In this document: positions 1-64,000 of the stretch, in pieces | Numbering within the stretch: position 1 is the stretch's first letter | Layout: every line of letters starts with the position of its first letter | Assembly: GCF_030503435.1 (NCBI RefSeq) | Contig: NZ_JAUKPO010000002.1 | Span: 124,001 to 188,000 of the forward strand | From: Rhodocytophaga aerolata | GTDB taxonomy: Bacteria > Bacteroidota > Bacteroidia > Cytophagales > 172606-1 | Length of the DNA stretch: 64,000 nt | Reading direction: 5' to 3' | The notes under the pieces: model-generated | Seen by the model: the letters and a program-made list of their open reading frames with translations, nothing else | Database searches by the model: none | What the model was told of the DNA's origin: nothing | Made by a program: the position numbers and the translations under genes

Positions 1-1234
1 CAGCACCCTGGGAACGGGTATTGGCCTGGAAATTCCACTGGTAACCCGCATTGTGCGGAGTTATAGTAGCTTAAAAGATACCGTAGCCCAGGTACTTTCT
101 TTTGACTACATCGGAGCTTTGCTAGCCTCTATCATTTTTCCTCTGGTGTTGCTCCCCTATCTGGGCACCATGCGTACCTCTTTTCTGATAGGCGTTTTGA
201 ACCTGAGTGTAGCTGCCTTTAACAGCCATGTTTTCAAAGATGCTTTGCAGAATGGACGGAAGCAGTTTCAGGTATCTGTATTTCTGGCAATTGTACTGCT
301 GGGTGGCTTTTTCTATTCATTCCGCATTACCAGCTTTTTTGAGCAGTATGTATATCAGGATGAAATTATTTTAACAGAGCAGTCGCCTTACCAACGGATT
401 GTATTGACTAAATGGAACCAGGACTACCGCTTATATATTAATGGGAACTTACAATTTTCTACAGTAGATGAGTACCGCTACCATGAGCCGTTGGTGCATA
501 TTCCCATGGCTTTGGTCAATAAACCAGAACGTATTCTGATCTTAGGCGGCGGCGATGGCCTGGCGTTACGGGAAGTACTGAAATATCCATCTGTACAACA
601 CATAGATTTAGTAGACCTGGACCCGGCCATGACGCAGTTAGCGGCCTCCCATCCCATTTTCCGGCAGCTCAATACCCAGGCACTAAGTAATGCCAAAGTA
701 CATGTATTTAACGAAGATGCCTTTACATTCGTGAAAAATGCCTCACAGCTTTATTCGCTTATCCTGATTGATCTGCCCGACCCGAATGATACCGGGTTAG
801 GTAAGCTGTATGCCAAGGAATTTTACCATATGCTGCAAAAACGGTTAACGGCCGATGGTCTGGTAATTACCCAAGCTACTTCGCCCTATTTTGCGCCGGA
901 TGCTTTCTGGTGCATTGCCCATACGATGGAAGAAGTATTTTCACACGTAATTCCCTTCAATAGTTATGTACCTTCGTTCGGCCAGTGGGGGTTTGTAATG
1001 GCAGGCAATGCGCTGAAATATGATACTGTTTCAAAAGACGCATTTTTTGGCCGCATTAATAGCCATTTGTTTACTAAAGAACACAAGAATGGCTACCGGT
1101 TTTTAACGCCCCAGTTGATTCCGGGCTTATTTGTATTTGACAAAGATACCGAAGAGCGGCCCACAGAAATAAATACCCTGGAAACCCAGATACTGGTAAC
1201 CTATTACGAAGAAAGCCTGCAAAACTGGGAGTAA
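1..1234 (+). CDS. speE: membrane-anchored polyamine aminopropyltransferase (spermidine synthase family), 5' end outside window
   Basis: The frame is open from base 2, reading STLGTGIGLEIPLVTRIV before the first possible internal start (GTG at 53), so the gene begins upstream of the window. The visible N-terminal part holds several hydrophobic segments (around bases 95-345). The soluble C-terminal half has the Rossmann methyltransferase-like fold of spermidine synthases: ILGGGDGLALREVLKYP is the cofactor loop, LVDLDP the acidic end of the next strand, and LIDLPDPND carries the catalytic aspartate region. The family transfers an aminopropyl group from decarboxylated S-adenosylmethionine to putrescine or a related amine. 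A membrane domain fused to a SpeE domain is a known bacterial architecture. Putrescine could come from the aguB and aguA products encoded at 25893-27976. Family is confident; the exact polyamine product is not determinable. Confidence 0.85.
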   Translation, partial: STLGTGIGLEIPLVTRIVRSYSSLKDTVAQVLSFDYIGALLASIIFPLVLLPYLGTMRTSFLIGVLNLSVAAFNSHVFKDALQNGRKQFQVSVFLAIVLLGGFFYSFRITSFFEQYVYQDEIILTEQSPYQRIVLTKWNQDYRLYINGNLQFSTVDEYRYHEPLVHIPMALVNKPERILILGGGDGLALREVLKYPSVQHIDLVDLDPAMTQLAASHPIFRQLNTQALSNAKVHVFNEDAFTFVKNASQLYSLILIDLPDPNDTGLGKLYAKEFYHMLQKRLTADGLVITQATSPYFAPDAFWCIAHTMEEVFSHVIPFNSYVPSFGQWGFVMAGNALKYDTVSKDAFFGRINSHLFTKEHKNGYRFLTPQLIPGLFVFDKDTEERPTEINTLETQILVTYYEESLQNWE

Positions 1235-1254
1235 GATTGATTACAGCATATAAT

Positions 1255-1405
1255 CGTTATGAAAAACACTATTTAGTAGAAACGCGAACTGCTTATCTGG
1301 CAAAATATTCAAAGTGATGTGCTACTAGAGAAATCACACGGCTATTGCCATATACATGTTGGTTGGAGAAATGATAAAATATACGTAGTAAGCCTAGGCG
1401 ATTAA
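1255..1405 (+). pseudogene. possible frameshifted remnant of a small protein (XisI-like pattern, weak)
   Basis: Reading from 1255 gives RYEKHYLVETRTAYLAK, then a +1 shift near 1300 continues as NIQSDVLLEKSHGYCHIHVGW and ends IYVVSLGD before TAA at 1403-1405. The piece ending HVGW followed by a charged turn and an aromatic strand loosely resembles the HYxLxxVGW stretch of XisI-type proteins, but the diagnostic C-terminal strand is absent. No start codon is evident. It may be chance open sequence; the only argument is the protein-like composition on both sides of one shift. Confidence 0.2.
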
Positions 1406-1458
1406 TGTAAATGCTCAGAAGTTTAGTATCTTGTTCCATATTTCATACTACAACATAT

Positions 1459-1947
1459 ATGGTGGTTATACTTTTTGGCGTAACAGGCTCAGGCAAAACA
1501 ACCGTAGGCAGCCTCCTCTCCGCCACCCTCGACTGGAAATTTTATGATGCCGACGATTTTCATCCGAAAGCCAATGTAGAAAAGATGCGGCAAGGCATTC
1601 CTTTAACCGACGAAGACCGTACGCCCTGGTTGGCTAGCCTGCGCGAGCGTATACAAAAAAGCCTGGACGAAGGAGAACATGCGGTGCTTGCTTGTTCAGC
1701 CTTAAAGGAAACTTACCGGCAGTACCTCCATATATCGGAAGATGTAAAATTTGTGCATCTGAAAGGCTCTTTTGATCTTATACGTGATAGGCTGAGCAAA
1801 CGCATTGGTCATTATATGAATCCTGGCTTGTTGCAAAGCCAGTTTAATACCTTGGAGGAGCCTAAAACACCAGTTTTTGTAGCCAATATTGGTAAGTCTC
1901 CTGCAGAAATTGTGGAAGACATTATTCAATATATCAAACCAATCTGA
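1459..1947 (+). CDS. gntK: gluconokinase, GntK type
   Basis: Phosphorylates D-gluconate to 6-phosphogluconate with ATP, feeding the pentose phosphate or Entner-Doudoroff routes in the cytoplasm. The protein starts directly with a P-loop, GVTGSGKT at residues 7-14, followed by YDADDFHP and GIPLTDEDRTPWL, which are hallmark substrate-side motifs of the GntK family, and then VLACSALKETYR. At 162 residues from ATG 1459 it matches the usual GntK length; an upstream in-frame ATG at 1411 would add 16 residues with no family counterpart, so the later start is preferred. No gluconate transporter or gluconate dehydrogenase lies next to it, so it may work with a distant uptake system. Confidence 0.9.
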   Translation: MVVILFGVTGSGKTTVGSLLSATLDWKFYDADDFHPKANVEKMRQGIPLTDEDRTPWLASLRERIQKSLDEGEHAVLACSALKETYRQYLHISEDVKFVHLKGSFDLIRDRLSKRIGHYMNPGLLQSQFNTLEEPKTPVFVANIGKSPAEIVEDIIQYIKPI

Positions 1948-2007
1948 GTAGATCAATTCCAGCCACACTGGCTTATTTTCTAGTTTACGCTTTAGCAGTA
2001 GTACTAT

Positions 2008-3060
2008 ATGAATACACGTTTCTTTCTCCTCACTCTTTGTGTGCTTGTTGTTGTTTTCTTTACTAATACTGCTTCCACGCCGCCCGCCCGTACATTGGAT
2101 GTATACTGGGTAGATGTAGAAGGCGGCGCAGCCACATTACTAGTAACCCCGGCAGGTGAATCGGTGTTGATTGATACCGGGAATCCGGGTGGACGGGATG
2201 CCCAACGTATTTATCAGGTAGCCACAGAGGTAGCCGGACTCAAACAGATAGACCATTTAATAGTTACCCATTTTCACATAGACCACTATGGCGGAGCAGC
2301 CGAACTGGCTAAAAAAATGCCCATAAAGCGCATCTATGACAAAGGAATTCCTCAGACATTACGTGAAGATGCAGAATTTGCCAGCCGCATTGCGCCGTAC
2401 CGGCAAATTCAAGCTGAAAGAATAACCTTGAAACCTGGTACGCAGATTAAATTAAAAGCTTTACCGAAAAGAGTGGCCAAGCTTGCTCTGTGGTGCCTGG
2501 GACTAGACCAGAAATTTGCGGATAAAGCCGATCCGCAAGCTAATACAGCCAATTGTGATGCCGCTACCGATAAACCTGTAGATACTTCAGATAATGCCAA
2601 TAGTACTGTGTTTATGATGGAATTTGGCTCTTTTCGCTTTTTTGATGGCGGCGACCTTACCTGGAACGTAGAGAAAACCCTTGTTTGCCCGGATAATCTG
2701 CCTGGGGAAGTAGATGTATTTCAGGTAAACCACCATGGCCTGGACCAGAGCAATAACCCGGTATTGGTAAAAGCTTTATTACCCACAGTAGCGGTCATCA
2801 ACAACGGTACCCGCAAGGGATGCGGCCCAGATACGTTTACTGCCTTACAAAATACGCCTTCCATTCAAGCCATTTATCAGCTTCACAAAAATTTACGGGA
2901 AGACGGTGCTACAATTAACACTCAGCCAGAGAAAATTGCTAATATGGAAGAGAATTGTGCAGCTAATTATGTAAAACTTTCCGTAGAGGCTGATGGAGAA
3001 AAGTATACCCTATCCATTCCGGCAACTAAACACCAGCAGGTATTCACCACTAAAAAGTAA
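2008..3060 (+). CDS. secreted metallo-beta-lactamase-fold hydrolase (ComEC/Rec2-like MBL domain)
   Basis: A 350-residue protein with an N-terminal signal peptide (hydrophobic residues 5-19) and an MBL fold. The zinc-binding signature HFHIDH sits at residues 88-93, a second metal-site aspartate in FFDGGD at 211-216, and a histidine pair in VNHHG at 240-244. The strand DVYWVDVEGGAATLL and the motif VLIDTG are typical of the MBL domain found at the C-terminus of the competence protein ComEC and of stand-alone relatives. Here no ComEC membrane core is present, so it is a stand-alone exported enzyme, probably periplasmic. The substrate is unknown; a phosphodiester is plausible by family. About 60 bases separate it from gntK and 50 from the next gene, all on the plus strand. 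Confidence 0.75.
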   Translation: MNTRFFLLTLCVLVVVFFTNTASTPPARTLDVYWVDVEGGAATLLVTPAGESVLIDTGNPGGRDAQRIYQVATEVAGLKQIDHLIVTHFHIDHYGGAAELAKKMPIKRIYDKGIPQTLREDAEFASRIAPYRQIQAERITLKPGTQIKLKALPKRVAKLALWCLGLDQKFADKADPQANTANCDAATDKPVDTSDNANSTVFMMEFGSFRFFDGGDLTWNVEKTLVCPDNLPGEVDVFQVNHHGLDQSNNPVLVKALLPTVAVINNGTRKGCGPDTFTALQNTPSIQAIYQLHKNLREDGATINTQPEKIANMEENCAANYVKLSVEADGEKYTLSIPATKHQQVFTTKK

Positions 3061-3110
3061 GTGGATATGGGAAGCAAGCTTGTTGAGATAAGACTACCAG
3101 CAACACCTCT

Positions 3111-3800
3111 ATGAAAAAACCAGCTAAACCGGATTTTATTCCGGAATTTAAAGGAAATCTGCGGAGTAATATTATCCGGGTACCGGAGGTCATCAGTGAA
3201 AGTAGCGGTATTATTATCTTGGGTAAATGTATTAAATCGCTGCTTTTCAGTACCGATGTAGCAATTATCCGGAATACCAATGCAGATGCCATTATTGCCG
3301 TATATCCGTTTACTCCCCAGCCTATTATTACGCATGCGTTGATTCTAGCGGCCGACAAACCTATTTTCTGTGGCATAGGTGGCGGACTTACTTCCGGCAA
3401 ACGTTCGCTGGAAATTGCCTTGGATGCCGAGTTTCAGGGGGCATTAGGGGTGGTATTGAATAAACCTGCCACCAATGAATTAATTGAACGGTTAAAGAAG
3501 AAGCTGGAAATTCCGGTAATTGTAACTACCGTGTCGGAAGAAGATGACTTTGCCGGAAGAATAAGTGCCGGAATAGATATTTTCAACGTGTCCGGTGCCG
3601 ACCGTACGGAGGCCATCGTAAAAAAGATCCGGACTATTAGTGCTACCATTCCTATAATTGCAACTGGTGGCAAAGATGAGAACAGTATCCGGAAAACCAT
3701 AGAAGCAGGGGCAAATGCCATAACTTATACGCCTCCAACTACCGGGGAACTGTTCAGAATAATTATGAACAAATACCGGAAAGGCGAAAACTATAAATAA
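3111..3800 (+). CDS. conserved protein of predicted TIM-barrel fold, function unassigned
   Basis: 229 residues without signal peptide. The sequence alternates hydrophobic strands and helices: DAIIAVYPF, PIFCGIGGG, GALGVVLN, IPVIVTTVS, IDIFNVSG, IPIIATGG, ANAITYTPPT. The last two, a GG-containing loop then an alanine-glycine rich loop, look like the phosphate-binding end of (beta/alpha)8 barrels such as ThiG or aldolase-type enzymes. I believe related proteins exist in other bacteria under the generic name hydrolase, but I recall no characterised member. Its stop codon is separated by one base from the stop of kdsC on the other strand, so the two genes converge with no space for a conventional terminator. 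Confidence 0.6.
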   Translation: MKKPAKPDFIPEFKGNLRSNIIRVPEVISESSGIIILGKCIKSLLFSTDVAIIRNTNADAIIAVYPFTPQPIITHALILAADKPIFCGIGGGLTSGKRSLEIALDAEFQGALGVVLNKPATNELIERLKKKLEIPVIVTTVSEEDDFAGRISAGIDIFNVSGADRTEAIVKKIRTISATIPIIATGGKDENSIRKTIEAGANAITYTPPTTGELFRIIMNKYRKGENYK

Positions 3801-3801
3801 T

Positions 3802-4329
3802 TTATTTTTCTTCGCTAGGAACCAGAATCCATTTCCCTTGATCCCGCATTACCCGTTCAATTACATCCCGTACGGCTCCCCGTCCGCCACTAAAAGGAGA
3901 AATGTAGTGGCAAAGAGCTTGTATATCGGGCATGGCATCTTGCGGACAAGTAGCCAGTACACCTGTTTTCAGTACCTCATAATCTGGCATATCATCGCCC
4001 ATATACAGAATTTCTTCCTGTGCGAGACCATGCTCTTGGATAAACTGTTTAAATACTTCCAGCTTCCGGTCTGTGGCTACACCCAGGTAAATATACGGCA
4101 CCTTCAGAAATTCCAGGCGTTTACGCACGCCCATTTGGTTGCCTCCGGAAATAATCGCTACTCTGTATCCGGCTTGCAAGGCTTTTTCTATACCAAATCC
4201 ATCCCGTATATGAAAGGTGCGGGCTTGTTCTCCGCTTTCCAGCGCTAGTAATGTACCATCGGTGAGTACGCCATCTACATCAAAAATAAATGTGCTGATT
4301 TTCTTAAAATCGTAGTCAATAAAATTCAT
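3802..4329 (-). CDS. kdsC: 3-deoxy-D-manno-octulosonate 8-phosphate phosphatase (KdsC, HAD family)
   Basis: Removes phosphate from KDO-8-phosphate to give KDO, the sugar that links lipid A to the lipopolysaccharide core. The 175-residue length is typical. HAD motif I is FIFDVDGVLTDG with nucleophile D17 and D19, motif II is AIISGG, and motif IV is ILYMGDDMPDYEVL. The stretch FSGGRGAVRDVIERVM near the C-terminus is a recognisable KdsC family tail. It is the last gene of the minus-strand run that includes the DUF2520 protein and the ccm genes; a pairing of kdsC with a DUF2520 gene is common in Bacteroidota. It may be co-transcribed with the lipoprotein gene 64 bases upstream. Confidence 0.92.
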   Translation of the reverse strand: MNFIDYDFKKISTFIFDVDGVLTDGTLLALESGEQARTFHIRDGFGIEKALQAGYRVAIISGGNQMGVRKRLEFLKVPYIYLGVATDRKLEVFKQFIQEHGLAQEEILYMGDDMPDYEVLKTGVLATCPQDAMPDIQALCHYISPFSGGRGAVRDVIERVMRDQGKWILVPSEEK

Positions 4330-4393
4330 AATGCAGCCGTTGAAGAAAAAAGTTTAGCAGGCAAATATCCGGAATGATCTTTTATTTTTCTAA

Positions 4394-5050
4394 TCAGATA
4401 TTCTTCTCTTTGGATTCGGCATGAAAGGCTTCTATGTAATCATTCAACTCCGATAGCGGAATCAGTTCCTCGCTGTTCTTTGCTTCTGCTAAATCCTTAA
4501 AATCATAATACCGTACTTTGGTAGCTACATTATATTCACCCATGACTTTATCCAGCATAATCATGCCGTAATGTGCCAGTTTAGTGTACTTGTATTGGCT
4601 GAAGCCTAACCCATAGACAATTATATCTAATTGGTCGTTATCCTCCACTGGCAAAAAATACAGTTCTGAGGGAGTGAGTGTAATTTCTTCGTACTGCAAA
4701 GTAAAATCTTCCATTCTGGGTTGACGGAAAGCCGTAACATCCCACTCTTCCAAGGCAGGCGCTTTGCTAACTATTTCCTCTACCAGTGCAAACCTGGAAG
4801 TATCGCCTTCCGCAGAAATGACTATCTCTTGTATTTCAGAGGCTATTTCTACTGAAAGCTCTGAATCAATGTCGTGCAGTTTATCAATAAGGATACTTAA
4901 TTTGGCTGCCTGGTCTTCTTGGGTAAGGTTTGCATATTGCTCTTTATTAGTGTCGAACCATTGCCAGAAAGCGGCTATTTTTTCTTCTCTGGTTTTAGAA
5001 CAAGAGCAAATCCAGAGGAGAGAGATAAAAAACAAAAGGCTTTTTTTCAT
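4394..5050 (-). CDS. predicted lipoprotein of unknown function
   Basis: 218 residues. The N-terminus MKKSLLFFISLLWICSCSKT is a short signal peptide with a lipobox-like end and cysteines at 15 and 17, so it is probably lipid-anchored and periplasm-facing. The mature part is acidic, with a helical N-terminal third followed by a likely alpha/beta region (LTPSELYFLPVEDNDQLDII, ATKVRYYDF). I do not recognise the family. It starts 5 bases after the stop of the DUF2520 gene and precedes kdsC, so it is very likely in the same transcript; position alone does not reveal a role. Confidence 0.7.
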   Translation of the reverse strand: MKKSLLFFISLLWICSCSKTREEKIAAFWQWFDTNKEQYANLTQEDQAAKLSILIDKLHDIDSELSVEIASEIQEIVISAEGDTSRFALVEEIVSKAPALEEWDVTAFRQPRMEDFTLQYEEITLTPSELYFLPVEDNDQLDIIVYGLGFSQYKYTKLAHYGMIMLDKVMGEYNVATKVRYYDFKDLAEAKNSEELIPLSELNDYIEAFHAESKEKNI

Positions 5051-5055
5051 GTATG

Positions 5056-5835
5056 TTATTTGCTATGCCTAATGCTTTCGGTTAGTGTGCGGTATATATG
5101 CTGTTCAGACGGATAAGCAGACAAATAGTCTATATGCTGATCAATAATTTGCTGGTCGTTCCGGTTGGCAGGGCCTGTTTGTACATAGGCCGGGTGACCG
5201 GCATGAAGGGCTTTTTGCACGGTTTCCTGGATGAGTGGCTTCAGCAGGTCAAACTCCAGGTCTTCGCGGTCGAGTATATTTTTGGCAATCCCCAGTAAGT
5301 GATTAGTAAAATTACAGGCAAATACAGCTCCTATATGTAGGACCTTGCGCTCCGCTGAATTTACCAGATATACCGTCTGGCTGATCTGTTGCGCCATTTC
5401 TACTAACAGTAGTTCAGTGCTTTCGTCAGAAGTTTCCAGGCAAAAAGGCACACTATGTATATCTAGTTTCGTATGCTTGCTAAAGGTTTGAAGAGGGTAA
5501 AAAACGCCTCTATATTCATGGTCCTGCAAAACCTCTAAGGGCAGTGAGCCAGATGTATGTGCTACAATTGCCTTTTCCGGTACTTTCAGGGCGGCAGCGA
5601 TCTGCGCTACCTGGCTATCGGGTACGGCTATAAAAAAAACAGTTGCTTTGCTTCCAGAAAAGTCCAGTGACTGGGTAGGAGTAGCATTATATAATTTATC
5701 GGCCAGGGCTGTAGCATGTTCCAGGGTACGACTATATATTTCCCGCACCTGGTATCCGGCGGCTTCTAAGGCTACGGCCAGATGCCAGGCCACATTTCCA
5801 GCTCCGATAAAGGATATGTCTACCTCACTATGCAT
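5056..5835 (-). CDS. Rossmann-fold and DUF2520 domain oxidoreductase-like protein
   Basis: 259 residues. The N-terminal half is a dinucleotide-binding domain with ISFIGAGNVAWHLAVAL and VFFIAVPDSQV, like the NADP-dependent ketopantoate or pyrroline-5-carboxylate reductase fold. The C-terminal half, with FACNFTNHLLGIA and GPANRNDQQIIDQH, is the helical DUF2520 domain typical of these proteins. The family is broadly conserved in Bacteroidota, often beside kdsC, but its substrate is not established as far as I know. The start overlaps the end of ccmF by 8 bases, indicating translational coupling to the cytochrome c maturation operon, which may be positional rather than functional. Confidence 0.85.
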   Translation of the reverse strand: MHSEVDISFIGAGNVAWHLAVALEAAGYQVREIYSRTLEHATALADKLYNATPTQSLDFSGSKATVFFIAVPDSQVAQIAAALKVPEKAIVAHTSGSLPLEVLQDHEYRGVFYPLQTFSKHTKLDIHSVPFCLETSDESTELLLVEMAQQISQTVYLVNSAERKVLHIGAVFACNFTNHLLGIAKNILDREDLEFDLLKPLIQETVQKALHAGHPAYVQTGPANRNDQQIIDQHIDYLSAYPSEQHIYRTLTESIRHSK

Positions 5836-8386
5836 TCACCTCTACTTCTTTGTTGCGCATTTTGGCAAACTCTGAATACCTTCTGCTAATGGCTAAAATA
5901 AAGCCAATGGTCATAATGAATGTTCCAATCCACAGCACATTAATAAAAGGCATTTCTCTGGCTTTCATAATGATCCAGTCTTTCTGTGTGGTGTTGGTTC
6001 CGAAGGTGAAAGTGCCTTTGGCAGGGTCTATATTGGTGAAGGTGATTTTTAAGCCTAAGTCTTCTACCTCTTCGGGAATACGGCCCACCATCCGGTCTTT
6101 AATCAGATAGGTTGGGGTTACTTCATACTCCCTTTCGCGGCCCAAAACACGGATTTGTGCCTTTACGGCAGCATCTTCGGAAGTTAAGCTAATACCATCT
6201 ACTTCAGAAACTCTTAGCACGTTATCTAATACGGCTACATAATCGTTTACAAAAAAGGTATCGCCAATGCTTACAATTTGCTCTTCCATCTTGCTCCATT
6301 CTTTAGCAGCATCCGGGTCGGCTACCGCATTTACGTGTGTATAAATATCGCGGGTTACAGTGTGTTTAATATCCGGAGAAGCTAGTATACCACCCATTTG
6401 TTCGTTAATCTGGGCTCTGGGATATAAATTAAACACTCTGCCTTTATCGTCGCGGTACTCCACCTGGTAATAGGTGTTTTCTGCATAGATTTCCAGGGTA
6501 TCTCCTTTTTTGTAGTAAGTTTTTCCGTTCTGCACAATGTCTTCTTTCGCTACTACCTGGTAATCTACCTTTGTAGAGGCAACCTGATTTCTGTGCAGGT
6601 ACCCGGGTACACCCCTGGCTTCTATGCGTTTGCCGCGGTAGGTAATCCAGTAGTTATCCATCCGGGTAGGCTGATTGATGGTAAGGAATACATTTTCCTT
6701 GGTTTCTTTATTATCATCTTTCTCAAAAAACTCGCCTGGTAACAACAAGCCACTTGTGTTGATAGATACTACTTTAGAGTACCCGGATGAAAACATAATG
6801 CCGATCATCATCATGGCTACCCCAATATGTGCCACGGCTCCACCAGATAATTTATAGTTGTTTTTGGCTACGTTCAGCAGAATTTTTCCGTTGGCTACGA
6901 TAGAGAAAACAGACGTTGTCAGCAACACAATATACACCAGGTTATCTACCGGGGCTAATACAATAACCAGGGCCGATACCAATAAGGTAATCAGTACGGG
7001 AGTGGTTAATGAACTAATCAGTTTGTTCTTATCGATTTTTTTCCACCAGAAGAACTGCCCGATAGCCGAAAGCACCGTGATGATGACAGCAAACCACAAC
7101 TGAAATTTCGTATAGTGTGCCACCTGGTCGGCTGGTGGCGCCATATTCGATACAAAGCCCATTGCCTCAATAATGGCATTGTACACCGGAATAGAAGTCG
7201 AAGCAAATACCTGGAAAGCCGCCAGACACAAGGTAGTAGCTCCAATAAATATCCAGAATTCCCGCGAGTAGGTAGATAATTCGGTATCATCGGTAGGTAT
7301 TTTTTTCCATTCTTTAATGGATAATCCCACAGATAACACCAGGAAGGTTAATAAATAGATCAATAACTGGCCGGATAAACCCAGGTCAGTAAAGGAGTGT
7401 ACAGAAGCATTGCCCAAAATACCGCTTCTGGTCAGGAAGGTAGCGTACAAGATCAGGATAAAAGAAGCAATTACCAGCACCACCGAAGTACGCAAAGCAG
7501 TGCCCCTTTTCTTATACATAATCATGGTATGAATACCAGCTACTAGCACCAGCCAGGGAATATAAACGGCATTTTCTACCGGGTCCCAGTTCCAGTATCC
7601 GCCAAAGTTCAAGGTTTCATAAGCCCAGTACGCACCCATTAAAATGCCTACGCCCAATACCATGGCTGCAAACAATGCCCAGGGTAAAGCCGGACGTATC
7701 CATTCAGAATACTTTTGTTGCCACAAGCCTGCGATACAGTACGCAAATGGAATAATCGGGATGGCATAGCCCAGGAAAAGTACAGGCGGGTGAATAACCA
7801 TCCAGTAGTTTTGCAGCAAAGGATTCAGGCCATTGCCATCTTCCGGTACAAAATTAGGGTTGGTAGCAAAAATGGGGGCATCCTGCATGGCATCGCGCAG
7901 CAGAATAAAAGGTGAACTTCCTATTTTAAAATCCAGGCCTGGAATAACCACACCCAGGATCATAGAAGCCAGAAAGGCTTGTATCAGGGCAAATATAGTC
8001 ATCACCGGGCCTTCCCATACTTTATTGGAATTCATTAACCATATACCTAGCAAGGCATTCCAGAATATCCACAACAGAAAACTTCCTTCCTGTCCCTCCC
8101 AGAAGCAGGAGATCATAAAATGGGTAGGAAGGCTCCTGGAAGAATGGCTCCAGGCGTAATGGTACTCAAAATAGTGGTTATAAATAATAAAGAATAAGCT
8201 GGCGACAATACCGAGTACGCTGAATAAATGTATGTAAAAAGCACTTCTGCCTAATTTCCGCCAGGCGTTGGATTCCAGCTCTGGTACACGGGCAAGCTGA
8301 AAATACGCATAGGTTGCCAGTAAAGCGGACACAAATGCTGTAATAATGAGTAGATGCCCCAGATTACCTATAAATGTATGAACCAT
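5828..8386 (-). CDS. ccmF: cytochrome c heme lyase, CcmF/CcsA family, long form
   Basis: Polytopic inner-membrane protein of 852 residues that acts in ligation of heme to apocytochrome c. Diagnostic features are FWEGQEGSFLLW at 95-106, a periplasmic histidine in VIHPPVLFLGYA (197-208) and the tryptophan-rich WWD motif GGYWNWDPVENAVYIPWL at 262-279. Many membrane helices follow. It is about 200 residues longer than E. coli CcmF (647); the extra part is a large periplasmic segment between the last helices (roughly 550-820), as is common in Bacteroidota. The order ccmB-C-D-E-F on one strand supports a single maturation operon. Confidence 0.93.
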   Translation of the reverse strand: MVHTFIGNLGHLLIITAFVSALLATYAYFQLARVPELESNAWRKLGRSAFYIHLFSVLGIVASLFFIIYNHYFEYHYAWSHSSRSLPTHFMISCFWEGQEGSFLLWIFWNALLGIWLMNSNKVWEGPVMTIFALIQAFLASMILGVVIPGLDFKIGSSPFILLRDAMQDAPIFATNPNFVPEDGNGLNPLLQNYWMVIHPPVLFLGYAIPIIPFAYCIAGLWQQKYSEWIRPALPWALFAAMVLGVGILMGAYWAYETLNFGGYWNWDPVENAVYIPWLVLVAGIHTMIMYKKRGTALRTSVVLVIASFILILYATFLTRSGILGNASVHSFTDLGLSGQLLIYLLTFLVLSVGLSIKEWKKIPTDDTELSTYSREFWIFIGATTLCLAAFQVFASTSIPVYNAIIEAMGFVSNMAPPADQVAHYTKFQLWFAVIITVLSAIGQFFWWKKIDKNKLISSLTTPVLITLLVSALVIVLAPVDNLVYIVLLTTSVFSIVANGKILLNVAKNNYKLSGGAVAHIGVAMMMIGIMFSSGYSKVVSINTSGLLLPGEFFEKDDNKETKENVFLTINQPTRMDNYWITYRGKRIEARGVPGYLHRNQVASTKVDYQVVAKEDIVQNGKTYYKKGDTLEIYAENTYYQVEYRDDKGRVFNLYPRAQINEQMGGILASPDIKHTVTRDIYTHVNAVADPDAAKEWSKMEEQIVSIGDTFFVNDYVAVLDNVLRVSEVDGISLTSEDAAVKAQIRVLGREREYEVTPTYLIKDRMVGRIPEEVEDLGLKITFTNIDPAKGTFTFGTNTTQKDWIIMKAREMPFINVLWIGTFIMTIGFILAISRRYSEFAKMRNKEVEVNA

Positions 8387-8526
8387 TATTTAGTTAGATA
8401 TATAATTTACTTTCCTGTTATTTTCTCCAGCACCAGCAGGCACTTTTTAACGTACACCTGCTACTATTTTATATGCCAGTTACAACACTTGTATTGGTGT
8501 AAAAACCGGCATTCTTTGTTAGCTAA

Positions 8527-8973
8527 TTACAGCTTAGCTTCCACGCCTTTGCTATCGCTTCCATTTACTTTTATCTCATTCTCCTGATATTTTGATGGAC
8601 ACTTCATCAGGATTTTGTCTGCTTTAAAGGTTTCTCCTTGTATGCTTCCAATAACCACAATTTGTTCGGAACGTTCAAAATCCTGTGGCTTAGGCTGATT
8701 ATAAACCACCTGGCGTTCTTCATTATTCTGGTCTACCAGGACAAACTCAAAATGATTAGCATCCAGGTGTGGCTGATAAGTCATGCCTATAATCTGCCCG
8801 GCAGGATCTTTTTTCAGTTTGCCCACCACATGCACCTTTTTATCTTTTCCATCTTCCGATAATTCGGTAGCTTCTTTAAACGAGACATAGGAACTGGCAT
8901 CGCCGGCTGTAGACATGATAACCCCAATAGCTACAGCAATGATAATAATGACGAAAATGTGTACCTTTTTCAT
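8527..8973 (-). CDS. ccmE: cytochrome c maturation protein CcmE, CxxxY variant
   Basis: Heme chaperone: a single N-terminal membrane helix (residues 4-20) anchors a periplasmic OB-fold domain that carries heme from CcmC to CcmF. The 148-residue protein shows the family pattern VHVVGKLKKDP and VVIGSIQGETFKADKILMKC. The heme-attachment position, HxxxY in E. coli CcmE, reads CPSKY here (C125 to Y129), so the residue that would bind heme covalently is cysteine rather than histidine. The ATG at 8973 is chosen over an in-frame TTG at 8994, because the shorter product begins with a normal basic-hydrophobic anchor. It lies between ccmD and ccmF with about 110 and 140 bases on either side. Confidence 0.92.
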   Translation of the reverse strand: MKKVHIFVIIIIAVAIGVIMSTAGDASSYVSFKEATELSEDGKDKKVHVVGKLKKDPAGQIIGMTYQPHLDANHFEFVLVDQNNEERQVVYNQPKPQDFERSEQIVVIGSIQGETFKADKILMKCPSKYQENEIKVNGSDSKGVEAKL

Positions 8974-9083
8974 GTGTATAAATTTATTTTTCAATGGTCA
9001 CATGGAGTGGCCATTTCATAAGGATATAAAGGATATATAAACTAATACTTACACCGTTGCCGGATGTTCAGCTAAAAAATGGC

Positions 9084-9299
9084 TTACTGATTTTCGCCTC
9101 TGGATTCTTTTTCCAGCTTGGAAATTTTAGTATCTATTCGTATTAAGTATAACAAAACACCCAGCAAAATAATGCTTAAAACTGCTACAACTACATAAAT
9201 TTTTCCATCAGCCCGTAGCTGGTCTGCCATTTCAACTTCCTGTTGAGCCTGAAGGTTCAAAGAAAGCAGAGTAAAAATAAAGGCCAGTATTTGTTTCAT
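9084..9299 (-). CDS. ccmD: CcmD-like small membrane protein
   Basis: 71 residues. An N-terminal signal-like segment (ILAFIFTLLSLNLQAQ) is followed by a second hydrophobic helix, YVVVAVLSIILLGVLLYLI, and a short charged tail, LEKESRGENQ. CcmD proteins are tiny membrane proteins that help release holo-CcmE from the CcmC complex and show little sequence conservation. The assignment rests on size, topology and location between ccmC and ccmE. The additional signal-like N-terminus is common in Bacteroidota homologues as I recall them. Confidence 0.75.
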   Translation of the reverse strand: MKQILAFIFTLLSLNLQAQQEVEMADQLRADGKIYVVVAVLSIILLGVLLYLIRIDTKISKLEKESRGENQ

Positions 9300-9388
9300 A
9301 AAACCCTGATATACAATTATTTTATTAGTATACGCTTGTTGTGTAACCTATTTTCTGCCAACTATATTTTTCTGCACCCCTCTGCTCA

Positions 9389-10081
9389 TTACCGGCTATG
9401 TACCACCGCTTTTGTAGTGCCTACTTCTTCCCGGCGGCGTTGCCAGGCCTTAACCCGGTAACTTACTTGTGTAATCCACACACCCAGTAACATCCATCCG
9501 ATTACTGCCGGGTAAAACACCAGCCGCATTTTGTTATCCAGGTCATAGCTGCTAAATCCTGGGTTGCCTCCATTTCCGGGATGCAAAGAATCGGTAAGTC
9601 TGGGCAAAATAAACAGCAGCGGTACCAGGGTAGAGAAAGCAAAAATGTTATAAATAGCCGAAATGCGGGCACGTTGTTGTTCGTCTTCCAAAGAGTTGCG
9701 AAGCACCACATAGGCCGAATAGATAAGCATGCCAATGGCAGCACCGTTCAGTTTAGGATCGTTTACCCACCAGTCGCCCCAGGTATATCTGGCCCAGGCC
9801 ATACCGGTAGCGAGACCAAGTAAGCCGAACAAAATACCGGTATGTGCGGCACTTACAGCAAAATCGTCGAGCTTGGGGTCAGACTTTTGCAGGTACCGGA
9901 TGGAATACACCACCGACATAAACATAATGGCAAGCATGCCAAACCACATCGGTACATGAAAATACAAATTGCGTATACTTTCGTTGAGTATCGGCAGCCT
10001 TGGTACGCTTAAAAGCAATCCACCAATAACGGTGTATACCAGTAGCACGATACAAAGAATTTTCCACCAGGCTAATTTCAT
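9389..10081 (-). CDS. ccmC: heme handling protein CcmC (CcsA family)
   Basis: 230 residues with about six membrane helices. The tryptophan-rich periplasmic motif WGDWWVNDPK is at residues 101-110 and is flanked by heme-ligand candidates H42 (in YFHVPMW) and H167 (in SLHPG), exactly the arrangement of CcmC. The protein presents heme to CcmE at the periplasmic face of the inner membrane. It follows ccmB by about 130 bases and precedes ccmD by about 90, all on the minus strand. Confidence 0.92.
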   Translation of the reverse strand: MKLAWWKILCIVLLVYTVIGGLLLSVPRLPILNESIRNLYFHVPMWFGMLAIMFMSVVYSIRYLQKSDPKLDDFAVSAAHTGILFGLLGLATGMAWARYTWGDWWVNDPKLNGAAIGMLIYSAYVVLRNSLEDEQQRARISAIYNIFAFSTLVPLLFILPRLTDSLHPGNGGNPGFSSYDLDNKMRLVFYPAVIGWMLLGVWITQVSYRVKAWQRRREEVGTTKAVVHSR

Positions 10082-10214
10082 AGAAGTATTATTTTATGGC
10101 TGTTGGCTAGAAATAGCACGTATAGTTTAAAATAAAGCCTACCAAAAGTTTCAACAAATTTATAGTTTGTTCCACTCCCTATCCCCAACTCACGGTCATT
10201 TGCCGCTTCTTTTC

Positions 10215-10886
10215 TTAACTTCTCCAAAGATACGGAAACAAGACGTAAGATAGTGAAACTACAATCGCATTAATTGCCAGAAGGGTGAGTATTTCGTCAG
10301 AACTGGAAGCTCTGTCCAGTCCATCCATTGCATTCTTAGATACCTTCATCAGCATAAGCAGCATAGGAATAATCACCGGGAAACTGAGTATAGCCATTAG
10401 CACACTATTGTTGCCTGCTTTAGAGGCGATTCCTGAAACCATAGTAAGGGTGGTAGAGAAGCCAATAGCTCCCAGCAGAATACTGCAAAGAAACAGCAAA
10501 TGATCTTGTACCGGATTACTGAGCATGAGTGAATAAAAGCCGTACCCCACCAGCGCCAACAGCAACATTAATAATGAATTATACACGATTTTAGACAAAA
10601 TAATTCCCTGCGGACTTACCAGTGTATAATAATAAATAAAGCGCCCGTACCGCTCCTGCATAAAACTTTTGGCTACTGCATTTACAGAAGTAAAGAGCAA
10701 AATAATCCAGTAGACTGTGTTCCAGGTAGGCGGATTCATGGCGCTGCCCCGCAAATTAAAACTCATATAACAGATGAGCACCGTGCTCACTATATAAAGC
10801 AGCATACCATTCAGGGCATACCGCTGACGCCATTCAAGCAATATTTCTTTGTAAATTAAGGATTGTATTTCTTGTATCAGCCCCAT
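10215..10886 (-). CDS. ccmB: heme exporter permease CcmB
   Basis: 223 residues with six predicted membrane helices. KEILLEWRQRYALNGMLLY near the N-terminus is the cytoplasmic start of the CcmB family, and later segments include FCSILLGAIGFSTTLTMVSG. CcmB is the membrane component of the CcmABCD ABC complex that drives release of holo-CcmE. No ccmA ATPase gene is present in this window, so that subunit must be encoded elsewhere. It is the first gene of the minus-strand ccm run. The ATG at 10886 overlaps the end of a 40-codon open frame described separately. Confidence 0.9.
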   Translation of the reverse strand: MGLIQEIQSLIYKEILLEWRQRYALNGMLLYIVSTVLICYMSFNLRGSAMNPPTWNTVYWIILLFTSVNAVAKSFMQERYGRFIYYYTLVSPQGIILSKIVYNSLLMLLLALVGYGFYSLMLSNPVQDHLLFLCSILLGAIGFSTTLTMVSGIASKAGNNSVLMAILSFPVIIPMLLMLMKVSKNAMDGLDRASSSDEILTLLAINAIVVSLSYVLFPYLWRS

Positions 10887-11449
10887 GAATTATCTAAAAA
10901 AAGGAAACCTTGAAAAGGCAGAAATGCAGGTAACAGCTCTGGAAACCAGTTAAATGTGTATGGCAAACCGGCCAGGGCAAGCTCGCGTGAGTTACTCATA
11001 GTTGAATTTTTTATAGCTGTATATCTTTACGGTTCCAGAATACATATACTTTGCAAGTTAGCCTGAAGAAATTATAAATAAGGTTACAAACTTTATTTTT
11101 TCGGAAAGCAATACCCTGCAAATGTAAATAATATAAGAACAAATTAGATAATTAGGGCATTCGCTACTAATTTTGAATTTGCTTTTACCAAATAGTCATA
11201 AGTATTTAGTTAATTTGTGAGATTTCAAAAAATCCTGTAGCAACCACCAAAATTCACAGAGGCAATCTATTAATCAGTCAACAACTCACCATGTATAACA
11301 GGCTCTACAAGTAGTATGATAAGTAAAAGAGGCCGGTACATGAATTTATAAAAATTTTTAAGAGGAAATCTCCTTGAACTGAATCCACCCAGAGGGTTGA
11401 AAATAAAAAGGAGATTCCTTCTGGCTATAAAAAAATCAATTATTTACAG
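10887..11449. other. 563-base divergent intergenic region between ccmB and the comA homologue
   Basis: AT-rich and without a convincing large gene. It must contain promoters for the leftward ccm run and the rightward comA homologue. On the minus strand a 40-codon open frame (10877-10999, ATG start) overlaps the ccmB start. On the plus strand TAATTTTG at 11168-11175 matches the Bacteroidota -7 element TAnnTTTG, but I see no matching -33 element at the usual distance. A structured leader lies at 11363-11419. Nothing else is recognisable. Confidence 0.6.
11363..11419 (+). promoter_or_regulatory. leader hairpin 30 bases upstream of the comA homologue
   Basis: AGGAAATCTCCTT at 11363-11375 pairs with AAGGAGATTCCT at 11408-11419, a 12-bp stem with one bulged A. 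The 32-base loop contains a small internal stem, ACCC with GGGT. Each arm is also partly self-complementary (for example AAGGA with TCCTT around 11408-11420), so two alternative folds are possible. There is no following T-tract, so a simple terminator is unlikely. A role in translation control is inference. Confidence 0.4.
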
Positions 11450-12217
11450 ATGAATTACGAACTATCAAACATTCCTGAGCGTACCAGCAAACCTCGCCAG
11501 ACAGGCTATACCATGGTAATGGACAAGGGGCTAAGTATCAGAGAAGCGGAAGATTTTTTAAGTGTGGCAGGCCAGTATGTAGATATAGTAAAATTAGGAT
11601 GGGCTACTTCGTATGTTACCCCTAATCTGAAAGAAAAATTAGCCATCTATCGCGATGCTGGTATACCTACCTATTTTGGAGGCACGCTGTTTGAAGCTTT
11701 TATTATCCGCAAACAATTTGAAGACTACCTGCGCGTACTCGATAAGTTTGATATGACTTTTGCTGAAGTATCTGACGGTTCGCTGGAAATGCCTCATGAA
11801 GAAAAGTGTGAGTACATCCGCAAACTTGCTTCCAAAGTTACTGTGCTTTCAGAAGTAGGTTCGAAAGACGATCAGAAGATTATTCCGCCCTATAAATGGA
11901 TTGCCCTAATGCAGGCAGAATTAGATGCCGGAGCCTGGAAGGTTATTGGGGAAGCCCGGGAAGGCGGCAATGTAGGCTTGTTCCGTTCTACAGGTGAAGT
12001 ACGTTCAGGTCTGGTTGAAGAGATCCTGACAAAAATTCCGTTTGAAAAAATCATCTGGGAAGCTCCTCAAAAAGCCCAGCAGGTATGGTTTATTAAATTG
12101 CTTGGCTCTAATGTGAATGTGGGCAATATAGCTCCTAACGAAGTTATTCCGCTGGAAACCATACGCCTCGGCCTGCGTGGCGATACGTTTGATCATTTTC
12201 TGAAAACGACTAAATAA
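11450..12217 (+). CDS. comA: phosphosulfolactate synthase homologue (ComA family)
   Basis: 255 residues matching the ComA family, TIM-barrel enzymes that add sulfite to phosphoenolpyruvate to give (R)-phosphosulfolactate, first step of coenzyme M synthesis in methanogens. Recognisable stretches are GYTMVMDKGL, DIVKLGWATSYV, TYFGGTLFEAF, FAEVSDGSLEMP, VLSEVGSKD and VIGEAREGGNVGLF; the lysine in VKLGWATS and the acidic residue in EVSDGS are typical active-site positions. Bacteria do not normally make coenzyme M, but homologues occur in several bacterial groups. In Cytophagales a link to cysteate and sulfonolipids is attractive but inferred. No ComB, ComC or sulfopyruvate decarboxylase homologue is adjacent. 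The ComA symbol here follows the methanogen usage, not the competence gene. Confidence 0.85.
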   Translation: MNYELSNIPERTSKPRQTGYTMVMDKGLSIREAEDFLSVAGQYVDIVKLGWATSYVTPNLKEKLAIYRDAGIPTYFGGTLFEAFIIRKQFEDYLRVLDKFDMTFAEVSDGSLEMPHEEKCEYIRKLASKVTVLSEVGSKDDQKIIPPYKWIALMQAELDAGAWKVIGEAREGGNVGLFRSTGEVRSGLVEEILTKIPFEKIIWEAPQKAQQVWFIKLLGSNVNVGNIAPNEVIPLETIRLGLRGDTFDHFLKTTK

Positions 12218-12263
12218 GCAACACACTCATTCATTATTCTTTTTACAACCTTTTATTTTTTGT

Positions 12264-13208
12264 ATGATTAGAAATTTCAAAGAAAATATACTTTTATTTT
12301 CTAAAGGAATTGCCATGGGTGCAGCCGATGTAGTGCCTGGCGTATCTGGCGGAACCATAGCCTTCATTTCGGGTATTTATGAAGAATTGCTCGGCTCTAT
12401 CCGCTCAGTTAATGGAACTGCTCTTAAACTGCTGGCTTCATTCAAAATCAAAGAATTCTGGAAACATATTAATGGTAATTTTCTGGTGGTTTTACTGGCA
12501 GGCATTCTCACCTCCGTTCTCTCACTCTCCAGACTTATTGTGTACCTGCTGAGCAATCATCCGGAAATGCTCTGGTCTTTTTTCTTTGGCCTGGTGGTAG
12601 CCTCAGCTTTGCTGGTAAGCAAGAAAATTACCCGGTGGACAATAGGTGTAATTATTGCCGGCCTTATTGGTACAGTCATTGCCTATTATATTACCATTGC
12701 CTCGCCTGCTGAAACACCAACCGATACCTGGTTTATCTTTTTATGTGGTGCCATCGCTATTTGTGCTATGATTTTGCCCGGCATTTCCGGAAGCTTTATT
12801 CTGGTGTTGCTTGGTAAATATGAATACATCCTTAACTCCGTAAAAGATCTGAAAATTACTACTATCCTTACCTTTGTTTTAGGATGTTTAGTGGGTATTT
12901 TGTCTTTCTCACATGTGTTAAACTTCATGTTGAAAAGGTATTTTAATATTACTGTAGCCTTGCTTACTGGTTTTATGATAGGTTCGTTAAACAAAGTATG
13001 GCCCTGGAAAAGAGTGCTTACAACGTATACCAGCAGCACAGGAGAGTTAAAACCACTGTTGGAAGAAAACGTGTCGCCCCTGAATTATTTCGACCTTACA
13101 GGAAAAGAAGCCTATCTGGTAGCTTGTGTAGTGCTGGCAATTTTTGGCTTTCTACTGGTATATCTGATTGAAAAACTCTCGTCCCGCAAGGAACAAGCCT
13201 TGGTATAA
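12264..13208 (+). CDS. popT: DUF368 membrane protein, PopT-type undecaprenyl phosphate translocase family
   Basis: 314 residues with eight or more membrane helices. Two related re-entrant motifs mark the family: GAADVVPGVSGGTIAFISG near residues 18-36 and CAMILPGISGSFILVLLGKY in the second half, consistent with an internal duplication. DUF368 proteins were recently assigned as undecaprenyl phosphate translocases that recycle the C55 lipid carrier to the cytoplasmic face, an activity shared with DedA proteins. That would support peptidoglycan and polysaccharide synthesis. It follows the comA homologue by 46 bases and is probably co-transcribed with it and aroE. The transport function is by family, not visible in the sequence. 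Confidence 0.85.
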   Translation: MIRNFKENILLFSKGIAMGAADVVPGVSGGTIAFISGIYEELLGSIRSVNGTALKLLASFKIKEFWKHINGNFLVVLLAGILTSVLSLSRLIVYLLSNHPEMLWSFFFGLVVASALLVSKKITRWTIGVIIAGLIGTVIAYYITIASPAETPTDTWFIFLCGAIAICAMILPGISGSFILVLLGKYEYILNSVKDLKITTILTFVLGCLVGILSFSHVLNFMLKRYFNITVALLTGFMIGSLNKVWPWKRVLTTYTSSTGELKPLLEENVSPLNYFDLTGKEAYLVACVVLAIFGFLLVYLIEKLSSRKEQALV

Positions 13209-13265
13209 AACTTTTGTCAGAAAAATGATTTCCGTTTCTATCACCCGACTTAGCAGTACTAGTGA

Positions 13266-14030
13266 ATGAATGTATTTGGCTTAATTGGTTACCCGCTCAC
13301 CCACTCTTTCTCCAAAAAGTACTTTACCGGGAAATTTCTTCAGGAAGGTATTACAGATACTGTGTATGAACTGTTTCCCCTACCTGAAATAGAACTGTTA
13401 CCCAAATTAATTGCCAGCCAGCCTAACCTGCGGGGGCTAAATGTAACTATTCCGCATAAACAGATTGTACTCCCCTACCTTACCAGAATAGACCCGGCGG
13501 CTGAGAAAATAGGCGCTGTCAATGTGATTAAAATTGCTGCGGATGGCACTACTACCGGCTACAACTCAGACTATTTTGGGTTCAAAGAAACCTTAACCGA
13601 TTGGTTTATCAGGATACACGGAACCAATGGCCGGGCTACCCTGGAGCAGACGAAAGCTTTAATTTTAGGTACAGGTGGAGCCAGTAAAGCTGTAAAAACA
13701 GCCCTAGACGACTTGCAGATCGAAAGTTTATTCGTATCCCGCACGCCAGCATCCGGGCAATTAGCCTATGATTCGCTGGACGAGAAGGTATTACAGGAGT
13801 ACAGGTTGCTGATCAATACCACGCCATTAGGCACTTCGCCAGCCATAGAAACCTTTCCTCCAATTCCGTATCAGTTTCTTACTCCGGCCAATTACCTTTA
13901 CGACCTGGTATATAATCCGGAAGAAACCACGTTTATGAAAAAGGGCAAGGAGAGAAATGCCCAGGTGCTGAATGGCTTGCCAATGTTATATAGCCAGGCA
14001 GAAAAATCCTGGGAGATCTGGAATTCCTAA
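13266..14030 (+). CDS. aroE: shikimate dehydrogenase
   Basis: 254 residues. Reduces 3-dehydroshikimate to shikimate with NADPH in aromatic amino acid synthesis. The N-terminus GLIGYPLTHSFSKKYF carries the substrate-binding serines, and NVTIPHKQIVLPYL contains the catalytic lysine. GYNSDYFGF holds the catalytic aspartate where many AroE proteins read NTDG. The nucleotide loop is LILGTGGASKAVKTAL. The C-terminal NGLPMLYSQAEKSWEIW is also typical. The gene lies 57 bases after the DUF368 gene on the same strand. Confidence 0.95.
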   Translation: MNVFGLIGYPLTHSFSKKYFTGKFLQEGITDTVYELFPLPEIELLPKLIASQPNLRGLNVTIPHKQIVLPYLTRIDPAAEKIGAVNVIKIAADGTTTGYNSDYFGFKETLTDWFIRIHGTNGRATLEQTKALILGTGGASKAVKTALDDLQIESLFVSRTPASGQLAYDSLDEKVLQEYRLLINTTPLGTSPAIETFPPIPYQFLTPANYLYDLVYNPEETTFMKKGKERNAQVLNGLPMLYSQAEKSWEIWNS

Positions 14031-14171
14031 GATTAGTACTGCTGACAAATTGAGGTTAACAACCTTTCATAGATAAAATATATTTTCAGGCCTTGCAACC
14101 ATTCCTTTCTCAGGTGGGTCATGGGTGTATAAAGCTGCTGTATGATCAACTTTTAAAACTTCTTTTCTTGC

Positions 14172-14726
14172 ATGCACTATTCCGAAGAGGAACTACTGAA
14201 CGGATGCATTAAAGGCGACCGCCTGATGCAGAAAATGCTTTACGAGCGTTTCTGCAAGCGGATGCTGGCTATTTGTTTGCGGTACTCCAAAGCGCAGCAG
14301 GAGGCAGAAGATATTTTACAGGAATCGTTCATAAAAGTATTCGAGCACATTAAGTCATTCCGGAAGGAATGTCCGCTGGAACAGTGGATAAAACGTATCG
14401 TGATTAACACTGCGCTGAAGCATAACAGAAGCAAGCTGTATATGTACCCTGCCCTGGATATTGAGGATTTGGAAAGGCCCATAGACGAAAATATTACCCT
14501 TTCTGATTTTCACTACAACGAGTTGCTGGCCATGATCCAGCAACTGGCCCCCCGTTACCAGGTAGTCTTTAACCTGTACGCCATTGAAGGTTTTCAGCAT
14601 AAGGAAATTGCCAGTATGCTGGGAATTACAGAGGGCACATCTAAATCGCAGTTTGCCAGAGCCAGAGCCTTATTGCAGCAGATGATTGTTGAAAAAAAAC
14701 GTGTAAACTATGAAAGATACACCTAA
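14172..14726 (+). CDS. ECF-type RNA polymerase sigma-70 factor
   Basis: 184 residues with the two-domain ECF layout: region 2 (MLYERFCKRMLAICLRYSKA, then EAEDILQESFIKVFEHI) and region 4 (LAPRYQVVFNLYAIEGFQHK, then EIASMLGITEGTSKSQFARAR, a helix-turn-helix). It is the Bacteroidota type found with envelope or uptake functions. The stop codon lies inside the next gene (17-base overlap in another frame), so the two are translationally coupled, as expected for a sigma factor and its regulator. A short intergenic region of about 140 bases precedes it. Confidence 0.92.
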   Translation: MHYSEEELLNGCIKGDRLMQKMLYERFCKRMLAICLRYSKAQQEAEDILQESFIKVFEHIKSFRKECPLEQWIKRIVINTALKHNRSKLYMYPALDIEDLERPIDENITLSDFHYNELLAMIQQLAPRYQVVFNLYAIEGFQHKEIASMLGITEGTSKSQFARARALLQQMIVEKKRVNYERYT

Positions 14727-16554
14727 GCATAGTTTTGAGGATGAGTTTAAGAAGGCCTTTGAAGAGGCAGAAGCTACACCATCTCCAAAGTTATGGGCAC
14801 AGATTGATGCAGAGTTAGCCAACAAAGAAGCCAGTATTTACAAGCGTAAGCTGTATATATACAAGCTTCGGGTGGCAGCTGCTGCCGTACTGGTAATTAG
14901 TTTTATGGGTATCTGGGTACTTAGCAGCCAGTTCTCCAATGATGTGTTGACCTCTGTACCTGAATCTGCCAATGGCCAGCAAAGCCATACTCCGGCAACT
15001 ACCAAAACTGGTACCTTACCAGAAAAATCTGCTTCCCATACCGGAAAGGGTACACTTCCACCAGCAGAATCACCTGTGCTGGCGCAGAAAGAAACCGCTC
15101 CCGAATCCGGCTCTTCTAAAGTGACCGAAGAACATACGTTACCTACTGAAAACTCCGGCAAGACAAAAAATAACTCCTCTGGCAATACCAGTGTGCCTCA
15201 ACAACCTGCTACCCCAAACATTCCTGAAACCATAGCTCTGGACGCAAACAAAGAAAATAACCCTGCTTCAACCAGCAGACCAGCTAAACCAAAATCAACT
15301 ATACCACAGCCTAACCCTGCTACCCTAACTACCAGAAGCCAGGAAGCGCTTGCAAAACAGCACCCAACCAGCACATCTACAACTCCGGTAATCCGTGACG
15401 AGAGGGCAGCAGGAGAACAGACCTACCGTAATTTGCTTTCAGAAAAGGCAAATAGTGGCTTGAACAATCCGGCAAGCAATACTTCACTAGCCAACCAGAC
15501 ACCTGATAAAGGACAAGCGCTTGCCAACGATAGGTTTTCAACACAAACGTTTAACCGTATTCCTCAGGATGTTCCCTTACTGGATAACGCTATAGCTTTA
15601 CAGGCTCCAATCGTTTCAGTAAAACCAAATCCTGCTGTATGGGTAGAAGAGAAAGAAGAACGAGAGCGTAACCAATCGGCTTCGCGCTGGGCAGTGGGCT
15701 TGGCTTTTGCGCCTAGTCAGTTTAATCCCAACATGCAGGTAAACCCACAGGCTTCTGCTTCATTATCGAATGCACGCAATATGTATTATAACCGCACGGC
15801 TGCACCGGCTCCTGTTAATACGTTCCATACCCTGCAAAGCAGTGCCAGTGTAGGCAAAGAACTGGAACAAGCAGAAAATATAAACCTTTCTTATAATGTG
15901 GGGGTGGATGTAGGCTATGCTTTATCCGAAAAATTCTCATTGCACAGCGGCTTGCTTTACTTACATAATAACTCCCAGATTACTACGGACAATTACCTTC
16001 AAAACAGTAGTAATCAGGAGAAATACCCGGAATTTATGGCGCTAATTCAACCATCTTTTTCCAACACCAATGCAGATTATGCCTATGCGCCTGCGCCGGT
16101 AAATATACCTGCAAATACACAGTTCCAAACATTGGAAATGGCTATTGCCAACAAATATTCAAATGCTTACCCTGGCGTAACAGAAGTAATTGTATACAAT
16201 ACGTATCAGTATTTGAGTATACCGCTCAGCTTGCACTATCTGCTACTTGATAAAAAAGTAAGCACCACCCTAGGCGCCGGTGTATCCGCTGACCTGTTTA
16301 TGAAAAATACCATCGGCAATCCGGACGATAATGTTATCAATCAGGAATTTACCAGAAGCGACAACGGTCCGTATAAAAACATGAGTTTTAGTGGCCTGGT
16401 AAGCGCCAGAGTGAATTATAAAATTTCTTCTAAGTATAGTATTTATCTGCAGCCTAGCTACCGTACTGCTTTAAACTCTGTTACTAATTCGGCTTTGGTC
16501 AGCAGCAAGCCCAACGCCTTTGGCATAGGCACAGGTTTCCAATACCGCTTCTGA
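14710..16554 (+). CDS. putative anti-sigma-like protein with periplasmic linker and outer-membrane barrel-like C-terminus
   Basis: 614 residues. A charged cytoplasmic N-terminus of about 50 residues (FEDEFKKAFEEAEATPSPKLWAQI in outline) precedes one membrane helix, VAAAAVLVISFMGIWVL (about 53-69). A long Pro/Thr/Ser/Asn-rich linker runs to about residue 320. The C-terminal 290 residues look like an outer-membrane beta-barrel, with alternating aromatic strands such as VGVDVGYALSEKFSLHSGLLY and SIYLQPSYRTAL and the terminal phenylalanine of GIGTGFQYRF. Position directly after and overlapping an ECF sigma gene supports an anti-sigma role for the N-terminus. A single chain spanning both membranes is inferred. 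A good terminator follows at 16579. Confidence 0.7.
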   Translation: MKDTPKHSFEDEFKKAFEEAEATPSPKLWAQIDAELANKEASIYKRKLYIYKLRVAAAAVLVISFMGIWVLSSQFSNDVLTSVPESANGQQSHTPATTKTGTLPEKSASHTGKGTLPPAESPVLAQKETAPESGSSKVTEEHTLPTENSGKTKNNSSGNTSVPQQPATPNIPETIALDANKENNPASTSRPAKPKSTIPQPNPATLTTRSQEALAKQHPTSTSTTPVIRDERAAGEQTYRNLLSEKANSGLNNPASNTSLANQTPDKGQALANDRFSTQTFNRIPQDVPLLDNAIALQAPIVSVKPNPAVWVEEKEERERNQSASRWAVGLAFAPSQFNPNMQVNPQASASLSNARNMYYNRTAAPAPVNTFHTLQSSASVGKELEQAENINLSYNVGVDVGYALSEKFSLHSGLLYLHNNSQITTDNYLQNSSNQEKYPEFMALIQPSFSNTNADYAYAPAPVNIPANTQFQTLEMAIANKYSNAYPGVTEVIVYNTYQYLSIPLSLHYLLLDKKVSTTLGAGVSADLFMKNTIGNPDDNVINQEFTRSDNGPYKNMSFSGLVSARVNYKISSKYSIYLQPSYRTALNSVTNSALVSSKPNAFGIGTGFQYRF

Positions 16555-16578
16555 TTATTTCAGAAATATGCTACTTAG

Positions 16579-16616
16579 AAGCCGGAATAAATAAATTATT
16601 CGGCTTTTATTTTTTT
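16579..16616 (+). terminator. rho-independent terminator after the sigma/anti-sigma pair
   Basis: AAGCCGGAATAA (16579-16590) pairs with TTATTCGGCTT (16596-16606) with one bulged G, loop of five bases, followed by TTATTTTTTT. It ends the transcript of the gene stopping at 16554. Confidence 0.8.
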
Positions 16617-16724
16617 GCCAAATATTTTTTAGCACATGCAACCATCCGTTTTGTGCAAGGGTCATATCTATATAAAGCTACCCTATAGCTCATTTCTTAC
16701 CACAACCAATCATACGATGTGCAT

Positions 16725-17144
16725 ATGATTACGCTAAAACCAAAATACCACCGCAAACTCAAAACATACGCCGATCTGGGCGTATACATTTTGTTATTGA
16801 TTTTGTCGCTTGTGCTGCTGGGTACCGTTACCTCCTGCCAGAAAAATGAACTAGCCTTGCCAAATGCCTGCGGAACGATGGCCACAATTAAGGACCTGCG
16901 AGGCCTGGATGGATGCGGATTCGTTCTGGAACTGGATAATGGAGAAAGGCTGGAGCCAGTATATGCGTATGGTTTTTGCGGCACGCCTCCCCTGCCGGCT
17001 CCTACCATCGATAATGTAGATTTTATAGACGGAAAAAGAATAAGCATTGCCTACAACGTGTTGCCAGACAGAGGCAGTATATGCATGGCTGGGAAAGTAG
17101 TAGAGATTACTTGTATTAGCGAAACCGGAGATATTGCCGAATAA
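16725..17144 (+). CDS. small predicted lipoprotein, cysteine-rich, unknown function
   Basis: 139 residues from ATG 16725; an in-frame GTG at 16719 is the alternative start. A basic N-terminus and the hydrophobic helix VYILLLILSLVLLGTVTSC end in a lipobox-like TSC, so the protein is probably lipid-anchored. The mature part has five further cysteines (ACGTM, DGCGF, FCGTP, ICMAG, ITCIS), which suggests disulfide bonding in the periplasm or at the surface. It begins a series of envelope proteins on the plus strand. I do not recognise the family. Confidence 0.65.
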   Translation: MITLKPKYHRKLKTYADLGVYILLLILSLVLLGTVTSCQKNELALPNACGTMATIKDLRGLDGCGFVLELDNGERLEPVYAYGFCGTPPLPAPTIDNVDFIDGKRISIAYNVLPDRGSICMAGKVVEITCISETGDIAE

Positions 17145-17284
17145 GTACTGTTATGCCTGGTGCTGAAAATGCACTTTTGTTAGTATACCCGATCGGAAAT
17201 AAAACCTGGAAGTGGTATCCTAGCTGATATGAATGCCTTTTGACGTTGCCTCATCCTTTGTACATATTTAACCTTACTACCCGT

Positions 17285-18610
17285 ATGATCAGACTTCTTT
17301 ACTATGCCCAGAAAAGAGCATTTTTCCGGTTTTGCGCCTTCCTGATCCTGACAGCTTTAGTTGGCGGTTGCCAGGATACCTGCGAACGTATGTACACCTA
17401 TACCTTGTATGAGCCTATTTATATGTCATTCGACGAGTTGCGGGCAGCCGTAAAAACAGAAGCTCCGCAAGATATACAGCAAGCAGGTAAAATTTACATT
17501 ATCGGGAAATACTTATTGGTGAACGAGCCTAACAAAGGCATCCATATATTCGATAACTCCGATCCGGCTGCACCAAAAAACCTGTCGTTCATCAACATTC
17601 CCGGCAATATAGATATGGCTGTGAAAGGCAATATCCTCTATGCTGATAGCCACATAGATTTAGTAGCTTTTGATATCAGCAACCCAGCTAGCATTACAGA
17701 AGTAGGCCGGGTAGAAAATATCTTTCCTTCCTGGAACAGAACATTTGCCAATGCCCAGCAGGTAGATTTCAACAAAGGCATTATTGTAGACTTTAAAGAG
17801 TCCCGTACTACCCAGATCAGCGGATGTGGAGAAACTTCCATGCAACCCTATTTCTGGTATGAAGGTCATTTTGCCATAAGTAACCGGGCAGATTTTGCGG
17901 CTAGCCCTGTTTCTGCTATGCCTTCTTCGTCAAGCAAACCTGGCATTGGCGGCTCAATGGCCAGGTATACGATTTATGATAATTTCCTCTATACCATTGA
18001 TGATGCCAATATGCAGCTGTTTGATATTTCTTCTCCGGCAAATCCGGCATTTTCAAGCTTAATTAATGTTGGCTTCAATATTGAAACCATCTATCCATAC
18101 AAAGACAAGCTGTTTATCGGTTCGCAGACCGGCATGCATATTTACGACAATGCTGACCCAGCCAATCCAGTGCGGCTGTCTACGTTTGCCCATGTCAGGA
18201 GCTGCGACCCGGTGGTAGCCGATGACAAATATGCCTATGTAACCCTACGTAACGGAAACACATGTGGCGGCATTGTCAATCAACTGGATGTGATAGATAT
18301 TACCAATCTTTCTTCGCCTAGGCTGATAAAATCATACCCCATGAGTAACCCGCATGGCCTGGGTTTAGATTATGATAACAATACCCTGTTTGTGTGTGAT
18401 GGCACTTCCGGGCTGAAGGTATATAATGCCAATAGTCCCCTTATATTAGATAAAAACATTCTCAGCCGCAAAACCGGCCATACCTACGATGTAATTCCCT
18501 ATAAAAACATTGCCATTGTTACCGGCAACGATGGCATCTCTCAATATGATTATACTGATCCGAAGAACTTGAAGCTGCTCAGCAAAATTTCGGTGGTAAA
18601 AGCAGAGTAA
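17285..18610 (+). CDS. LVIVD-repeat lipoprotein, predicted beta-propeller
   Basis: 441 residues. FCAFLILTALVGGC is a signal peptide with lipobox LVGGC. The rest consists of repeats of the LVIVD type: IFDNSDPAAP, AFDISNPASI, LFDISSPANPAF, IYDNADPANPVRL, VIDITNLSSPRL, spaced 40-60 residues apart, which form blades of a propeller displayed on the cell surface. Such proteins are frequent in Bacteroidota and their ligands are mostly unknown. The ATG at 17285 is preferred over an in-frame TTG at 17240 because it gives a normal signal peptide. It lies about 140 bases after the small lipoprotein. Confidence 0.85.
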   Translation: MIRLLYYAQKRAFFRFCAFLILTALVGGCQDTCERMYTYTLYEPIYMSFDELRAAVKTEAPQDIQQAGKIYIIGKYLLVNEPNKGIHIFDNSDPAAPKNLSFINIPGNIDMAVKGNILYADSHIDLVAFDISNPASITEVGRVENIFPSWNRTFANAQQVDFNKGIIVDFKESRTTQISGCGETSMQPYFWYEGHFAISNRADFAASPVSAMPSSSSKPGIGGSMARYTIYDNFLYTIDDANMQLFDISSPANPAFSSLINVGFNIETIYPYKDKLFIGSQTGMHIYDNADPANPVRLSTFAHVRSCDPVVADDKYAYVTLRNGNTCGGIVNQLDVIDITNLSSPRLIKSYPMSNPHGLGLDYDNNTLFVCDGTSGLKVYNANSPLILDKNILSRKTGHTYDVIPYKNIAIVTGNDGISQYDYTDPKNLKLLSKISVVKAE

Positions 18611-18639
18611 AAGAACTTTCGTTGCAACAGGATTAAACA

Positions 18640-19350
18640 ATGGATGGGTACATGATAAAGCAAACCATTGCTGTCGTAAGTATTCTTCTGCTCCCTATGC
18701 TGACAAGCTATGGACAACAGAATACTATATATGTGGGCACATCCATTTCTTTGCATCACGAAATCCGCAATAAAATGATTTACGGGCCGGGCAGAGTTAA
18801 TACAACTAGTGCTACCAGCTTTTTTGGTACAGGAATCAGACTTCAGAAGAAAATTAGTCAGAGCTGGGGAGTTAACACAGGAATTGGTTATGTCAAAAGG
18901 CACTACGAAATGATAGTTCCCTTTAACTACTGTTCTTTTCTAGAACCCGGCGAAAGCTGCCCTTATATATTAGCTCATACCAACAAATTTGGATACAAGA
19001 CGGCTGAAGTTTCCCTGGGAATAAATAAATACCTGATAGCACAGAACAAAGTTGAACTTTACATAAATCTAACTTCCCTGGCAGCATTTAATTTTCAATC
19101 CTATTACTATTCATTTACCCCAGCTGTTGGAAGAAAGAACATGGATCAACTAAATGTATATTCAACTTCGTTACTAAGTGGGTTGGGCTGTAGTTATAGC
19201 CTGACAGAGCGTATAAAAGTAACTATTGAACCTTTTATAAGACTTATTCATATGCGACGGCAAGACCCTATATTACTTACTGGCCATGAAAGAAGACGTA
19301 CAAATTTTGACAACTATGGAAGCCATTTGCTACTGATGTTCCGGATATAA
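18640..19350 (+). CDS. predicted outer-membrane beta-barrel protein
   Basis: 236 residues with a signal peptide (IAVVSILLLPMLTSYGQQ). The mature chain has alternating amphipathic strands such as NTIYVGTSISLHHEI, WGVNTGIGYVKRHYEM, KVELYINLTSLAAF and IKVTIEPFIRLIHM, ending in SHLLLMFRI, consistent with a small eight-to-ten-stranded barrel. An internal ATG at 18652 is an equally plausible start. It begins 30 bases after the LVIVD gene, so the two are probably co-transcribed. No specific family recognised. Confidence 0.7.
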   Translation: MDGYMIKQTIAVVSILLLPMLTSYGQQNTIYVGTSISLHHEIRNKMIYGPGRVNTTSATSFFGTGIRLQKKISQSWGVNTGIGYVKRHYEMIVPFNYCSFLEPGESCPYILAHTNKFGYKTAEVSLGINKYLIAQNKVELYINLTSLAAFNFQSYYYSFTPAVGRKNMDQLNVYSTSLLSGLGCSYSLTERIKVTIEPFIRLIHMRRQDPILLTGHERRRTNFDNYGSHLLLMFRI

Positions 19351-19387
19351 ACACCTATTAATCAAACTTTTAACTCAATTGTAAAAT

Positions 19388-19415
19388 GTAGGCATGTATT
19401 TTATTATGTGCCTAC
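19388..19415 (+). terminator. weak hairpin downstream of the barrel gene
   Basis: GTAGGCA (19388-19394) pairs with TGCCTAC (19409-19415) around a 14-base AT loop; the following sequence TTCACTTTCC is only moderately T-rich. It may terminate or attenuate transcription before the next gene at 19437. Confidence 0.3.
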
Positions 19416-19436
19416 TTCACTTTCCGAACAAGTCCT

Positions 19437-20192
19437 ATGATTAAAGTTTACTTACTGTATTTACCGGCAATGGTTTTTATCCTCCTGCTAACTGTATCTT
19501 CTGCTTCTGCCCAGAGAAACTTGGAAGATGTACTCTACCTGAAAAATGGCAGTATGCTAAGAGGAAAAATTACCGAACTGAGTGCCGATACCATTAGCAT
19601 CGAAATAGTAGGCGGCAGTGTATTTGTTTTCCCATCCTCCGAAGCCAAAGGGATTTCCAGAGAGAAAAAACTCGTGCGTTACAAAGAGTCCGGGTATATG
19701 TTTGTATTGGAAACCGGACTGCTAGCCGGCAAACGTCCTGGAAATAGTCTTACCCGTGCAAATGAAAGCATTAATAGTTTTACCCTCCAATGCATAAACG
19801 GGCATGAGTTCAGACCCGAACTGGCACTGGGAATCGGAACCGGTATTGACAGTTATCAGAACTTTACCATTCTCCCGGTGTATTTGCGGCTAAGTGGCTC
19901 CTTTCCTAAAGTAAGCCAGAAATTTTCTCCGATGTATATCGTAGATGGTGGATACGGTTTTTACAGCCGCTTATTTAACGGCAACAATATCACTAACGGA
20001 AATGGCGGCCTTATGCTGAATCCGGCGGCAGGGGTACGTATCCGGTTAAGTAACAGTAGTTCTTTTATTCTGAATGCCGGATACCGGTTTCAGAAAGGCA
20101 GTACAGCCAACTTTTTCGGTACCCCGGGAGATGGTATCCGGGAGAAAATTACCTTTAACCGGGTTTCTATACGCGCCGGATTTATGTTCTAA
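19437..20192 (+). CDS. secreted protein with SH3-like N-terminal domain and barrel-like C-terminus
   Basis: 251 residues with a clear signal peptide ending in SASAQ. The first mature segment, DVLYLKNGSMLRGKITELS followed by ISIEIVGGSVFVF, is the short beta domain found at the start of many Bacteroidota outer-membrane proteins. The remainder alternates strands (FVLETGLLAG, ALGIGTGIDSYQNF, FILNAGYRFQKGS) and ends RVSIRAGFMF, with the terminal phenylalanine expected for BAM-inserted barrels. Function unknown. It sits within the envelope-protein series and its stop is 34 bases before the next start. Confidence 0.75.
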   Translation: MIKVYLLYLPAMVFILLLTVSSASAQRNLEDVLYLKNGSMLRGKITELSADTISIEIVGGSVFVFPSSEAKGISREKKLVRYKESGYMFVLETGLLAGKRPGNSLTRANESINSFTLQCINGHEFRPELALGIGTGIDSYQNFTILPVYLRLSGSFPKVSQKFSPMYIVDGGYGFYSRLFNGNNITNGNGGLMLNPAAGVRIRLSNSSSFILNAGYRFQKGSTANFFGTPGDGIREKITFNRVSIRAGFMF

Positions 20193-20226
20193 CCTTTTTT
20201 ACTTGCATTCTTGCTATAGCTGTATT

Positions 20227-20982
20227 ATGTACCATAAACTATATCTGGTTCTTGCCAAGGCACTATTTATATCTATACTGATAGTAGTATTGCCATCCTG
20301 TAAAAAAGAAGATGGAGAGGTCTTTAAAAAACCGGTTGGGCAAGTGCAGTTGAAAGAAATTCGTGTAGACAATCAAATCCGCCATAGTTTTATCTATCAT
20401 CAGACAGAATTAGCGGAAGAAAGATGGTTTGGATTTGATTGTAAAAACACCCCAACGGATGTATTTATTTATGTTTATCAACAGGGCAAACTAACTTCTT
20501 TAGAAACTACCTTGCGAAGTTTATACTCCAGTACAGCTGCCCTCTGCGATCCCAACACTGGCATAACAACGGAAGAAAGCTACGAATATGATACACAAGG
20601 AAGGCTACATAAAACCATCCGGGATAATAGCTATACCATTTATGACTATACTACCAGTGGATTGGTAGCAAAACAAACCCTGTATTCTTCCAGTGGCACA
20701 ATAATAAGTACTACTCATTTCCGGCATGATGCCAGAGGAAATATTATCGAAGAGCAGGATGCGCAGGGAAATAGCACACAATATGAGTACGATGATCAGC
20801 CAAATCCCTTCTACCTGATCAAGCAAAAGCCCGGCTGGATAAGTGCCTATAACAAGAGCCCCAATAATGTTTTAAAAGCAAGCGGAGCAGTTACTTTTGA
20901 CAGAACTATTGAATACTTTCCCAATGGCCTGCCCAGGCGTGTGTTAGAGAATGGGGTATATTATACATATCATTACGAATAA
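20227..20982 (+). CDS. predicted lipoprotein with YD/RHS-like repeats
   Basis: 251 residues from ATG 20227; upstream in-frame codons overlap the preceding gene and give no signal. The N-terminus YLVLAKALFISILIVVLPSC is a lipoprotein signal. Repeats resemble YD repeats of RHS proteins: YEYDTQGRLHKTIRDN, YDYTTSGLVAKQTLY, FRHDARGNIIEEQDAQGN, QYEYDDQPNPF and IEYFPNGLPRRVLENG. There is no RHS core or toxin domain, so it is a small surface-anchored repeat protein rather than a polymorphic toxin. A terminator follows at 21003. Confidence 0.75.
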   Translation: MYHKLYLVLAKALFISILIVVLPSCKKEDGEVFKKPVGQVQLKEIRVDNQIRHSFIYHQTELAEERWFGFDCKNTPTDVFIYVYQQGKLTSLETTLRSLYSSTAALCDPNTGITTEESYEYDTQGRLHKTIRDNSYTIYDYTTSGLVAKQTLYSSSGTIISTTHFRHDARGNIIEEQDAQGNSTQYEYDDQPNPFYLIKQKPGWISAYNKSPNNVLKASGAVTFDRTIEYFPNGLPRRVLENGVYYTYHYE

Positions 20983-21002
20983 TATACGCTATGCAACTCT
21001 TC

Positions 21003-21060
21003 ATAGGTTTTCGAAACCTGTAAGGGGTTTTTACAGGTACACCTATCATTCTTATTTTTT
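21003..21060 (+). terminator. compound hairpin terminator after the YD-repeat lipoprotein
   Basis: The inner stem ACCTGTAA (21016-21023) pairs with TTACAGGT (21031-21038); an outer stem ATAGGT (21003-21008) pairs with ACCTAT (21041-21046). The T-rich tail CTTATTTTTT follows at 21051. Confidence 0.55.
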
Positions 21061-21215
21061 CTCAGATCAACTTTTCGCTTCTTTTTGGTGTTAAATTTAT
21101 ATTGGCTCTGCCAAAACAGCAGAAACTATATGAAGTAAATCAAAAATGGCAAGAGGCTAGTTTAATTTTCTAATTTTCATATCTTCAAATTTCCTAATTC
21201 CTTATATTCTTATAC

Positions 21216-23237
21216 ATGGCATTTCAAATTACTTCTGAGTATGTGCCTACCGGCGATCAGCCCCAGGCAATTGACCAGCTAGTGCAAGGCCTGGAAGCAG
21301 GCGAACCAGCTCAGACACTGCTGGGTGTGACCGGATCGGGCAAAACGTTTACTATTGCCAATGTAATACAACGCGTTCAGAAACCCACGCTCATACTGAG
21401 CCACAACAAAACCCTGGCAGCCCAGTTATATGGCGAATTCAAGCAGTTTTTCCCAAATAATGCAGTAGAATATTTTATTTCGTATTACGATTACTACCAG
21501 CCGGAAGCCTACATTGCCACTACCAATACCTATATAGAAAAAGACCTTTCTATTAATGAAGAAATAGAAAAACTCCGCCTGAGTGCTACCTCTTCTTTAA
21601 TGTCTGGCCGGCGGGATGTAATGGTTATAGCTTCCGTATCGTGTATCTATGGTATCGGGAACCCGGATGAGTTTGGCAAAAGTATTGTAAAATTAGCTGT
21701 GGGCGATGTTATCAGCCGGAACCGCTTTCTGTTTTCCCTGGTAGATATTCTGTATAGCCGAACCGAAGCAGAATTCAAACGCGGCAACTTCCGGGTAAAG
21801 GGAGATACAGTCGATATTTTTGTAGCTTATGCTGATTTTGCCTACCGTATATTCTTCTTTGGCGACGAAGTAGAAGCCATCCAGCGGATAGATCCTGCCA
21901 GTGGAAAGAAGCTATCTGATGAGCAGCAAATTACCATTTTCCCGGCCAATCTTTTTGTTACCGGAAAAGACGTATTACATACAGCTATTCATGAAATTCA
22001 GCGGGATCTGGTATCGCAGATTAAATTATTCGAACACGAAGGACGTTTTCTGGAAGCACAACGGATTAAGGAGCGTACCGAGTTTGATATGGAAATGATG
22101 CGGGAATTGGGCTATTGCTCTGGTATCGAAAACTATTCCAGGTATTTCGACAGGCGATTACCAGGCTCACGGCCTTTCTGTCTGCTGGATTATTTCCCCG
22201 ACGATTTTCTATTAGTAATTGATGAGAGCCACGTAACCTTGCCTCAGATCCGGGCTATGTGGGGAGGCGACCGTTCCCGGAAGGTGAGCCTGGTAGATTT
22301 TGGGTTCCGTTTGCCTTCAGCTATGGATAACCGGCCGCTTACCTTTCAGGAGTTCGAAGATTTAAGCAGTCAAGTAATTTATGTAAGTGCTACGCCCGGT
22401 GATTACGAGTTGAGAAAATCCGAAGGAGTTGTGGTAGAGCAGATTATCCGCCCAACAGGTCTGGTAGATCCTGAAATTGAGGTACGTCCAAGTTTGAATC
22501 AGATAGATGATTTGCTGGACGAAATAGAAGAACGCATCAAGCGGGACGAACGTGTGCTGGTAACCACACTTACCAAACGCATGTCGGAAGAATTACATAA
22601 ATATTTAGACAAACTTAACATTAAAAGCCGCTACCTGCATTCAGAAGTAAAAACATTAGACAGGGTAGAAATTCTGCGGGAACTCCGGCTGGGTGTGATA
22701 GATGTACTGGTGGGTGTTAACTTGCTACGTGAAGGTCTGGACTTACCGGAAGTATCGCTGGTAGCAATTATGGATGCTGATAAAGAAGGTTTCCTGCGCG
22801 ACAACCGTTCACTGATACAAACCATCGGGCGTGCGGCACGGAATGAACGGGGCAAAGTAATTATGTATGCCGACCGCATTACTGGTTCTATGAAAGAAGC
22901 TATTGACGAAACCTACCGCCGCCGGCAAATTCAACAAGAATATAATGCAGCCCATGGTATAACTCCTAAAACGGTTATTAAATCGAAAGATGCTATTATG
23001 AACCAAACCCGGGTTGCTGATAGTGGAAAAACAACCAAATCGTACTATGTAGAACCGGAAGAGCACAGTGTAGCCGCCGACCCGGTAGTAGCTTATATGA
23101 CCAAAGACCAACTAGAGAAGTTGATACAAAAGACCCAGAAATCTATGGAAAAGGCGGCCAAAGAACTGGATTTTATGGAAGCTGCCAGACTACGCGATGA
23201 GTTAATGGAATTAAAGAAGATGCATCAGGGCCGATAA
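21216..23237 (+). CDS. uvrB: excinuclease ABC subunit B
   Basis: 673 residues, normal length. UvrB is the damage-verification helicase of nucleotide excision repair: it receives DNA from UvrA and recruits UvrC. Walker A GVTGSGKT is at residues 37-44, the beta-hairpin motif YDYYQPEAY at 91-99, the DEAD-type box LLVIDESH near 331-338, helicase motif [19 protein letters not shown] and motif [16 protein letters not shown]. The C-terminal UVR domain is seen as [20 protein letters not shown], which contacts UvrC. It is flanked by terminator-like hairpins and looks like a single-gene unit. Confidence 0.97.
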
Positions 23238-23257
23238 GCTTGTATATTTTTTTATAA

Positions 23258-23289
23258 AAAAATGGCGGATAGTCTCCGCCATTTTTGTT
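23258..23289 (+). terminator. rho-independent terminator after uvrB
   Basis: AAAAATGGCGGA (23258-23269) pairs perfectly with TCCGCCATTTTT (23275-23286) around a five-base loop, followed by GTTTT. It ends uvrB 20 bases after its stop. Confidence 0.9.
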
Positions 23290-23393
23290 TTAGCACCTAG
23301 GTTATTTCCATAAAAACAGAAATTTTCAGCGCAGATAGTTGAGCTTTTCATATTCTATGCACAACTTGTGCTTTTACTAAATGAAACCTGCCC

Positions 23394-24344
23394 ATGAAAT
23401 CCATTGTCACCATTACCCTGAATCCGGCCATAGATAAAAGCACCTCAGCGGATCATATTGTACCCGAACATAAGATCAGGTGTGCCAAACCTATATTTGA
23501 AGCCGGCGGTGGGGGTATTAATGTTTCCAGGGCTATAAAAAAACTGGAAGGGGATTCCCTGGCTATATTTCCTGCCGGAGGCCCTCCGGGAATGCTGCTA
23601 CAAGATATTCTGAAAAAAGAAGGAGTAAAATACCAGGCCATTCCTGTAACTCAATGGACCCGCGAAAACTTTATTGTGGTAGATAGTTCCACCAATAGCC
23701 AATACCGCTTTGGTATGCCAGGACACGAACTAACAGAAGCTGAAGCAACCGCTTGTCTGGATGCTTTGCGTACCATTACGCCCAAACCAGCGTACATAGT
23801 AGCCAGTGGCAGTTTGCCTCCCGGCTTATCTTCCGACTTTTTTGCCCGCATTGCCCGGGTAGCAAAAGAAGTGGGCGCCCGGTTTGTTCTGGATACGTCA
23901 GGCGAACCCTTGAAACTGGCGGCTAATGAGGGAGTATACCTACTTAAACCGAACCTGGGTGAGCTTAGCAAACTGGCCGGTGTAGAAACAATCGAAACGG
24001 AAGGCGTACACAAATATGCCCGTCAGATTATAGACAAAGGTAATTGCGAAGTAGTAGCTGTTTCATTAGGCCCCGGAGGCGCTATGCTGATAACCAAAGA
24101 TCTGATTGACCATGTACCAGCGCCCACGGTACGTAAACGGAGCACGGTAGGAGCTGGCGATAGTATGGTAGCTGGTATGGTATTAAGCCTGGGCTTGGAA
24201 AGAAGTTTGCGGGAAATGATCCGGTATGGAGTAGCCTGTGGTACGGCAGCCACCATGAACTCTGGGACAGAACTCTGCAAAAAAGCTGATGTAGAGTACT
24301 TATACGAATGGATCTGCAAGTTCAGTGCACCAGTAAACAGCTAG
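23394..24344 (+). CDS. pfkB: PfkB-family sugar kinase, 6-phosphofructokinase-2-like
   Basis: 316 residues of the ribokinase/PfkB fold. The N-terminus ITLNPAIDKSTSADHIVPEH and the loop EAGGGGINVSRAIKKL (36-51) closely parallel E. coli PfkB, the minor ATP-dependent 6-phosphofructokinase, rather than 1-phosphofructokinase. The catalytic motif STVGAGDSMVAGM has the base D256. It would phosphorylate fructose-6-phosphate in glycolysis; 1-phosphofructokinase or tagatose-6-phosphate kinase activity cannot be excluded by sequence alone. It stands alone between the uvrB terminator and a convergent small gene. Confidence 0.88.
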   Translation: MKSIVTITLNPAIDKSTSADHIVPEHKIRCAKPIFEAGGGGINVSRAIKKLEGDSLAIFPAGGPPGMLLQDILKKEGVKYQAIPVTQWTRENFIVVDSSTNSQYRFGMPGHELTEAEATACLDALRTITPKPAYIVASGSLPPGLSSDFFARIARVAKEVGARFVLDTSGEPLKLAANEGVYLLKPNLGELSKLAGVETIETEGVHKYARQIIDKGNCEVVAVSLGPGGAMLITKDLIDHVPAPTVRKRSTVGAGDSMVAGMVLSLGLERSLREMIRYGVACGTAATMNSGTELCKKADVEYLYEWICKFSAPVNS

Positions 24345-24352
24345 TGCCCTCT

Positions 24353-24700
24353 TTATACATTACTTCTCCGGACAGTATCTTTGCTCTCCATTTCTTGCAC
24401 AGCGGTTTGGGTAATCACATCGCCGCCTAGCTTTTGGTATAGCTCAGGGTCTTTGTGTTTTACTTTTCTGGTAAGAAACGGAATAATCACTTGCAACTCC
24501 TGGATTTTCCAGTCGTGCACACGAAGCCTTCTGTAAAAGGTATCTTTGGTGAAACCAAGCCTGGTCCATATTTCGCGGTGCCGTGCTCCGGAAGCCTCAA
24601 TAAGTTCGGCAATAGACATTTGCAATTGCCTGTACGATAAAATAATACTTTGGTACGCCTTAATTATATTATAGTTCAACATACGATTATCTTTATACAT
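24353..24700 (-). CDS. small predicted helix-turn-helix protein, unknown function
   Basis: 115 residues from ATG 24700 (a later in-frame ATG is at 24682). The central stretch SIAELIEASGARHREIWTRL and GFTKDTFYRRLRVHDWKIQE has the spacing of a helix-turn-helix with a recognition helix rich in arginine, similar in layout to XRE-type or phage-type regulators. The C-terminus is charged and probably disordered. The gene converges on pfkB with an 8-base gap. It may be a DNA-binding regulator; there is no neighbour that identifies its target. Confidence 0.5.
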   Translation of the reverse strand: MYKDNRMLNYNIIKAYQSIILSYRQLQMSIAELIEASGARHREIWTRLGFTKDTFYRRLRVHDWKIQELQVIIPFLTRKVKHKDPELYQKLGGDVITQTAVQEMESKDTVRRSNV

Positions 24701-25046
24701 CACAAAAAGCTGCCTGATTTAGTAAAATAAGCAGCATATAAATAACTATTCCCTTCAACTACGCACACAAAAGCCCACTGCTACGCTTGGTAGAAGAACA
24801 GTTGAAATACCTGAAAATTACATATAATTACAAGCTAGCCTATACACCGTTCATTGATGAACCAATGCTATGATACTGGGGAATGAAAGTATTAATTAGC
24901 TAGCCTTCAATAATTTTTGGAACTCACCATGTATACGTAGGGCACAAAATGAAGGTTATAGCGGAATATACAGTTTAATTCGCATCTTTAAAATGACTAT
25001 ACGTTTGAATAGTTTCTATAACTTTGCAGCCATAGCTACTTTCGTA
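24701..25046. other. 346-base region between the HTH gene and the DUF4397 lipoprotein
   Basis: AT-rich, with no clear gene. It should hold divergent promoters. A start-less open frame of about 42 codons on the plus strand near 24744-24872 reads like ordinary protein sequence (for example LLRLVEEQLKYLKITYNYKL) and may be a relic, but I recognise no family. The word GCTAGCC occurs twice, near 24834 and 24900. Confidence 0.4.
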
Positions 25047-25763
25047 ATGACTCTCAAACCTCCTGTATTCTTGCTTTTTCTAGCCTTTGTGCTCTTTGCT
25101 GGCTGCAGCAAATGGGAAGAAGAGCCAGTGATTAGCCAGTTATTAATAGTGAATGCCTTTCCGGATGCAGCCAGCCTCAACATCCGGGTAAATACTGATG
25201 CAGAATCTATTCTGGATTTTGGCGCGGCTACGCCTTATCAGCCACTACGAGCTGGTCAGAGCACTTTGCAAGTGAACATCGGAGATAGAACTCTAAGAAG
25301 TGGATATTTAAGGTTGGCAGAAAATAGAAATTACTCATTATATATACTGAAAGGAATAGAAAATCCAGATCTATCAATTAACCGTCCTGATTCAATAATT
25401 ATCCGCATAGATACCTTGCCTGCGCCAGAAGTAGGAAGAGCTAAAATTCGTTTCGCCAACTTAACGCCACTGTCTGAAGGATTAGACTTACGTTTGCGAG
25501 TAATTGGCCCTACGAATGATACAGTAATATTGCCTGCACGTACTTCTCCAAACTATACACCTTTTTCCACGGTTGATGCATCAGCACGAGGATTTAGTTT
25601 GAGTCTGTTGAGAGGTACTGAAGTTGCAGCCACTCTTTCTATTGATACGCTTGCCTCAGAACGAACCTATACCATAATAGCCACTGGGTATAGCACGCCT
25701 CCACCTGGCAATCCAAGGGGGCTTACGTTGCGGGTTGTGGCTAATCGCTTGGAGAGAGAATAA
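25047..25763 (+). CDS. DUF4397-type lipoprotein
   Basis: 238 residues from ATG 25047; an in-frame ATG at 24993 would add 18 residues ahead of the signal sequence and is less likely. The signal FLLFLAFVLFAGC ends in lipobox LFAGC with the lipidated Cys at position 20. The mature part begins LLIVNAFPDAASLNIRVNTD and continues with PLRAGQSTLQVN and ARIRFANLTPL-like strands (the exact text is AKIRFANLTPL), the pattern of DUF4397 proteins, secreted beta-sandwich proteins common in Bacteroidota. Ligand and role are unknown. An AT-rich hairpin follows. Confidence 0.75.
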   Translation: MTLKPPVFLLFLAFVLFAGCSKWEEEPVISQLLIVNAFPDAASLNIRVNTDAESILDFGAATPYQPLRAGQSTLQVNIGDRTLRSGYLRLAENRNYSLYILKGIENPDLSINRPDSIIIRIDTLPAPEVGRAKIRFANLTPLSEGLDLRLRVIGPTNDTVILPARTSPNYTPFSTVDASARGFSLSLLRGTEVAATLSIDTLASERTYTIIATGYSTPPPGNPRGLTLRVVANRLERE

Positions 25764-25831
25764 TTGCAAAAAATTGATTACTAACGGAACTATACCCGCC
25801 GCATATCACTATATACTGTGTAGATAAATGT

Positions 25832-25860
25832 AGAATAAACGTGCATTTATTCTGTTAATT
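25832..25860 (+). terminator. AT-rich hairpin after the DUF4397 gene
   Basis: AGAATAAA (25832-25839) pairs with TTTATTCT (25846-25853) around a six-base loop, followed by GTTAATTTT. The stem is weak in G and C, so termination is only plausible. It lies 40 bases upstream of the aguB start and could also affect that gene. Confidence 0.35.
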
Positions 25861-25892
25861 TTGAACTCATTAAACCCATTTGTTTCCGTACA

Positions 25893-26774
25893 TTGAACAC
25901 ACAACCGAAACTGGTAAAAGTAGGGCTGATACAAATGTCCTGCACCAAAGAACCAAAAGAGAATTTAGAAAAAGCTATTGTAAAAATAAGGGAAGCGGCA
26001 GCTAAAGGTGCCCAAATTGTTTGCTTACAGGAGCTATTTACCTCTTTGTATTTCTGTGATGTAGAAGACTATGAAAACTTCAAACTGGCAGAACCTATTC
26101 CCGGCCCTTCTACCGATGCTTTGTCTAAAATAGCTGCTGAGTTGAATGTAGTAATTATTGCCTCTTTGTTTGAAAAACGGGCACAAGGCATTTACCATAA
26201 TACTACGGCAGTGCTGGATGCAGGTGGAAAGTACCTGGGCAAATACCGCAAAATGCACATTCCCGATGACCCTGGTTATTACGAGAAGTTTTACTTTACT
26301 CCCGGCGACTTAGGCTACAAAGTATTCCATACCAAATATGCCCGCATAGGGGTGCTTATCTGCTGGGATCAGTGGTATCCGGAGGCTTCCAGAATTACTG
26401 CTCTCATGGATGCAGAAATTCTGTTCTACCCTACGGCTATTGGCTGGGCATCCAGTCAGGAAGTAGATACGAATACTGAGCAGTATAATGCCTGGCAGAC
26501 GATCCAACGTTCACATGCCGTAGCGAACGGTTTGCATGTGGTATCGGTGAACCGTGTAGGCGATGAAGGCCCGATGAAGTTCTGGGGAGGCTCTTTTGTT
26601 GCCAATCCTTTTGGAAGAGTATTATACCAGGGTTCCCATGATAAGGAAGAAATACATGTGCAGGAGCTGGATTTAAATAAAACAGATTCCTACCGGACAC
26701 ACTGGCCTTTTATGCGTGACCGCCGTGTAGACTCTTACCAGCAGATCACTAAGCGTTTTATAGACCAGGAATAA
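25893..26774 (+). CDS. aguB: N-carbamoylputrescine amidase
   Basis: 293 residues of the nitrilase superfamily. Hydrolyses N-carbamoylputrescine to putrescine, CO2 and ammonia, the second step after agmatine deiminase. The Glu-Lys-Cys triad is visible: E47 in LQELFTSLYF, K120 in KYRKMHIPDDPGYYEKF, and C157 in IGVLICWDQWYPE. The start is TTG at 25893: the frame is open back to a stop at 25836 with no ATG, and the first internal ATG falls inside the conserved first strand GLIQMSC, so a non-ATG start is forced. The partner gene aguA follows 140 bases downstream. Confidence 0.93.
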   Translation: MNTQPKLVKVGLIQMSCTKEPKENLEKAIVKIREAAAKGAQIVCLQELFTSLYFCDVEDYENFKLAEPIPGPSTDALSKIAAELNVVIIASLFEKRAQGIYHNTTAVLDAGGKYLGKYRKMHIPDDPGYYEKFYFTPGDLGYKVFHTKYARIGVLICWDQWYPEASRITALMDAEILFYPTAIGWASSQEVDTNTEQYNAWQTIQRSHAVANGLHVVSVNRVGDEGPMKFWGGSFVANPFGRVLYQGSHDKEEIHVQELDLNKTDSYRTHWPFMRDRRVDSYQQITKRFIDQE

Positions 26775-26871
26775 CCGGGTATAGTGCATGGCACAGAGGG
26801 ATACTCCAACTTGTTGCTATGCCTATATAATCTTGTCACTCAACTATATTATCACCATTTATATCCATTGT

Positions 26872-26908
26872 AACCTGTTAGGTTTTTATAACTTAACAGG
26901 TTTATTTT
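26872..26908 (+). promoter_or_regulatory. terminator-like hairpin just upstream of aguA
   Basis: AACCTGTTA (26872-26880) pairs perfectly with TAACAGGTT (26894-26902), and TATTTT follows. The aguA start codon is at 26915, 12 bases after the stem. A smaller alternative stem, AACC (26872-26875) with GGTT (26881-26884), is mutually exclusive with it. It may end aguB transcripts, or attenuate aguA; which one cannot be decided from sequence. Confidence 0.4.
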
Positions 26909-26914
26909 GCTGCC

Positions 26915-27976
26915 ATGACTAACAAACTTTCCGGACAATTTCCTGCGGATTTAGGCTATTACTTTCCTGCTGAGTGGGCAAAACATACGGCTACCTGGCT
27001 CAGCTGGCCACACAAAGAAGCTTCCTGGCCTGGTAAACTAGAAACCATTTTTTCTATCTATAGCCAGTTTATTAAAGAACTTACCGCCGGCGAACATGTA
27101 TGCATTAACATCAGCGATGAAAAGATGCAGGCCTTTGCCATTAATCATTTACAGCAAGCTGGCGTAGATTTGAAGAAGGTGTCTTTCTTCAGGCATCCAA
27201 CTAATGATGCCTGGTGCAGGGATCATGGCCCGGCTTTTCTGATCAATCCGAAAGCTGATAGTAAAAAGGTAGTAGTAGACTGGGGCTATAATGCCTGGGG
27301 CAATAAATACCCACCCTATGACCTGGATGATATAATTCCGACCTTAATTGCCAAGCATTACAATATTCCGGTAGTTCATCCTGGTATCGTCATGGAAGGC
27401 GGCTCCGTGGAATTCAATGGGCAAGGTACGGTACTAACCACTACAGCTTGTTTACTGAATCCTAACCGCAATCCGCACCTGAATCAGGAGCAGATTGAAG
27501 GGTATCTGCGGAACTACTATGGGGTGGAACAAATCCTCTGGCTAGGCGAAGGCATTATCGGCGACGATACAGATGGACACATAGACGACATTACCCGGTT
27601 TGTCAATGCAGATACGGTGGTAACCGTAATCGAACAGAATAAGGCGGATGAAAACTATGAAATTCTGCAGGACAACCTAAAAGAATTAAAGAAGATGCGC
27701 CTGCTTAATGGAAAACAACTGAATATTATAGAATTACCTATGCCTTCGCAGGTTATTCACGAAGACCAACTATTGCCGGCATCCTATGCAAATTTTTACA
27801 TTGGAAATGCAGCCGTAGTAGTGCCTACTTACCGGGACGACAAAAATGATCAGTTAGCGTTGGATATTCTAACCAGCTGTTTTCCCGGCAGAAAAGTAGT
27901 GGGCCTGGATTCTACCGATATCATCTGGGGCTTGGGAAGTTTTCACTGCCTGAGCCAGCAAGAGCCTGCTGTATAA
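26915..27976 (+). CDS. aguA: agmatine deiminase
   Basis: 353 residues of the peptidyl-arginine deiminase fold. Converts agmatine to N-carbamoylputrescine and ammonia. Signature stretches are WPHKEASWPG near the N-terminus, DAWCRDHGPAFLI with the substrate-binding Asp-His pair, VMEGGSVEFNGQGTVLTT, DDTDGHIDDITRF with the catalytic histidine, and the nucleophile C345 in GLGSFHCLSQQEP at the C-terminus. Together with aguB it completes an agmatine-to-putrescine route, which would supply the aminopropyltransferase encoded at the left edge. It ends at a strong bidirectional terminator. Confidence 0.96.
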   Translation: MTNKLSGQFPADLGYYFPAEWAKHTATWLSWPHKEASWPGKLETIFSIYSQFIKELTAGEHVCINISDEKMQAFAINHLQQAGVDLKKVSFFRHPTNDAWCRDHGPAFLINPKADSKKVVVDWGYNAWGNKYPPYDLDDIIPTLIAKHYNIPVVHPGIVMEGGSVEFNGQGTVLTTTACLLNPNRNPHLNQEQIEGYLRNYYGVEQILWLGEGIIGDDTDGHIDDITRFVNADTVVTVIEQNKADENYEILQDNLKELKKMRLLNGKQLNIIELPMPSQVIHEDQLLPASYANFYIGNAAVVVPTYRDDKNDQLALDILTSCFPGRKVVGLDSTDIIWGLGSFHCLSQQEPAV

Positions 27977-28013
27977 GGCTAAGCCAGTTCCAGGTATACT
28001 ACATGCCTGATAA

Positions 28014-28053
28014 AAACAAACCGATTAGATTCAATTATCTAATCGGTTTGTTT
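28014..28053. terminator. bidirectional terminator between aguA and glgB
   Basis: AAACAAACCGATTAGAT (28014-28030) pairs perfectly over 17 bp with ATCTAATCGGTTTGTTT (28037-28053) with a six-base loop. T-rich sequence follows on both strands. It can end aguA (plus) and the glgE-treS-glgB run (minus). Confidence 0.9.
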
Positions 28054-28083
28054 ATTTGTGTAGGTACCCAAGGCATGGGTTCT

Positions 28084-30054
28084 TTATTTATTATTTCCTG
28101 TTTTGGTATACTTGAAATAGAGTACAGCCAATGGAGGCAAGGTAACGGCTATTGCATTATCTTTCCCGTGTATAGGTAAAGCCACCGATTCAAGTGTTGA
28201 CGAATTTCCAATACCGCTTCCGCCATATACTTCATCATCTGTATTAAGCAGCAAAGTATAAGTACCTTTTTTAGGTACACCAATCCGGTAATTTTCTCTG
28301 GGTACCGGGGTAAAGTTTGCAATGGCTATAATGGTATCTTTATCGGATTTGCCTTTTCGCATCCAGCTGATTACACTATTCTCTGAATCGTTGATATCTA
28401 TCCACTCAAACCCACTTTCCTCAAAACTGTATTCGTACAAAGCGGCCTCTTCTTTGTAAAGAGTATTTAAGGTGCGCAGCAACGCCATTATTCCCTGGTG
28501 AGGTTTATAATCCAGTAAGTGCCAGTCTAAGCTCCGTTCGTGGTTCCACTCACTTGTCTGCCCGAATTCTCCGCCCATAAACAACAATTTGGTGCCTGGG
28601 TGAGCAAACATATAGGCATATAACACCCGCAGATTGGCAAACTGCTGCCAGTGATCCCCGGGCATTTTGTAAACAATAGGCTTCTTCCCGTAAACTACTT
28701 CGTCATGCGACAGAGGTAGCATAAAGTTTTCGGTAAACGCATAATAGATACTGAAGGTGATTTGGTTCTGGTGATACTTGCGGTAGACAGACTCCTTAGA
28801 GAAATAATCCAGGGTATCGTGCATCCAACCCATCATCCATTTCATGCCAAAGCCTAAGCCACCAATGTAGGTTGGCCGCGAAACCATAGGCCAGGCGGTA
28901 GACTCTTCCGCAATAGTTTGCACATCTGGGAAGTTGCTATACACAGAAACGTTAAATTCCTTTAAGAAACTGATTGCTTCCAGGTTTTCCCGTCCGCCAA
29001 ATTCATTGGGTATCCATTCGCCTTCTTTACGGGAATAATCCAGGTATAGCATAGAAGCCACCGCATCTACCCGCAAGCCATCGGCATGATATACATCCAG
29101 CCAATACAAAGCATTGCTGATTAAGAAAGAACGTACTTCGTTGCGGCCATAGTTGAAAATATAGCTTTTCCAGTCGGGATGGTAGCCTTTGCGCATATCT
29201 GCATGCTCATACAGGTGTGTGCCGTCAAAATAAGCCAGGCCATGTTCATCTGATGGAAAATGCGAAGGAACCCAGTCGAGTATTACGCCTATGCCTTCCT
29301 CATGCAAGGCATTAATAAGGTACATAAAATCTTGTGGCGTACCAAAACGGCTGCTAGGTGCAAAGTAACCCGTAATTTGATACCCCCAGGAGCCATAGAA
29401 AGGATGCTCCATAACAGGCATAAATTCTATATGTGTAAAGCCCAGATCTTTTATATAGGCAGGCAGTACATCCGCCAGTTCGCGGTAACTCATGGAGCGG
29501 TTATTATCTTCTGGTACCCGCTTCCAGGAGCCCAGGTGCATTTCATAGACCGAATAGGGTTGTGGCTGCCCTTTTAATTTCAGGCGTCTTTCCATCCAGT
29601 GTTTGTCCGTCCATTTATAGGTCATGTCCCATACGATGGAAGCAGTTTGCGGAGGCGTTTCCCAATGCATAGCATAGGGGTCGCCCTTTTCTACACTGAA
29701 GCCATGTTCCCGCGACAGAATAAAATATTTATAGATAGCCCCCTGCCCCACACCCGGAACAAAAGCCTCCCAAATTCCAGAACTGTCGTATCTGGGGTAC
29801 ATTGGATGAGAACCCCGGTTCCATCCATTAAAATCCCCAATTACGGATACCTTCTCGGCATTGGGTGCCCATACGGCAAAATAAGTGCCCATGGTCCCTT
29901 CATACTCCATAATATGCGAACCCAGTTTATTGTATAGATGATAATGTTTTCCTTCCCGGAAAAGGTATATATCAAATTCAGTAAACCGGCTTACGCCTGC
30001 TACAGAAGTAATTGGATTTGGCTGTTTTGTATTTTCATTTTCGGCTGCAATCAT
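28084..30054 (-). CDS. glgB: 1,4-alpha-glucan branching enzyme (GH13)
   Basis: 656 residues. Introduces alpha-1,6 branches into alpha-glucan. An N-terminal CBM48 domain is seen as GTYFAVWAPNAEKVSVIGDF (56-75). The GH13 barrel has nucleophile D330 in DGLRVDAVASML and acid/base E383 in IAEESTAWP, plus the transition-state aspartate in LPLSHDEVVYGK. EMHLGSWKR and the WILDW-like ILDWVPSHFP segments are branching-enzyme typical. It is the last of three genes in the minus-strand glucan cluster, 11 bases after the TreS-maltokinase gene, so co-translation is likely. Confidence 0.96.
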   Translation of the reverse strand: MIAAENENTKQPNPITSVAGVSRFTEFDIYLFREGKHYHLYNKLGSHIMEYEGTMGTYFAVWAPNAEKVSVIGDFNGWNRGSHPMYPRYDSSGIWEAFVPGVGQGAIYKYFILSREHGFSVEKGDPYAMHWETPPQTASIVWDMTYKWTDKHWMERRLKLKGQPQPYSVYEMHLGSWKRVPEDNNRSMSYRELADVLPAYIKDLGFTHIEFMPVMEHPFYGSWGYQITGYFAPSSRFGTPQDFMYLINALHEEGIGVILDWVPSHFPSDEHGLAYFDGTHLYEHADMRKGYHPDWKSYIFNYGRNEVRSFLISNALYWLDVYHADGLRVDAVASMLYLDYSRKEGEWIPNEFGGRENLEAISFLKEFNVSVYSNFPDVQTIAEESTAWPMVSRPTYIGGLGFGMKWMMGWMHDTLDYFSKESVYRKYHQNQITFSIYYAFTENFMLPLSHDEVVYGKKPIVYKMPGDHWQQFANLRVLYAYMFAHPGTKLLFMGGEFGQTSEWNHERSLDWHLLDYKPHQGIMALLRTLNTLYKEEAALYEYSFEESGFEWIDINDSENSVISWMRKGKSDKDTIIAIANFTPVPRENYRIGVPKKGTYTLLLNTDDEVYGGSGIGNSSTLESVALPIHGKDNAIAVTLPPLAVLYFKYTKTGNNK

Positions 30055-30065
30055 AATCTGTCTAT

Positions 30066-33000
30066 TTACTTTTTATTTTTTTCCTGGCTCATTAAATATT
30101 TACTCATAATAGATTTTATTCCTTTAATCGGAATAAGCACCCAGTCTGGCCGGTTGTTTAGCTCATATCCTAATTCATATACGGCTTTCTCTAGCAGGAA
30201 TACCTGTAGCAGCATATCAAAATCCTCTTTTTTCTTAGGAATAAAGTTCTGCCCGCTGGTATACTCCAGATAGGATTTCAGGTAATACCCACTGATATAG
30301 TGATACCATTGTTCGGCCCACTGTACCAGATACGGTGTATCTTCTTCTCTTACCGATGGGTGCTTGAGCAACGCATTATAGGCCGCATAATGAAACGACC
30401 GGATCATGCCGGCTACATCCCGCAGGGGCGAACGTTTTAAGCGGCGTTCACTGAAAGACCTGGCCGGTTCGCCTTCAAAATCTATAATAACAAAATCTTT
30501 CCCTGTAAATAGTACCTGGCCTAAGTGATAATCTCCGTGTGTACGGATTTTATCGGTATCTATTTTATGGGCGAAAATACGTTGCATGTTCTTTAAAATA
30601 TCATTGCGCATGCTTAGTACTTCTTCGGCTTCCGCTTTTACATTAGCCGGCAAATTCTTCATATTTTTCTCCATGCTCTGGTAGGAGCCTCTCACCAGTG
30701 ACTGTAAGGAGGAATATAAAGACCGCTGATAATGCAGCGAGAAAGCTTCCGGCTCAAAGTTTTTCTCATCCGGGTGGGCGGCCAGTGCCAGATGCAATTC
30801 AGCGGTGCGGCGGCCAAGCAAATGTACCCGTTCTACATAGGCCCCTCCGATCAGGTTCTGCAACAAGGGCGGCGTATCCTCAAAACTTACCGGCTCCGAT
30901 AAATTACCTACAGGTGCGATAATATCTTTAAAATGGCCATCACTGAGTACGCGTTCAAAATAGCGCTGCAACGAATCACTGAAATATTCCCAGGCATCTC
31001 CCTGGTTGGGTACCATTTCCTGCATCATACCAATGCTGATAGGCGCCTGGCGGGGCAATTGATGCTCAATAGCTCCAATAAACCTAGGTGTCTGGCTATA
31101 GGTAGCTTTATCTGTGAGGTACTGAGAAATTTCTACATCCGGATTTAGTACCCGGTCCAGTTTGCGGTATAATTTCAGGAAGAAGGTATTCTCAAAGGTG
31201 ATGGAGGTGTTACTCTGTTCAGCACTTAACAACCTGGAAGTTACTTTAGCGCCTTTTTGTTTCAACAGCGATTCGGTTTCTTTGGCTGCATAGAACACCA
31301 GTTCGGCATCTCCTCTGTCTTTCAACCGGCGTTTTTTTGCCATCATGGTAAACAATGCTCCCTGGAACTCTTCGTTATACACTGCATCGTACAATACGCC
31401 TTTTTCTCCTTTGACGGATATAGTAGCAATTACACTTTTCGGACAACCATCTCTCAACTTTTTCTCAAGGTCGCCTGTGGCGAAGGCAATGGGCAGCATA
31501 TACATCTCTGGTAAGCCTTCGTTATAGCTTACTTCCACAATCAGCATGGATGCTGTTTCTTTATTGAAAGGAATGGCGATATTCTCCAGCACTTTCATGC
31601 TTTGTACGGTGCGGGCTTTTCCGCCAAACCAGCGGCATGATTTTATATACGCCGGCAATACTTTTTGCTGCAACCGCTGCATATTTGCAGACTCCACCAT
31701 GCTCTCCCATGTAGTAAGGTTGAGTTGCGGTGTATCGGTATCTAAGCCTTGACCTAGTTGCACCCGTTCGTCTTGGAGCAAGAACCAGTAATAAGCATGG
31801 GAGCCTAAGGTAAATAAGTATGGTTCCTCTTTAATAGCTGGAAAGCGGTTCTGGCTGAATACTTCTATGGGAATAAATCCTTTGTAGGATGGCAGATCCA
31901 GTTCAACAGCTTGAGAAAATCTGGATAAGTTGGCAATAACTAATATAGTCTCATTTTCATACGTCCGGGTAAAGGTAAGGACCTTGGCATTGGCAGGCGA
32001 CAAGAACTTAATATCTCCCCGGCTAAAGGCTTTGAAGCGTTTGCGCATCGCAATTACCCGCTTCATCCACCAAAGCAGCGACGATAAATTTTTCTGCTGG
32101 GTTTCTACGTTTACTGATTCATATTTATACTCCGGGTCAATAATTACCGGTAAGTATAGCTGATGTGGATTTGCTGATGAGAAACCTGCGTTGCGGTCTA
32201 CGCTCCATTGCATAGGTGTACGTACGCCATCCCGGTCGCCCAGATAATAATTATCTCCCATGCCAATCTCATCGCCATAGTATACCACTGGTGTACCCGG
32301 CAGGGAGAACAGCAACGTATTCATCAGTTCAATCTTTTTCCGGCTGTTATCCAGCAGAGGTGCCAGCCGGTGGCGGATACCCAGATTGATACGAGCCTGG
32401 GGATCTTTTGCATATACCTTATACATGTAATCCCGTTCCTCATCGGTTACCATCTCCAGCGTAAGTTCGTCGTGATTACGCAGGAAGATAGCCCACTGGC
32501 AGGTTTCGGGAATTTCAGGTGTCTGGTCTATAATATCAGTAATAGGGTACCGGTCTTCCATCTTCACTGCCATAAACATACGCGGCATAATGGGGAAGTG
32601 GTAGTTCATGTGGCATTCGTCTCCATCGCCAAAATAGGCAGCAGAATCTTCCGGCCACATATTGGCTTCGGCCAGTAAGAGTTTACCAGGAAAGTGCTTA
32701 TCTACATGAGCCCGTAGTTTTTTCAGGAAGGCATGGGTTTCGGGTAAGTTTTCACCATTTGTTCCCTCTCTTTCAAACAGGTAAGGCACGGCATCCAGAC
32801 GGAAGCCATCTACCCCCATATTCAGCCAGTAATCCAGCATTTTGAACACCTCTTTCTGAACATTGGGGTTATCGTAGTTGAGGTCCGGCTGATGCGAGAA
32901 AAAGCGGTGCCAGTAATAGGCATTGGCTACTGGGTCCCAGGTCCAGTTGGAACGTTCGGTGTCGGTAAAAATAATGCGGACATCTTTGTACTTGTTGGGG

Positions 33001-33422
33001 TCGTCGCTCCATACATAGAAGTCGCGGAAATTGGTACCAGGCTTTGCCCGGCGTGCCCGCTGAAACCAGGGGTGCTGATCGGATGTATGATTGATTACCA
33101 GTTCGGTAATTACCCGCAAGCCACGCCTGTGCGCCTCTTTAATAAAGGCTTTCAGGTCGTTGATATCGCCGTATGAGGGATTGATATTATAATAATCGGC
33201 AATATCATAGCCATCGTCGCGTAAAGGCGAGGGATAAAAAGGTAAGAGCCATATGGCCGTTACGCCCAGATCTTCCAGATAATCCAGTTTTTCCAGCAGG
33301 CCTTTAAAATCGCCTATACCGTCTCCGCTGCTATCTTTGAAAGCTTTTATATGCAGCTCATAAATAATTGCATCTTTATACCAATGTATGTTATCGTCGA
33401 TAACACTTTTCTCTTTTGCCAT
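30066..33422 (-). CDS. treS: trehalose synthase / maltokinase fusion protein
   Basis: 1118 residues in two enzymes. Residues 1-550 form a GH13 trehalose synthase that interconverts trehalose and maltose: D210 in GFRLDAVPYLF, E252 in LLAEANMWPED, D318 in FLRNHDELTLEMV, with the TreS-typical loop EREGTNGENLPETHAF. Residues from about 590 form a maltokinase of the aminoglycoside-phosphotransferase fold: IKSCRWFGGKAR at its start, the catalytic loop THGDYHLGQVLF and DFEGEPARSFSERR, which bind MgATP. The kinase makes maltose-1-phosphate, the substrate of GlgE encoded just upstream. TreS-maltokinase fusions are known. The gap to glgE is 133 bases. Confidence 0.95.
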   Translation of the reverse strand: MAKEKSVIDDNIHWYKDAIIYELHIKAFKDSSGDGIGDFKGLLEKLDYLEDLGVTAIWLLPFYPSPLRDDGYDIADYYNINPSYGDINDLKAFIKEAHRRGLRVITELVINHTSDQHPWFQRARRAKPGTNFRDFYVWSDDPNKYKDVRIIFTDTERSNWTWDPVANAYYWHRFFSHQPDLNYDNPNVQKEVFKMLDYWLNMGVDGFRLDAVPYLFEREGTNGENLPETHAFLKKLRAHVDKHFPGKLLLAEANMWPEDSAAYFGDGDECHMNYHFPIMPRMFMAVKMEDRYPITDIIDQTPEIPETCQWAIFLRNHDELTLEMVTDEERDYMYKVYAKDPQARINLGIRHRLAPLLDNSRKKIELMNTLLFSLPGTPVVYYGDEIGMGDNYYLGDRDGVRTPMQWSVDRNAGFSSANPHQLYLPVIIDPEYKYESVNVETQQKNLSSLLWWMKRVIAMRKRFKAFSRGDIKFLSPANAKVLTFTRTYENETILVIANLSRFSQAVELDLPSYKGFIPIEVFSQNRFPAIKEEPYLFTLGSHAYYWFLLQDERVQLGQGLDTDTPQLNLTTWESMVESANMQRLQQKVLPAYIKSCRWFGGKARTVQSMKVLENIAIPFNKETASMLIVEVSYNEGLPEMYMLPIAFATGDLEKKLRDGCPKSVIATISVKGEKGVLYDAVYNEEFQGALFTMMAKKRRLKDRGDAELVFYAAKETESLLKQKGAKVTSRLLSAEQSNTSITFENTFFLKLYRKLDRVLNPDVEISQYLTDKATYSQTPRFIGAIEHQLPRQAPISIGMMQEMVPNQGDAWEYFSDSLQRYFERVLSDGHFKDIIAPVGNLSEPVSFEDTPPLLQNLIGGAYVERVHLLGRRTAELHLALAAHPDEKNFEPEAFSLHYQRSLYSSLQSLVRGSYQSMEKNMKNLPANVKAEAEEVLSMRNDILKNMQRIFAHKIDTDKIRTHGDYHLGQVLFTGKDFVIIDFEGEPARSFSERRLKRSPLRDVAGMIRSFHYAAYNALLKHPSVREEDTPYLVQWAEQWYHYISGYYLKSYLEYTSGQNFIPKKKEDFDMLLQVFLLEKAVYELGYELNNRPDWVLIPIKGIKSIMSKYLMSQEKNKK

Positions 33423-33555
33423 ATAGCGCTACAGCTGTTTTAAGGGTTTATTTAATTTTTTATCATTCACTATCTGTAGATGGCAGTCCACAGACAAAAG
33501 TTTTTTTAATCAATTATTCATCTTTTACGCACCGGTTAGCTAAATACATTTTGCT

Positions 33556-35508
33556 TTACTCAATCCGGAATACGTGTACCGGCATTAAGGTAGGGTGCAA
33601 CTCTATATAATTCCACTCATGATGCCAGTTATAGCGGGCTCCAGTAATAAGATCGTGTACTACATACGAGGAACCCGGATTCATCCCAAAATAATATAGG
33701 GGCACTTTTACATAGCCAGCCTGCAAATGATACGGGTCCAGATTAACAACCATTAACATACGGTTGGTCCTGGCATCATCCATCTTCGCATATGCAAGTA
33801 ATCGTTCGTTATCTGTATCTGCAAATTCGATGTTCCAGGTGGTTTGTAAAGCTACATTTTCCCGCCTAACCCGGTTGATGCGGATCATAACATCTTTAAT
33901 TTTTGTTTCGGCATTCCAGTCCCAGAGTTTTATCTCATATTTCTCTGAGTCAAGGTATTCTTCTTTGCCGGGAGTCATAGGTGCATTAATACCAAATTCA
34001 TAAACCGGACCATATAAGCCATAATTAGAGGATAGTGTAGCCGCCATTACCAGCCGGCTAATGAAGGCCGGTTCACCGCCTTGCTGGAGTGAAAAGGGCA
34101 AAATATCCGGTGTGTTGGGCCAGAAGTTTGGGCGGAAATATTCCCGCATGTCGGTTTTGGTAAGTTCAGTCATATACTGCTTTATCTCATACGCGGTGTT
34201 ACGCCAGGTATAATACGTATATGATTGCGTAAACCCGATTTTTGCCAGGCGTTCCATTACCCGGGGGCGGGTAAATGCTTCTGACAAAAAGATTATCTGA
34301 GGATGTTCGTTCCGGACTTCACGTATCAGCCACTCCCAGAAATTAAATGGTTTGGTATGCGGATTATCTACCCGGAAAATATGTACGCCTTTGTCTATCC
34401 AGTAATCTACAATGCTTTTAAGTTCATACCACAGGTTTTGCCAGTCTTCTGTTTCAAAGTTGATGGGCAATACATCCTGGTATTTTTTAGGTGGATTTTC
34501 GGCGTATTGTACTGTGCCATCGGGCCGCCACTTAAACCAGTCTGGATGCTCTTTTACGTAGGGATGGTCTTGTGAACATTGCAAGGCCAGGTCCAAAGCT
34601 ATCTCCAGTCCCGATTCTCTGGCCTTATTTACAAAGCTGACAAAATCTTCTACTGTACCTAGTTCCGGATGAATAGCTTTGTGGCCGCCTTCCGCAGCCC
34701 CAATAGCCCAGGGAGACCCAGGTTCTCCGGGCTGAGAGGTAACATTATTGTTTTTCCCTTTCCGGAAAGCCCGGCCAATCGGATGAATGGGTGGCAAATA
34801 GAGCACATCGAAACCCATTCGTACCACATGTGGAATCAGGGCTTCACAATCTTTGAATGTACCGTGTTTACCCCATTCCTGTGAGGCAGATCTGGGAAAT
34901 AACTCATACCAGGAACTGAAAAGGGCTTTTTTCCGCTCTACATCTACCACTAATGTGCGTTTGTAGATACCCGATTCACTTTTGTCTCCATACAAAGTCA
35001 TCAAGCGGGATACTTCCGGACTCAATACCTGTTGTACTTCTGCAGACATATTGGAAGGTTGCCTTAAGAAATGAGCTCGCTCGTAGAGCATAGCCCGTTC
35101 CTGCTCGGGAGCGCGTTCGGCCGCTTCCTCTATCAGCTGAGCTCCAATTAAAAACTCCACTCTGAGATCTTGTCCGGCATCAAATTTTTTCTGCAGCCCT
35201 TTCTGCCAGGTAAGAAAGTGATCAATCCAGCCAGCTACGGTGTATTCATATTTCCCTGGTGCATCCAGACTGAAAGAAGCTTCCCAATGGTCGTTTCCCA
35301 GAAAATTCATGGGTATTTCCTGCCATTCCTGGCTTGAAAGGGGGCGGTATTTCAACGATACCTGCACTGCATCGTGTCCATCGCCGAATACGTCGGCTTG
35401 TATTGTTATTTTTTCTCCTACAACGCGTTTGATCGGGAATTGTCCACAATTAATTTGAGGGGTAACATGTTCAATAATGGCTCTTTTTCTTCCTTCAGAT
35501 TCTTGCAT
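33556..35508 (-). CDS. glgE: alpha-1,4-glucan:maltose-1-phosphate maltosyltransferase (GlgE)
   Basis: 650 residues of GH13_3. Transfers maltosyl units from maltose-1-phosphate to growing alpha-1,4-glucan. An N-terminal beta domain (about 1-115) precedes a helical insertion with the GlgE-like line ERAPEQERAMLYERAHFL, then the barrel with nucleophile D381 in GVHIFRVDNPHTKPFNFWEW, acid/base E410 in IIFLSEAFTRP and D468 in WPNTPDILPF. The stretch FPRSASQEWGKHGTFKDCE is also GlgE specific. It is first in the glgE-treS-glgB order, so the cluster contains every enzyme of the trehalose-to-glucan pathway. Confidence 0.96.
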   Translation of the reverse strand: MQESEGRKRAIIEHVTPQINCGQFPIKRVVGEKITIQADVFGDGHDAVQVSLKYRPLSSQEWQEIPMNFLGNDHWEASFSLDAPGKYEYTVAGWIDHFLTWQKGLQKKFDAGQDLRVEFLIGAQLIEEAAERAPEQERAMLYERAHFLRQPSNMSAEVQQVLSPEVSRLMTLYGDKSESGIYKRTLVVDVERKKALFSSWYELFPRSASQEWGKHGTFKDCEALIPHVVRMGFDVLYLPPIHPIGRAFRKGKNNNVTSQPGEPGSPWAIGAAEGGHKAIHPELGTVEDFVSFVNKARESGLEIALDLALQCSQDHPYVKEHPDWFKWRPDGTVQYAENPPKKYQDVLPINFETEDWQNLWYELKSIVDYWIDKGVHIFRVDNPHTKPFNFWEWLIREVRNEHPQIIFLSEAFTRPRVMERLAKIGFTQSYTYYTWRNTAYEIKQYMTELTKTDMREYFRPNFWPNTPDILPFSLQQGGEPAFISRLVMAATLSSNYGLYGPVYEFGINAPMTPGKEEYLDSEKYEIKLWDWNAETKIKDVMIRINRVRRENVALQTTWNIEFADTDNERLLAYAKMDDARTNRMLMVVNLDPYHLQAGYVKVPLYYFGMNPGSSYVVHDLITGARYNWHHEWNYIELHPTLMPVHVFRIE

Positions 35509-35680
35509 AATTTGCTTTAGGTTATGGTAGGTTTGTTAGTTTTCCATAATTCATCCCACAATCTTTCCCGTTCTTTCCAAATACTGTCTTCTGATCGTCA
35601 ATTACTTTGCGAATTACTGAAACGATCGGTAAAAAATAAAATTTATTAAAAAATATTCTATAAACTGGTTTTCCTGGAAG

Positions 35681-35968
35681 CTATCTTCTCTTTTTTTTCT
35701 GGCTTATTTTTTCAATGCGCTTGGTTTTTATCCAGCCCAGATATTTTTGTAATGGTTCCGCTTGCTGCAATACAGGTATACTATTATACCTGTTGGCCAG
35801 TTCGGTATTGCTGAACGTAACATGCAATGTAGTATGGCAAGGCTGACATAATGGAACAGTCTCTGTATGCTTTCCTCCTTTTTGCTTTGGTATCAGATGA
35901 TGATAGGTAACCTTTTGTACTTGCCGCTCACACAACGCACACATGGTTAACTCTGCTCCGGATTTCAT
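35681..35968 (-). CDS. small HNH-endonuclease-fold protein
   Basis: 95 residues. Paired zinc-ribbon cysteines C10-x2-C13 and C41-x2-C44 frame the HNH core: VTYHHLIPKQKGGKH with H23 and H24, and CQPCHTTLHVTF with H45 and H49. The C-terminal tail is strongly basic (KKKRR), fitting nucleic acid binding. Small HNH proteins of this type occur as isolated chromosomal genes or near mobile elements; no mobile element is visible beside it. It could be a nuclease of unknown target. Its stop lies about 170 bases before the glgE start on the same strand. Confidence 0.85.
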   Translation of the reverse strand: MKSGAELTMCALCERQVQKVTYHHLIPKQKGGKHTETVPLCQPCHTTLHVTFSNTELANRYNSIPVLQQAEPLQKYLGWIKTKRIEKISQKKKRR

Positions 35969-36357
35969 ACCTCTGTTTCGTCAAACCTTACATACTTGTA
36001 CGTTATTAAGAAATAATGTTTCAATAAATTTAAATTCGCATACAAAGGTAGATATTACTCAGCCATAGCTACTTTTCAGGATATCTACTAAATTACTGTA
36101 ACAGGTTAGCCTATTACTTCTAAGGTAGAAATTTCTCCGGATTACTATAAATCTTATTGATAAATGTAGGATCAGCCATATTTGGCTCAACTTACCGCAT
36201 CTAATGTACTAGGATTAACAAGATATTGACAGCTCTGTACAGATATTTTTTTCCTTTATCTATAGGATGTAATAAAAGAATATTATTTACATTTATCGAA
36301 TGGAAAGTATATAACCCAAAAATAAATATCACATTTATCTTATCCAGGTTACGTCGT
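35969..36357. other. 389-base region upstream of a small hypothetical gene
   Basis: Very AT-rich. An open frame runs on the plus strand from 36226 in frame with the small gene at 36358, but its N-terminal part has low-complexity coding character and I prefer the later start. No RNA gene, repeat or recognisable promoter is evident. Confidence 0.4.
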
Positions 36358-36678
36358 ATGCAGAGTAATGTTTATACACAGCAGTTAGTAGATTATCTTG
36401 CCAAGGAGCAGCATATTATTTGTATGCAGCAGAAATATTATTTGAAGAATGCTATCTGCCCTTCTCTTTCAGAAAACAATATTTATGTAAACACCCTGGT
36501 TGGCCTGGAGCTTAGCAATGAGCTTACCCGGAAAAATATACAGATGAAGGAAATCTGCTTCTATAAGATAAAAATGATGAAAAATGAGTTGAATAACCTT
36601 GAAAAAAAACTGGAGGAATTTAAAGGAGCACTAAAAATTTACTCTGAAAAGTTTAATGATACTAAAAAAGAAATGTAG
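36358..36678 (+). CDS. small hypothetical protein, predicted coiled coil
   Basis: 106 residues from ATG 36358; the frame is open from 36226 but the extra residues are not protein-like. The C-terminal half, ICFYKIKMMKNELNNLEKKL and EEFKGALKIYSEKF, has heptad spacing of hydrophobic residues and should form a coiled coil. There is no signal peptide or membrane segment. AT-rich codon use is lower in GC than the neighbours. Unrecognised; a shared terminator with PBP1A supports it being transcribed. Confidence 0.4.
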   Translation: MQSNVYTQQLVDYLAKEQHIICMQQKYYLKNAICPSLSENNIYVNTLVGLELSNELTRKNIQMKEICFYKIKMMKNELNNLEKKLEEFKGALKIYSEKFNDTKKEM

Positions 36679-36701
36679 TGCTTTAGGAATTTCTTATATA
36701 G

Positions 36702-36730
36702 AAAAGGCCGCTATTTACGAGCGGCCTTTT
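36702..36730. terminator. bidirectional terminator between the small hypothetical gene and PBP1A
   Basis: AAAAGGCCGC (36702-36711) pairs perfectly with GCGGCCTTTT (36721-36730) around a nine-base loop. A- and T-tracts on either side serve both strands; the PBP1A stop is at 36736. Confidence 0.88.
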
Positions 36731-36735
36731 GTTGT

Positions 36736-39120
36736 TTATTGGCTGTTGGTAGTGTCTGCCACACTAATAATTTCATTGGCAGGAGCATCGGATGCCAAAG
36801 TATCGGCTTCCTCTACCTTAGGTAAAATAGTTGGGCAATAGTACCGTTTGGTAATTTTAACAGGCGGTTTAGGAAAAGGCCCTTTGGTAACTTTTAAGTC
36901 TGCATCCTTATATATCCGCTCCATAAACTTGCCATACACTGGCATAGCTGTTTTAGATCCTTCGCCTAAGGCAGATGTCCGGAAGTGAATGCTGCGGTCG
37001 TCTCCCCCCACCCATACACCAGTAACCAGGTCTTTGGTTAAGCCCATAAACCAACCATCGGAGAAATTAGAGGTAGTACCTGTTTTGGTTGCAAACTGAT
37101 TGCCCTTGCCCCATATGTCGTACGACCATAAATTTTGTGCCGTGCCTCCTGGCTCTTCTATCCCCCCTTTCAGCATATGAATCATTAGCCATGCGGTTTC
37201 CTGGCTGATTGCTCGGTTTTGCCGGGGCGAAAACTGATGCACAATATTACCGAAGCGGTCTTCGATACGGGCAATAAAAATAGGCTCCATCCAGGTACCT
37301 CCATTAACAAAGGTGCTGTAAGCGCCTACCATTTCATATACCGAAACGTCGCTGGAACCTAAACCTACGGAAGGGACGGGCGCTATTGGGCTAGTAATAC
37401 CTAATTTGTGGGCATATTCTACTACGGTTTCTTTGCCAACTTTTTCGGTGAGCTGAGCTGTTACAGTATTGATAGAACGGCCGAGTGCATGCCGCAAAGT
37501 CATGTTCCGGCCACTGTACACCCAGTCGGCATTCCGTGGTGTCCACGATTTTTTCTCCCCATTTTCTACATAATTAATAGTAACCCGGTAGTCGGTAATA
37601 CGGTCGCAAGGTGCAAAACCATTGTCGATGGCGGCTACATATACAAATGGTTTAAACGTAGACCCAGGCTGCCGACGGCCCTGTTTTACATGGTCGTACT
37701 GAAAATGCTTAAAATTAATGCCGCCTACCCAGGCTTTTATATGTCCGGTAAACGGGTCCATCGTCATCATGCCAGCATGCAGGAATTTTTTGTAATGCCG
37801 GATAGAATCTATCGGGCTAAGGGTAGTATCTTTTTCTCCGGCCCAGGTAAATATCCGCATCTTCTTAGGCTTGTTCATGGCTATATCTACCGAGTCGGGG
37901 TGGTTTTTATACCTGGCCTGCAACATTCTATAATAGCTGGTACGCTTAGAAACCATTTCAATAAATCCGGGAATTTCGCGGTCGTTTTCGTCAACCCACG
38001 GATTTTTGCCCCGCCAGTGCTGATCAAAGGAATTTTGCAAGGCCCGCATTCGCTCTTCCAGGGCTACTTCTGCATGTTGCTGAAAACGGGAATCTATGGT
38101 AGTATATATTCGGAAGCCATCTGTATACAAATCGTATCCTCTGGATTTGCACCATTCATTCAGATAATTGGTAATGGTATTTCCATAATAGGCAACGGTT
38201 CCATCCTGATAACTTTCTACGGTGTAATCCAGCTTAATAGGCAGCTTGCTCAGTGAATCGTATTCAGAGGGCTTTATAAAATTATATTTAGCCATCTGCG
38301 ATAATACTACATTGCGGCGTTTTAAAGCTCTGTCAGGATGCAGAAGAGGACTGTAATAGGTGGTAGCTTTTAACCCGCCTACAAGTACAGCAGCATCTTG
38401 TATAGCCAAGCTATCGGGTGTGGTATTGAAAAATGTTCTGGCAGCGGTTTTTATACCAAAAGCATTACTGCCGTAATCCACAGTATTCAAATACAGTGTC
38501 AGAATTTCTTCCTTGGAATAGGTACGTTCTAGTTTAATGGCTGTAATCCATTCTTTGGTTTTAATAACCAGTGTCCGCAGACCCGGCACTTTGTACAATA
38601 ATCCTTCTGAGTCTTTTTCACGGGTTTTGTACAAATTTTTAGCTAACTGCTGGGTAATGGTACTGGCTCCTCTGCCATCTCCGGCCAGAGCATCAGCAAA
38701 AGCAGCTACTACACCTTTGGGGTCTATCCCTGAGTGGTCGTAAAAACGAATATCTTCCGTGGCTATTAATGCTTTTACCATTACCGGTGCAATTTTGTTA
38801 TATGGCACTGGCGAACGGTTTTCCCGGTAATATTTCCCTATTAATTTCCCATCGGCTGTATAGAGTTCGGAAGCCATCTCTATTCTGGGGTTTTGCAATT
38901 TGTCGAGGCTGGGCGTTTCGCCGAATAAATTAAACAGGTTCTTATTTACACCGACAAAAAAGAAGATCACTAAGGCAACACTTATTCCAAATGCTTTCCA
39001 CAACAGCGAAACCATTGTTTCCGGGCCCCTGGCTTTCCGCCACCGCCGGTAGGCCTGCCATCTGGTTTTCAGAAAATAGGTTGTTTTTTCAAAAATATCT
39101 TTTGCTGCGGTATTCTGCAC
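36736..39120 (-). CDS. mrcA: bifunctional penicillin-binding protein 1A (class A PBP)
   Basis: 794 residues. A cytoplasmic N-terminus and one membrane helix (about 42-60) are followed by a GT51 glycosyltransferase with catalytic E122 in IATEDIRFYDHSGIDPKG and the motif GASTITQQLAKNLY. The transpeptidase carries the serine motif GSTFKPF, the SxN motif in GRSINTVTAQL, and KTG in FATKTGTTSNFSDGWF. It polymerises and cross-links peptidoglycan at the inner membrane. The C-terminal 40 residues are a proline- and alanine-rich tail. It is a single-gene unit on the minus strand. Confidence 0.96.
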   Translation of the reverse strand: MQNTAAKDIFEKTTYFLKTRWQAYRRWRKARGPETMVSLLWKAFGISVALVIFFFVGVNKNLFNLFGETPSLDKLQNPRIEMASELYTADGKLIGKYYRENRSPVPYNKIAPVMVKALIATEDIRFYDHSGIDPKGVVAAFADALAGDGRGASTITQQLAKNLYKTREKDSEGLLYKVPGLRTLVIKTKEWITAIKLERTYSKEEILTLYLNTVDYGSNAFGIKTAARTFFNTTPDSLAIQDAAVLVGGLKATTYYSPLLHPDRALKRRNVVLSQMAKYNFIKPSEYDSLSKLPIKLDYTVESYQDGTVAYYGNTITNYLNEWCKSRGYDLYTDGFRIYTTIDSRFQQHAEVALEERMRALQNSFDQHWRGKNPWVDENDREIPGFIEMVSKRTSYYRMLQARYKNHPDSVDIAMNKPKKMRIFTWAGEKDTTLSPIDSIRHYKKFLHAGMMTMDPFTGHIKAWVGGINFKHFQYDHVKQGRRQPGSTFKPFVYVAAIDNGFAPCDRITDYRVTINYVENGEKKSWTPRNADWVYSGRNMTLRHALGRSINTVTAQLTEKVGKETVVEYAHKLGITSPIAPVPSVGLGSSDVSVYEMVGAYSTFVNGGTWMEPIFIARIEDRFGNIVHQFSPRQNRAISQETAWLMIHMLKGGIEEPGGTAQNLWSYDIWGKGNQFATKTGTTSNFSDGWFMGLTKDLVTGVWVGGDDRSIHFRTSALGEGSKTAMPVYGKFMERIYKDADLKVTKGPFPKPPVKITKRYYCPTILPKVEEADTLASDAPANEIISVADTTNSQ

Positions 39121-39562
39121 GGATAGTATAAATTAGGTAGATGATTCTCAGTTCAATAAATCTGATTCTTATAACGGCAAACTATCAGAATTGGTGCAAA
39201 TTTATGCATAATTAATGACGCACGGTTAGCTCTGTAGCTAAAGGGCTTGGAATATGGAGCACCGGACAAACCCAGCCAAGACCGAAGCCAGGATTTATGG
39301 ATAAAAAATTAGTTAACCACTATTCATTAGTTACTTATCGTTTTTTTAAAACTATCCTGAACAGGCAAAATATTCCGCACAGATATGCCCCTTCTTGCTT
39401 TATCTAAATAACCTTTTAGTAAAACTTACACTTTCCTGTACACCGCCGGGGTTACCTGCCCTTTTAAGACTAATTAACAGGGAAAGCAATTTGCTATTTA
39501 GCAAGGTAGTTTTGGCAAACGACAATTCATAGGTAACCGGAATTTAAACAACAAGATTGGGC
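39121..39562. other. 442-base region between PBP1A and the DUF2306 gene
   Basis: This should hold the leftward PBP1A promoter and the rightward DUF2306 promoter. On the minus strand an open frame without a start codon runs from about 39545 to 39400 and reads TTLLNSKLLSLLISLKRAG, then NPGGVQESVSFTKRLFR before TAA. It looks more protein-like than random sequence and is treated as a possible relic or repeat in the findings. No RNA gene is visible. Confidence 0.45.
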
Positions 39563-40264
39563 ATGGGAAAAACACGTTTAATAAGAAATATTCTCTTCAT
39601 AGGGCTTGGCGGAAGTATACTGGCATTTTCCGTACTAATGTTTACCAAAATACTACCCTATTTCTCGTTTGAAAGAGGAGCTTATTTCTTGTCTACCAAA
39701 ACGGATAAAGTGCTGGACAATCCGGTGTTTTTAACTGGCTTTTATCTGCATATCACCAGTAGCTTGTGGGTAATGGCAGCTGGGGTATTTCAATTTATAC
39801 CGGGTCTTTTTCATAAGAACAGAAGCTTACACCAGAATCTGGGCAAATTGTATATTTTATCTATACTACTGCTTGCCGCTCCCTCAGGCTTAATTCTGGC
39901 TTTTTATGCCAATGGGGGCCTGCCTTCCAAAGTAGGTTTTACGATGCAATGCATTGTCTGGTGGTTTACAACCTTACTTGCCTGGAAAGAAATACTCCAC
40001 AAACAATGGCTTTCTCATATAGAATGGATGATCCGCAGCTTTGCTATAACCCTGGCTGCTATGAGCCTGCGCCTGGAAAGTTATATAATGTACTATTTCC
40101 TGGGAACGAAGCCTATTGAAACGTATCTCACAGTTACCTGGCTTTCCTGGACCGGTAATTTACTTATAGCTGAAGTGATGATTCGCCTGGGTGTGGCAAA
40201 ACAGCTATTATCGGCAGTAAAATCAACCTATACAGCTAAATTTCTAACCCATCATTCCCTATAA
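39563..40264 (+). CDS. DUF2306 membrane protein
   Basis: 233 residues from ATG 39563 (an in-frame TTG at 39557 is not needed). Six or seven hydrophobic segments, for example NILFIGLGGSILAFSVLMF, FYLHITSSLWVMAAGVFQF, LYILSILLLAAPSGLILAFY and MQCIVWWFTTLLAW. Histidines in FYLHITSS, SLHQNLGK and SHIEWMIRS lie near membrane ends, as in DUF2306 proteins, which resemble heme-binding or electron-transfer membrane proteins but lack a proven function. It probably forms a two-gene unit with the lipoprotein 66 bases downstream. Confidence 0.8.
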   Translation: MGKTRLIRNILFIGLGGSILAFSVLMFTKILPYFSFERGAYFLSTKTDKVLDNPVFLTGFYLHITSSLWVMAAGVFQFIPGLFHKNRSLHQNLGKLYILSILLLAAPSGLILAFYANGGLPSKVGFTMQCIVWWFTTLLAWKEILHKQWLSHIEWMIRSFAITLAAMSLRLESYIMYYFLGTKPIETYLTVTWLSWTGNLLIAEVMIRLGVAKQLLSAVKSTYTAKFLTHHSL

Positions 40265-40329
40265 AATGGCTGTGCCCATGTATAATTCTTTTATCACTAA
40301 GTCAGCCTTTAGATTTAACCAATAAACAA

Positions 40330-41286
40330 ATGAAAACACACGTATTTGTACTTTTAGTTACCGGAAGTTTTTTGGCAAGCAGCTGTTCATCTGGCAATAA
40401 ACCGGAGAGTACCACCGGGATCGTGCCGGCAGCTATGGCTACTCAACCGGCAACAGCTGAAGCTATAGATCAGGAACCTGAGCTAAGCCCGGAAGATGAG
40501 TTTGCGGTGTACCCACCTGTGCCAGTGCAGAAACTGGAAACCATTGAGCTATCGCAGGAGAATACTACGCAATTTTTGCAAAAACATAACCTGTCTACTG
40601 TGTGGCTGGGGGCTATCCAGTCGGAAGATGCATCGGCCAGTGTATTTAACGGATTTTATGGGGAAGACCGCTACCGGATAGAGATGTATTTGGCGTCTGT
40701 AGAAAAAGATGCCAGGCAACCTAATTTGTACCGAATTACCGGCAAAAGCCGCTTCAAAGATAACATTGTGCCTTTTAGTGGCCAGATTACTATTGAGTCT
40801 ATCGGTCAGGTTCAGGATACTAGCCTTACCCGGGAAAATTTAGAGAACTGGGGGTTTAAAGAAATTTTCGTGGCAAAAGGTAAATTTACATTAAAAGAAG
40901 ATGCCTCTTTTAAAGGCTCAGGTGTATTTGCAGGCGAGGTATTTATAGATTTGGGTATCCGTAACTTTGAAGAATCTTATGAGGCCAATGAAATAGATAC
41001 CTGGACTGCCTTTTATAAGGAAATTGACGAGGATTCTGGCATTCAACTAACTGGCCTTAGCCGGGGCTCCGGATTTTTACTGGATGGCAACTGGACCAGC
41101 TATGAAACCAATAAAGTAAAGCCGGTGCTGGTAGCCAAAGATATATTTTTGATCTCTAATAATATTCTGGAGAATTTTATGATTGGCGAACGGGATGTAG
41201 TAATCAACCCTAAGTACCGCCAGTTGGGTTGGGATACCTATTGGTCGAATGATGAATGGTGGAATGACGCTAAACCTATTCTTTAA
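40330..41286 (+). CDS. predicted lipoprotein of unknown function
   Basis: 318 residues. The signal VFVLLVTGSFLASSC ends in lipobox LASSC, so the protein is lipid-anchored. An acidic, proline-rich linker (about 25-70) leads to a beta-rich region with regular strands: YRIEMYLASVEKDA, NLYRITGKSRFKDNIVPFSG, IFVAKGKFTLKEDASFKG, GVFAGEVFIDLGI. The layout suggests a beta-barrel-like or lipocalin-like binding domain, but I do not recognise the family. A strong terminator follows. Confidence 0.7.
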   Translation: MKTHVFVLLVTGSFLASSCSSGNKPESTTGIVPAAMATQPATAEAIDQEPELSPEDEFAVYPPVPVQKLETIELSQENTTQFLQKHNLSTVWLGAIQSEDASASVFNGFYGEDRYRIEMYLASVEKDARQPNLYRITGKSRFKDNIVPFSGQITIESIGQVQDTSLTRENLENWGFKEIFVAKGKFTLKEDASFKGSGVFAGEVFIDLGIRNFEESYEANEIDTWTAFYKEIDEDSGIQLTGLSRGSGFLLDGNWTSYETNKVKPVLVAKDIFLISNNILENFMIGERDVVINPKYRQLGWDTYWSNDEWWNDAKPIL

Positions 41287-41323
41287 TAATATTCACATCT
41301 TAGTTTTTACTTGTTTTGTAAGT

Positions 41324-41365
41324 AAAAAGCTTGTCAGGTTTATGGACTTGACAAGCTTTTTATTT
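41324..41365. terminator. terminator between the lipoprotein and the symporter gene
   Basis: AAAAAGCTTGTCA (41324-41336) pairs perfectly over 13 bp with TGACAAGCTTTTT (41349-41361), then ATTT. The two genes converge here, so it can serve both strands. Confidence 0.88.
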
Positions 41366-41397
41366 GTACACTTAGTATGGCTATGGAGCAAAGGTTT

Positions 41398-43068
41398 TTA
41401 CCAGAAGACGGTATATAAAGCGACAATTACCCCCACAACAATCATAGCTCCTACGGTAAAGCTTGGGTGTGGCCGGAACATAGAAGCATCTATTTCCAAA
41501 CCCTTCGGACTATTTTGGCGGTCGGCCAGTAAAATAATCATGAGTACGCAGAAAATAAAGACAAAGCCCATCCGGTCCAGGAATGGAATTTCATAGAGCC
41601 CTGACTCTGTGTTTATCACGGCGAAACCTGCATCACTTAAAAAGGAAAGATCTACCCCCCAGGTCGGTAAAAACTTTAATATAATGGATAATATAAATCC
41701 CCCGATAATAGCAGCTAAAGCTCCTTTGGAATTTGCCTTTTTCCAGAAAAATCCTAGCAAAAACACTGCAAAGATTCCTGGTGAAACAAAGCCTGTATAC
41801 TCCTGAATAAACTGGAACCCTCCTTTTTTATCAATCCCCAAAGAATCGGATATAGCCACAGCTACAATCATTGCTACCAGTACCGCATATCTACCAACAT
41901 TTACCTGTTTCTGTTCGTTGGCATCCCGGTTAATGTATTTTTTGTAAATATCCAGGGTATAAATGGTAGAAATACTGTTGGCTTTACCGGCTAAGGATGC
42001 CACAATGGCGGCGGTTAATGCTGCAAAAGACAATCCTTTTAACCCGACAGGCAGTAAGTTTAGCAGTACCGGGTAGGCATTATCCGGGTTCAGTTCTCCT
42101 CCTGTTAACATTTCTGCCTGGAACATACCTTCCTGGTGAAGCACCATAGCCGCAATACCTGGGAATACCACAATAATTGGCATCAGTAACTTCAGAAATG
42201 CGGCAAACAAGATACCATTACGGGCAGTGGGCAAATCTGCACCCAGGGCACGCTGGGTAATGTATTGATTACATCCCCAATAGTTCAAGTTTACAATCCA
42301 CATACCGCCAATCAGAATGGTTAACCCCGGCAGATCCATATAATTGGGATTTTCCTCATTAAAAATCATATGGAAATGCTCCGGTGCTTTACGCATCATA
42401 TAATTAAAGCCGGTAAGCACCCCTGTCTCGCCGAATTGCTCGGAAACAAGATTCAGGGCAAGATAAGTTGTGGCCAAGCCACCCATAATCAGGAAAAACA
42501 CCTGGATTACATCAGTATAGCCAATAACTTTCATACCACCTAGGGTAATAATGATGGCAAAAATGGCTAGGCAGACCATACACAACCAGAAGTTGAGCCC
42601 GGATATTGTAGAAACAGCTAATGCCCCCAGGTAAAGGATAGAGGTAAGGTTAACAATTACATACAATAACAGCCAGAAGATAGCCATAATCATACTTACC
42701 GTTTCATTATACCGCTGCGTAAGGAATTGGGGCATGGTAAAAATACGGTTCTTCAAATAAATGGGCATGAAAAAGATAGCCACGATCATAAGTGTAGCAG
42801 CTGCCATCCATTCATAGGTAGAAATAGCCAGACCCATTTTAAAGCCTGAGCCCGACATTCCTATAAATTGTTCCGCGGAAATATTAGAAGCAATAAGCGA
42901 GGCACCAATAGCCCACCAGGTAAGGGAGCCCTCTGCTAGAAAGAAGTCTGTGGTGCTTGCCTCTTTTGACTTTTTTCTGTGATAAATCCAATAGCCGTAT
43001 CCGGCTACAATACAAAAATAAACCAGAAAAACGATGTAGTCTAATGTTTGTAGTCGTTGTAGTCCCAT
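41398..43068 (-). CDS. sodium:solute symporter (SSS family), sugar-transporter-like
   Basis: 556 residues with about thirteen to fourteen membrane helices. The N-terminus DYIVFLVYFCIVAGYGYWIY and the segment WWAIGASLIASNISAEQFIG are typical of the SSS family, where the latter helix contributes to the sodium and substrate sites. GSGFKMGLAISTYEW, IVTLGG-like IIITLGGMKVIGYTDVIQVF and LAGKANSISTIYTLDIYKKY match SGLT-type sugar carriers. Substrate cannot be told from sequence: a sugar, inositol or sialic acid is possible. It is not in an operon with an obvious catabolic gene; the nearest sugar enzymes are 28084-35508 and 45278. Confidence 0.9.
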   Translation of the reverse strand: MGLQRLQTLDYIVFLVYFCIVAGYGYWIYHRKKSKEASTTDFFLAEGSLTWWAIGASLIASNISAEQFIGMSGSGFKMGLAISTYEWMAAATLMIVAIFFMPIYLKNRIFTMPQFLTQRYNETVSMIMAIFWLLLYVIVNLTSILYLGALAVSTISGLNFWLCMVCLAIFAIIITLGGMKVIGYTDVIQVFFLIMGGLATTYLALNLVSEQFGETGVLTGFNYMMRKAPEHFHMIFNEENPNYMDLPGLTILIGGMWIVNLNYWGCNQYITQRALGADLPTARNGILFAAFLKLLMPIIVVFPGIAAMVLHQEGMFQAEMLTGGELNPDNAYPVLLNLLPVGLKGLSFAALTAAIVASLAGKANSISTIYTLDIYKKYINRDANEQKQVNVGRYAVLVAMIVAVAISDSLGIDKKGGFQFIQEYTGFVSPGIFAVFLLGFFWKKANSKGALAAIIGGFILSIILKFLPTWGVDLSFLSDAGFAVINTESGLYEIPFLDRMGFVFIFCVLMIILLADRQNSPKGLEIDASMFRPHPSFTVGAMIVVGVIVALYTVFW

Positions 43069-43291
43069 TTAATGAGCGATCTGAAATCAGGTTGAGGTTA
43101 AATTAACTTAAGGTGATAAAAGTACTAGATAATCCTGCTAAAATGCAGATTGTTTAGCTGCTATGCAAATGTAGTACAAAAAAGAATTCGCTGGCTGTAC
43201 GGTTACATACAAGGATTACTTAAATAAAAGTACTAATAAATCAGACAAATTTTGTTCTTTTGCGTTTTAAGAGTTAAGCCGCAATCTAATT

Positions 43292-43723
43292 ATGCAGAAA
43301 ATTGAGTGTGTATTACTTGTAGACGATGACTTCGCCAGCAATTATCTTACAGAAATGATCATACAGGATATGAATTTTACAAGTCAGGTTTACAGTGTAC
43401 GGGATGGAAAGGCGGCTCTGGAATTTATGCAAAACCATTGTGTACCTGCCAAAGGAAATAATGGCTACCAGTGCCCTGACTTGATTTTGCTAGACATTAA
43501 CATGCCTGTGATGGACGGGTTTGAGTTTTTAGATGAGTATGAAAAACTTCAGTTCAACAGGCAAGAACCTATATTTATTATTTTGCTTACCACCTCTACC
43601 AACTTACGGGATGTAGAAAAAGCTAAAAAGTATAAGGTAAGCGGCTACCTGGAAAAACCTTTATCAGATGAAAAGCTGAAGAAAGCCTTGGCGCAGTATA
43701 ATATAGAAGGGCTAACCGGCTAG
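43292..43723 (+). CDS. stand-alone response regulator receiver domain
   Basis: 143 residues, a single receiver domain without output. Acidic pocket DDD at 11-13, phosphoacceptor D68 in LILLDINMPVMDGFEF, the switch threonine in ILLTTSTN and K122 in GYLEKPLSDEK are all intact, so it should accept a phosphoryl group. Single-domain receivers of this style, with a long loop between strand 2 and the phosphorylation site, are abundant in Cytophagales. No sensor kinase is adjacent. It begins 220 bases from the symporter gene, which points the other way. Confidence 0.95.
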   Translation: MQKIECVLLVDDDFASNYLTEMIIQDMNFTSQVYSVRDGKAALEFMQNHCVPAKGNNGYQCPDLILLDINMPVMDGFEFLDEYEKLQFNRQEPIFIILLTTSTNLRDVEKAKKYKVSGYLEKPLSDEKLKKALAQYNIEGLTG

Positions 43724-43826
43724 CAACCGAAAAGGATGAATGCCAGATGCCAGTTTACCAACCATACAGGGAATTATCTTTACATTAATCCTTAATTAAG
43801 TAATTTATAGTTTCCTGTGGACGCAT

Positions 43827-45047
43827 TTATTTCGTACTTCCCATCTGTGCGATTACCCATTCCATTTCCCGGCCTATTGAAGAGAGCAAATCTACTTTAA
43901 TAGCTTTCGGCAACACTTCCCATGTATAGGTTTCTACCTCCAGATGAGAGGTTACTGGCTGCTGATTATTCAGGCGGAGCACCTCCACAATATCTTCCTG
44001 GGTAGATTGCAGATCCTGAAAGTCGCTGACAAATACTGGCACATGAAAATGTGTACGCCACTCGGCCATTTCATAATCGTTGATATGCGCTAATGCCTGC
44101 GGCAAGTCAGGAAACTGTACAAAGGTACCATCTCCTTTGCGGGCTACTACCTGGTGCAGATAGGTAGATTCGGCCAGCGACTCAAACCTCTGGGCTATCT
44201 TTTTCCGGCGTTCAGCTTCTACGGGAAGCATGGCTTTGAGGGCGGCACTTATCTGAATTTTACCAATTTTAATTCCGGCCTTAGCAAACTCGTTAAATAC
44301 ATATGCGGGACTCTCATATTCCACTGCAAAATGGCAAACATCATAGCATACTTGAATATGTCTACGGATAATATCTTCTGCCTTGGTAGATTTTATACCC
44401 AGCTTTTGCATGAGATAGCCACTCCCAATTGGCAAGAGAGAATGTGTATAAAAATTGACCATCTCGGCTGTGTTCTCCAGCAAGCAGTCTGGTTCTGGTT
44501 CTATATCAATATGGATGAATTTACCTGTAGCAATACCTATGGCGGTGAGTTCTTCTACTACTCTTGTTAGGTGCATAGCTCCTTTTTCAAAAGCTTCTTT
44601 ACGGGCATTTTCCGATTTAAACCATGGTTTGTATGAAACAGGAACGGTTGAAATTCCTCCTTCCATTCCTTCCGGTAACAGATACGCCAGAATGTGACAT
44701 AAACGGATCGTATAGGCTACTCTTTCTTCGGTACGCCAGTCGGGTGCATATACGGCATCTTTTACTACCTGCCGGTGAAATCCACCATAGGGAAAACCAT
44801 TCATGGTAAACACATATAGCTCATGGGTATCCAGCCACTGTTTAAATAGCGCCAGATTATTGTCTTCCACTAATGTGCGGCTTGCCTGGTCTGACAGCCT
44901 TAATCCTACGCCCATGGGTTTGCTGGGTGACAAACGGCTTTTCAGCGGCAGCAAAAACATTTTTAACGTATGAAATACATCTTCCCAGGTTTCTCCGGGG
45001 TGGATATTGGTACAATAGGTAAGATGGGTAGATTGTCCGAATTGCAT
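43827..45047 (-). CDS. eboE: EboE-type TIM-barrel protein (metabolite traffic family), orphan copy
   Basis: 406 residues. The N-terminus HLTYCTNIHPGETWEDVFHT and the segments MNGFPYGGFH, VKDAVYAPDW, HIDIEPEPDCLLENTAEM and YDVCHFAVEYE are those of EboE, a sugar-isomerase-like TIM barrel from the ebo cluster. Ebo genes (eboA to eboF) occur together in cyanobacteria, algal plastids and some bacteria and have been linked to transport of a small metabolite. Here none of the other ebo genes is in view, so this is an isolated homologue. The divergent neighbour is a GH13 enzyme. Confidence 0.85.
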   Translation of the reverse strand: MQFGQSTHLTYCTNIHPGETWEDVFHTLKMFLLPLKSRLSPSKPMGVGLRLSDQASRTLVEDNNLALFKQWLDTHELYVFTMNGFPYGGFHRQVVKDAVYAPDWRTEERVAYTIRLCHILAYLLPEGMEGGISTVPVSYKPWFKSENARKEAFEKGAMHLTRVVEELTAIGIATGKFIHIDIEPEPDCLLENTAEMVNFYTHSLLPIGSGYLMQKLGIKSTKAEDIIRRHIQVCYDVCHFAVEYESPAYVFNEFAKAGIKIGKIQISAALKAMLPVEAERRKKIAQRFESLAESTYLHQVVARKGDGTFVQFPDLPQALAHINDYEMAEWRTHFHVPVFVSDFQDLQSTQEDIVEVLRLNNQQPVTSHLEVETYTWEVLPKAIKVDLLSSIGREMEWVIAQMGSTK

Positions 45048-45277
45048 GGGTAAGGATAAAAAATAATCAGCAGAAACTCAAATTAAACTATAGTTTATCT
45101 GAATAGCTAGCTGTGCAAGAACAGCCATTAAAAATGACAAGTTTACACGACTAGCTTATAACCTGCTCTCTGCCACAACCGTATATGTTGGTGTTGCAGC
45201 CATTGCTCACGTAATGCCTAAACAAAGCAGGCTGTCAGCACACATCGTATACACCTAACCCTTATTCGGCTACTCCT

Positions 45278-46933
45278 ATGATTGAAGACCTCTGGTACAA
45301 GAATGCTATTATCTACAGCTTAGATCTGGAAACATTTATGGATGCTAATGGAGATGGCATCGGCGATTTTGAAGGCCTTGTGCGGCAACTGGACTATCTG
45401 CATTCTCTGGGTGTGACTGTCCTTTGGCTGGCTCCTTTTCAGCCAACTCCCAACAAAGATAATGGCTATGATATTTCGGATTATTATGGAGTAGATCCAC
45501 GACACGGGTCCAGTGGCGAGTTTGTAGAGTTTATTCATGAGGCCCACAAACGTGGCATCCGGATAATCATAGACATGGTAGTCAATCATACTTCCGATCA
45601 GCACCGCTGGTTTCAGGAAGCTGTTAAAAGCCCGGATTCCTTTTACAGGGACTGGTATGTATGGGCAAAGAAAAGGCCCGATAACTGGAAAGATGGAGTA
45701 GTTTTTCCTGGTGTACAAGAAGCTACCTGGACGCTGAATAAAAAGGCTGGAGAGTATTATTTTCACCGGTTTTATGAGTTTCAGCCTGACTTAAATACGA
45801 ACAACCCACACGTAAGAAATGAGATAAAGCGGATAATGGGGTACTGGCTGCAAATGGGTGTGGCGGGCTTCCGGCTGGATGCCGTACCTTTTATTATTGA
45901 AACACCAGACAAAGACGGAGGAGAACAAGAACAGGCATTTGAGTATCTGCATGAGATGCGGAAATTTTTACAGTGGCGCAAGGGCGATGGCATTCTACTA
46001 GGCGAAGCCAATGTATTACCTAAAGAAACCATTCCCTATTTTGGCGATATAGGCCAGGGTATTCATATGATGTTTAACTTTTATGTAAACCAGTTTCTGT
46101 TTTATGCACTGGCCAGCACGAAAATAAAGCATTTAGTTAAAGCCCTGAACGAAACCAAAGAATTACCTGCAACTGCCCAATGGGCGCAGTTCCTGCGTAA
46201 CCATGATGAACTGGACTTAGGCAGGCTAACAGAAAAACAACGGCAGGAGGTTTTCGCCAAATTTGCTCCCGAAAAAGACATGCAATTGTATGAACGGGGA
46301 ATCAGGCGGAGGCTGGCACCCATGCTGCAAAACCGCCAGCAACTAGAAATGGCCAATAGCCTGATATTTTCGTTGCCTGGTACGCCGGTTATCCGCTATG
46401 GGGATGAACTAGCCATGGGCGATGATCTTTCCCTTCCCGAACGTGAAGCCATCCGTACGCCTATGCAGTGGTCAGACGAAGAGCAAGGAGGTTTTTCGGT
46501 CAACAAAAAAACAGTACATCCAGTGATCAGCGAAGGAGAATATGGGTATAAGAAAATAAACGTAGCCGCCCAACGGCGCGATCCGGAATCTTTTCTTAAC
46601 TGGACGGCAAAAATAATCAGGCTACGCAAAGAATGCCCAGAGATAGGCTGGGGCAAATGGGAAATTCTGGAAACCGGCTCGCCACATGTATTAGCCATAC
46701 AATATGAGTGGCGGGGAAACTGTATTCTCACAATGCATAACTTCAGTTCCGATGCACAAGCGGTGCAGGTAAAGCCCATAGCTGACAAAGGACAAACCAT
46801 TTACCATCTGATGGACGAACAGCAAAGCAACTCGGATGAAAAAGGCATACATCACCTGCACATAGAGGGCTATGGCTATTACTGGTACAGAGTGGGCACG
46901 ATGGCCTATACGCTACACCGTCAACGGGAATAA
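45278..46933 (+). CDS. GH13 trehalose-synthase-like alpha-glucosyltransferase/hydrolase, second copy
   Basis: 551 residues, similar in order and motifs to the TreS half of the fusion at 30066-33422. The catalytic triad is intact: D201 in GFRLDAVPFII, E243 in ILLGEANVLP and D310 in FLRNHDELDLG. The start WYKNAIIYSLDLETFMDANG parallels TreS, but the TreS loop after the nucleophile is replaced by IETPDKDGGEQEQAF and there is no maltokinase. It could be a trehalose synthase, an oligo-glucosidase or a related transglycosylase; specificity is not resolved. It is transcribed away from eboE and converges on an AraC gene. Confidence 0.85.
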   Translation: MIEDLWYKNAIIYSLDLETFMDANGDGIGDFEGLVRQLDYLHSLGVTVLWLAPFQPTPNKDNGYDISDYYGVDPRHGSSGEFVEFIHEAHKRGIRIIIDMVVNHTSDQHRWFQEAVKSPDSFYRDWYVWAKKRPDNWKDGVVFPGVQEATWTLNKKAGEYYFHRFYEFQPDLNTNNPHVRNEIKRIMGYWLQMGVAGFRLDAVPFIIETPDKDGGEQEQAFEYLHEMRKFLQWRKGDGILLGEANVLPKETIPYFGDIGQGIHMMFNFYVNQFLFYALASTKIKHLVKALNETKELPATAQWAQFLRNHDELDLGRLTEKQRQEVFAKFAPEKDMQLYERGIRRRLAPMLQNRQQLEMANSLIFSLPGTPVIRYGDELAMGDDLSLPEREAIRTPMQWSDEEQGGFSVNKKTVHPVISEGEYGYKKINVAAQRRDPESFLNWTAKIIRLRKECPEIGWGKWEILETGSPHVLAIQYEWRGNCILTMHNFSSDAQAVQVKPIADKGQTIYHLMDEQQSNSDEKGIHHLHIEGYGYYWYRVGTMAYTLHRQRE

Positions 46934-46945
46934 CTAACAGATATG

Positions 46946-46981
46946 CTAACTGAATGAATAATGTCTTTATCATTCAGTTAG
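46946..46981. terminator. hairpin between convergent GH13 and AraC genes
   Basis: CTAACTGAATGA (46946-46957) pairs perfectly over 12 bp with TCATTCAGTTAG (46970-46981). The stop codon of the AraC gene lies inside the right arm. T-tracts are weak on both sides, so termination is plausible but not certain. Confidence 0.45.
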
Positions 46982-47825
46982 TTACTTTACTCAGCGGCTC
47001 CATTATACTTGCCAGATCATAGATGGGGGCCTGCTGAAGTTGTGTGGGCGTATAGCCTGTAAAATGCTTAAATTCTTTAATAAAGTGAGTCTGGTCATAA
47101 TAGCCATTAGCAATAGCTACGTCCAGTAAGTCGGTAATGCCCACTTTTTTATAATGAAAATAGGTATGAATAAAGCGGGTTAGCCTGGAAAACTCCTTGG
47201 GCGAAGTACCAGTATAGTGCATGAATTTTCTTTCCAGCCATTTGTAATTAACAGATACCTTCCGGGCTATTTCATCAATGTGCTGCTGTCCGTTAGTCTG
47301 CCGGATTAGTCGTACTGCCTGCCTGAACTTTCTGTCTGGTGCTTCAGAGGTCCTGCTATATTTTCTCAGAAAAGTTTCCAGTAGGTGTATTCTCTGGAAA
47401 CTATCGGTTGCCTCTCTGATTTGCTCAGTTAGGGCAGACACCTTGTTCCCGACTACTATTTCTGCATTCCACACTGGTTGCAGGTTCAACCCATTCATGG
47501 GTTCTTGCAGCAAATAATATAACCCATCTATCGTAAACTTTACCCCAAACATTTTCTGTGCAACTGGACTATTCCCGGCATACAACCCTTTGGTAAAAGC
47601 ACCACAGATAAAAGCTGTTGAGGCAAATACATATTTTTGATCGGCTGATTTGAGAGCATAAGGCTGGTGCAAGGCAAAACTTATACCCGGATTTCCATCA
47701 GACAAAGCAAACTCCTCGGCCAAAGCCTGGGTTGTATTCTCATACAAGAAGTAATAATTTACCAGATGAGCTAAGTCAGCACTGGGCCTATATACCTGGT
47801 AAATACTTTCTGTTTGCTTGCACAT
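46974..47825 (-). CDS. AraC-family transcriptional regulator
   Basis: 283 residues. The C-terminal third (about 180-275) has two helix-turn-helix units: HIDEIARKVSVNYKWLERKF and LLDVAIANGYYDQTHFIKEF, followed by the family tail FTGYTPTQLQQ. The N-terminal region, starting SIYQVYRPSADLAHLVNYYF, matches the DUF6597-type sensor domain seen in many Bacteroidota AraC proteins. The start lies 143 bases from the divergent short-chain dehydrogenase gene, which is the most likely target. Confidence 0.92.
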   Translation of the reverse strand: MCKQTESIYQVYRPSADLAHLVNYYFLYENTTQALAEEFALSDGNPGISFALHQPYALKSADQKYVFASTAFICGAFTKGLYAGNSPVAQKMFGVKFTIDGLYYLLQEPMNGLNLQPVWNAEIVVGNKVSALTEQIREATDSFQRIHLLETFLRKYSRTSEAPDRKFRQAVRLIRQTNGQQHIDEIARKVSVNYKWLERKFMHYTGTSPKEFSRLTRFIHTYFHYKKVGITDLLDVAIANGYYDQTHFIKEFKHFTGYTPTQLQQAPIYDLASIMEPLSKVTN

Positions 47826-47968
47826 ACCTATAGTACAGATTCTGTTAAACTAAAAACTATTCGTACACCTTGTTGAGTATTATATTCAATAAGCCACTGT
47901 CTAAATTTTACTATCCAATACCCTTTCTTACTTGTTTCTTTGCAGCAAAATACATACAAACTACTTAT

Positions 47969-48811
47969 ATGGAAAATAACAATAGGTTAGCCGGCAAAAT
48001 TGCTTTGGTTACCGGAGCAAGCCGGGGTATAGGAAAAGGTATCGCCCATGAATTAGGCATAGCAGGCGCTACCGTACTCATTACTGGCCGTTCTACCAAA
48101 GCTAGCCCCACTGATGCTGATAAGCCGGGTACGATAGAAGATACAGCCAATCTGGTAACCGCGGCTGGAGGCAAGGGCATAGCTTTTCCCTGCGATCATA
48201 CGGATGACAACCAGGTAAAAGCCTTATTCGATTTTATTCGTGCAGAATATGGCAGGCTGGATATTCTGGTAAATAATGTCTGGGGAGGCTATGAAGAACA
48301 TGAAGGCAGCATTTTTTCAAAGCCTTTCTGGGAACAAGACCTTAAATACTGGGACCGTATGTTTGTGTCTGGGTTGCGGGCACACTTCACGGCAAGCTAT
48401 TATGCAGCACCTCTAATGATCGTTCAGCAAAGTGGCCTGATCATTAACATATCTATTGGGGTAGGAGATAAATACCTGGGCAATGTAATGTACGACACCT
48501 GTAAAAAAGCGGAAGACCGTCTGGCTTTTGCCATGGCGCAGGAACTGAAGGAATACAAAGTAGCCGCCTTATCGTTGTATCCTGGCCATACCCGCACCGA
48601 AAGAGTAGAACAGATTTTGACCCGAAATAATAACCTGGAAGAACTAGCTACTACCCATTCTCCCAGATATGTAGGCCGGGCTGTGGTTGCACTGGCAACG
48701 GATGCACAGCTGCTACAAAAAACTGGAAAAGCCCTGGCAACCGGCGATCTGGCTAAAGAATATAATTTCACAGATATTGATGGCCGGTATATTCCAGCAT
48801 TTACATTCTAA
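47969..48811 (+). CDS. short-chain dehydrogenase/reductase (SDR family)
   Basis: 280 residues from ATG 47969; the frame is open 33 codons upstream, but homologues start near MENNNRLAGK. The cofactor motif TGASRGIG is at residues 15-22, NNVWGGYE follows the beta-4 strand, and the catalytic residues are S162 in INISIGVG, Y175 and K179 in MYDTCKKAE. It is an NAD(P)-dependent oxidoreductase; substrate unknown. The NNVWGGY motif is like the DHRS1 subgroup. The divergent AraC gene probably regulates it. It converges on the NamZ-like gene with a 5-base gap. Confidence 0.88.
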   Translation: MENNNRLAGKIALVTGASRGIGKGIAHELGIAGATVLITGRSTKASPTDADKPGTIEDTANLVTAAGGKGIAFPCDHTDDNQVKALFDFIRAEYGRLDILVNNVWGGYEEHEGSIFSKPFWEQDLKYWDRMFVSGLRAHFTASYYAAPLMIVQQSGLIINISIGVGDKYLGNVMYDTCKKAEDRLAFAMAQELKEYKVAALSLYPGHTRTERVEQILTRNNNLEELATTHSPRYVGRAVVALATDAQLLQKTGKALATGDLAKEYNFTDIDGRYIPAFTF

Positions 48812-48816
48812 TGGAC

Positions 48817-50040
48817 TTACTCGGCATAGAGCAAGTATTGTTTACGCAAAGCTTTATAGGCAGTTAAATCCTCTTTCCAGGTTTCCCGGATCTGCGCTTC
48901 CGTCATACCGGATTTAATCTGATTACGCAACTGATCGTTTCCGGCTAGTTTTTCGAAAAAACTATTAAAAAACTTGTCTTTGTTGGCAGCTTTCTGGTAA
49001 AAATCAATCAGGTATTTTAACGAGAAATGGCTTAGGGTATCTTCCCGCAAATCAAGACCGTAACATAGCTGATTCAGGTAAGGCGGATTCTTGGCTCCAG
49101 GAACACTTTTGGGTGTAAAGGTAAACGACCCATTCGCTGGGTTAGGCGAGCCAATCATCTGGAAAGGGAAGTCTGTGCCTCTGCCTACACTGATAACCGT
49201 ACCCTCAAACAAGCAAAGAGACGGATACAACCGGATGGCCTGCTGGTTGCTTAAGTTAGGCGAAGGCCGGACCGGTAAGGTATAAGGGGTGTGGTGCGTG
49301 TAGTTTTTATTTTTAATGACTGTTACATCGCATTGTACCCCATTTGCCAGCCACTTTTGTCCGTTAATCATGTTGGCTAGTTCGCCTACGGTAAGGCCAT
49401 GTACAACAGGAATAGGGTGCATTCCTACAAAAGATTTAAAAGCAGGCTTGAGTACCGGGCCATCAAAATAACTTCCATGTGGATTGGGTCTATCCAGAAT
49501 AAGTAGTTTTTTATTATTTTCTGCACAAGCCTCCATCACATAATGCATCGTGCTGATATAGGTATAAAACCTTGTGCCCACATCCTGAATATCAAAAACG
49601 ACCACATCCAGGTCAGCCAGTTGTTCTGCTGTAGGCTTCTTGTTAGAACCATACAAAGATATAAGCGGCAGATTGGTTTTTTTATCTACCCCACTGCTTA
49701 CATGTTCACCAGCATCGGCATCGCCCCGGAAGCCATGTTCCGGAGCAAATATTTTTTTCACTGGTACCTGCAGGCTCAGCAAGGTATCTACCAGATGCGT
49801 ATTACCCACCAGTGAGGTGTGATTAACAACCATTCCAACCCGTTTTCCGCTTAGGTGAGGCAAGTATTGAGAAATTTGTGCAGCACCAATCGTCAGTTCT
49901 TCTGCTGATGTAGCTATAGGAGCCGTAGCCACTGGTGTAGCCGCGGGCTGGGAAGAGGGTTGCCCGGAAACCGTCTGCGAGGAGCTAGACTGAGTGCAAC
50001 TGCCGAGCAAAAAAATAACAAGAAGATAAACTAACCGCAT
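48817..50040 (-). CDS. namZ: NamZ-like exo-beta-N-acetylmuramidase (DUF1343) lipoprotein
   Basis: 407 residues from ATG 50040; the upstream in-frame start at 50127 is rejected because the shorter product has a clean signal, LVYLLVIFLLGSC, with lipobox LLGSC. The mature region has GKRVGMVVNHTSLVG, KKIFAPEHGFRGDADAGEHV, VVFDIQDVGTRFYTYISTMH and LDRPNPHG, the conserved core of DUF1343, now known as exo-beta-N-acetylmuramidase (NamZ). The family removes N-acetylmuramic acid from peptidoglycan fragments for recycling. The proline/alanine linker after the lipid anchor places it at the outer or inner membrane, facing the periplasm. Confidence 0.88.
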   Translation of the reverse strand: MRLVYLLVIFLLGSCTQSSSSQTVSGQPSSQPAATPVATAPIATSAEELTIGAAQISQYLPHLSGKRVGMVVNHTSLVGNTHLVDTLLSLQVPVKKIFAPEHGFRGDADAGEHVSSGVDKKTNLPLISLYGSNKKPTAEQLADLDVVVFDIQDVGTRFYTYISTMHYVMEACAENNKKLLILDRPNPHGSYFDGPVLKPAFKSFVGMHPIPVVHGLTVGELANMINGQKWLANGVQCDVTVIKNKNYTHHTPYTLPVRPSPNLSNQQAIRLYPSLCLFEGTVISVGRGTDFPFQMIGSPNPANGSFTFTPKSVPGAKNPPYLNQLCYGLDLREDTLSHFSLKYLIDFYQKAANKDKFFNSFFEKLAGNDQLRNQIKSGMTEAQIRETWKEDLTAYKALRKQYLLYAE

Positions 50041-50232
50041 GTATAAAAAATAAGTAATAGTCCGTAAATGGGAAATGGAAACAAGAACAGGTACGCCATC
50101 ACAAATTATGCCATAACAATTGGGCAAATTTTGCGTTAATGTGGTGAATTTTACTTTTTTCTATTGTATTTCTCATTTGCCGTTTAGCAAATTAATTAGT
50201 TACTTGGCACATTCGCAAATAGGCTCATTGCA

Positions 50233-51459
50233 TTGAATATCTCTTTATTTATTGCCCGGCGTATCCAACACACCCAGGGCAAGTCGTTTTCTTCTACCGT
50301 TAACCAGATCGGAATTGCGGGCATTGCCATTGGTATTGCCGTAATGATTGTTTCCTTTGCTATTTTGGGAGGCTTTAAAACAGTTATCCGCAATAAAATA
50401 TTTAGCTTCGGCGCCCACTTGCAGGTGAGCCGCTTCCACATGAACCGTTCTTTCGACGAAAATCCTATTTCTACCAATACCGAACTTTATACTGCATACC
50501 AGCAAATACCAGAAATAAGCCACATTCAGGTATACAGCCACAAAGCCGGGTTACTAAAAACGGATGAAGAACTTTCCGGTGTGATATTAAAAGGCGTGGG
50601 AAAGGATTTTAACCTGCCTGCCTTCCGGCAGAATATGGTAAAGGGAACTTTTATTTCCTTTCCGGATACAACCTATTCCAGTGAAATAGTAATCAGCCGT
50701 AAAATTGCCACTCAACTCAAGCTGGATATTGATGAAAGTGTACTTTTGTATTTTATTCAGAATATGCAGAGCCGGCCACGGGTACGGAAACTGACTGTTA
50801 GCGGAATTTATGAAACCGGCATGGAGGAGTTTGACGAAAGCATTGTGATAGGAGACATCCGGCTGATTCAACGGTTGAACGATTGGAGCGATACGCTGGT
50901 AGGCGGCTATGAAATCTACCTGACTGATTTCAGAAATATAGACGAAGGCGCAGAAAAAGTATTCGACCTGATGGACTATGACATGCAGGTAGAAAAAATC
51001 ACAGATAAATATATTCAGATATTCGACTGGCTTTCGCTGCTGAACCGGAATGTAGCTATTTTTCTGGCGCTTATTCTGTTTGTCGCCTGCTTTAATATGG
51101 TGGCTATTTTACTCATCCTTATTATGGAGCGTACCCAGATGATTGGTATATTGAAAGCGGTAGGAGCTACGCATAAGCAGGTAAGGCAAATATTTTTGTG
51201 GGGGGGTGTACGTCTGGTACTCAAAGGCTTGATCTGGGGAAATCTGATTGGCATTGGGTTTTGTGCCCTTCAGTATTACTTTAAATTAATTCCCCTGGAT
51301 GTAGAAGCCTATTACATGAGTACGGTTCCTATAGACTGGGACTGGAGCCTGATTGTGTTGCTAAACCTGGCTGTATTGCTTATGGTATCTCTGGTACTGA
51401 TTATTCCCACGGTCATCATTTCCCGTATTCAGCCAGTACAAGCCCTGCGGTTTGATTAG
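50233..51459 (+). CDS. ABC transporter permease, FtsX/LolE type
   Basis: 408 residues. One N-terminal membrane helix (GIAGIAIGIAVMIVSFAIL), a large periplasmic MacB_PCD-like domain (about 50-265) and three C-terminal helices, seen as FLALILFVACFNMVAILLIL and LIVLLNLAVLLMVSLVLIIP, are the LolC/E layout. ERTQMIGILKAVGATHKQVR is the cytoplasmic loop that couples to the ATPase. The start must be TTG at 50233: it gives the usual NISLFIARRI opening and no ATG exists before the first helix. A cognate ATPase is not adjacent. Likely role: lipoprotein release or related envelope transport. Confidence 0.88.
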   Translation: MNISLFIARRIQHTQGKSFSSTVNQIGIAGIAIGIAVMIVSFAILGGFKTVIRNKIFSFGAHLQVSRFHMNRSFDENPISTNTELYTAYQQIPEISHIQVYSHKAGLLKTDEELSGVILKGVGKDFNLPAFRQNMVKGTFISFPDTTYSSEIVISRKIATQLKLDIDESVLLYFIQNMQSRPRVRKLTVSGIYETGMEEFDESIVIGDIRLIQRLNDWSDTLVGGYEIYLTDFRNIDEGAEKVFDLMDYDMQVEKITDKYIQIFDWLSLLNRNVAIFLALILFVACFNMVAILLILIMERTQMIGILKAVGATHKQVRQIFLWGGVRLVLKGLIWGNLIGIGFCALQYYFKLIPLDVEAYYMSTVPIDWDWSLIVLLNLAVLLMVSLVLIIPTVIISRIQPVQALRFD

Positions 51460-51524
51460 CTTTTAGCCACCAAATACTAAAATAATGTTAGAAACTCTCA
51501 AGTTTCAGCTAATGGCTAATACAC

Positions 51525-52304
51525 TTATCCTAAGGATTTTTCCAGCTGGCTTACTCTGGGAATAAAATTAGTTTCCGTGGCGTAATTCTTGAAAAAGCTG
51601 CTGGCTTTCATCTTCAACACACCAAAAATGGCTTCGTTGAAAATTTTCTTCGACATTTTAGACTGCCCGCGGGTGCGGTCGGTGAAGATTATCGGCACTT
51701 CTTTTATCCGGAAGCCATATTTCCAGACGGTAAATTTCATCTCTATCTGAAAAGCATAGCCTACAAATTTAATTTTATCCAGATCTATACTAGCCAATAC
51801 TTTACTCCGGTAACACTTAAATCCGGCAGTAGTATCGTAAATGGGCATGCCTGTAATAAACCGTACATAGCGGCTGGCAAAATACGACATTAGTACGCGG
51901 TTCATGGGCCAGTTTACCACATTTACACCCCGTACATATCTGGAACCTATAGATACATCATAGCCATCCTTAGCACAGGCATTGTATAGCTTCAGCAGAT
52001 CTTTTGGCTTGTGCGAAAAATCAGCATCCATTTCAAAAACATACTGATACCCATTAACTAAGGCATATTTAAAGCCTTGAATGTATGCGGTGCCTAACCC
52101 TTGTTTGCCTTGCCTTTCCAGTAAAAATAATTGATCCGGATAATGTTGCTGCAATTGTTTCACTTTATCAGCCGTACCATCCGGAGAGCCATCATCAATA
52201 ATCAGCACATGAAATTGCACAGGTAGATCAAATATTTTGAGTATAATTTTCTCAATATTCTCTATCTCATTGTAGGTGGGTATAATCACGATACACTCTT
52301 TCAT
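51525..52304 (-). CDS. GT2 glycosyltransferase, polyprenol monophosphomannose synthase type
   Basis: 259 residues from ATG 52304 (an in-frame TTG two codons upstream is not needed). The GT-A fold is shown by CIVIIPTYNEIENIEKII, LIIDDGSPDGTADK near 34-47, FEMDADFSHKPKDLL with the metal-binding DAD, and FGKQ-like RQGKQGLGTAYIQGF. The C-terminal segment RIKEVPIIFTDRTRGQSKMS is typical of DPM1-like enzymes that charge a polyprenyl phosphate with mannose. No C-terminal membrane helices are present. The lipid-linked sugar would feed cell-envelope glycosylation; sugar specificity is by family only. Confidence 0.9.
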   Translation of the reverse strand: MKECIVIIPTYNEIENIEKIILKIFDLPVQFHVLIIDDGSPDGTADKVKQLQQHYPDQLFLLERQGKQGLGTAYIQGFKYALVNGYQYVFEMDADFSHKPKDLLKLYNACAKDGYDVSIGSRYVRGVNVVNWPMNRVLMSYFASRYVRFITGMPIYDTTAGFKCYRSKVLASIDLDKIKFVGYAFQIEMKFTVWKYGFRIKEVPIIFTDRTRGQSKMSKKIFNEAIFGVLKMKASSFFKNYATETNFIPRVSQLEKSLG

Positions 52305-52768
52305 GGGCAACAGATGGTTGATGGCAGTCTAAATTAAAATATTTAAGGATAATTTAGTAGTTTTTTAACATAATTTTTTGCGACGCCTTCCATAGTACCG
52401 GAAATAATCTGGCAGAAAGTATATCACTGATTATGGTACGTATGTAAGAAACGCAATGGAGAGGGGCGGTTACCTTTTCAAAACAGCCTGTTTTCCTACT
52501 CCTACAAGGGTATAACTCATTTTGTGTTTGGTTGTTTAACTGCCTTTATTGGTAGGAATAATATTTTTTTTGATGCAGCGTCTTTTCTATAGGCAATATT
52601 ACCTCATCCCTTTTTAGCCACACTGCGCCATTTTGTACAACATCAAGGGGTATATTATTTTCAGAAGTTGCCCTAATCCAAACAGGTGTAGATCAATTTC
52701 CATACATCCGGCTGCAATGGGCGTTCTATACTTTTACCTCGTTTTTTGATCGTTCATTTTTACAAACT
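52305..52768. other. 464-base divergent region with an orphan terminator-like hairpin
   Basis: On the plus strand TTCCTAC (52493-52499) pairs with GTAGGAA (52552-52558), followed by TAATATTTTTTTT (52559-52571). A nearby stem AAAACA (52480-52485) with TGTTTT (52489-52494) overlaps the left arm, so the two are mutually exclusive. The following gene starts 200 bases later at 52769. The region may contain an attenuated leader or a small RNA; no coding frame is convincing. Confidence 0.45.
52493..52571 (+). terminator. terminator-like hairpin within the sensor gene leader
   Basis: The stem described for 52493-52558 has a 52-base loop and a following T-run of eight. It could end a short plus-strand transcript initiated between 52305 and 52480. 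The long loop and short seven-bp stem make it uncertain. Confidence 0.35.
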
Positions 52769-54727
52769 ATGCAGGTAGTAAATCTTTCACTGGTTACTAA
52801 ACTCAGGGTAGCTTTTCTGGCAGTACCCTTCTTACTTATACTAACGATTACCATTTATTCCGGGCTGAATCTGGCTGCTAATGAAAATCAGCTAAAGGCG
52901 GCTACGGCTATACAAGTTTCCAGAAGTGTAATGGAGAAAGTAGACCGGAATTTCTATGAACGGTTTGGCGATGTGCAGGCCTATGCTGCCAACCAGCTGG
53001 CCATTGAAATGGCATCAACCGATAGTGTTTCCCCGCAGTCGCAAAAGTTTATTAATACCATGACGGCCTATTATGTACTCTACGACCTGATGTTGGTTGT
53101 CAACCGGGAAGGCAAAGTCATAGCCGCCAATACACAAGACAAAGCAGGTAATTCACTTGCTACAGATGTATTGCTGGGTAAAGATTTTTCTACGGAAGCA
53201 TGGTATGTAGCCTGTATGTCGGCTGAAGGGCCCAAGGGAGGTGCCTGGTACTCTGACTTTCAGGTAAACCCACATGTTGCTGCTATTCACCGAAGTAACG
53301 GTTGGGGTATGGCCTTTGCCGCACCCATCAAAAACGACAGTGGCCAGACAGTAGGCGTTTGGTATAATTTTGCCAGTTGGAAGGAGGTTACCCAGGGAAT
53401 AAGACAGGAGGCTTTGCAGGCATTACAGGCAAGTGAAGCTGGCAGCGAAATACTGTTAGTCAATCAGCAGGGAAAGATCATAGATGCTTCTGATGAACGG
53501 GTAGTGCTGAACCAGTCCCTTGTGTTAGACAGTTTAAGCCATCAACTAGCTACAACAGCTCTGCTACCTGATTTTCTTCAGGGGAAAGAATATGCTTCAG
53601 GAACTTTTGCTTCTACAGGTGCCTATACCTATGCTGGCAAACACTGGCAATGCGTAACGGTTATTCCCAAAGCAAGCTTGTCATTGGCTTATTTCTTTAC
53701 GAAAGAACTACTTTTCATAGATATTACTTTTCTGCTGATTGCCTGGTTTGCGTCCAAACTAATCTCAGGTAATATTGTAAGCCGGGTTTACCAGCTCAGA
53801 GATATCATTAGCAAGCTTAGCAAAGGTGATATACGGAATGTTGATCTGGCTATGACCGGAAACGATGAACTGACTCAAATGGCTACCGCAGTTAGTAGTC
53901 TGGCAGATGGCCTAAAACGCACGTCTGCATTTGCTGATGAAGTTGGAAAGGGAAATTTTAATGCAGTATTTACACCGCTGAGCGAAGCCGATACCCTGGG
54001 TAATGCATTACTTAAGATGAATAACAACCTGAAAATAGCTGCCGAAGAAGACCGTAAACGTAGCTGGGCAAGTGAAGGGCAGGCAAAATTTGCAGAAATA
54101 CTGCGTTCTACTACTGATCTTTCATTGCTGGCAGAAAAAATTATGTCGGGCTTAGTAAAATACCTGCAAGCAAACCAGGGTGGCTTATTTATCGTGCAGG
54201 AGAAAGACGGGCAACTGCCTGAATTAGAATTACTGGCCTGCTATGCCTACAACCGTAAAAAGTTTGTAGAAAAGACGATACCTATTGGCGAAGGCTTATT
54301 GGGCCAGGCATATCTGGAAAAAGATACCCTTCTCCTCACCGAAATACCTGCCGGTTATTTGCAAATAACCTCTGGCCTGGGAGAAGCCAATCCTACCTGC
54401 CTGCTGATTGTGCCCTTAAAAGTGCAGGATAAGGTAGAAGGTGTGCTGGAATTAGCTTCATTCAATAAATTTGAAGCCTATGAAATTGCTTTTGTCGAAA
54501 AACTAGCCGAAAGTATTGCTTCAACTATTGCTGCTGTGAAGACTACCGCACGTACACAAAAATTGCTACAAGAATCGCAGCAGCAGGCAGAAGAATTAAG
54601 GTCTCAGGAAGAAGAAATGCGCCAGAATATGGAGGAACTAGTAGCCACACAGGAAGAGATGAAGCGGAAAGAAGCGGAATATGCTTCCTTATTGACTCCC
54701 GATGTATCCACCCATCTGTTTGCGTAG
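52769..54727 (+). CDS. membrane receptor with dCache-like, HAMP and GAF domains, no output domain
   Basis: 652 residues. Helix 1 (about 12-33) and helix 2 (LLFIDITFLLIAWFASKLI, about 312-330) flank a periplasmic dCache-like region of about 280 residues with ILLVNQQGKIIDASDERV and VVNREGKVIAANTQDK. HAMP follows (about 330-390), then a GAF domain (about 445-590, with ANQGGLFIVQEKDGQLPELE and IPIGEGLLGQAYLEKDTLLL) and a coiled coil from LQESQQQAEELRSQEEEMRQ to about 645. There is no histidine kinase, cyclase or methyl-accepting region. Proteins of this style usually continue with PAS domains after the coiled coil; this one stops there. It signals through a partner that is not adjacent. Confidence 0.85.
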   Translation: MQVVNLSLVTKLRVAFLAVPFLLILTITIYSGLNLAANENQLKAATAIQVSRSVMEKVDRNFYERFGDVQAYAANQLAIEMASTDSVSPQSQKFINTMTAYYVLYDLMLVVNREGKVIAANTQDKAGNSLATDVLLGKDFSTEAWYVACMSAEGPKGGAWYSDFQVNPHVAAIHRSNGWGMAFAAPIKNDSGQTVGVWYNFASWKEVTQGIRQEALQALQASEAGSEILLVNQQGKIIDASDERVVLNQSLVLDSLSHQLATTALLPDFLQGKEYASGTFASTGAYTYAGKHWQCVTVIPKASLSLAYFFTKELLFIDITFLLIAWFASKLISGNIVSRVYQLRDIISKLSKGDIRNVDLAMTGNDELTQMATAVSSLADGLKRTSAFADEVGKGNFNAVFTPLSEADTLGNALLKMNNNLKIAAEEDRKRSWASEGQAKFAEILRSTTDLSLLAEKIMSGLVKYLQANQGGLFIVQEKDGQLPELELLACYAYNRKKFVEKTIPIGEGLLGQAYLEKDTLLLTEIPAGYLQITSGLGEANPTCLLIVPLKVQDKVEGVLELASFNKFEAYEIAFVEKLAESIASTIAAVKTTARTQKLLQESQQQAEELRSQEEEMRQNMEELVATQEEMKRKEAEYASLLTPDVSTHLFA

Positions 54728-54767
54728 CAAACGTTTGATCTTCCGGTGAGTAGGGCCAACGTTGGTC

Positions 54768-55352
54768 TCAACTATTAATATTTATCCCAATACACTTCAC
54801 TAAAGCATTAGCTAGGCTCGCTGGTGGCAAAATAAAATCCGGACTATCGGCATTGATAGCCATTTTAGGCATGCTGTTGAATACGGTAGAGTTGGGTTCC
54901 TGTACCATGACATGCCCGCCATAGTGGTGAATCGCTTGCACACCATGGGCCCCATCCGACCCCAGGCCTGACATAATGATTCCTACGGCCTTCTCTTTCA
55001 CATCCCTAGCCAGAGACTCAAAAAATATATCCACCGTAAGATTAATCTTCTCATCCGGCAATCGTTTTCGCAGGTACAAATGCCGGTTACGAATGGTAAT
55101 TACTTTGTTTTCAGGCAGGATGTATACAGCATTCATTTCTACAGGCTGGTTGTGCTGTGCCCAGTAAATGGAAAGGGATGTATGTTTAGCTAATAATTTA
55201 TCGGCAATACTCCGGTACTCTCTGTTTAAATGCTGCACAATGACAAAGGCAGCCCCAGAATCTGGTGGAATATTCGAAAAAAACTCCCATATAGCCTGGT
55301 AGCCACCTGCAGATGCGCCTACCCCTACAATATAAAAATTGGAATGCGACAT
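54768..55352 (-). CDS. stand-alone CheB methylesterase domain protein
   Basis: 194 residues from ATG 55352; an in-frame TTG two codons earlier is less likely. The serine hydrolase fold has S14 in GVGASAGGYQAI, H41 in VIVQHLNRE and D133 in MSGLGSDGAHGV, the CheB catalytic triad. Full-length chemotaxis CheB has an N-terminal receiver domain, which is absent here; stand-alone CheB domains are frequent in Bacteroidota, often with hybrid kinases or CheR. No CheR or receptor with methylation sites is near. It converges on the GAF-domain receptor, 40 bases apart, and may act with it. Confidence 0.88.
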   Translation of the reverse strand: MSHSNFYIVGVGASAGGYQAIWEFFSNIPPDSGAAFVIVQHLNREYRSIADKLLAKHTSLSIYWAQHNQPVEMNAVYILPENKVITIRNRHLYLRKRLPDEKINLTVDIFFESLARDVKEKAVGIIMSGLGSDGAHGVQAIHHYGGHVMVQEPNSTVFNSMPKMAINADSPDFILPPASLANALVKCIGININS

Positions 55353-55465
55353 AGACAAATCAACGTATTGTCATTCTCTATACGTAAATGCTACATGATT
55401 GATGCTACTTACCGTAAGGGATGAATAGCTATGCTTAGCACTAGCACGATAGTTTCTTCTTCTCC

Positions 55466-55936
55466 CTACCAACTACCCAGCAGCCGCCGCATAAGGATAA
55501 TCTGCCCGGTATGGTAGCTGGTATGGTCTGCAATCAGAAGAGCTTCCCGGAATAAATTTTGCCCGTTTCCATACGCAAAAGGCTCCAGCAATTGAGCTTT
55601 CCGGGCCTGTAAGAGTTGAATAAAAGCTTGTTTGTCGGCTTGTATCTGCTGCAAGGAATGTTTCCATGCAGCTTCACTTGAAGGAGAATCTGCCTCCGGC
55701 CAGTATTCGTCGGGCCATTTCGGCGATTGGTGATCTGGTCCTTCAGAAAACTTCAGGATATCCCATTGGGCAATGCGGATATGTTCTACCAGCTGCCAGA
55801 TACTATAGGGCATTTTATGAGGCTTTAAACCTCTCTGCTCTGCCGGTAAACCTTTTATCGATTCTTCAAAAGTTACATGTGCATTCCCTTGGGTCAACAG
55901 TTGCGTTAGCTGATCTATCAGTGGCTGTGAGTTCAT
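55466..55936 (-). CDS. DinB-family four-helix metalloprotein
   Basis: 156 residues, the normal size of DinB-like proteins. The metal-binding triad is H52 in IWQLVEHIRIAQWDILKF and H138 and H142 in LLIADHTSYHTGQIIL, giving the usual pattern of one histidine in helix 2 and two in helix 4. The fold is the thiol-transferase/nickel-zinc bundle related to BshC-associated and mycothiol-dependent enzymes, but many members have no known substrate. It stands alone on the minus strand, 80 bases from glpD. Confidence 0.9.
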   Translation of the reverse strand: MNSQPLIDQLTQLLTQGNAHVTFEESIKGLPAEQRGLKPHKMPYSIWQLVEHIRIAQWDILKFSEGPDHQSPKWPDEYWPEADSPSSEAAWKHSLQQIQADKQAFIQLLQARKAQLLEPFAYGNGQNLFREALLIADHTSYHTGQIILMRRLLGSW

Positions 55937-56016
55937 ATAAATAGCTTAAAAGTTGTATCACCTATAATTTTCTGTAGTATACGTGATTTAAAACTATGAA
56001 TACAAAAAGCAACTTA

Positions 56017-57684
56017 TTAGGCTACTACCAATCCACCAGCTTCCGCTAATCGGGATTGCAAGGTCTGAGAGTGTATTTCTGTAGTTTTGATATCCCAGCC
56101 GAAATAATTTGCCATATATGCCACTACGCCCTCCTGCCACTGGCGTACCCAATCTATATTAAAATATAAAGCACCAGTACGGCGGATAAAAAAATCGGTG
56201 GGTGTGGCCGTCAGTTCTTCTTCCAGGCTGTATTGTAACTGCACTACTAATTCTGGAGGAAGGCCAAAGGTGTTTGTTTCGCCAGTACTATCTTTTAGCC
56301 GGGAAAACAGTTGTTCCACATTTGCGCCATACATTTCTGACCACTTTCTGGCATATTTCTCAGACAAACCAAGGCTTATTCCTTGTTGCGTTTTCTGGTT
56401 CACAAACTCTCTGAACTTTGCTGCGCCTCCCACGTTGCCGCCAGATACAGGAATCTTGGCTGTCTGGCAAGCAGGTACTGTTTTTCCTTCATCCTTGCTG
56501 AACTGCTCCGACAGAATATTGACCACACGTTCAGCCATTTTACGGTAGCCGGTTAGTTTACCTCCGGCAATGGTAATCAGGCCAGATGCATATTGAAAAA
56601 TCTCATCTTTCCGGGAAATTTCTGTAGGTCCTTTGCCGGGCTGCCGGATCAACGGACGCAGGCCAACCCAATTAGACTCAATGTCGGAAGCCTGTACTTT
56701 GGTGTCAGGAAACATATACCGGATAGCGTTTATCAGATACGTTTTATCCTCTTCGGTCATTAGTGGGTGTTCCATTTCGCCTTTGTACGTAGTATCTGTT
56801 GTACCTACATAGGTTTTGCCTTCTCTGGGAATGGCGAACACCATCCGCTTGTCTGGCGCATCAAAATAGATGGCCTGCCTGATCGGGAGTTTGGCATGAT
56901 CCAGTACAATATGTACCCCTTTGGTAATATGCAATTTATCGCCTTTTGATGGATCATCTTTGCTATCCAGGGTATCTACCCATGGACCAGTAGCATTTAC
57001 TACCTTTTTAGCATTAATCTCATAGGTTTTACCTGTTAAGCGGTCTTCTGCCTGTACGCCGGTTATTCGTTTTTGTGCATTGTAGATAAACCCAATTACC
57101 TTAACGTAATTTAAGGCAACCGCTCCCTGTTGAACGGCTTCTTTCAAAATCTCAATAGTTAGGCGGGCATCGTCGGTGCGGTATTCAAAATAATATGCTC
57201 CGGCTTGCAGAATATCTGGCCGCAATAAGGGCTCCCGCTGCAAGGTCTCCTGCGCTGATAACATTTTACGCCTCTCACTGCTTTTTACACCTGCCAGCAA
57301 ATCATATACACTGAGGCCAATAGAGGCGCCTAATTTGCCTAAACTACCATTTTTTACTAAGGGCAATAACATAGGCTCAGCTCTGGTTACGTGCGGGCCG
57401 TTTTCATACACAATTGCCCGTTCGCGGCCTACTTCGGCCACCAGGCCAAACTCAAACTGTTTCAAATACCGCAATCCGCCATGCACCAGTTTAGTAGAAC
57501 GGCTGGAAGTACCGGCAGCAAAATCCTGCATTTCGAGTAAGCCTGTTTGCAAACCTCTGCTTTGCGCATCCAGAGCAATACCTGCTCCGGTAATCCCTCC
57601 GCCAATCACCAGCACATCGAGTACGCTGGCTTGCATTTGTTGTATGTACTGGTTCCGCTTGCGGGAAGAAAAAGAATGTGGCAT
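56017..57684 (-). CDS. glpD: aerobic glycerol-3-phosphate dehydrogenase
   Basis: 555 residues, similar to E. coli GlpD. Oxidises glycerol-3-phosphate to dihydroxyacetone phosphate with FAD, passing electrons to quinones at the membrane. The FAD loop is VLVIGGGITGAGIALDAQSR (GGGITG at 28-33). GTSSRSTKLVHGGLRYLKQF, VNATGPWVDTL and TIAGGKLTGYRKMAE are typical. It begins 9 bases after the stop of glpK, so glpK and glpD form one operon; no glpF facilitator is visible. Confidence 0.96.
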   Translation of the reverse strand: MPHSFSSRKRNQYIQQMQASVLDVLVIGGGITGAGIALDAQSRGLQTGLLEMQDFAAGTSSRSTKLVHGGLRYLKQFEFGLVAEVGRERAIVYENGPHVTRAEPMLLPLVKNGSLGKLGASIGLSVYDLLAGVKSSERRKMLSAQETLQREPLLRPDILQAGAYYFEYRTDDARLTIEILKEAVQQGAVALNYVKVIGFIYNAQKRITGVQAEDRLTGKTYEINAKKVVNATGPWVDTLDSKDDPSKGDKLHITKGVHIVLDHAKLPIRQAIYFDAPDKRMVFAIPREGKTYVGTTDTTYKGEMEHPLMTEEDKTYLINAIRYMFPDTKVQASDIESNWVGLRPLIRQPGKGPTEISRKDEIFQYASGLITIAGGKLTGYRKMAERVVNILSEQFSKDEGKTVPACQTAKIPVSGGNVGGAAKFREFVNQKTQQGISLGLSEKYARKWSEMYGANVEQLFSRLKDSTGETNTFGLPPELVVQLQYSLEEELTATPTDFFIRRTGALYFNIDWVRQWQEGVVAYMANYFGWDIKTTEIHSQTLQSRLAEAGGLVVA

Positions 57685-57693
57685 GTAGCGAAT

Positions 57694-59208
<1,515 letters not shown>

Positions 59209-59247
59209 TTATAGCTTGATATTTCGTTCGTGCATCAGGATAGGCGC

Positions 59248-59299
59248 TGAAAAGCCGAAGCGATCTGTTGGCTATGTATTTGACAGATTGCTTCGGCTT
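59248..59299 (-). terminator. rho-independent terminator for the DUF1080 gene
   Basis: AAGCCGAAGCGATCTGT (59252-59268) and ACAGATTGCTTCGGCTT (59283-59299) form a 17-bp stem with one G-U pair and a 14-base loop. Read leftward it is followed by TTTT. It lies between the DUF1080 gene and glpK, isolating the two units. Confidence 0.85.
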
Positions 59300-59358
59300 A
59301 TACTCTGCAAAGTTTCACACAAATGGTTTTTACAGGAAAACAGCGAGTTTGAATAAGC

Positions 59359-59985
59359 TTATATTTCTTCTACCATTAGTTTGCGCCAGCGTACTTTGAT
59401 GCCACCACCATCGTGAATCTGTAAGGCGATTGACCCATTGCCGGCACCTATTTTTTCATCTTTCAGGTCTACCATTTGCTGTCCGTTCAGCCAGGTAGTT
59501 ACCTGATCGCCTTTTACCCGTATGCGCATTTTATTCCAGTCGGTTGGCTTCAGGTATTTTTCTTTTTCATCCGGAATTTTCTCCAGCCAGCCTCTGCCAT
59601 ATGACTCATAAATGCCGCCGGTATCGTGGTTAGGTGGGGCTACTTCTACTTGCCATCCACTCACTTTAGTTCCTTCAATAGTAGACCGGATAAATACCCC
59701 GCTGTTGCCGTTGGCTTCCAGCTTAAACTCCAGCGTAAGGTCAAAATCTTTATACGGTTTGTCGGTGGCCAGATAGCCATATTGTTTATCCGGGCCACTT
59801 TCACAGACCAGTTCGCCGTTTTCTACGTACCATTTTTCGGTGCCATATACTTTCCAGCCAGAAAGATCTTTGCCATTAAACAAGGATACTTTTTTGAAGG
59901 AAGGGCTTACCCAGGCAGCGCTTACAAGCAGTACACCCAGCATAATCAGCAGTAAAGGGTTGTTCTTAACAAAGGGAATCTTCAT
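59359..59985 (-). CDS. secreted DUF1080 (3-keto-disaccharide hydrolase family) protein
   Basis: 208 residues. A signal segment, LLLIMLGVLLVSAAWV, precedes the jelly-roll domain with SLFNGKDLSGWKVY, NGELVCES, TLEFKLEANGNSGVFIRS, and IALQIHDGGGIKVRWRKLMV. These are the family hallmarks of DUF1080, a concanavalin-like fold; characterised members cleave 3-keto-disaccharides after oxidation by a partner dehydrogenase. No such dehydrogenase is encoded nearby, so the substrate is unproven. The protein is probably periplasmic or outer-surface located. It is a single-gene unit with a strong terminator. Confidence 0.88.
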   Translation of the reverse strand: MKIPFVKNNPLLLIMLGVLLVSAAWVSPSFKKVSLFNGKDLSGWKVYGTEKWYVENGELVCESGPDKQYGYLATDKPYKDFDLTLEFKLEANGNSGVFIRSTIEGTKVSGWQVEVAPPNHDTGGIYESYGRGWLEKIPDEKEKYLKPTDWNKMRIRVKGDQVTTWLNGQQMVDLKDEKIGAGNGSIALQIHDGGGIKVRWRKLMVEEI

Positions 59986-60168
59986 AAATAATTCAAAAAA
60001 AATAAGTAAATGAGAAAAAGGTAAGGTTTAGTACACTGCCCCAACAGGAGGGCTTTACAAATTTTACAAAAAATTTAAATAATAAAAGTTTTACTGGCAA
60101 TATTTTCAGTCACCGGCCTATTCAACACTTCCTTTGCCAGAAAAAGTTACTTTTGTTCTGCTTTCCAT

Positions 60169-61110
60169 CTACCTGTGTTTTGTTTGTTCCAGCTGGCTTC
60201 TGATATACGCTACTATTTGTATGTAAGCCTCCGGATGGAACCAATGTATCTGCGGATCTTTAGAAAACCAGGTAAGTTGCCGCTTGGCATACCGGCGCGA
60301 ATTTCTTTTGAGTAACCGTACCATTTCTGCATAATCATATGTACCTGCTAGGTAATCAAATACTTCTGTATAGCCTACCGTTTGCAGGGCATTGTGTTCT
60401 TTGTATGGCAATAAATGTTTAGCTTCCTCTACTAGTCCATTCGCTAACATTGCGTCCATCCGGGCATCTATCCGATTATATAGCTCTTCCCGGTTACGGG
60501 TAAGGCCTATTTTTACCAGATGAAATGGCCGGATAATTTTATTCTGTTTGCGGAAAGAAGAATAAGGCTGCCCGGTGCTCAGGCTGACCTCTAGTGCCCG
60601 GATAACCCGTTGCGGATTGGCCCGGTCTACTTGCTGGGCATATAGAGGGTCCAGGGTATCTAATTGAGTTAGTAAAGGTTCAAGCCCATCTTGCTGATAC
60701 TGTGTGGTGAGGGCCTCGCGGATGGCAGGGTCTGTATCCGGAATTTCGTCTAGTCCTTCGCAAAAAGTCTTGATATATAATCCCGAACCACCAGTAAGAA
60801 TGACTACATCTTTCTTCCGGAAAATTTCTTCTGCAATAGCTAACGCATCTTTTTCAAAAGCAGCAGCATGATAACTTTGGGTAATTGAATGAGAATCTAT
60901 CAAATGATGTACGATGCCTTGCCTTTCTTCTATGCTAGGTTTGGCAGTACCTATGGTCATCTCCTGGAAAAATTGCCTGGAATCGGCAGAAATAATTTCT
61001 GTCGCAAATTCTTTTGCCAGCCGGATACACAAATCGGTTTTGCCTACGGCTGTAGGGCCTACTACGAGAACAACAAATTTATCTGGTATCTGGGGTAGCG
61101 GTAGTGTCAT
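60169..61110 (-). CDS. miaA: tRNA dimethylallyltransferase
   Basis: 313 residues. Adds a dimethylallyl group to N6 of A37 in tRNAs reading codons that begin with U. The P-loop GPTAVGKTD is at 18-26. ISADSRQFFQEMTIGTAKPS carries the substrate-aspartate motif, then HHLIDS and GGSGLYIKTFCEGLD. YAKRQLTWFSKD near the C-terminus is the conserved tRNA-binding/catalytic segment. The start is 14 bases after the upstream membrane protein gene, suggesting co-transcription. Confidence 0.97.
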   Translation of the reverse strand: MTLPLPQIPDKFVVLVVGPTAVGKTDLCIRLAKEFATEIISADSRQFFQEMTIGTAKPSIEERQGIVHHLIDSHSITQSYHAAAFEKDALAIAEEIFRKKDVVILTGGSGLYIKTFCEGLDEIPDTDPAIREALTTQYQQDGLEPLLTQLDTLDPLYAQQVDRANPQRVIRALEVSLSTGQPYSSFRKQNKIIRPFHLVKIGLTRNREELYNRIDARMDAMLANGLVEEAKHLLPYKEHNALQTVGYTEVFDYLAGTYDYAEMVRLLKRNSRRYAKRQLTWFSKDPQIHWFHPEAYIQIVAYIRSQLEQTKHR

Positions 61111-61124
61111 GGGATAAAATTCGG

Positions 61125-61664
61125 TTACTTGAATTTTATAGTTTTAAACATGCTGACGGCGGCTTTCTCGTCCTGTAAATCATACCCTGAGATTACCAGG
61201 TGGTTATTACTAGCTACATTTTTAAAGTACACACCGGTAAGTCCCCTGCCTTTCCTTTTCGGACGCACGAGTATAGCCTTTTTTCCCTGCACGAGTTCAC
61301 TGGTGAAAACATGTTCAAGGGTTGTTTCGCCCTCAAAGTTATAAGAATACATGCCATAATCGAAATATAATGTGTCTGTCAGGTTTGTAATTTCACCAAT
61401 ATAGCTGTCATAGCCTTTGCGCCGGATATAGCGGTAGGCCTTAGGGGTTTCAATGGTAAATGCACCCAGTTGGATAATGTGACAATCCGGATGTGTACTG
61501 GCTAGATAATAACTGGGTTCATACACCATTGCATTGTAGGGTACAGATATGCGGTTAACTGATTGATACAGCATATACAAGGCGGAAGGGATGGCCAGAA
61601 AAATAACGATTATGGCAACAGTGAAGGTAGCATGAAATTCTTTGAGGGGGTGCTTCCGTAGCAT
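61125..61664 (-). CDS. predicted membrane-anchored protein, unknown function
   Basis: 179 residues with one hydrophobic anchor, ATFTVAIIVIFLAIPSALYML (about 13-33), and a C-terminal domain of about 140 residues rich in beta strands: IIQLGAFTIETPKAYRYI, DTLYFDYGMYSYNFEG, KKAILVRPKRKGRGLTGVYF, NHLVISGYDL. The domain faces the periplasm if the anchor is a signal anchor. I do not recognise the family. It is just upstream of miaA. The insertion sequence at 61706 lies 41 bases upstream of its start and probably separates it from its original upstream neighbour. Confidence 0.65.
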   Translation of the reverse strand: MLRKHPLKEFHATFTVAIIVIFLAIPSALYMLYQSVNRISVPYNAMVYEPSYYLASTHPDCHIIQLGAFTIETPKAYRYIRRKGYDSYIGEITNLTDTLYFDYGMYSYNFEGETTLEHVFTSELVQGKKAILVRPKRKGRGLTGVYFKNVASNNHLVISGYDLQDEKAAVSMFKTIKFK

Positions 61665-61700
61665 GTGTACCTATAAACGAAAAACCAGCCTGAAATCTTA

Positions 61701-61705
61701 TAAAT
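61701..61705. repeat. left target-site duplication TAAAT
   Basis: TAAAT directly abuts the left inverted repeat and is repeated at 62733-62737. With the adjacent TA of the repeats, the shared sequence TATAAAT is seven bases. Confidence 0.75.
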
Positions 61706-61720
61706 TAGGAGTTACGCAAA
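61706..61720 (+). repeat. left terminal inverted repeat of the insertion sequence
   Basis: TAGGAGTTACGCAAA, exact reverse complement of the right end. Confidence 0.9.
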
Positions 61721-61748
61721 AAGGGTAAATTAGCTAAAAGCGCTAAAG

Positions 61749-62726
61749 ATGCAAGTCGAAGAATATATTGCCTATTTGCTGAGTAGCCCTAGGAACAGTA
61801 GTTGTGTACAAGCAGGAGATGTGCTGCAAGTGTCCCATGATGAGGTGAATCGCTTTTTACTTTCAGGGGAGTATCAAGGGGAAGATTTATTTAAAGCCGT
61901 TGCCTCAAGTATTGAATTAACTGGTGGTACCTTAACAGTAGATGATACGGTGCTGGATAAGCCCTACACAGAGTTGAGCAGTACAGAAGTAGTCGGCTAT
62001 TTTTGGTCAGGCAAGCATCACAAAGCCGTTAAAGGAATTAATCTGATTGTGCTCCTTTATACCACCGTGAGTGGCTACAGTGTACCGGTGAATTTTCGTG
62101 TGTACCGCTCAAGTGAGGGCAAAACTAAAAACGATTATTTTCAAGCGATGCTTCAACAAGTATGGCAGTGGGGACTACGACCTGCATGGATTACGGCTGA
62201 CAGTTGGTACAGTTCATTAGAGAATTTAAAATTCTTGAGAAACCTGGAAGTAAATTTTATGGTGGGCCTGGAGAAAAACCGCATTATTTCTACTCAACCT
62301 TCCCTTTATGAGCAGGTAGGCCAAGTAGCCATCCCCCAAGAAGGACTGTATACTCACTTAAAAGGATTTGATTTTATAACAGTGTTTCGGACGGTTTGCC
62401 AAGAAGGAGACGAGAGGCACTACGCTTTATATGAGAGCGGCCATGATAGGGCTTTACCTGGTTTGCCGGCCAGGGCAGAGTTTGAAGCCCTTCGCCTCAG
62501 ACACTGGCAAGTGGAGGCTTTCTTTCGCTGTATCAAACAATGTTGTCAAGCTGAAAAATTCTTTGTGCGTAATACCACGGCTATTCACACCCATTTATTT
62601 TGTGTGATGAGAGCTTTCCAGAAGCTAGCTGCTTTAACACTAAATAACTTGATTGATTCTATGTATGCTTTGCATAAAATGATCTTTCTGCAAGCTCAAC
62701 GACTATTCATTGCAAACTTTGCGTAA
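61749..62726 (+). CDS. IS4/IS701-like DDE transposase
   Basis: 325 residues. Catalyses cut-and-paste transposition of the surrounding element. The RNase H-like core carries D65 or D66 in TLTVDDTVLDKPY, D151 in AWITADSWYSS and E256 in RHWQVEAFFRCIK, the three acidic residues of the DDE triad. The N-terminal 60 residues include SHDEVNRFLLSGEYQG, a helix-rich region that likely binds the terminal repeats. The reading frame is intact and its TAA stop (62724-62726) lies inside the right inverted repeat. The start is ATG at 61749, 29 bases after the left repeat. Confidence 0.9.
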   Translation: MQVEEYIAYLLSSPRNSSCVQAGDVLQVSHDEVNRFLLSGEYQGEDLFKAVASSIELTGGTLTVDDTVLDKPYTELSSTEVVGYFWSGKHHKAVKGINLIVLLYTTVSGYSVPVNFRVYRSSEGKTKNDYFQAMLQQVWQWGLRPAWITADSWYSSLENLKFLRNLEVNFMVGLEKNRIISTQPSLYEQVGQVAIPQEGLYTHLKGFDFITVFRTVCQEGDERHYALYESGHDRALPGLPARAEFEALRLRHWQVEAFFRCIKQCCQAEKFFVRNTTAIHTHLFCVMRAFQKLAALTLNNLIDSMYALHKMIFLQAQRLFIANFA

Positions 62727-62732
62727 CTCCTA
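62718..62732 (-). repeat. right terminal inverted repeat of the insertion sequence
   Basis: TTTGCGTAACTCCTA, exact reverse complement of the left end. It supplies the transposase stop codon (TAA, plus strand) and, with its last three bases read on the minus strand, the TAG stop of the neighbouring gene. Confidence 0.9.
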
Positions 62733-64000
62733 TAAATAATCTTTACCAAACTCAGTTGCCAGCCTGTGCATCAGAAAAATAACAGCTAGCTCTGCCTGGC
62801 TTTCCTGGGATACGTCTTTTGGGATATACAGAGTATATTCTTGTGTAGCCGTATCGCCAGCTTTTCCATTGCCTGCCTTCTGAATAAGGGCCAGCAGTTT
62901 ATTATTGGCTAGCAGTTCATAGGTATTTTTTGGATTTACCGGATTCAGCGTATATACCTGATACCCAATCATCCCTTCTAGATTTCTGGCATTTAGCACA
63001 AAATCACCTGCCAGTAATCCTTGCGACATACACCTGATCTGTACGTGGGCTTTTGGCACTTGCATAGCACCTGCAGCAGCAGCAGGAGCACTTTGCCAGT
63101 TGAACTGCATCCAAAGCTGGTAATCCGTCTGACTTACTGTTTCTGCAATATCTACTCTGGAAGAATAATTATTATCCGGGCTCTGTAAACTGCCAGTATA
63201 TACCTGCATCAGATCAATGGGATAGGTTTTTCCGGATTTAGTATCCGTATAAATATATTTACTTGCATGTGGCTGCCCTTTTTGTGCCGGAATATTGGAT
63301 TGCAATGCTTGAAGCGTATATCGATTGGCTTTTTCCAGAAATGCTTGATAGTCCGGATTAGTCAGGACAGGCCTATAAAAAGTACGCAACGGGAGCCGCT
63401 TAGTCTCAGCTTTAAAAACCGCCGCTAATGATTCAAGAAAGAGGTCTTTCCAGTCCTTTTCGCTCAGCTCTGTTTCGCCATACAAACCCTTCTCCGGATT
63501 TACAGTGGTCCGGAAAGGAAGAGTTACTCTGTGCGTATATACCGATTTGCGGTCTTGATCTTCTATTTTTACTTCGGCTACTGCCTGATAATGCCGGATG
63601 GGCAGCCCACTTGTTTCTATCGCTGTGGTAGTAAAAGCAATGGTATGAGTAAAAGCCACAAAATAAGCAGCGGTAGTACGATCAGTAGTAACAAGCTTCA
63701 GCTTCGCAGGCAGGGGTGTAGCTGAGTAAGCAAATGTTAGCCAGGCAGCTGAATCCTGCGGGTAGACATGGGTAACTTCCAGTTTTTTACGTACCTGCGT
63801 TTGTAGTTCCTGCCATACAGTTTGTTGCCAGCTGGTATCCTGGGTAAAATAATCCGGAAAACTTTGTTCACTGAGCAAACTTCTCAACGACGGATACAAC
63901 TTTACTTCCTGCTTCACATCGGTAATAACGGCTACTTTTTCCTGCCCATAACTTCTGTAGATGAAACCCAAAAACAAAATTCCTATCCAGAAAAATTTAT
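62730..64000 (-). CDS. predicted secreted protein of unknown function, 5' end outside window
   Basis: About 420 residues are visible. The frame stays open to the window edge through KFFWIGILFLGFIYRSYGQE, a signal peptide whose first residues lie outside, so the in-frame TTG at 63977 is not the start. The mature protein is beta-rich, with repeated alternating strands such as KLKLVTTDRTTAAYFVAFTH and ALIQKAGNGKAGDTATQEYT. I recognise no family. The C-terminus EFGKDYL ends at TAG 62730-62732, bases that belong to the terminal repeat of the adjacent insertion sequence. It probably formed a transcript with the membrane gene at 61125 and miaA before the insertion. Confidence 0.65.
   Translation of the reverse strand, partial: KFFWIGILFLGFIYRSYGQEKVAVITDVKQEVKLYPSLRSLLSEQSFPDYFTQDTSWQQTVWQELQTQVRKKLEVTHVYPQDSAAWLTFAYSATPLPAKLKLVTTDRTTAAYFVAFTHTIAFTTTAIETSGLPIRHYQAVAEVKIEDQDRKSVYTHRVTLPFRTTVNPEKGLYGETELSEKDWKDLFLESLAAVFKAETKRLPLRTFYRPVLTNPDYQAFLEKANRYTLQALQSNIPAQKGQPHASKYIYTDTKSGKTYPIDLMQVYTGSLQSPDNNYSSRVDIAETVSQTDYQLWMQFNWQSAPAAAAGAMQVPKAHVQIRCMSQGLLAGDFVLNARNLEGMIGYQVYTLNPVNPKNTYELLANNKLLALIQKAGNGKAGDTATQEYTLYIPKDVSQESQAELAVIFLMHRLATEFGKDYL
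62733..62737. repeat. right target-site duplication TAAAT
   Basis: Second copy of the duplication, directly after the right inverted repeat. These bases also encode the last residues of the secreted protein on the minus strand. Confidence 0.75.

Follow-up and report, generated by a model that had tools for sequence, protein, structure and literature searches.

At the end of the 64,000-nucleotide window analysed here, a complete insertion sequence is located at the 3' end of a secreted-protein gene, with genes for a membrane protein and for MiaA following on the other side (Table 1). The position given in the initial annotation was found to hold to the base. The terminal inverted repeats of the element (TAGGAGTTACGCAAA and TTTGCGTAACTCCTA) are perfect, with 15 of 15 bp complementary, and apart from its two arms the window contains no exact match to the terminal repeat. 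No further exact match to the repeat core TAGGASTTACGCA was found across the 9.07-Mb genome, which contains, in addition to the single full copy, two decayed and internally deleted relics. One of these (G000:C127:13762-14035, L002) has kept both ends within ~274 bp, shares 75-78% identity with the window copy and looks like a miniature non-autonomous derivative; the other (G000:C125:85492-85721, L004) is a remnant of a related element. No target duplication was recognised in either relic, so they are uninformative on target choice. The window copy itself is complete and its insertion probably recent.

Table 1. Coordinates of the genes and element features at the insertion locus (positions within the window).
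Feature	Position	Strand	Remarks
miaA, tRNA dimethylallyltransferase	60169-61110	-	TIGR00174, 292 bits
Membrane protein, 179 aa	61125-61664	-	33 bp from the secreted-protein gene before the insertion
Left target-duplication copy TAAAT	61701-61705		same 5 bp as 62733-62737
Complete ISAba11-like insertion sequence	61706-62732	+	1,027 bp; single full copy found in the genome
Left terminal inverted repeat TAGGAGTTACGCAAA	61706-61720	+	15/15 complementary to the right arm
Transposase, 325 aa, DDE type	61749-62726	+	NCBIfam NF049921, 353 bits; alignment of relatives
Right terminal inverted repeat	62718-62732	-	minus-strand reading begins TAG, where the secreted-protein gene now stops
Right target-duplication copy TAAAT	62733-62737		minus strand ATTTA, the last coding bases of the secreted-protein gene
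Secreted-protein gene	62730-63998	-	open frame of 422 aa up to the window end; ends GKDYL, stop TAG

The transposase open reading frame is intact, and its product passes the cut-off of 250 bits for NCBIfam NF049921, 'IS701 family transposase' (transpos_IS701_2). Against NF033540, the classical IS701 model, it scores 77 bits and stays below the cut-off of 150. Its likely catalytic acidic residues, D65/D66, D151 and E256, are invariant across an alignment of 12 relatives. As described in the initial annotation, the stop codon of the transposase (TAA, 62724-62726) falls inside the right repeat. It starts 9 bp from the element end, as it does in four other copies of the group, compared with 19 bp in the Acinetobacter copies, and this arrangement is read as compactness and not as a device.

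The NF049921 score, the 5-bp duplication, the terminal repeats and the DDE residues place the element in an ISAba11-like group. It has the TAGGA(C/G)TTACGCA ends and the AT-rich 5-bp duplication of ISAba11/transpos_IS701_2, and its transposase is homologous over nearly the whole length to that of the 1,101-bp Acinetobacter copies in our sample, with 38-39% identity. The window element differs from these copies in being 74 bp shorter, in the position of its transposase stop and in its host, which we take to be a Bacteroidota-type genome. An element from a genome of the same family (G002:C8:421611-422637) is 79% identical, likewise 1,027 bp long, and has TAG...CTA ends, an intact transposase and a 5-bp duplication (TTTAG); unlike at the window copy, no convincing gene ends at its junctions. 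A published description of ISAba11 (PMC7885321) places one copy at nt 98631-99731, with a 5-bp repeat TATAG and a length of 1,101 bp that matches the Acinetobacter copies analysed here, and gives another copy the repeat ATTTA, the same 5-mer as the target in the window. IS701 in the older, narrow sense, as delimited in the IS4 review (PMC2266710), has 4-bp duplications and a length of 1,400-1,550 bp. The window element has in common with it a DDE transposase distantly related to IS4 and the 77-bit similarity to NF033540, but differs in its length and in its sub-threshold score, and it was filed under the ISAba11-like group because its duplication is 5 bp long.

To reconstruct the empty site, the flanks were joined by script with one copy of TAAAT kept (GATTATTTATAAG). 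On the minus strand the reconstructed site reads GGT AAA GAT TAT TTA TAA, ending the protein with GKDYL-TAA, and the occupied site reads GGT AAA GAT TAT TTA TAG, or GKDYL-TAG. Both frames of the initial annotation were thereby reproduced, as was its conclusion that the protein is unchanged to the last residue. The target, ATTTA on the minus strand, consisted of the final five coding bases and was directly followed by the old stop TAA, which the insertion has moved to the opposite side of the element. Read from the secreted-protein gene, the element begins with the three bases that form the new stop. The initial suggestion that a terminal TA supplies the new stop is thus correct in deriving it from the element end, although all three bases of the TAG, and not two, are element-derived. 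We propose that an ISAba11-like element, IS701-related and with 5-bp AT-rich targets, inserted at ATTTA directly before the TAA of the secreted-protein gene. Because the ends of the group read TAG inward and the junction coincided with a codon boundary, TAG replaced TAA and the protein remained as it was. Of the three positions that a junction can take at a stop codon, only one restores the stop in this way; at the remaining two, 7 to 12 element-derived residues would be added.

The secreted protein matched no Pfam or NCBIfam family above cut-off. Homologues are present in every genome of the family that was searched and have a conserved C-terminal end like FGQDYL. In the only genome of the same genus, the homologue (37-38% identity) lies in a different gene neighbourhood and ends ...EFGQDYL-TAA at the same residue with no element there, and no DNA match to the element was found in that genome. 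In the family's other genera the homologues extend two residues further, with ends such as ...DYLEY and ...DFLGY, so that in all seven other family genomes the protein ends either at the same Leu or two residues after it. An end at this Leu therefore exists within the genus in a gene that lacks the element, which supports GKDYL as the pre-insertion end of the protein. The initial annotation had proposed a search for the empty site in related genomes. That search found no true empty site and no shared gene neighbourhood among the genomes searched; what it did provide is this element-free gene with the expected DYL-TAA end.

Other copies of the group were collected from same-family genomes, cyanobacteria, Methylobacter and Acinetobacter, giving 37 distinct copies with a 5-bp duplication. 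The duplications are richer in A+T than the flanks (85% vs 65%), and their sequences mostly differ. A repeat as short and AT-rich as TAAAT could in principle arise without duplication, in which case the frame match would be accidental. Such an origin has next to no probability here, given that the repeat sits exactly outside perfect inverted repeats, that the same 5-bp length recurs in the 37 copies with mostly different sequences, and that 5-bp repeats, among them ATTTA, are described for ISAba11 copies in the literature (PMC7885321). The initial reading of TAAAT as a target duplication is therefore retained. The outermost bases are T...A in 36 of the 37 copies, which gives TAG at each end read inward. 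Three relatives (L008, L016 and L023) have C...G as outermost bases (CAGGA...TCCTG) and no recognised duplication, and their ends would supply no TAG stop.

These TAG ends, general in the group, together with the exact position of the window copy at a stop and a second copy that touches one, might suggest a preference of the element for stop codons or the 3' ends of genes, with host proteins kept intact as a low-harm strategy. The distribution of the copies makes this extremely unlikely. The suggestion in the title of the initial annotation that the element lands on stop codons and rebuilds them, taken as a property of the element, does not extend beyond the window copy, the only one of the 37 that lies exactly in front of a stop; none of the other 36 does so, and for 35 of the 37 no convincing gene has its stop at the copy. 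The remaining copy (L122:2274-3926, on plasmid NZ_CP096121.1 of A. portensis), also ISAba11-like and also with the duplication TAAAT, has inserted within the stop codon of a gene for a hypothetical protein and so touches a stop, but does not rebuild it. There the frame continues into the element up to a stop 37 bp from its end, and the hypothetical protein as annotated overlaps with the transposase gene. An ORF of at least 100 aa ending no more than 10 bp upstream was found at one of 74 junctions, that of the G002 copy, with its end falling exactly at the junction. It was rejected as a second stop-codon case, being TTG-started, without a Pfam match and overlapping an ORF on the opposite strand. 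Most copies lie outside ORFs, and several interrupt ORFs far from their ends. Among 36 copies, ten ORFs with a minimum length of 80 aa extend into a copy and four of them have the TAG in frame, with about one third expected; three of these four would have stayed open for over 450 bp more, and the fourth is the window case. The enrichment of independent copies at stop codons that would mark a stop-codon-targeting element was not found, and the 'rebuilding' of the stop is not a stop-codon-targeting device. It is also very unlikely that AT-rich-target elements beginning with a stop codon on both sides do less harm at gene ends and that the TAG has for this reason been kept partly by host-side selection. 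In a literature largely without subscription journals, screened mainly by title and abstract, no report on insertion sequences that target or rebuild stop codons was recognised as relevant.

A chance expectation was estimated from site fractions counted in the window with simple ORF calls and one exact-rebuild target per gene. Of the window sites that break no gene, 0.5-0.7% are exact-rebuild sites and about 1.5-2% fall within a stop codon. For 37 copies, ~0.2 exact and ~0.6 inside-stop cases would be expected and one of each was observed, so that the two copies at stops are slightly above the expectation of about 0.8, with the exact case being the one picked for study. Exact rebuilding is thus notable for one copy (~0.5-0.7% per copy) and not for a scan of many copies. 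We infer that the element landed by chance among harmless sites and was not targeted, and it is very probable that the locus records the chance landing of a complete, probably recent ISAba11-like element, with the TAG end and a coincidence of frame keeping the protein. A selective variant, in which insertion was equally untargeted but insertions damaging the secreted protein were lost and a harmless one was left, has a substantial though less than even probability. It would fit the location of most copies outside ORFs and the retention of the secreted-protein gene throughout the family genomes searched, but there is no sign that this gene is needed and a single copy cannot tell chance from selection.

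The insertion also altered the spacing of the downstream genes. Before it, the ATG of the next gene followed the old stop after 33 bp, and it is now ~1.07 kb away; the 33 bp was confirmed by script, and the ~1.03 kb given as added in the initial annotation holds as well. The transposase gene is oriented opposite to the neighbouring host genes. Simple scans of the element detected no terminator-like site, nor any promoter-like site on the strand of the downstream genes. Sigma-70-like matches occur on the plus strand only (5 vs 2.6 expected), and the Bacteroidetes-type promoter TTTG-TAnnTTTG has no match in the element. The additional ~1 kb could affect downstream expression, an effect that the initial annotation had called likely. 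The same-genus genome does not share the gene order of the window (secreted protein, membrane protein, miaA); its secreted-protein gene and miaA are ~0.54 Mb apart and the membrane protein has only a weak match elsewhere. Co-transcription of the three genes therefore stays putative. In a relative, miaA (G002:C2:677396-678284) matches as two stretches ~59 bp apart, possibly due to a frameshift, an insertion or an assembly error.

Taken together, the window case is a real and accurately described but ordinary event that indicates no new mechanism. It extends the ISAba11-like group by one intact member and offers a clean example of an insertion sequence entering a coding frame without altering the protein. 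For annotation it calls for caution, as the present stop codon of the secreted-protein gene belongs to the element.
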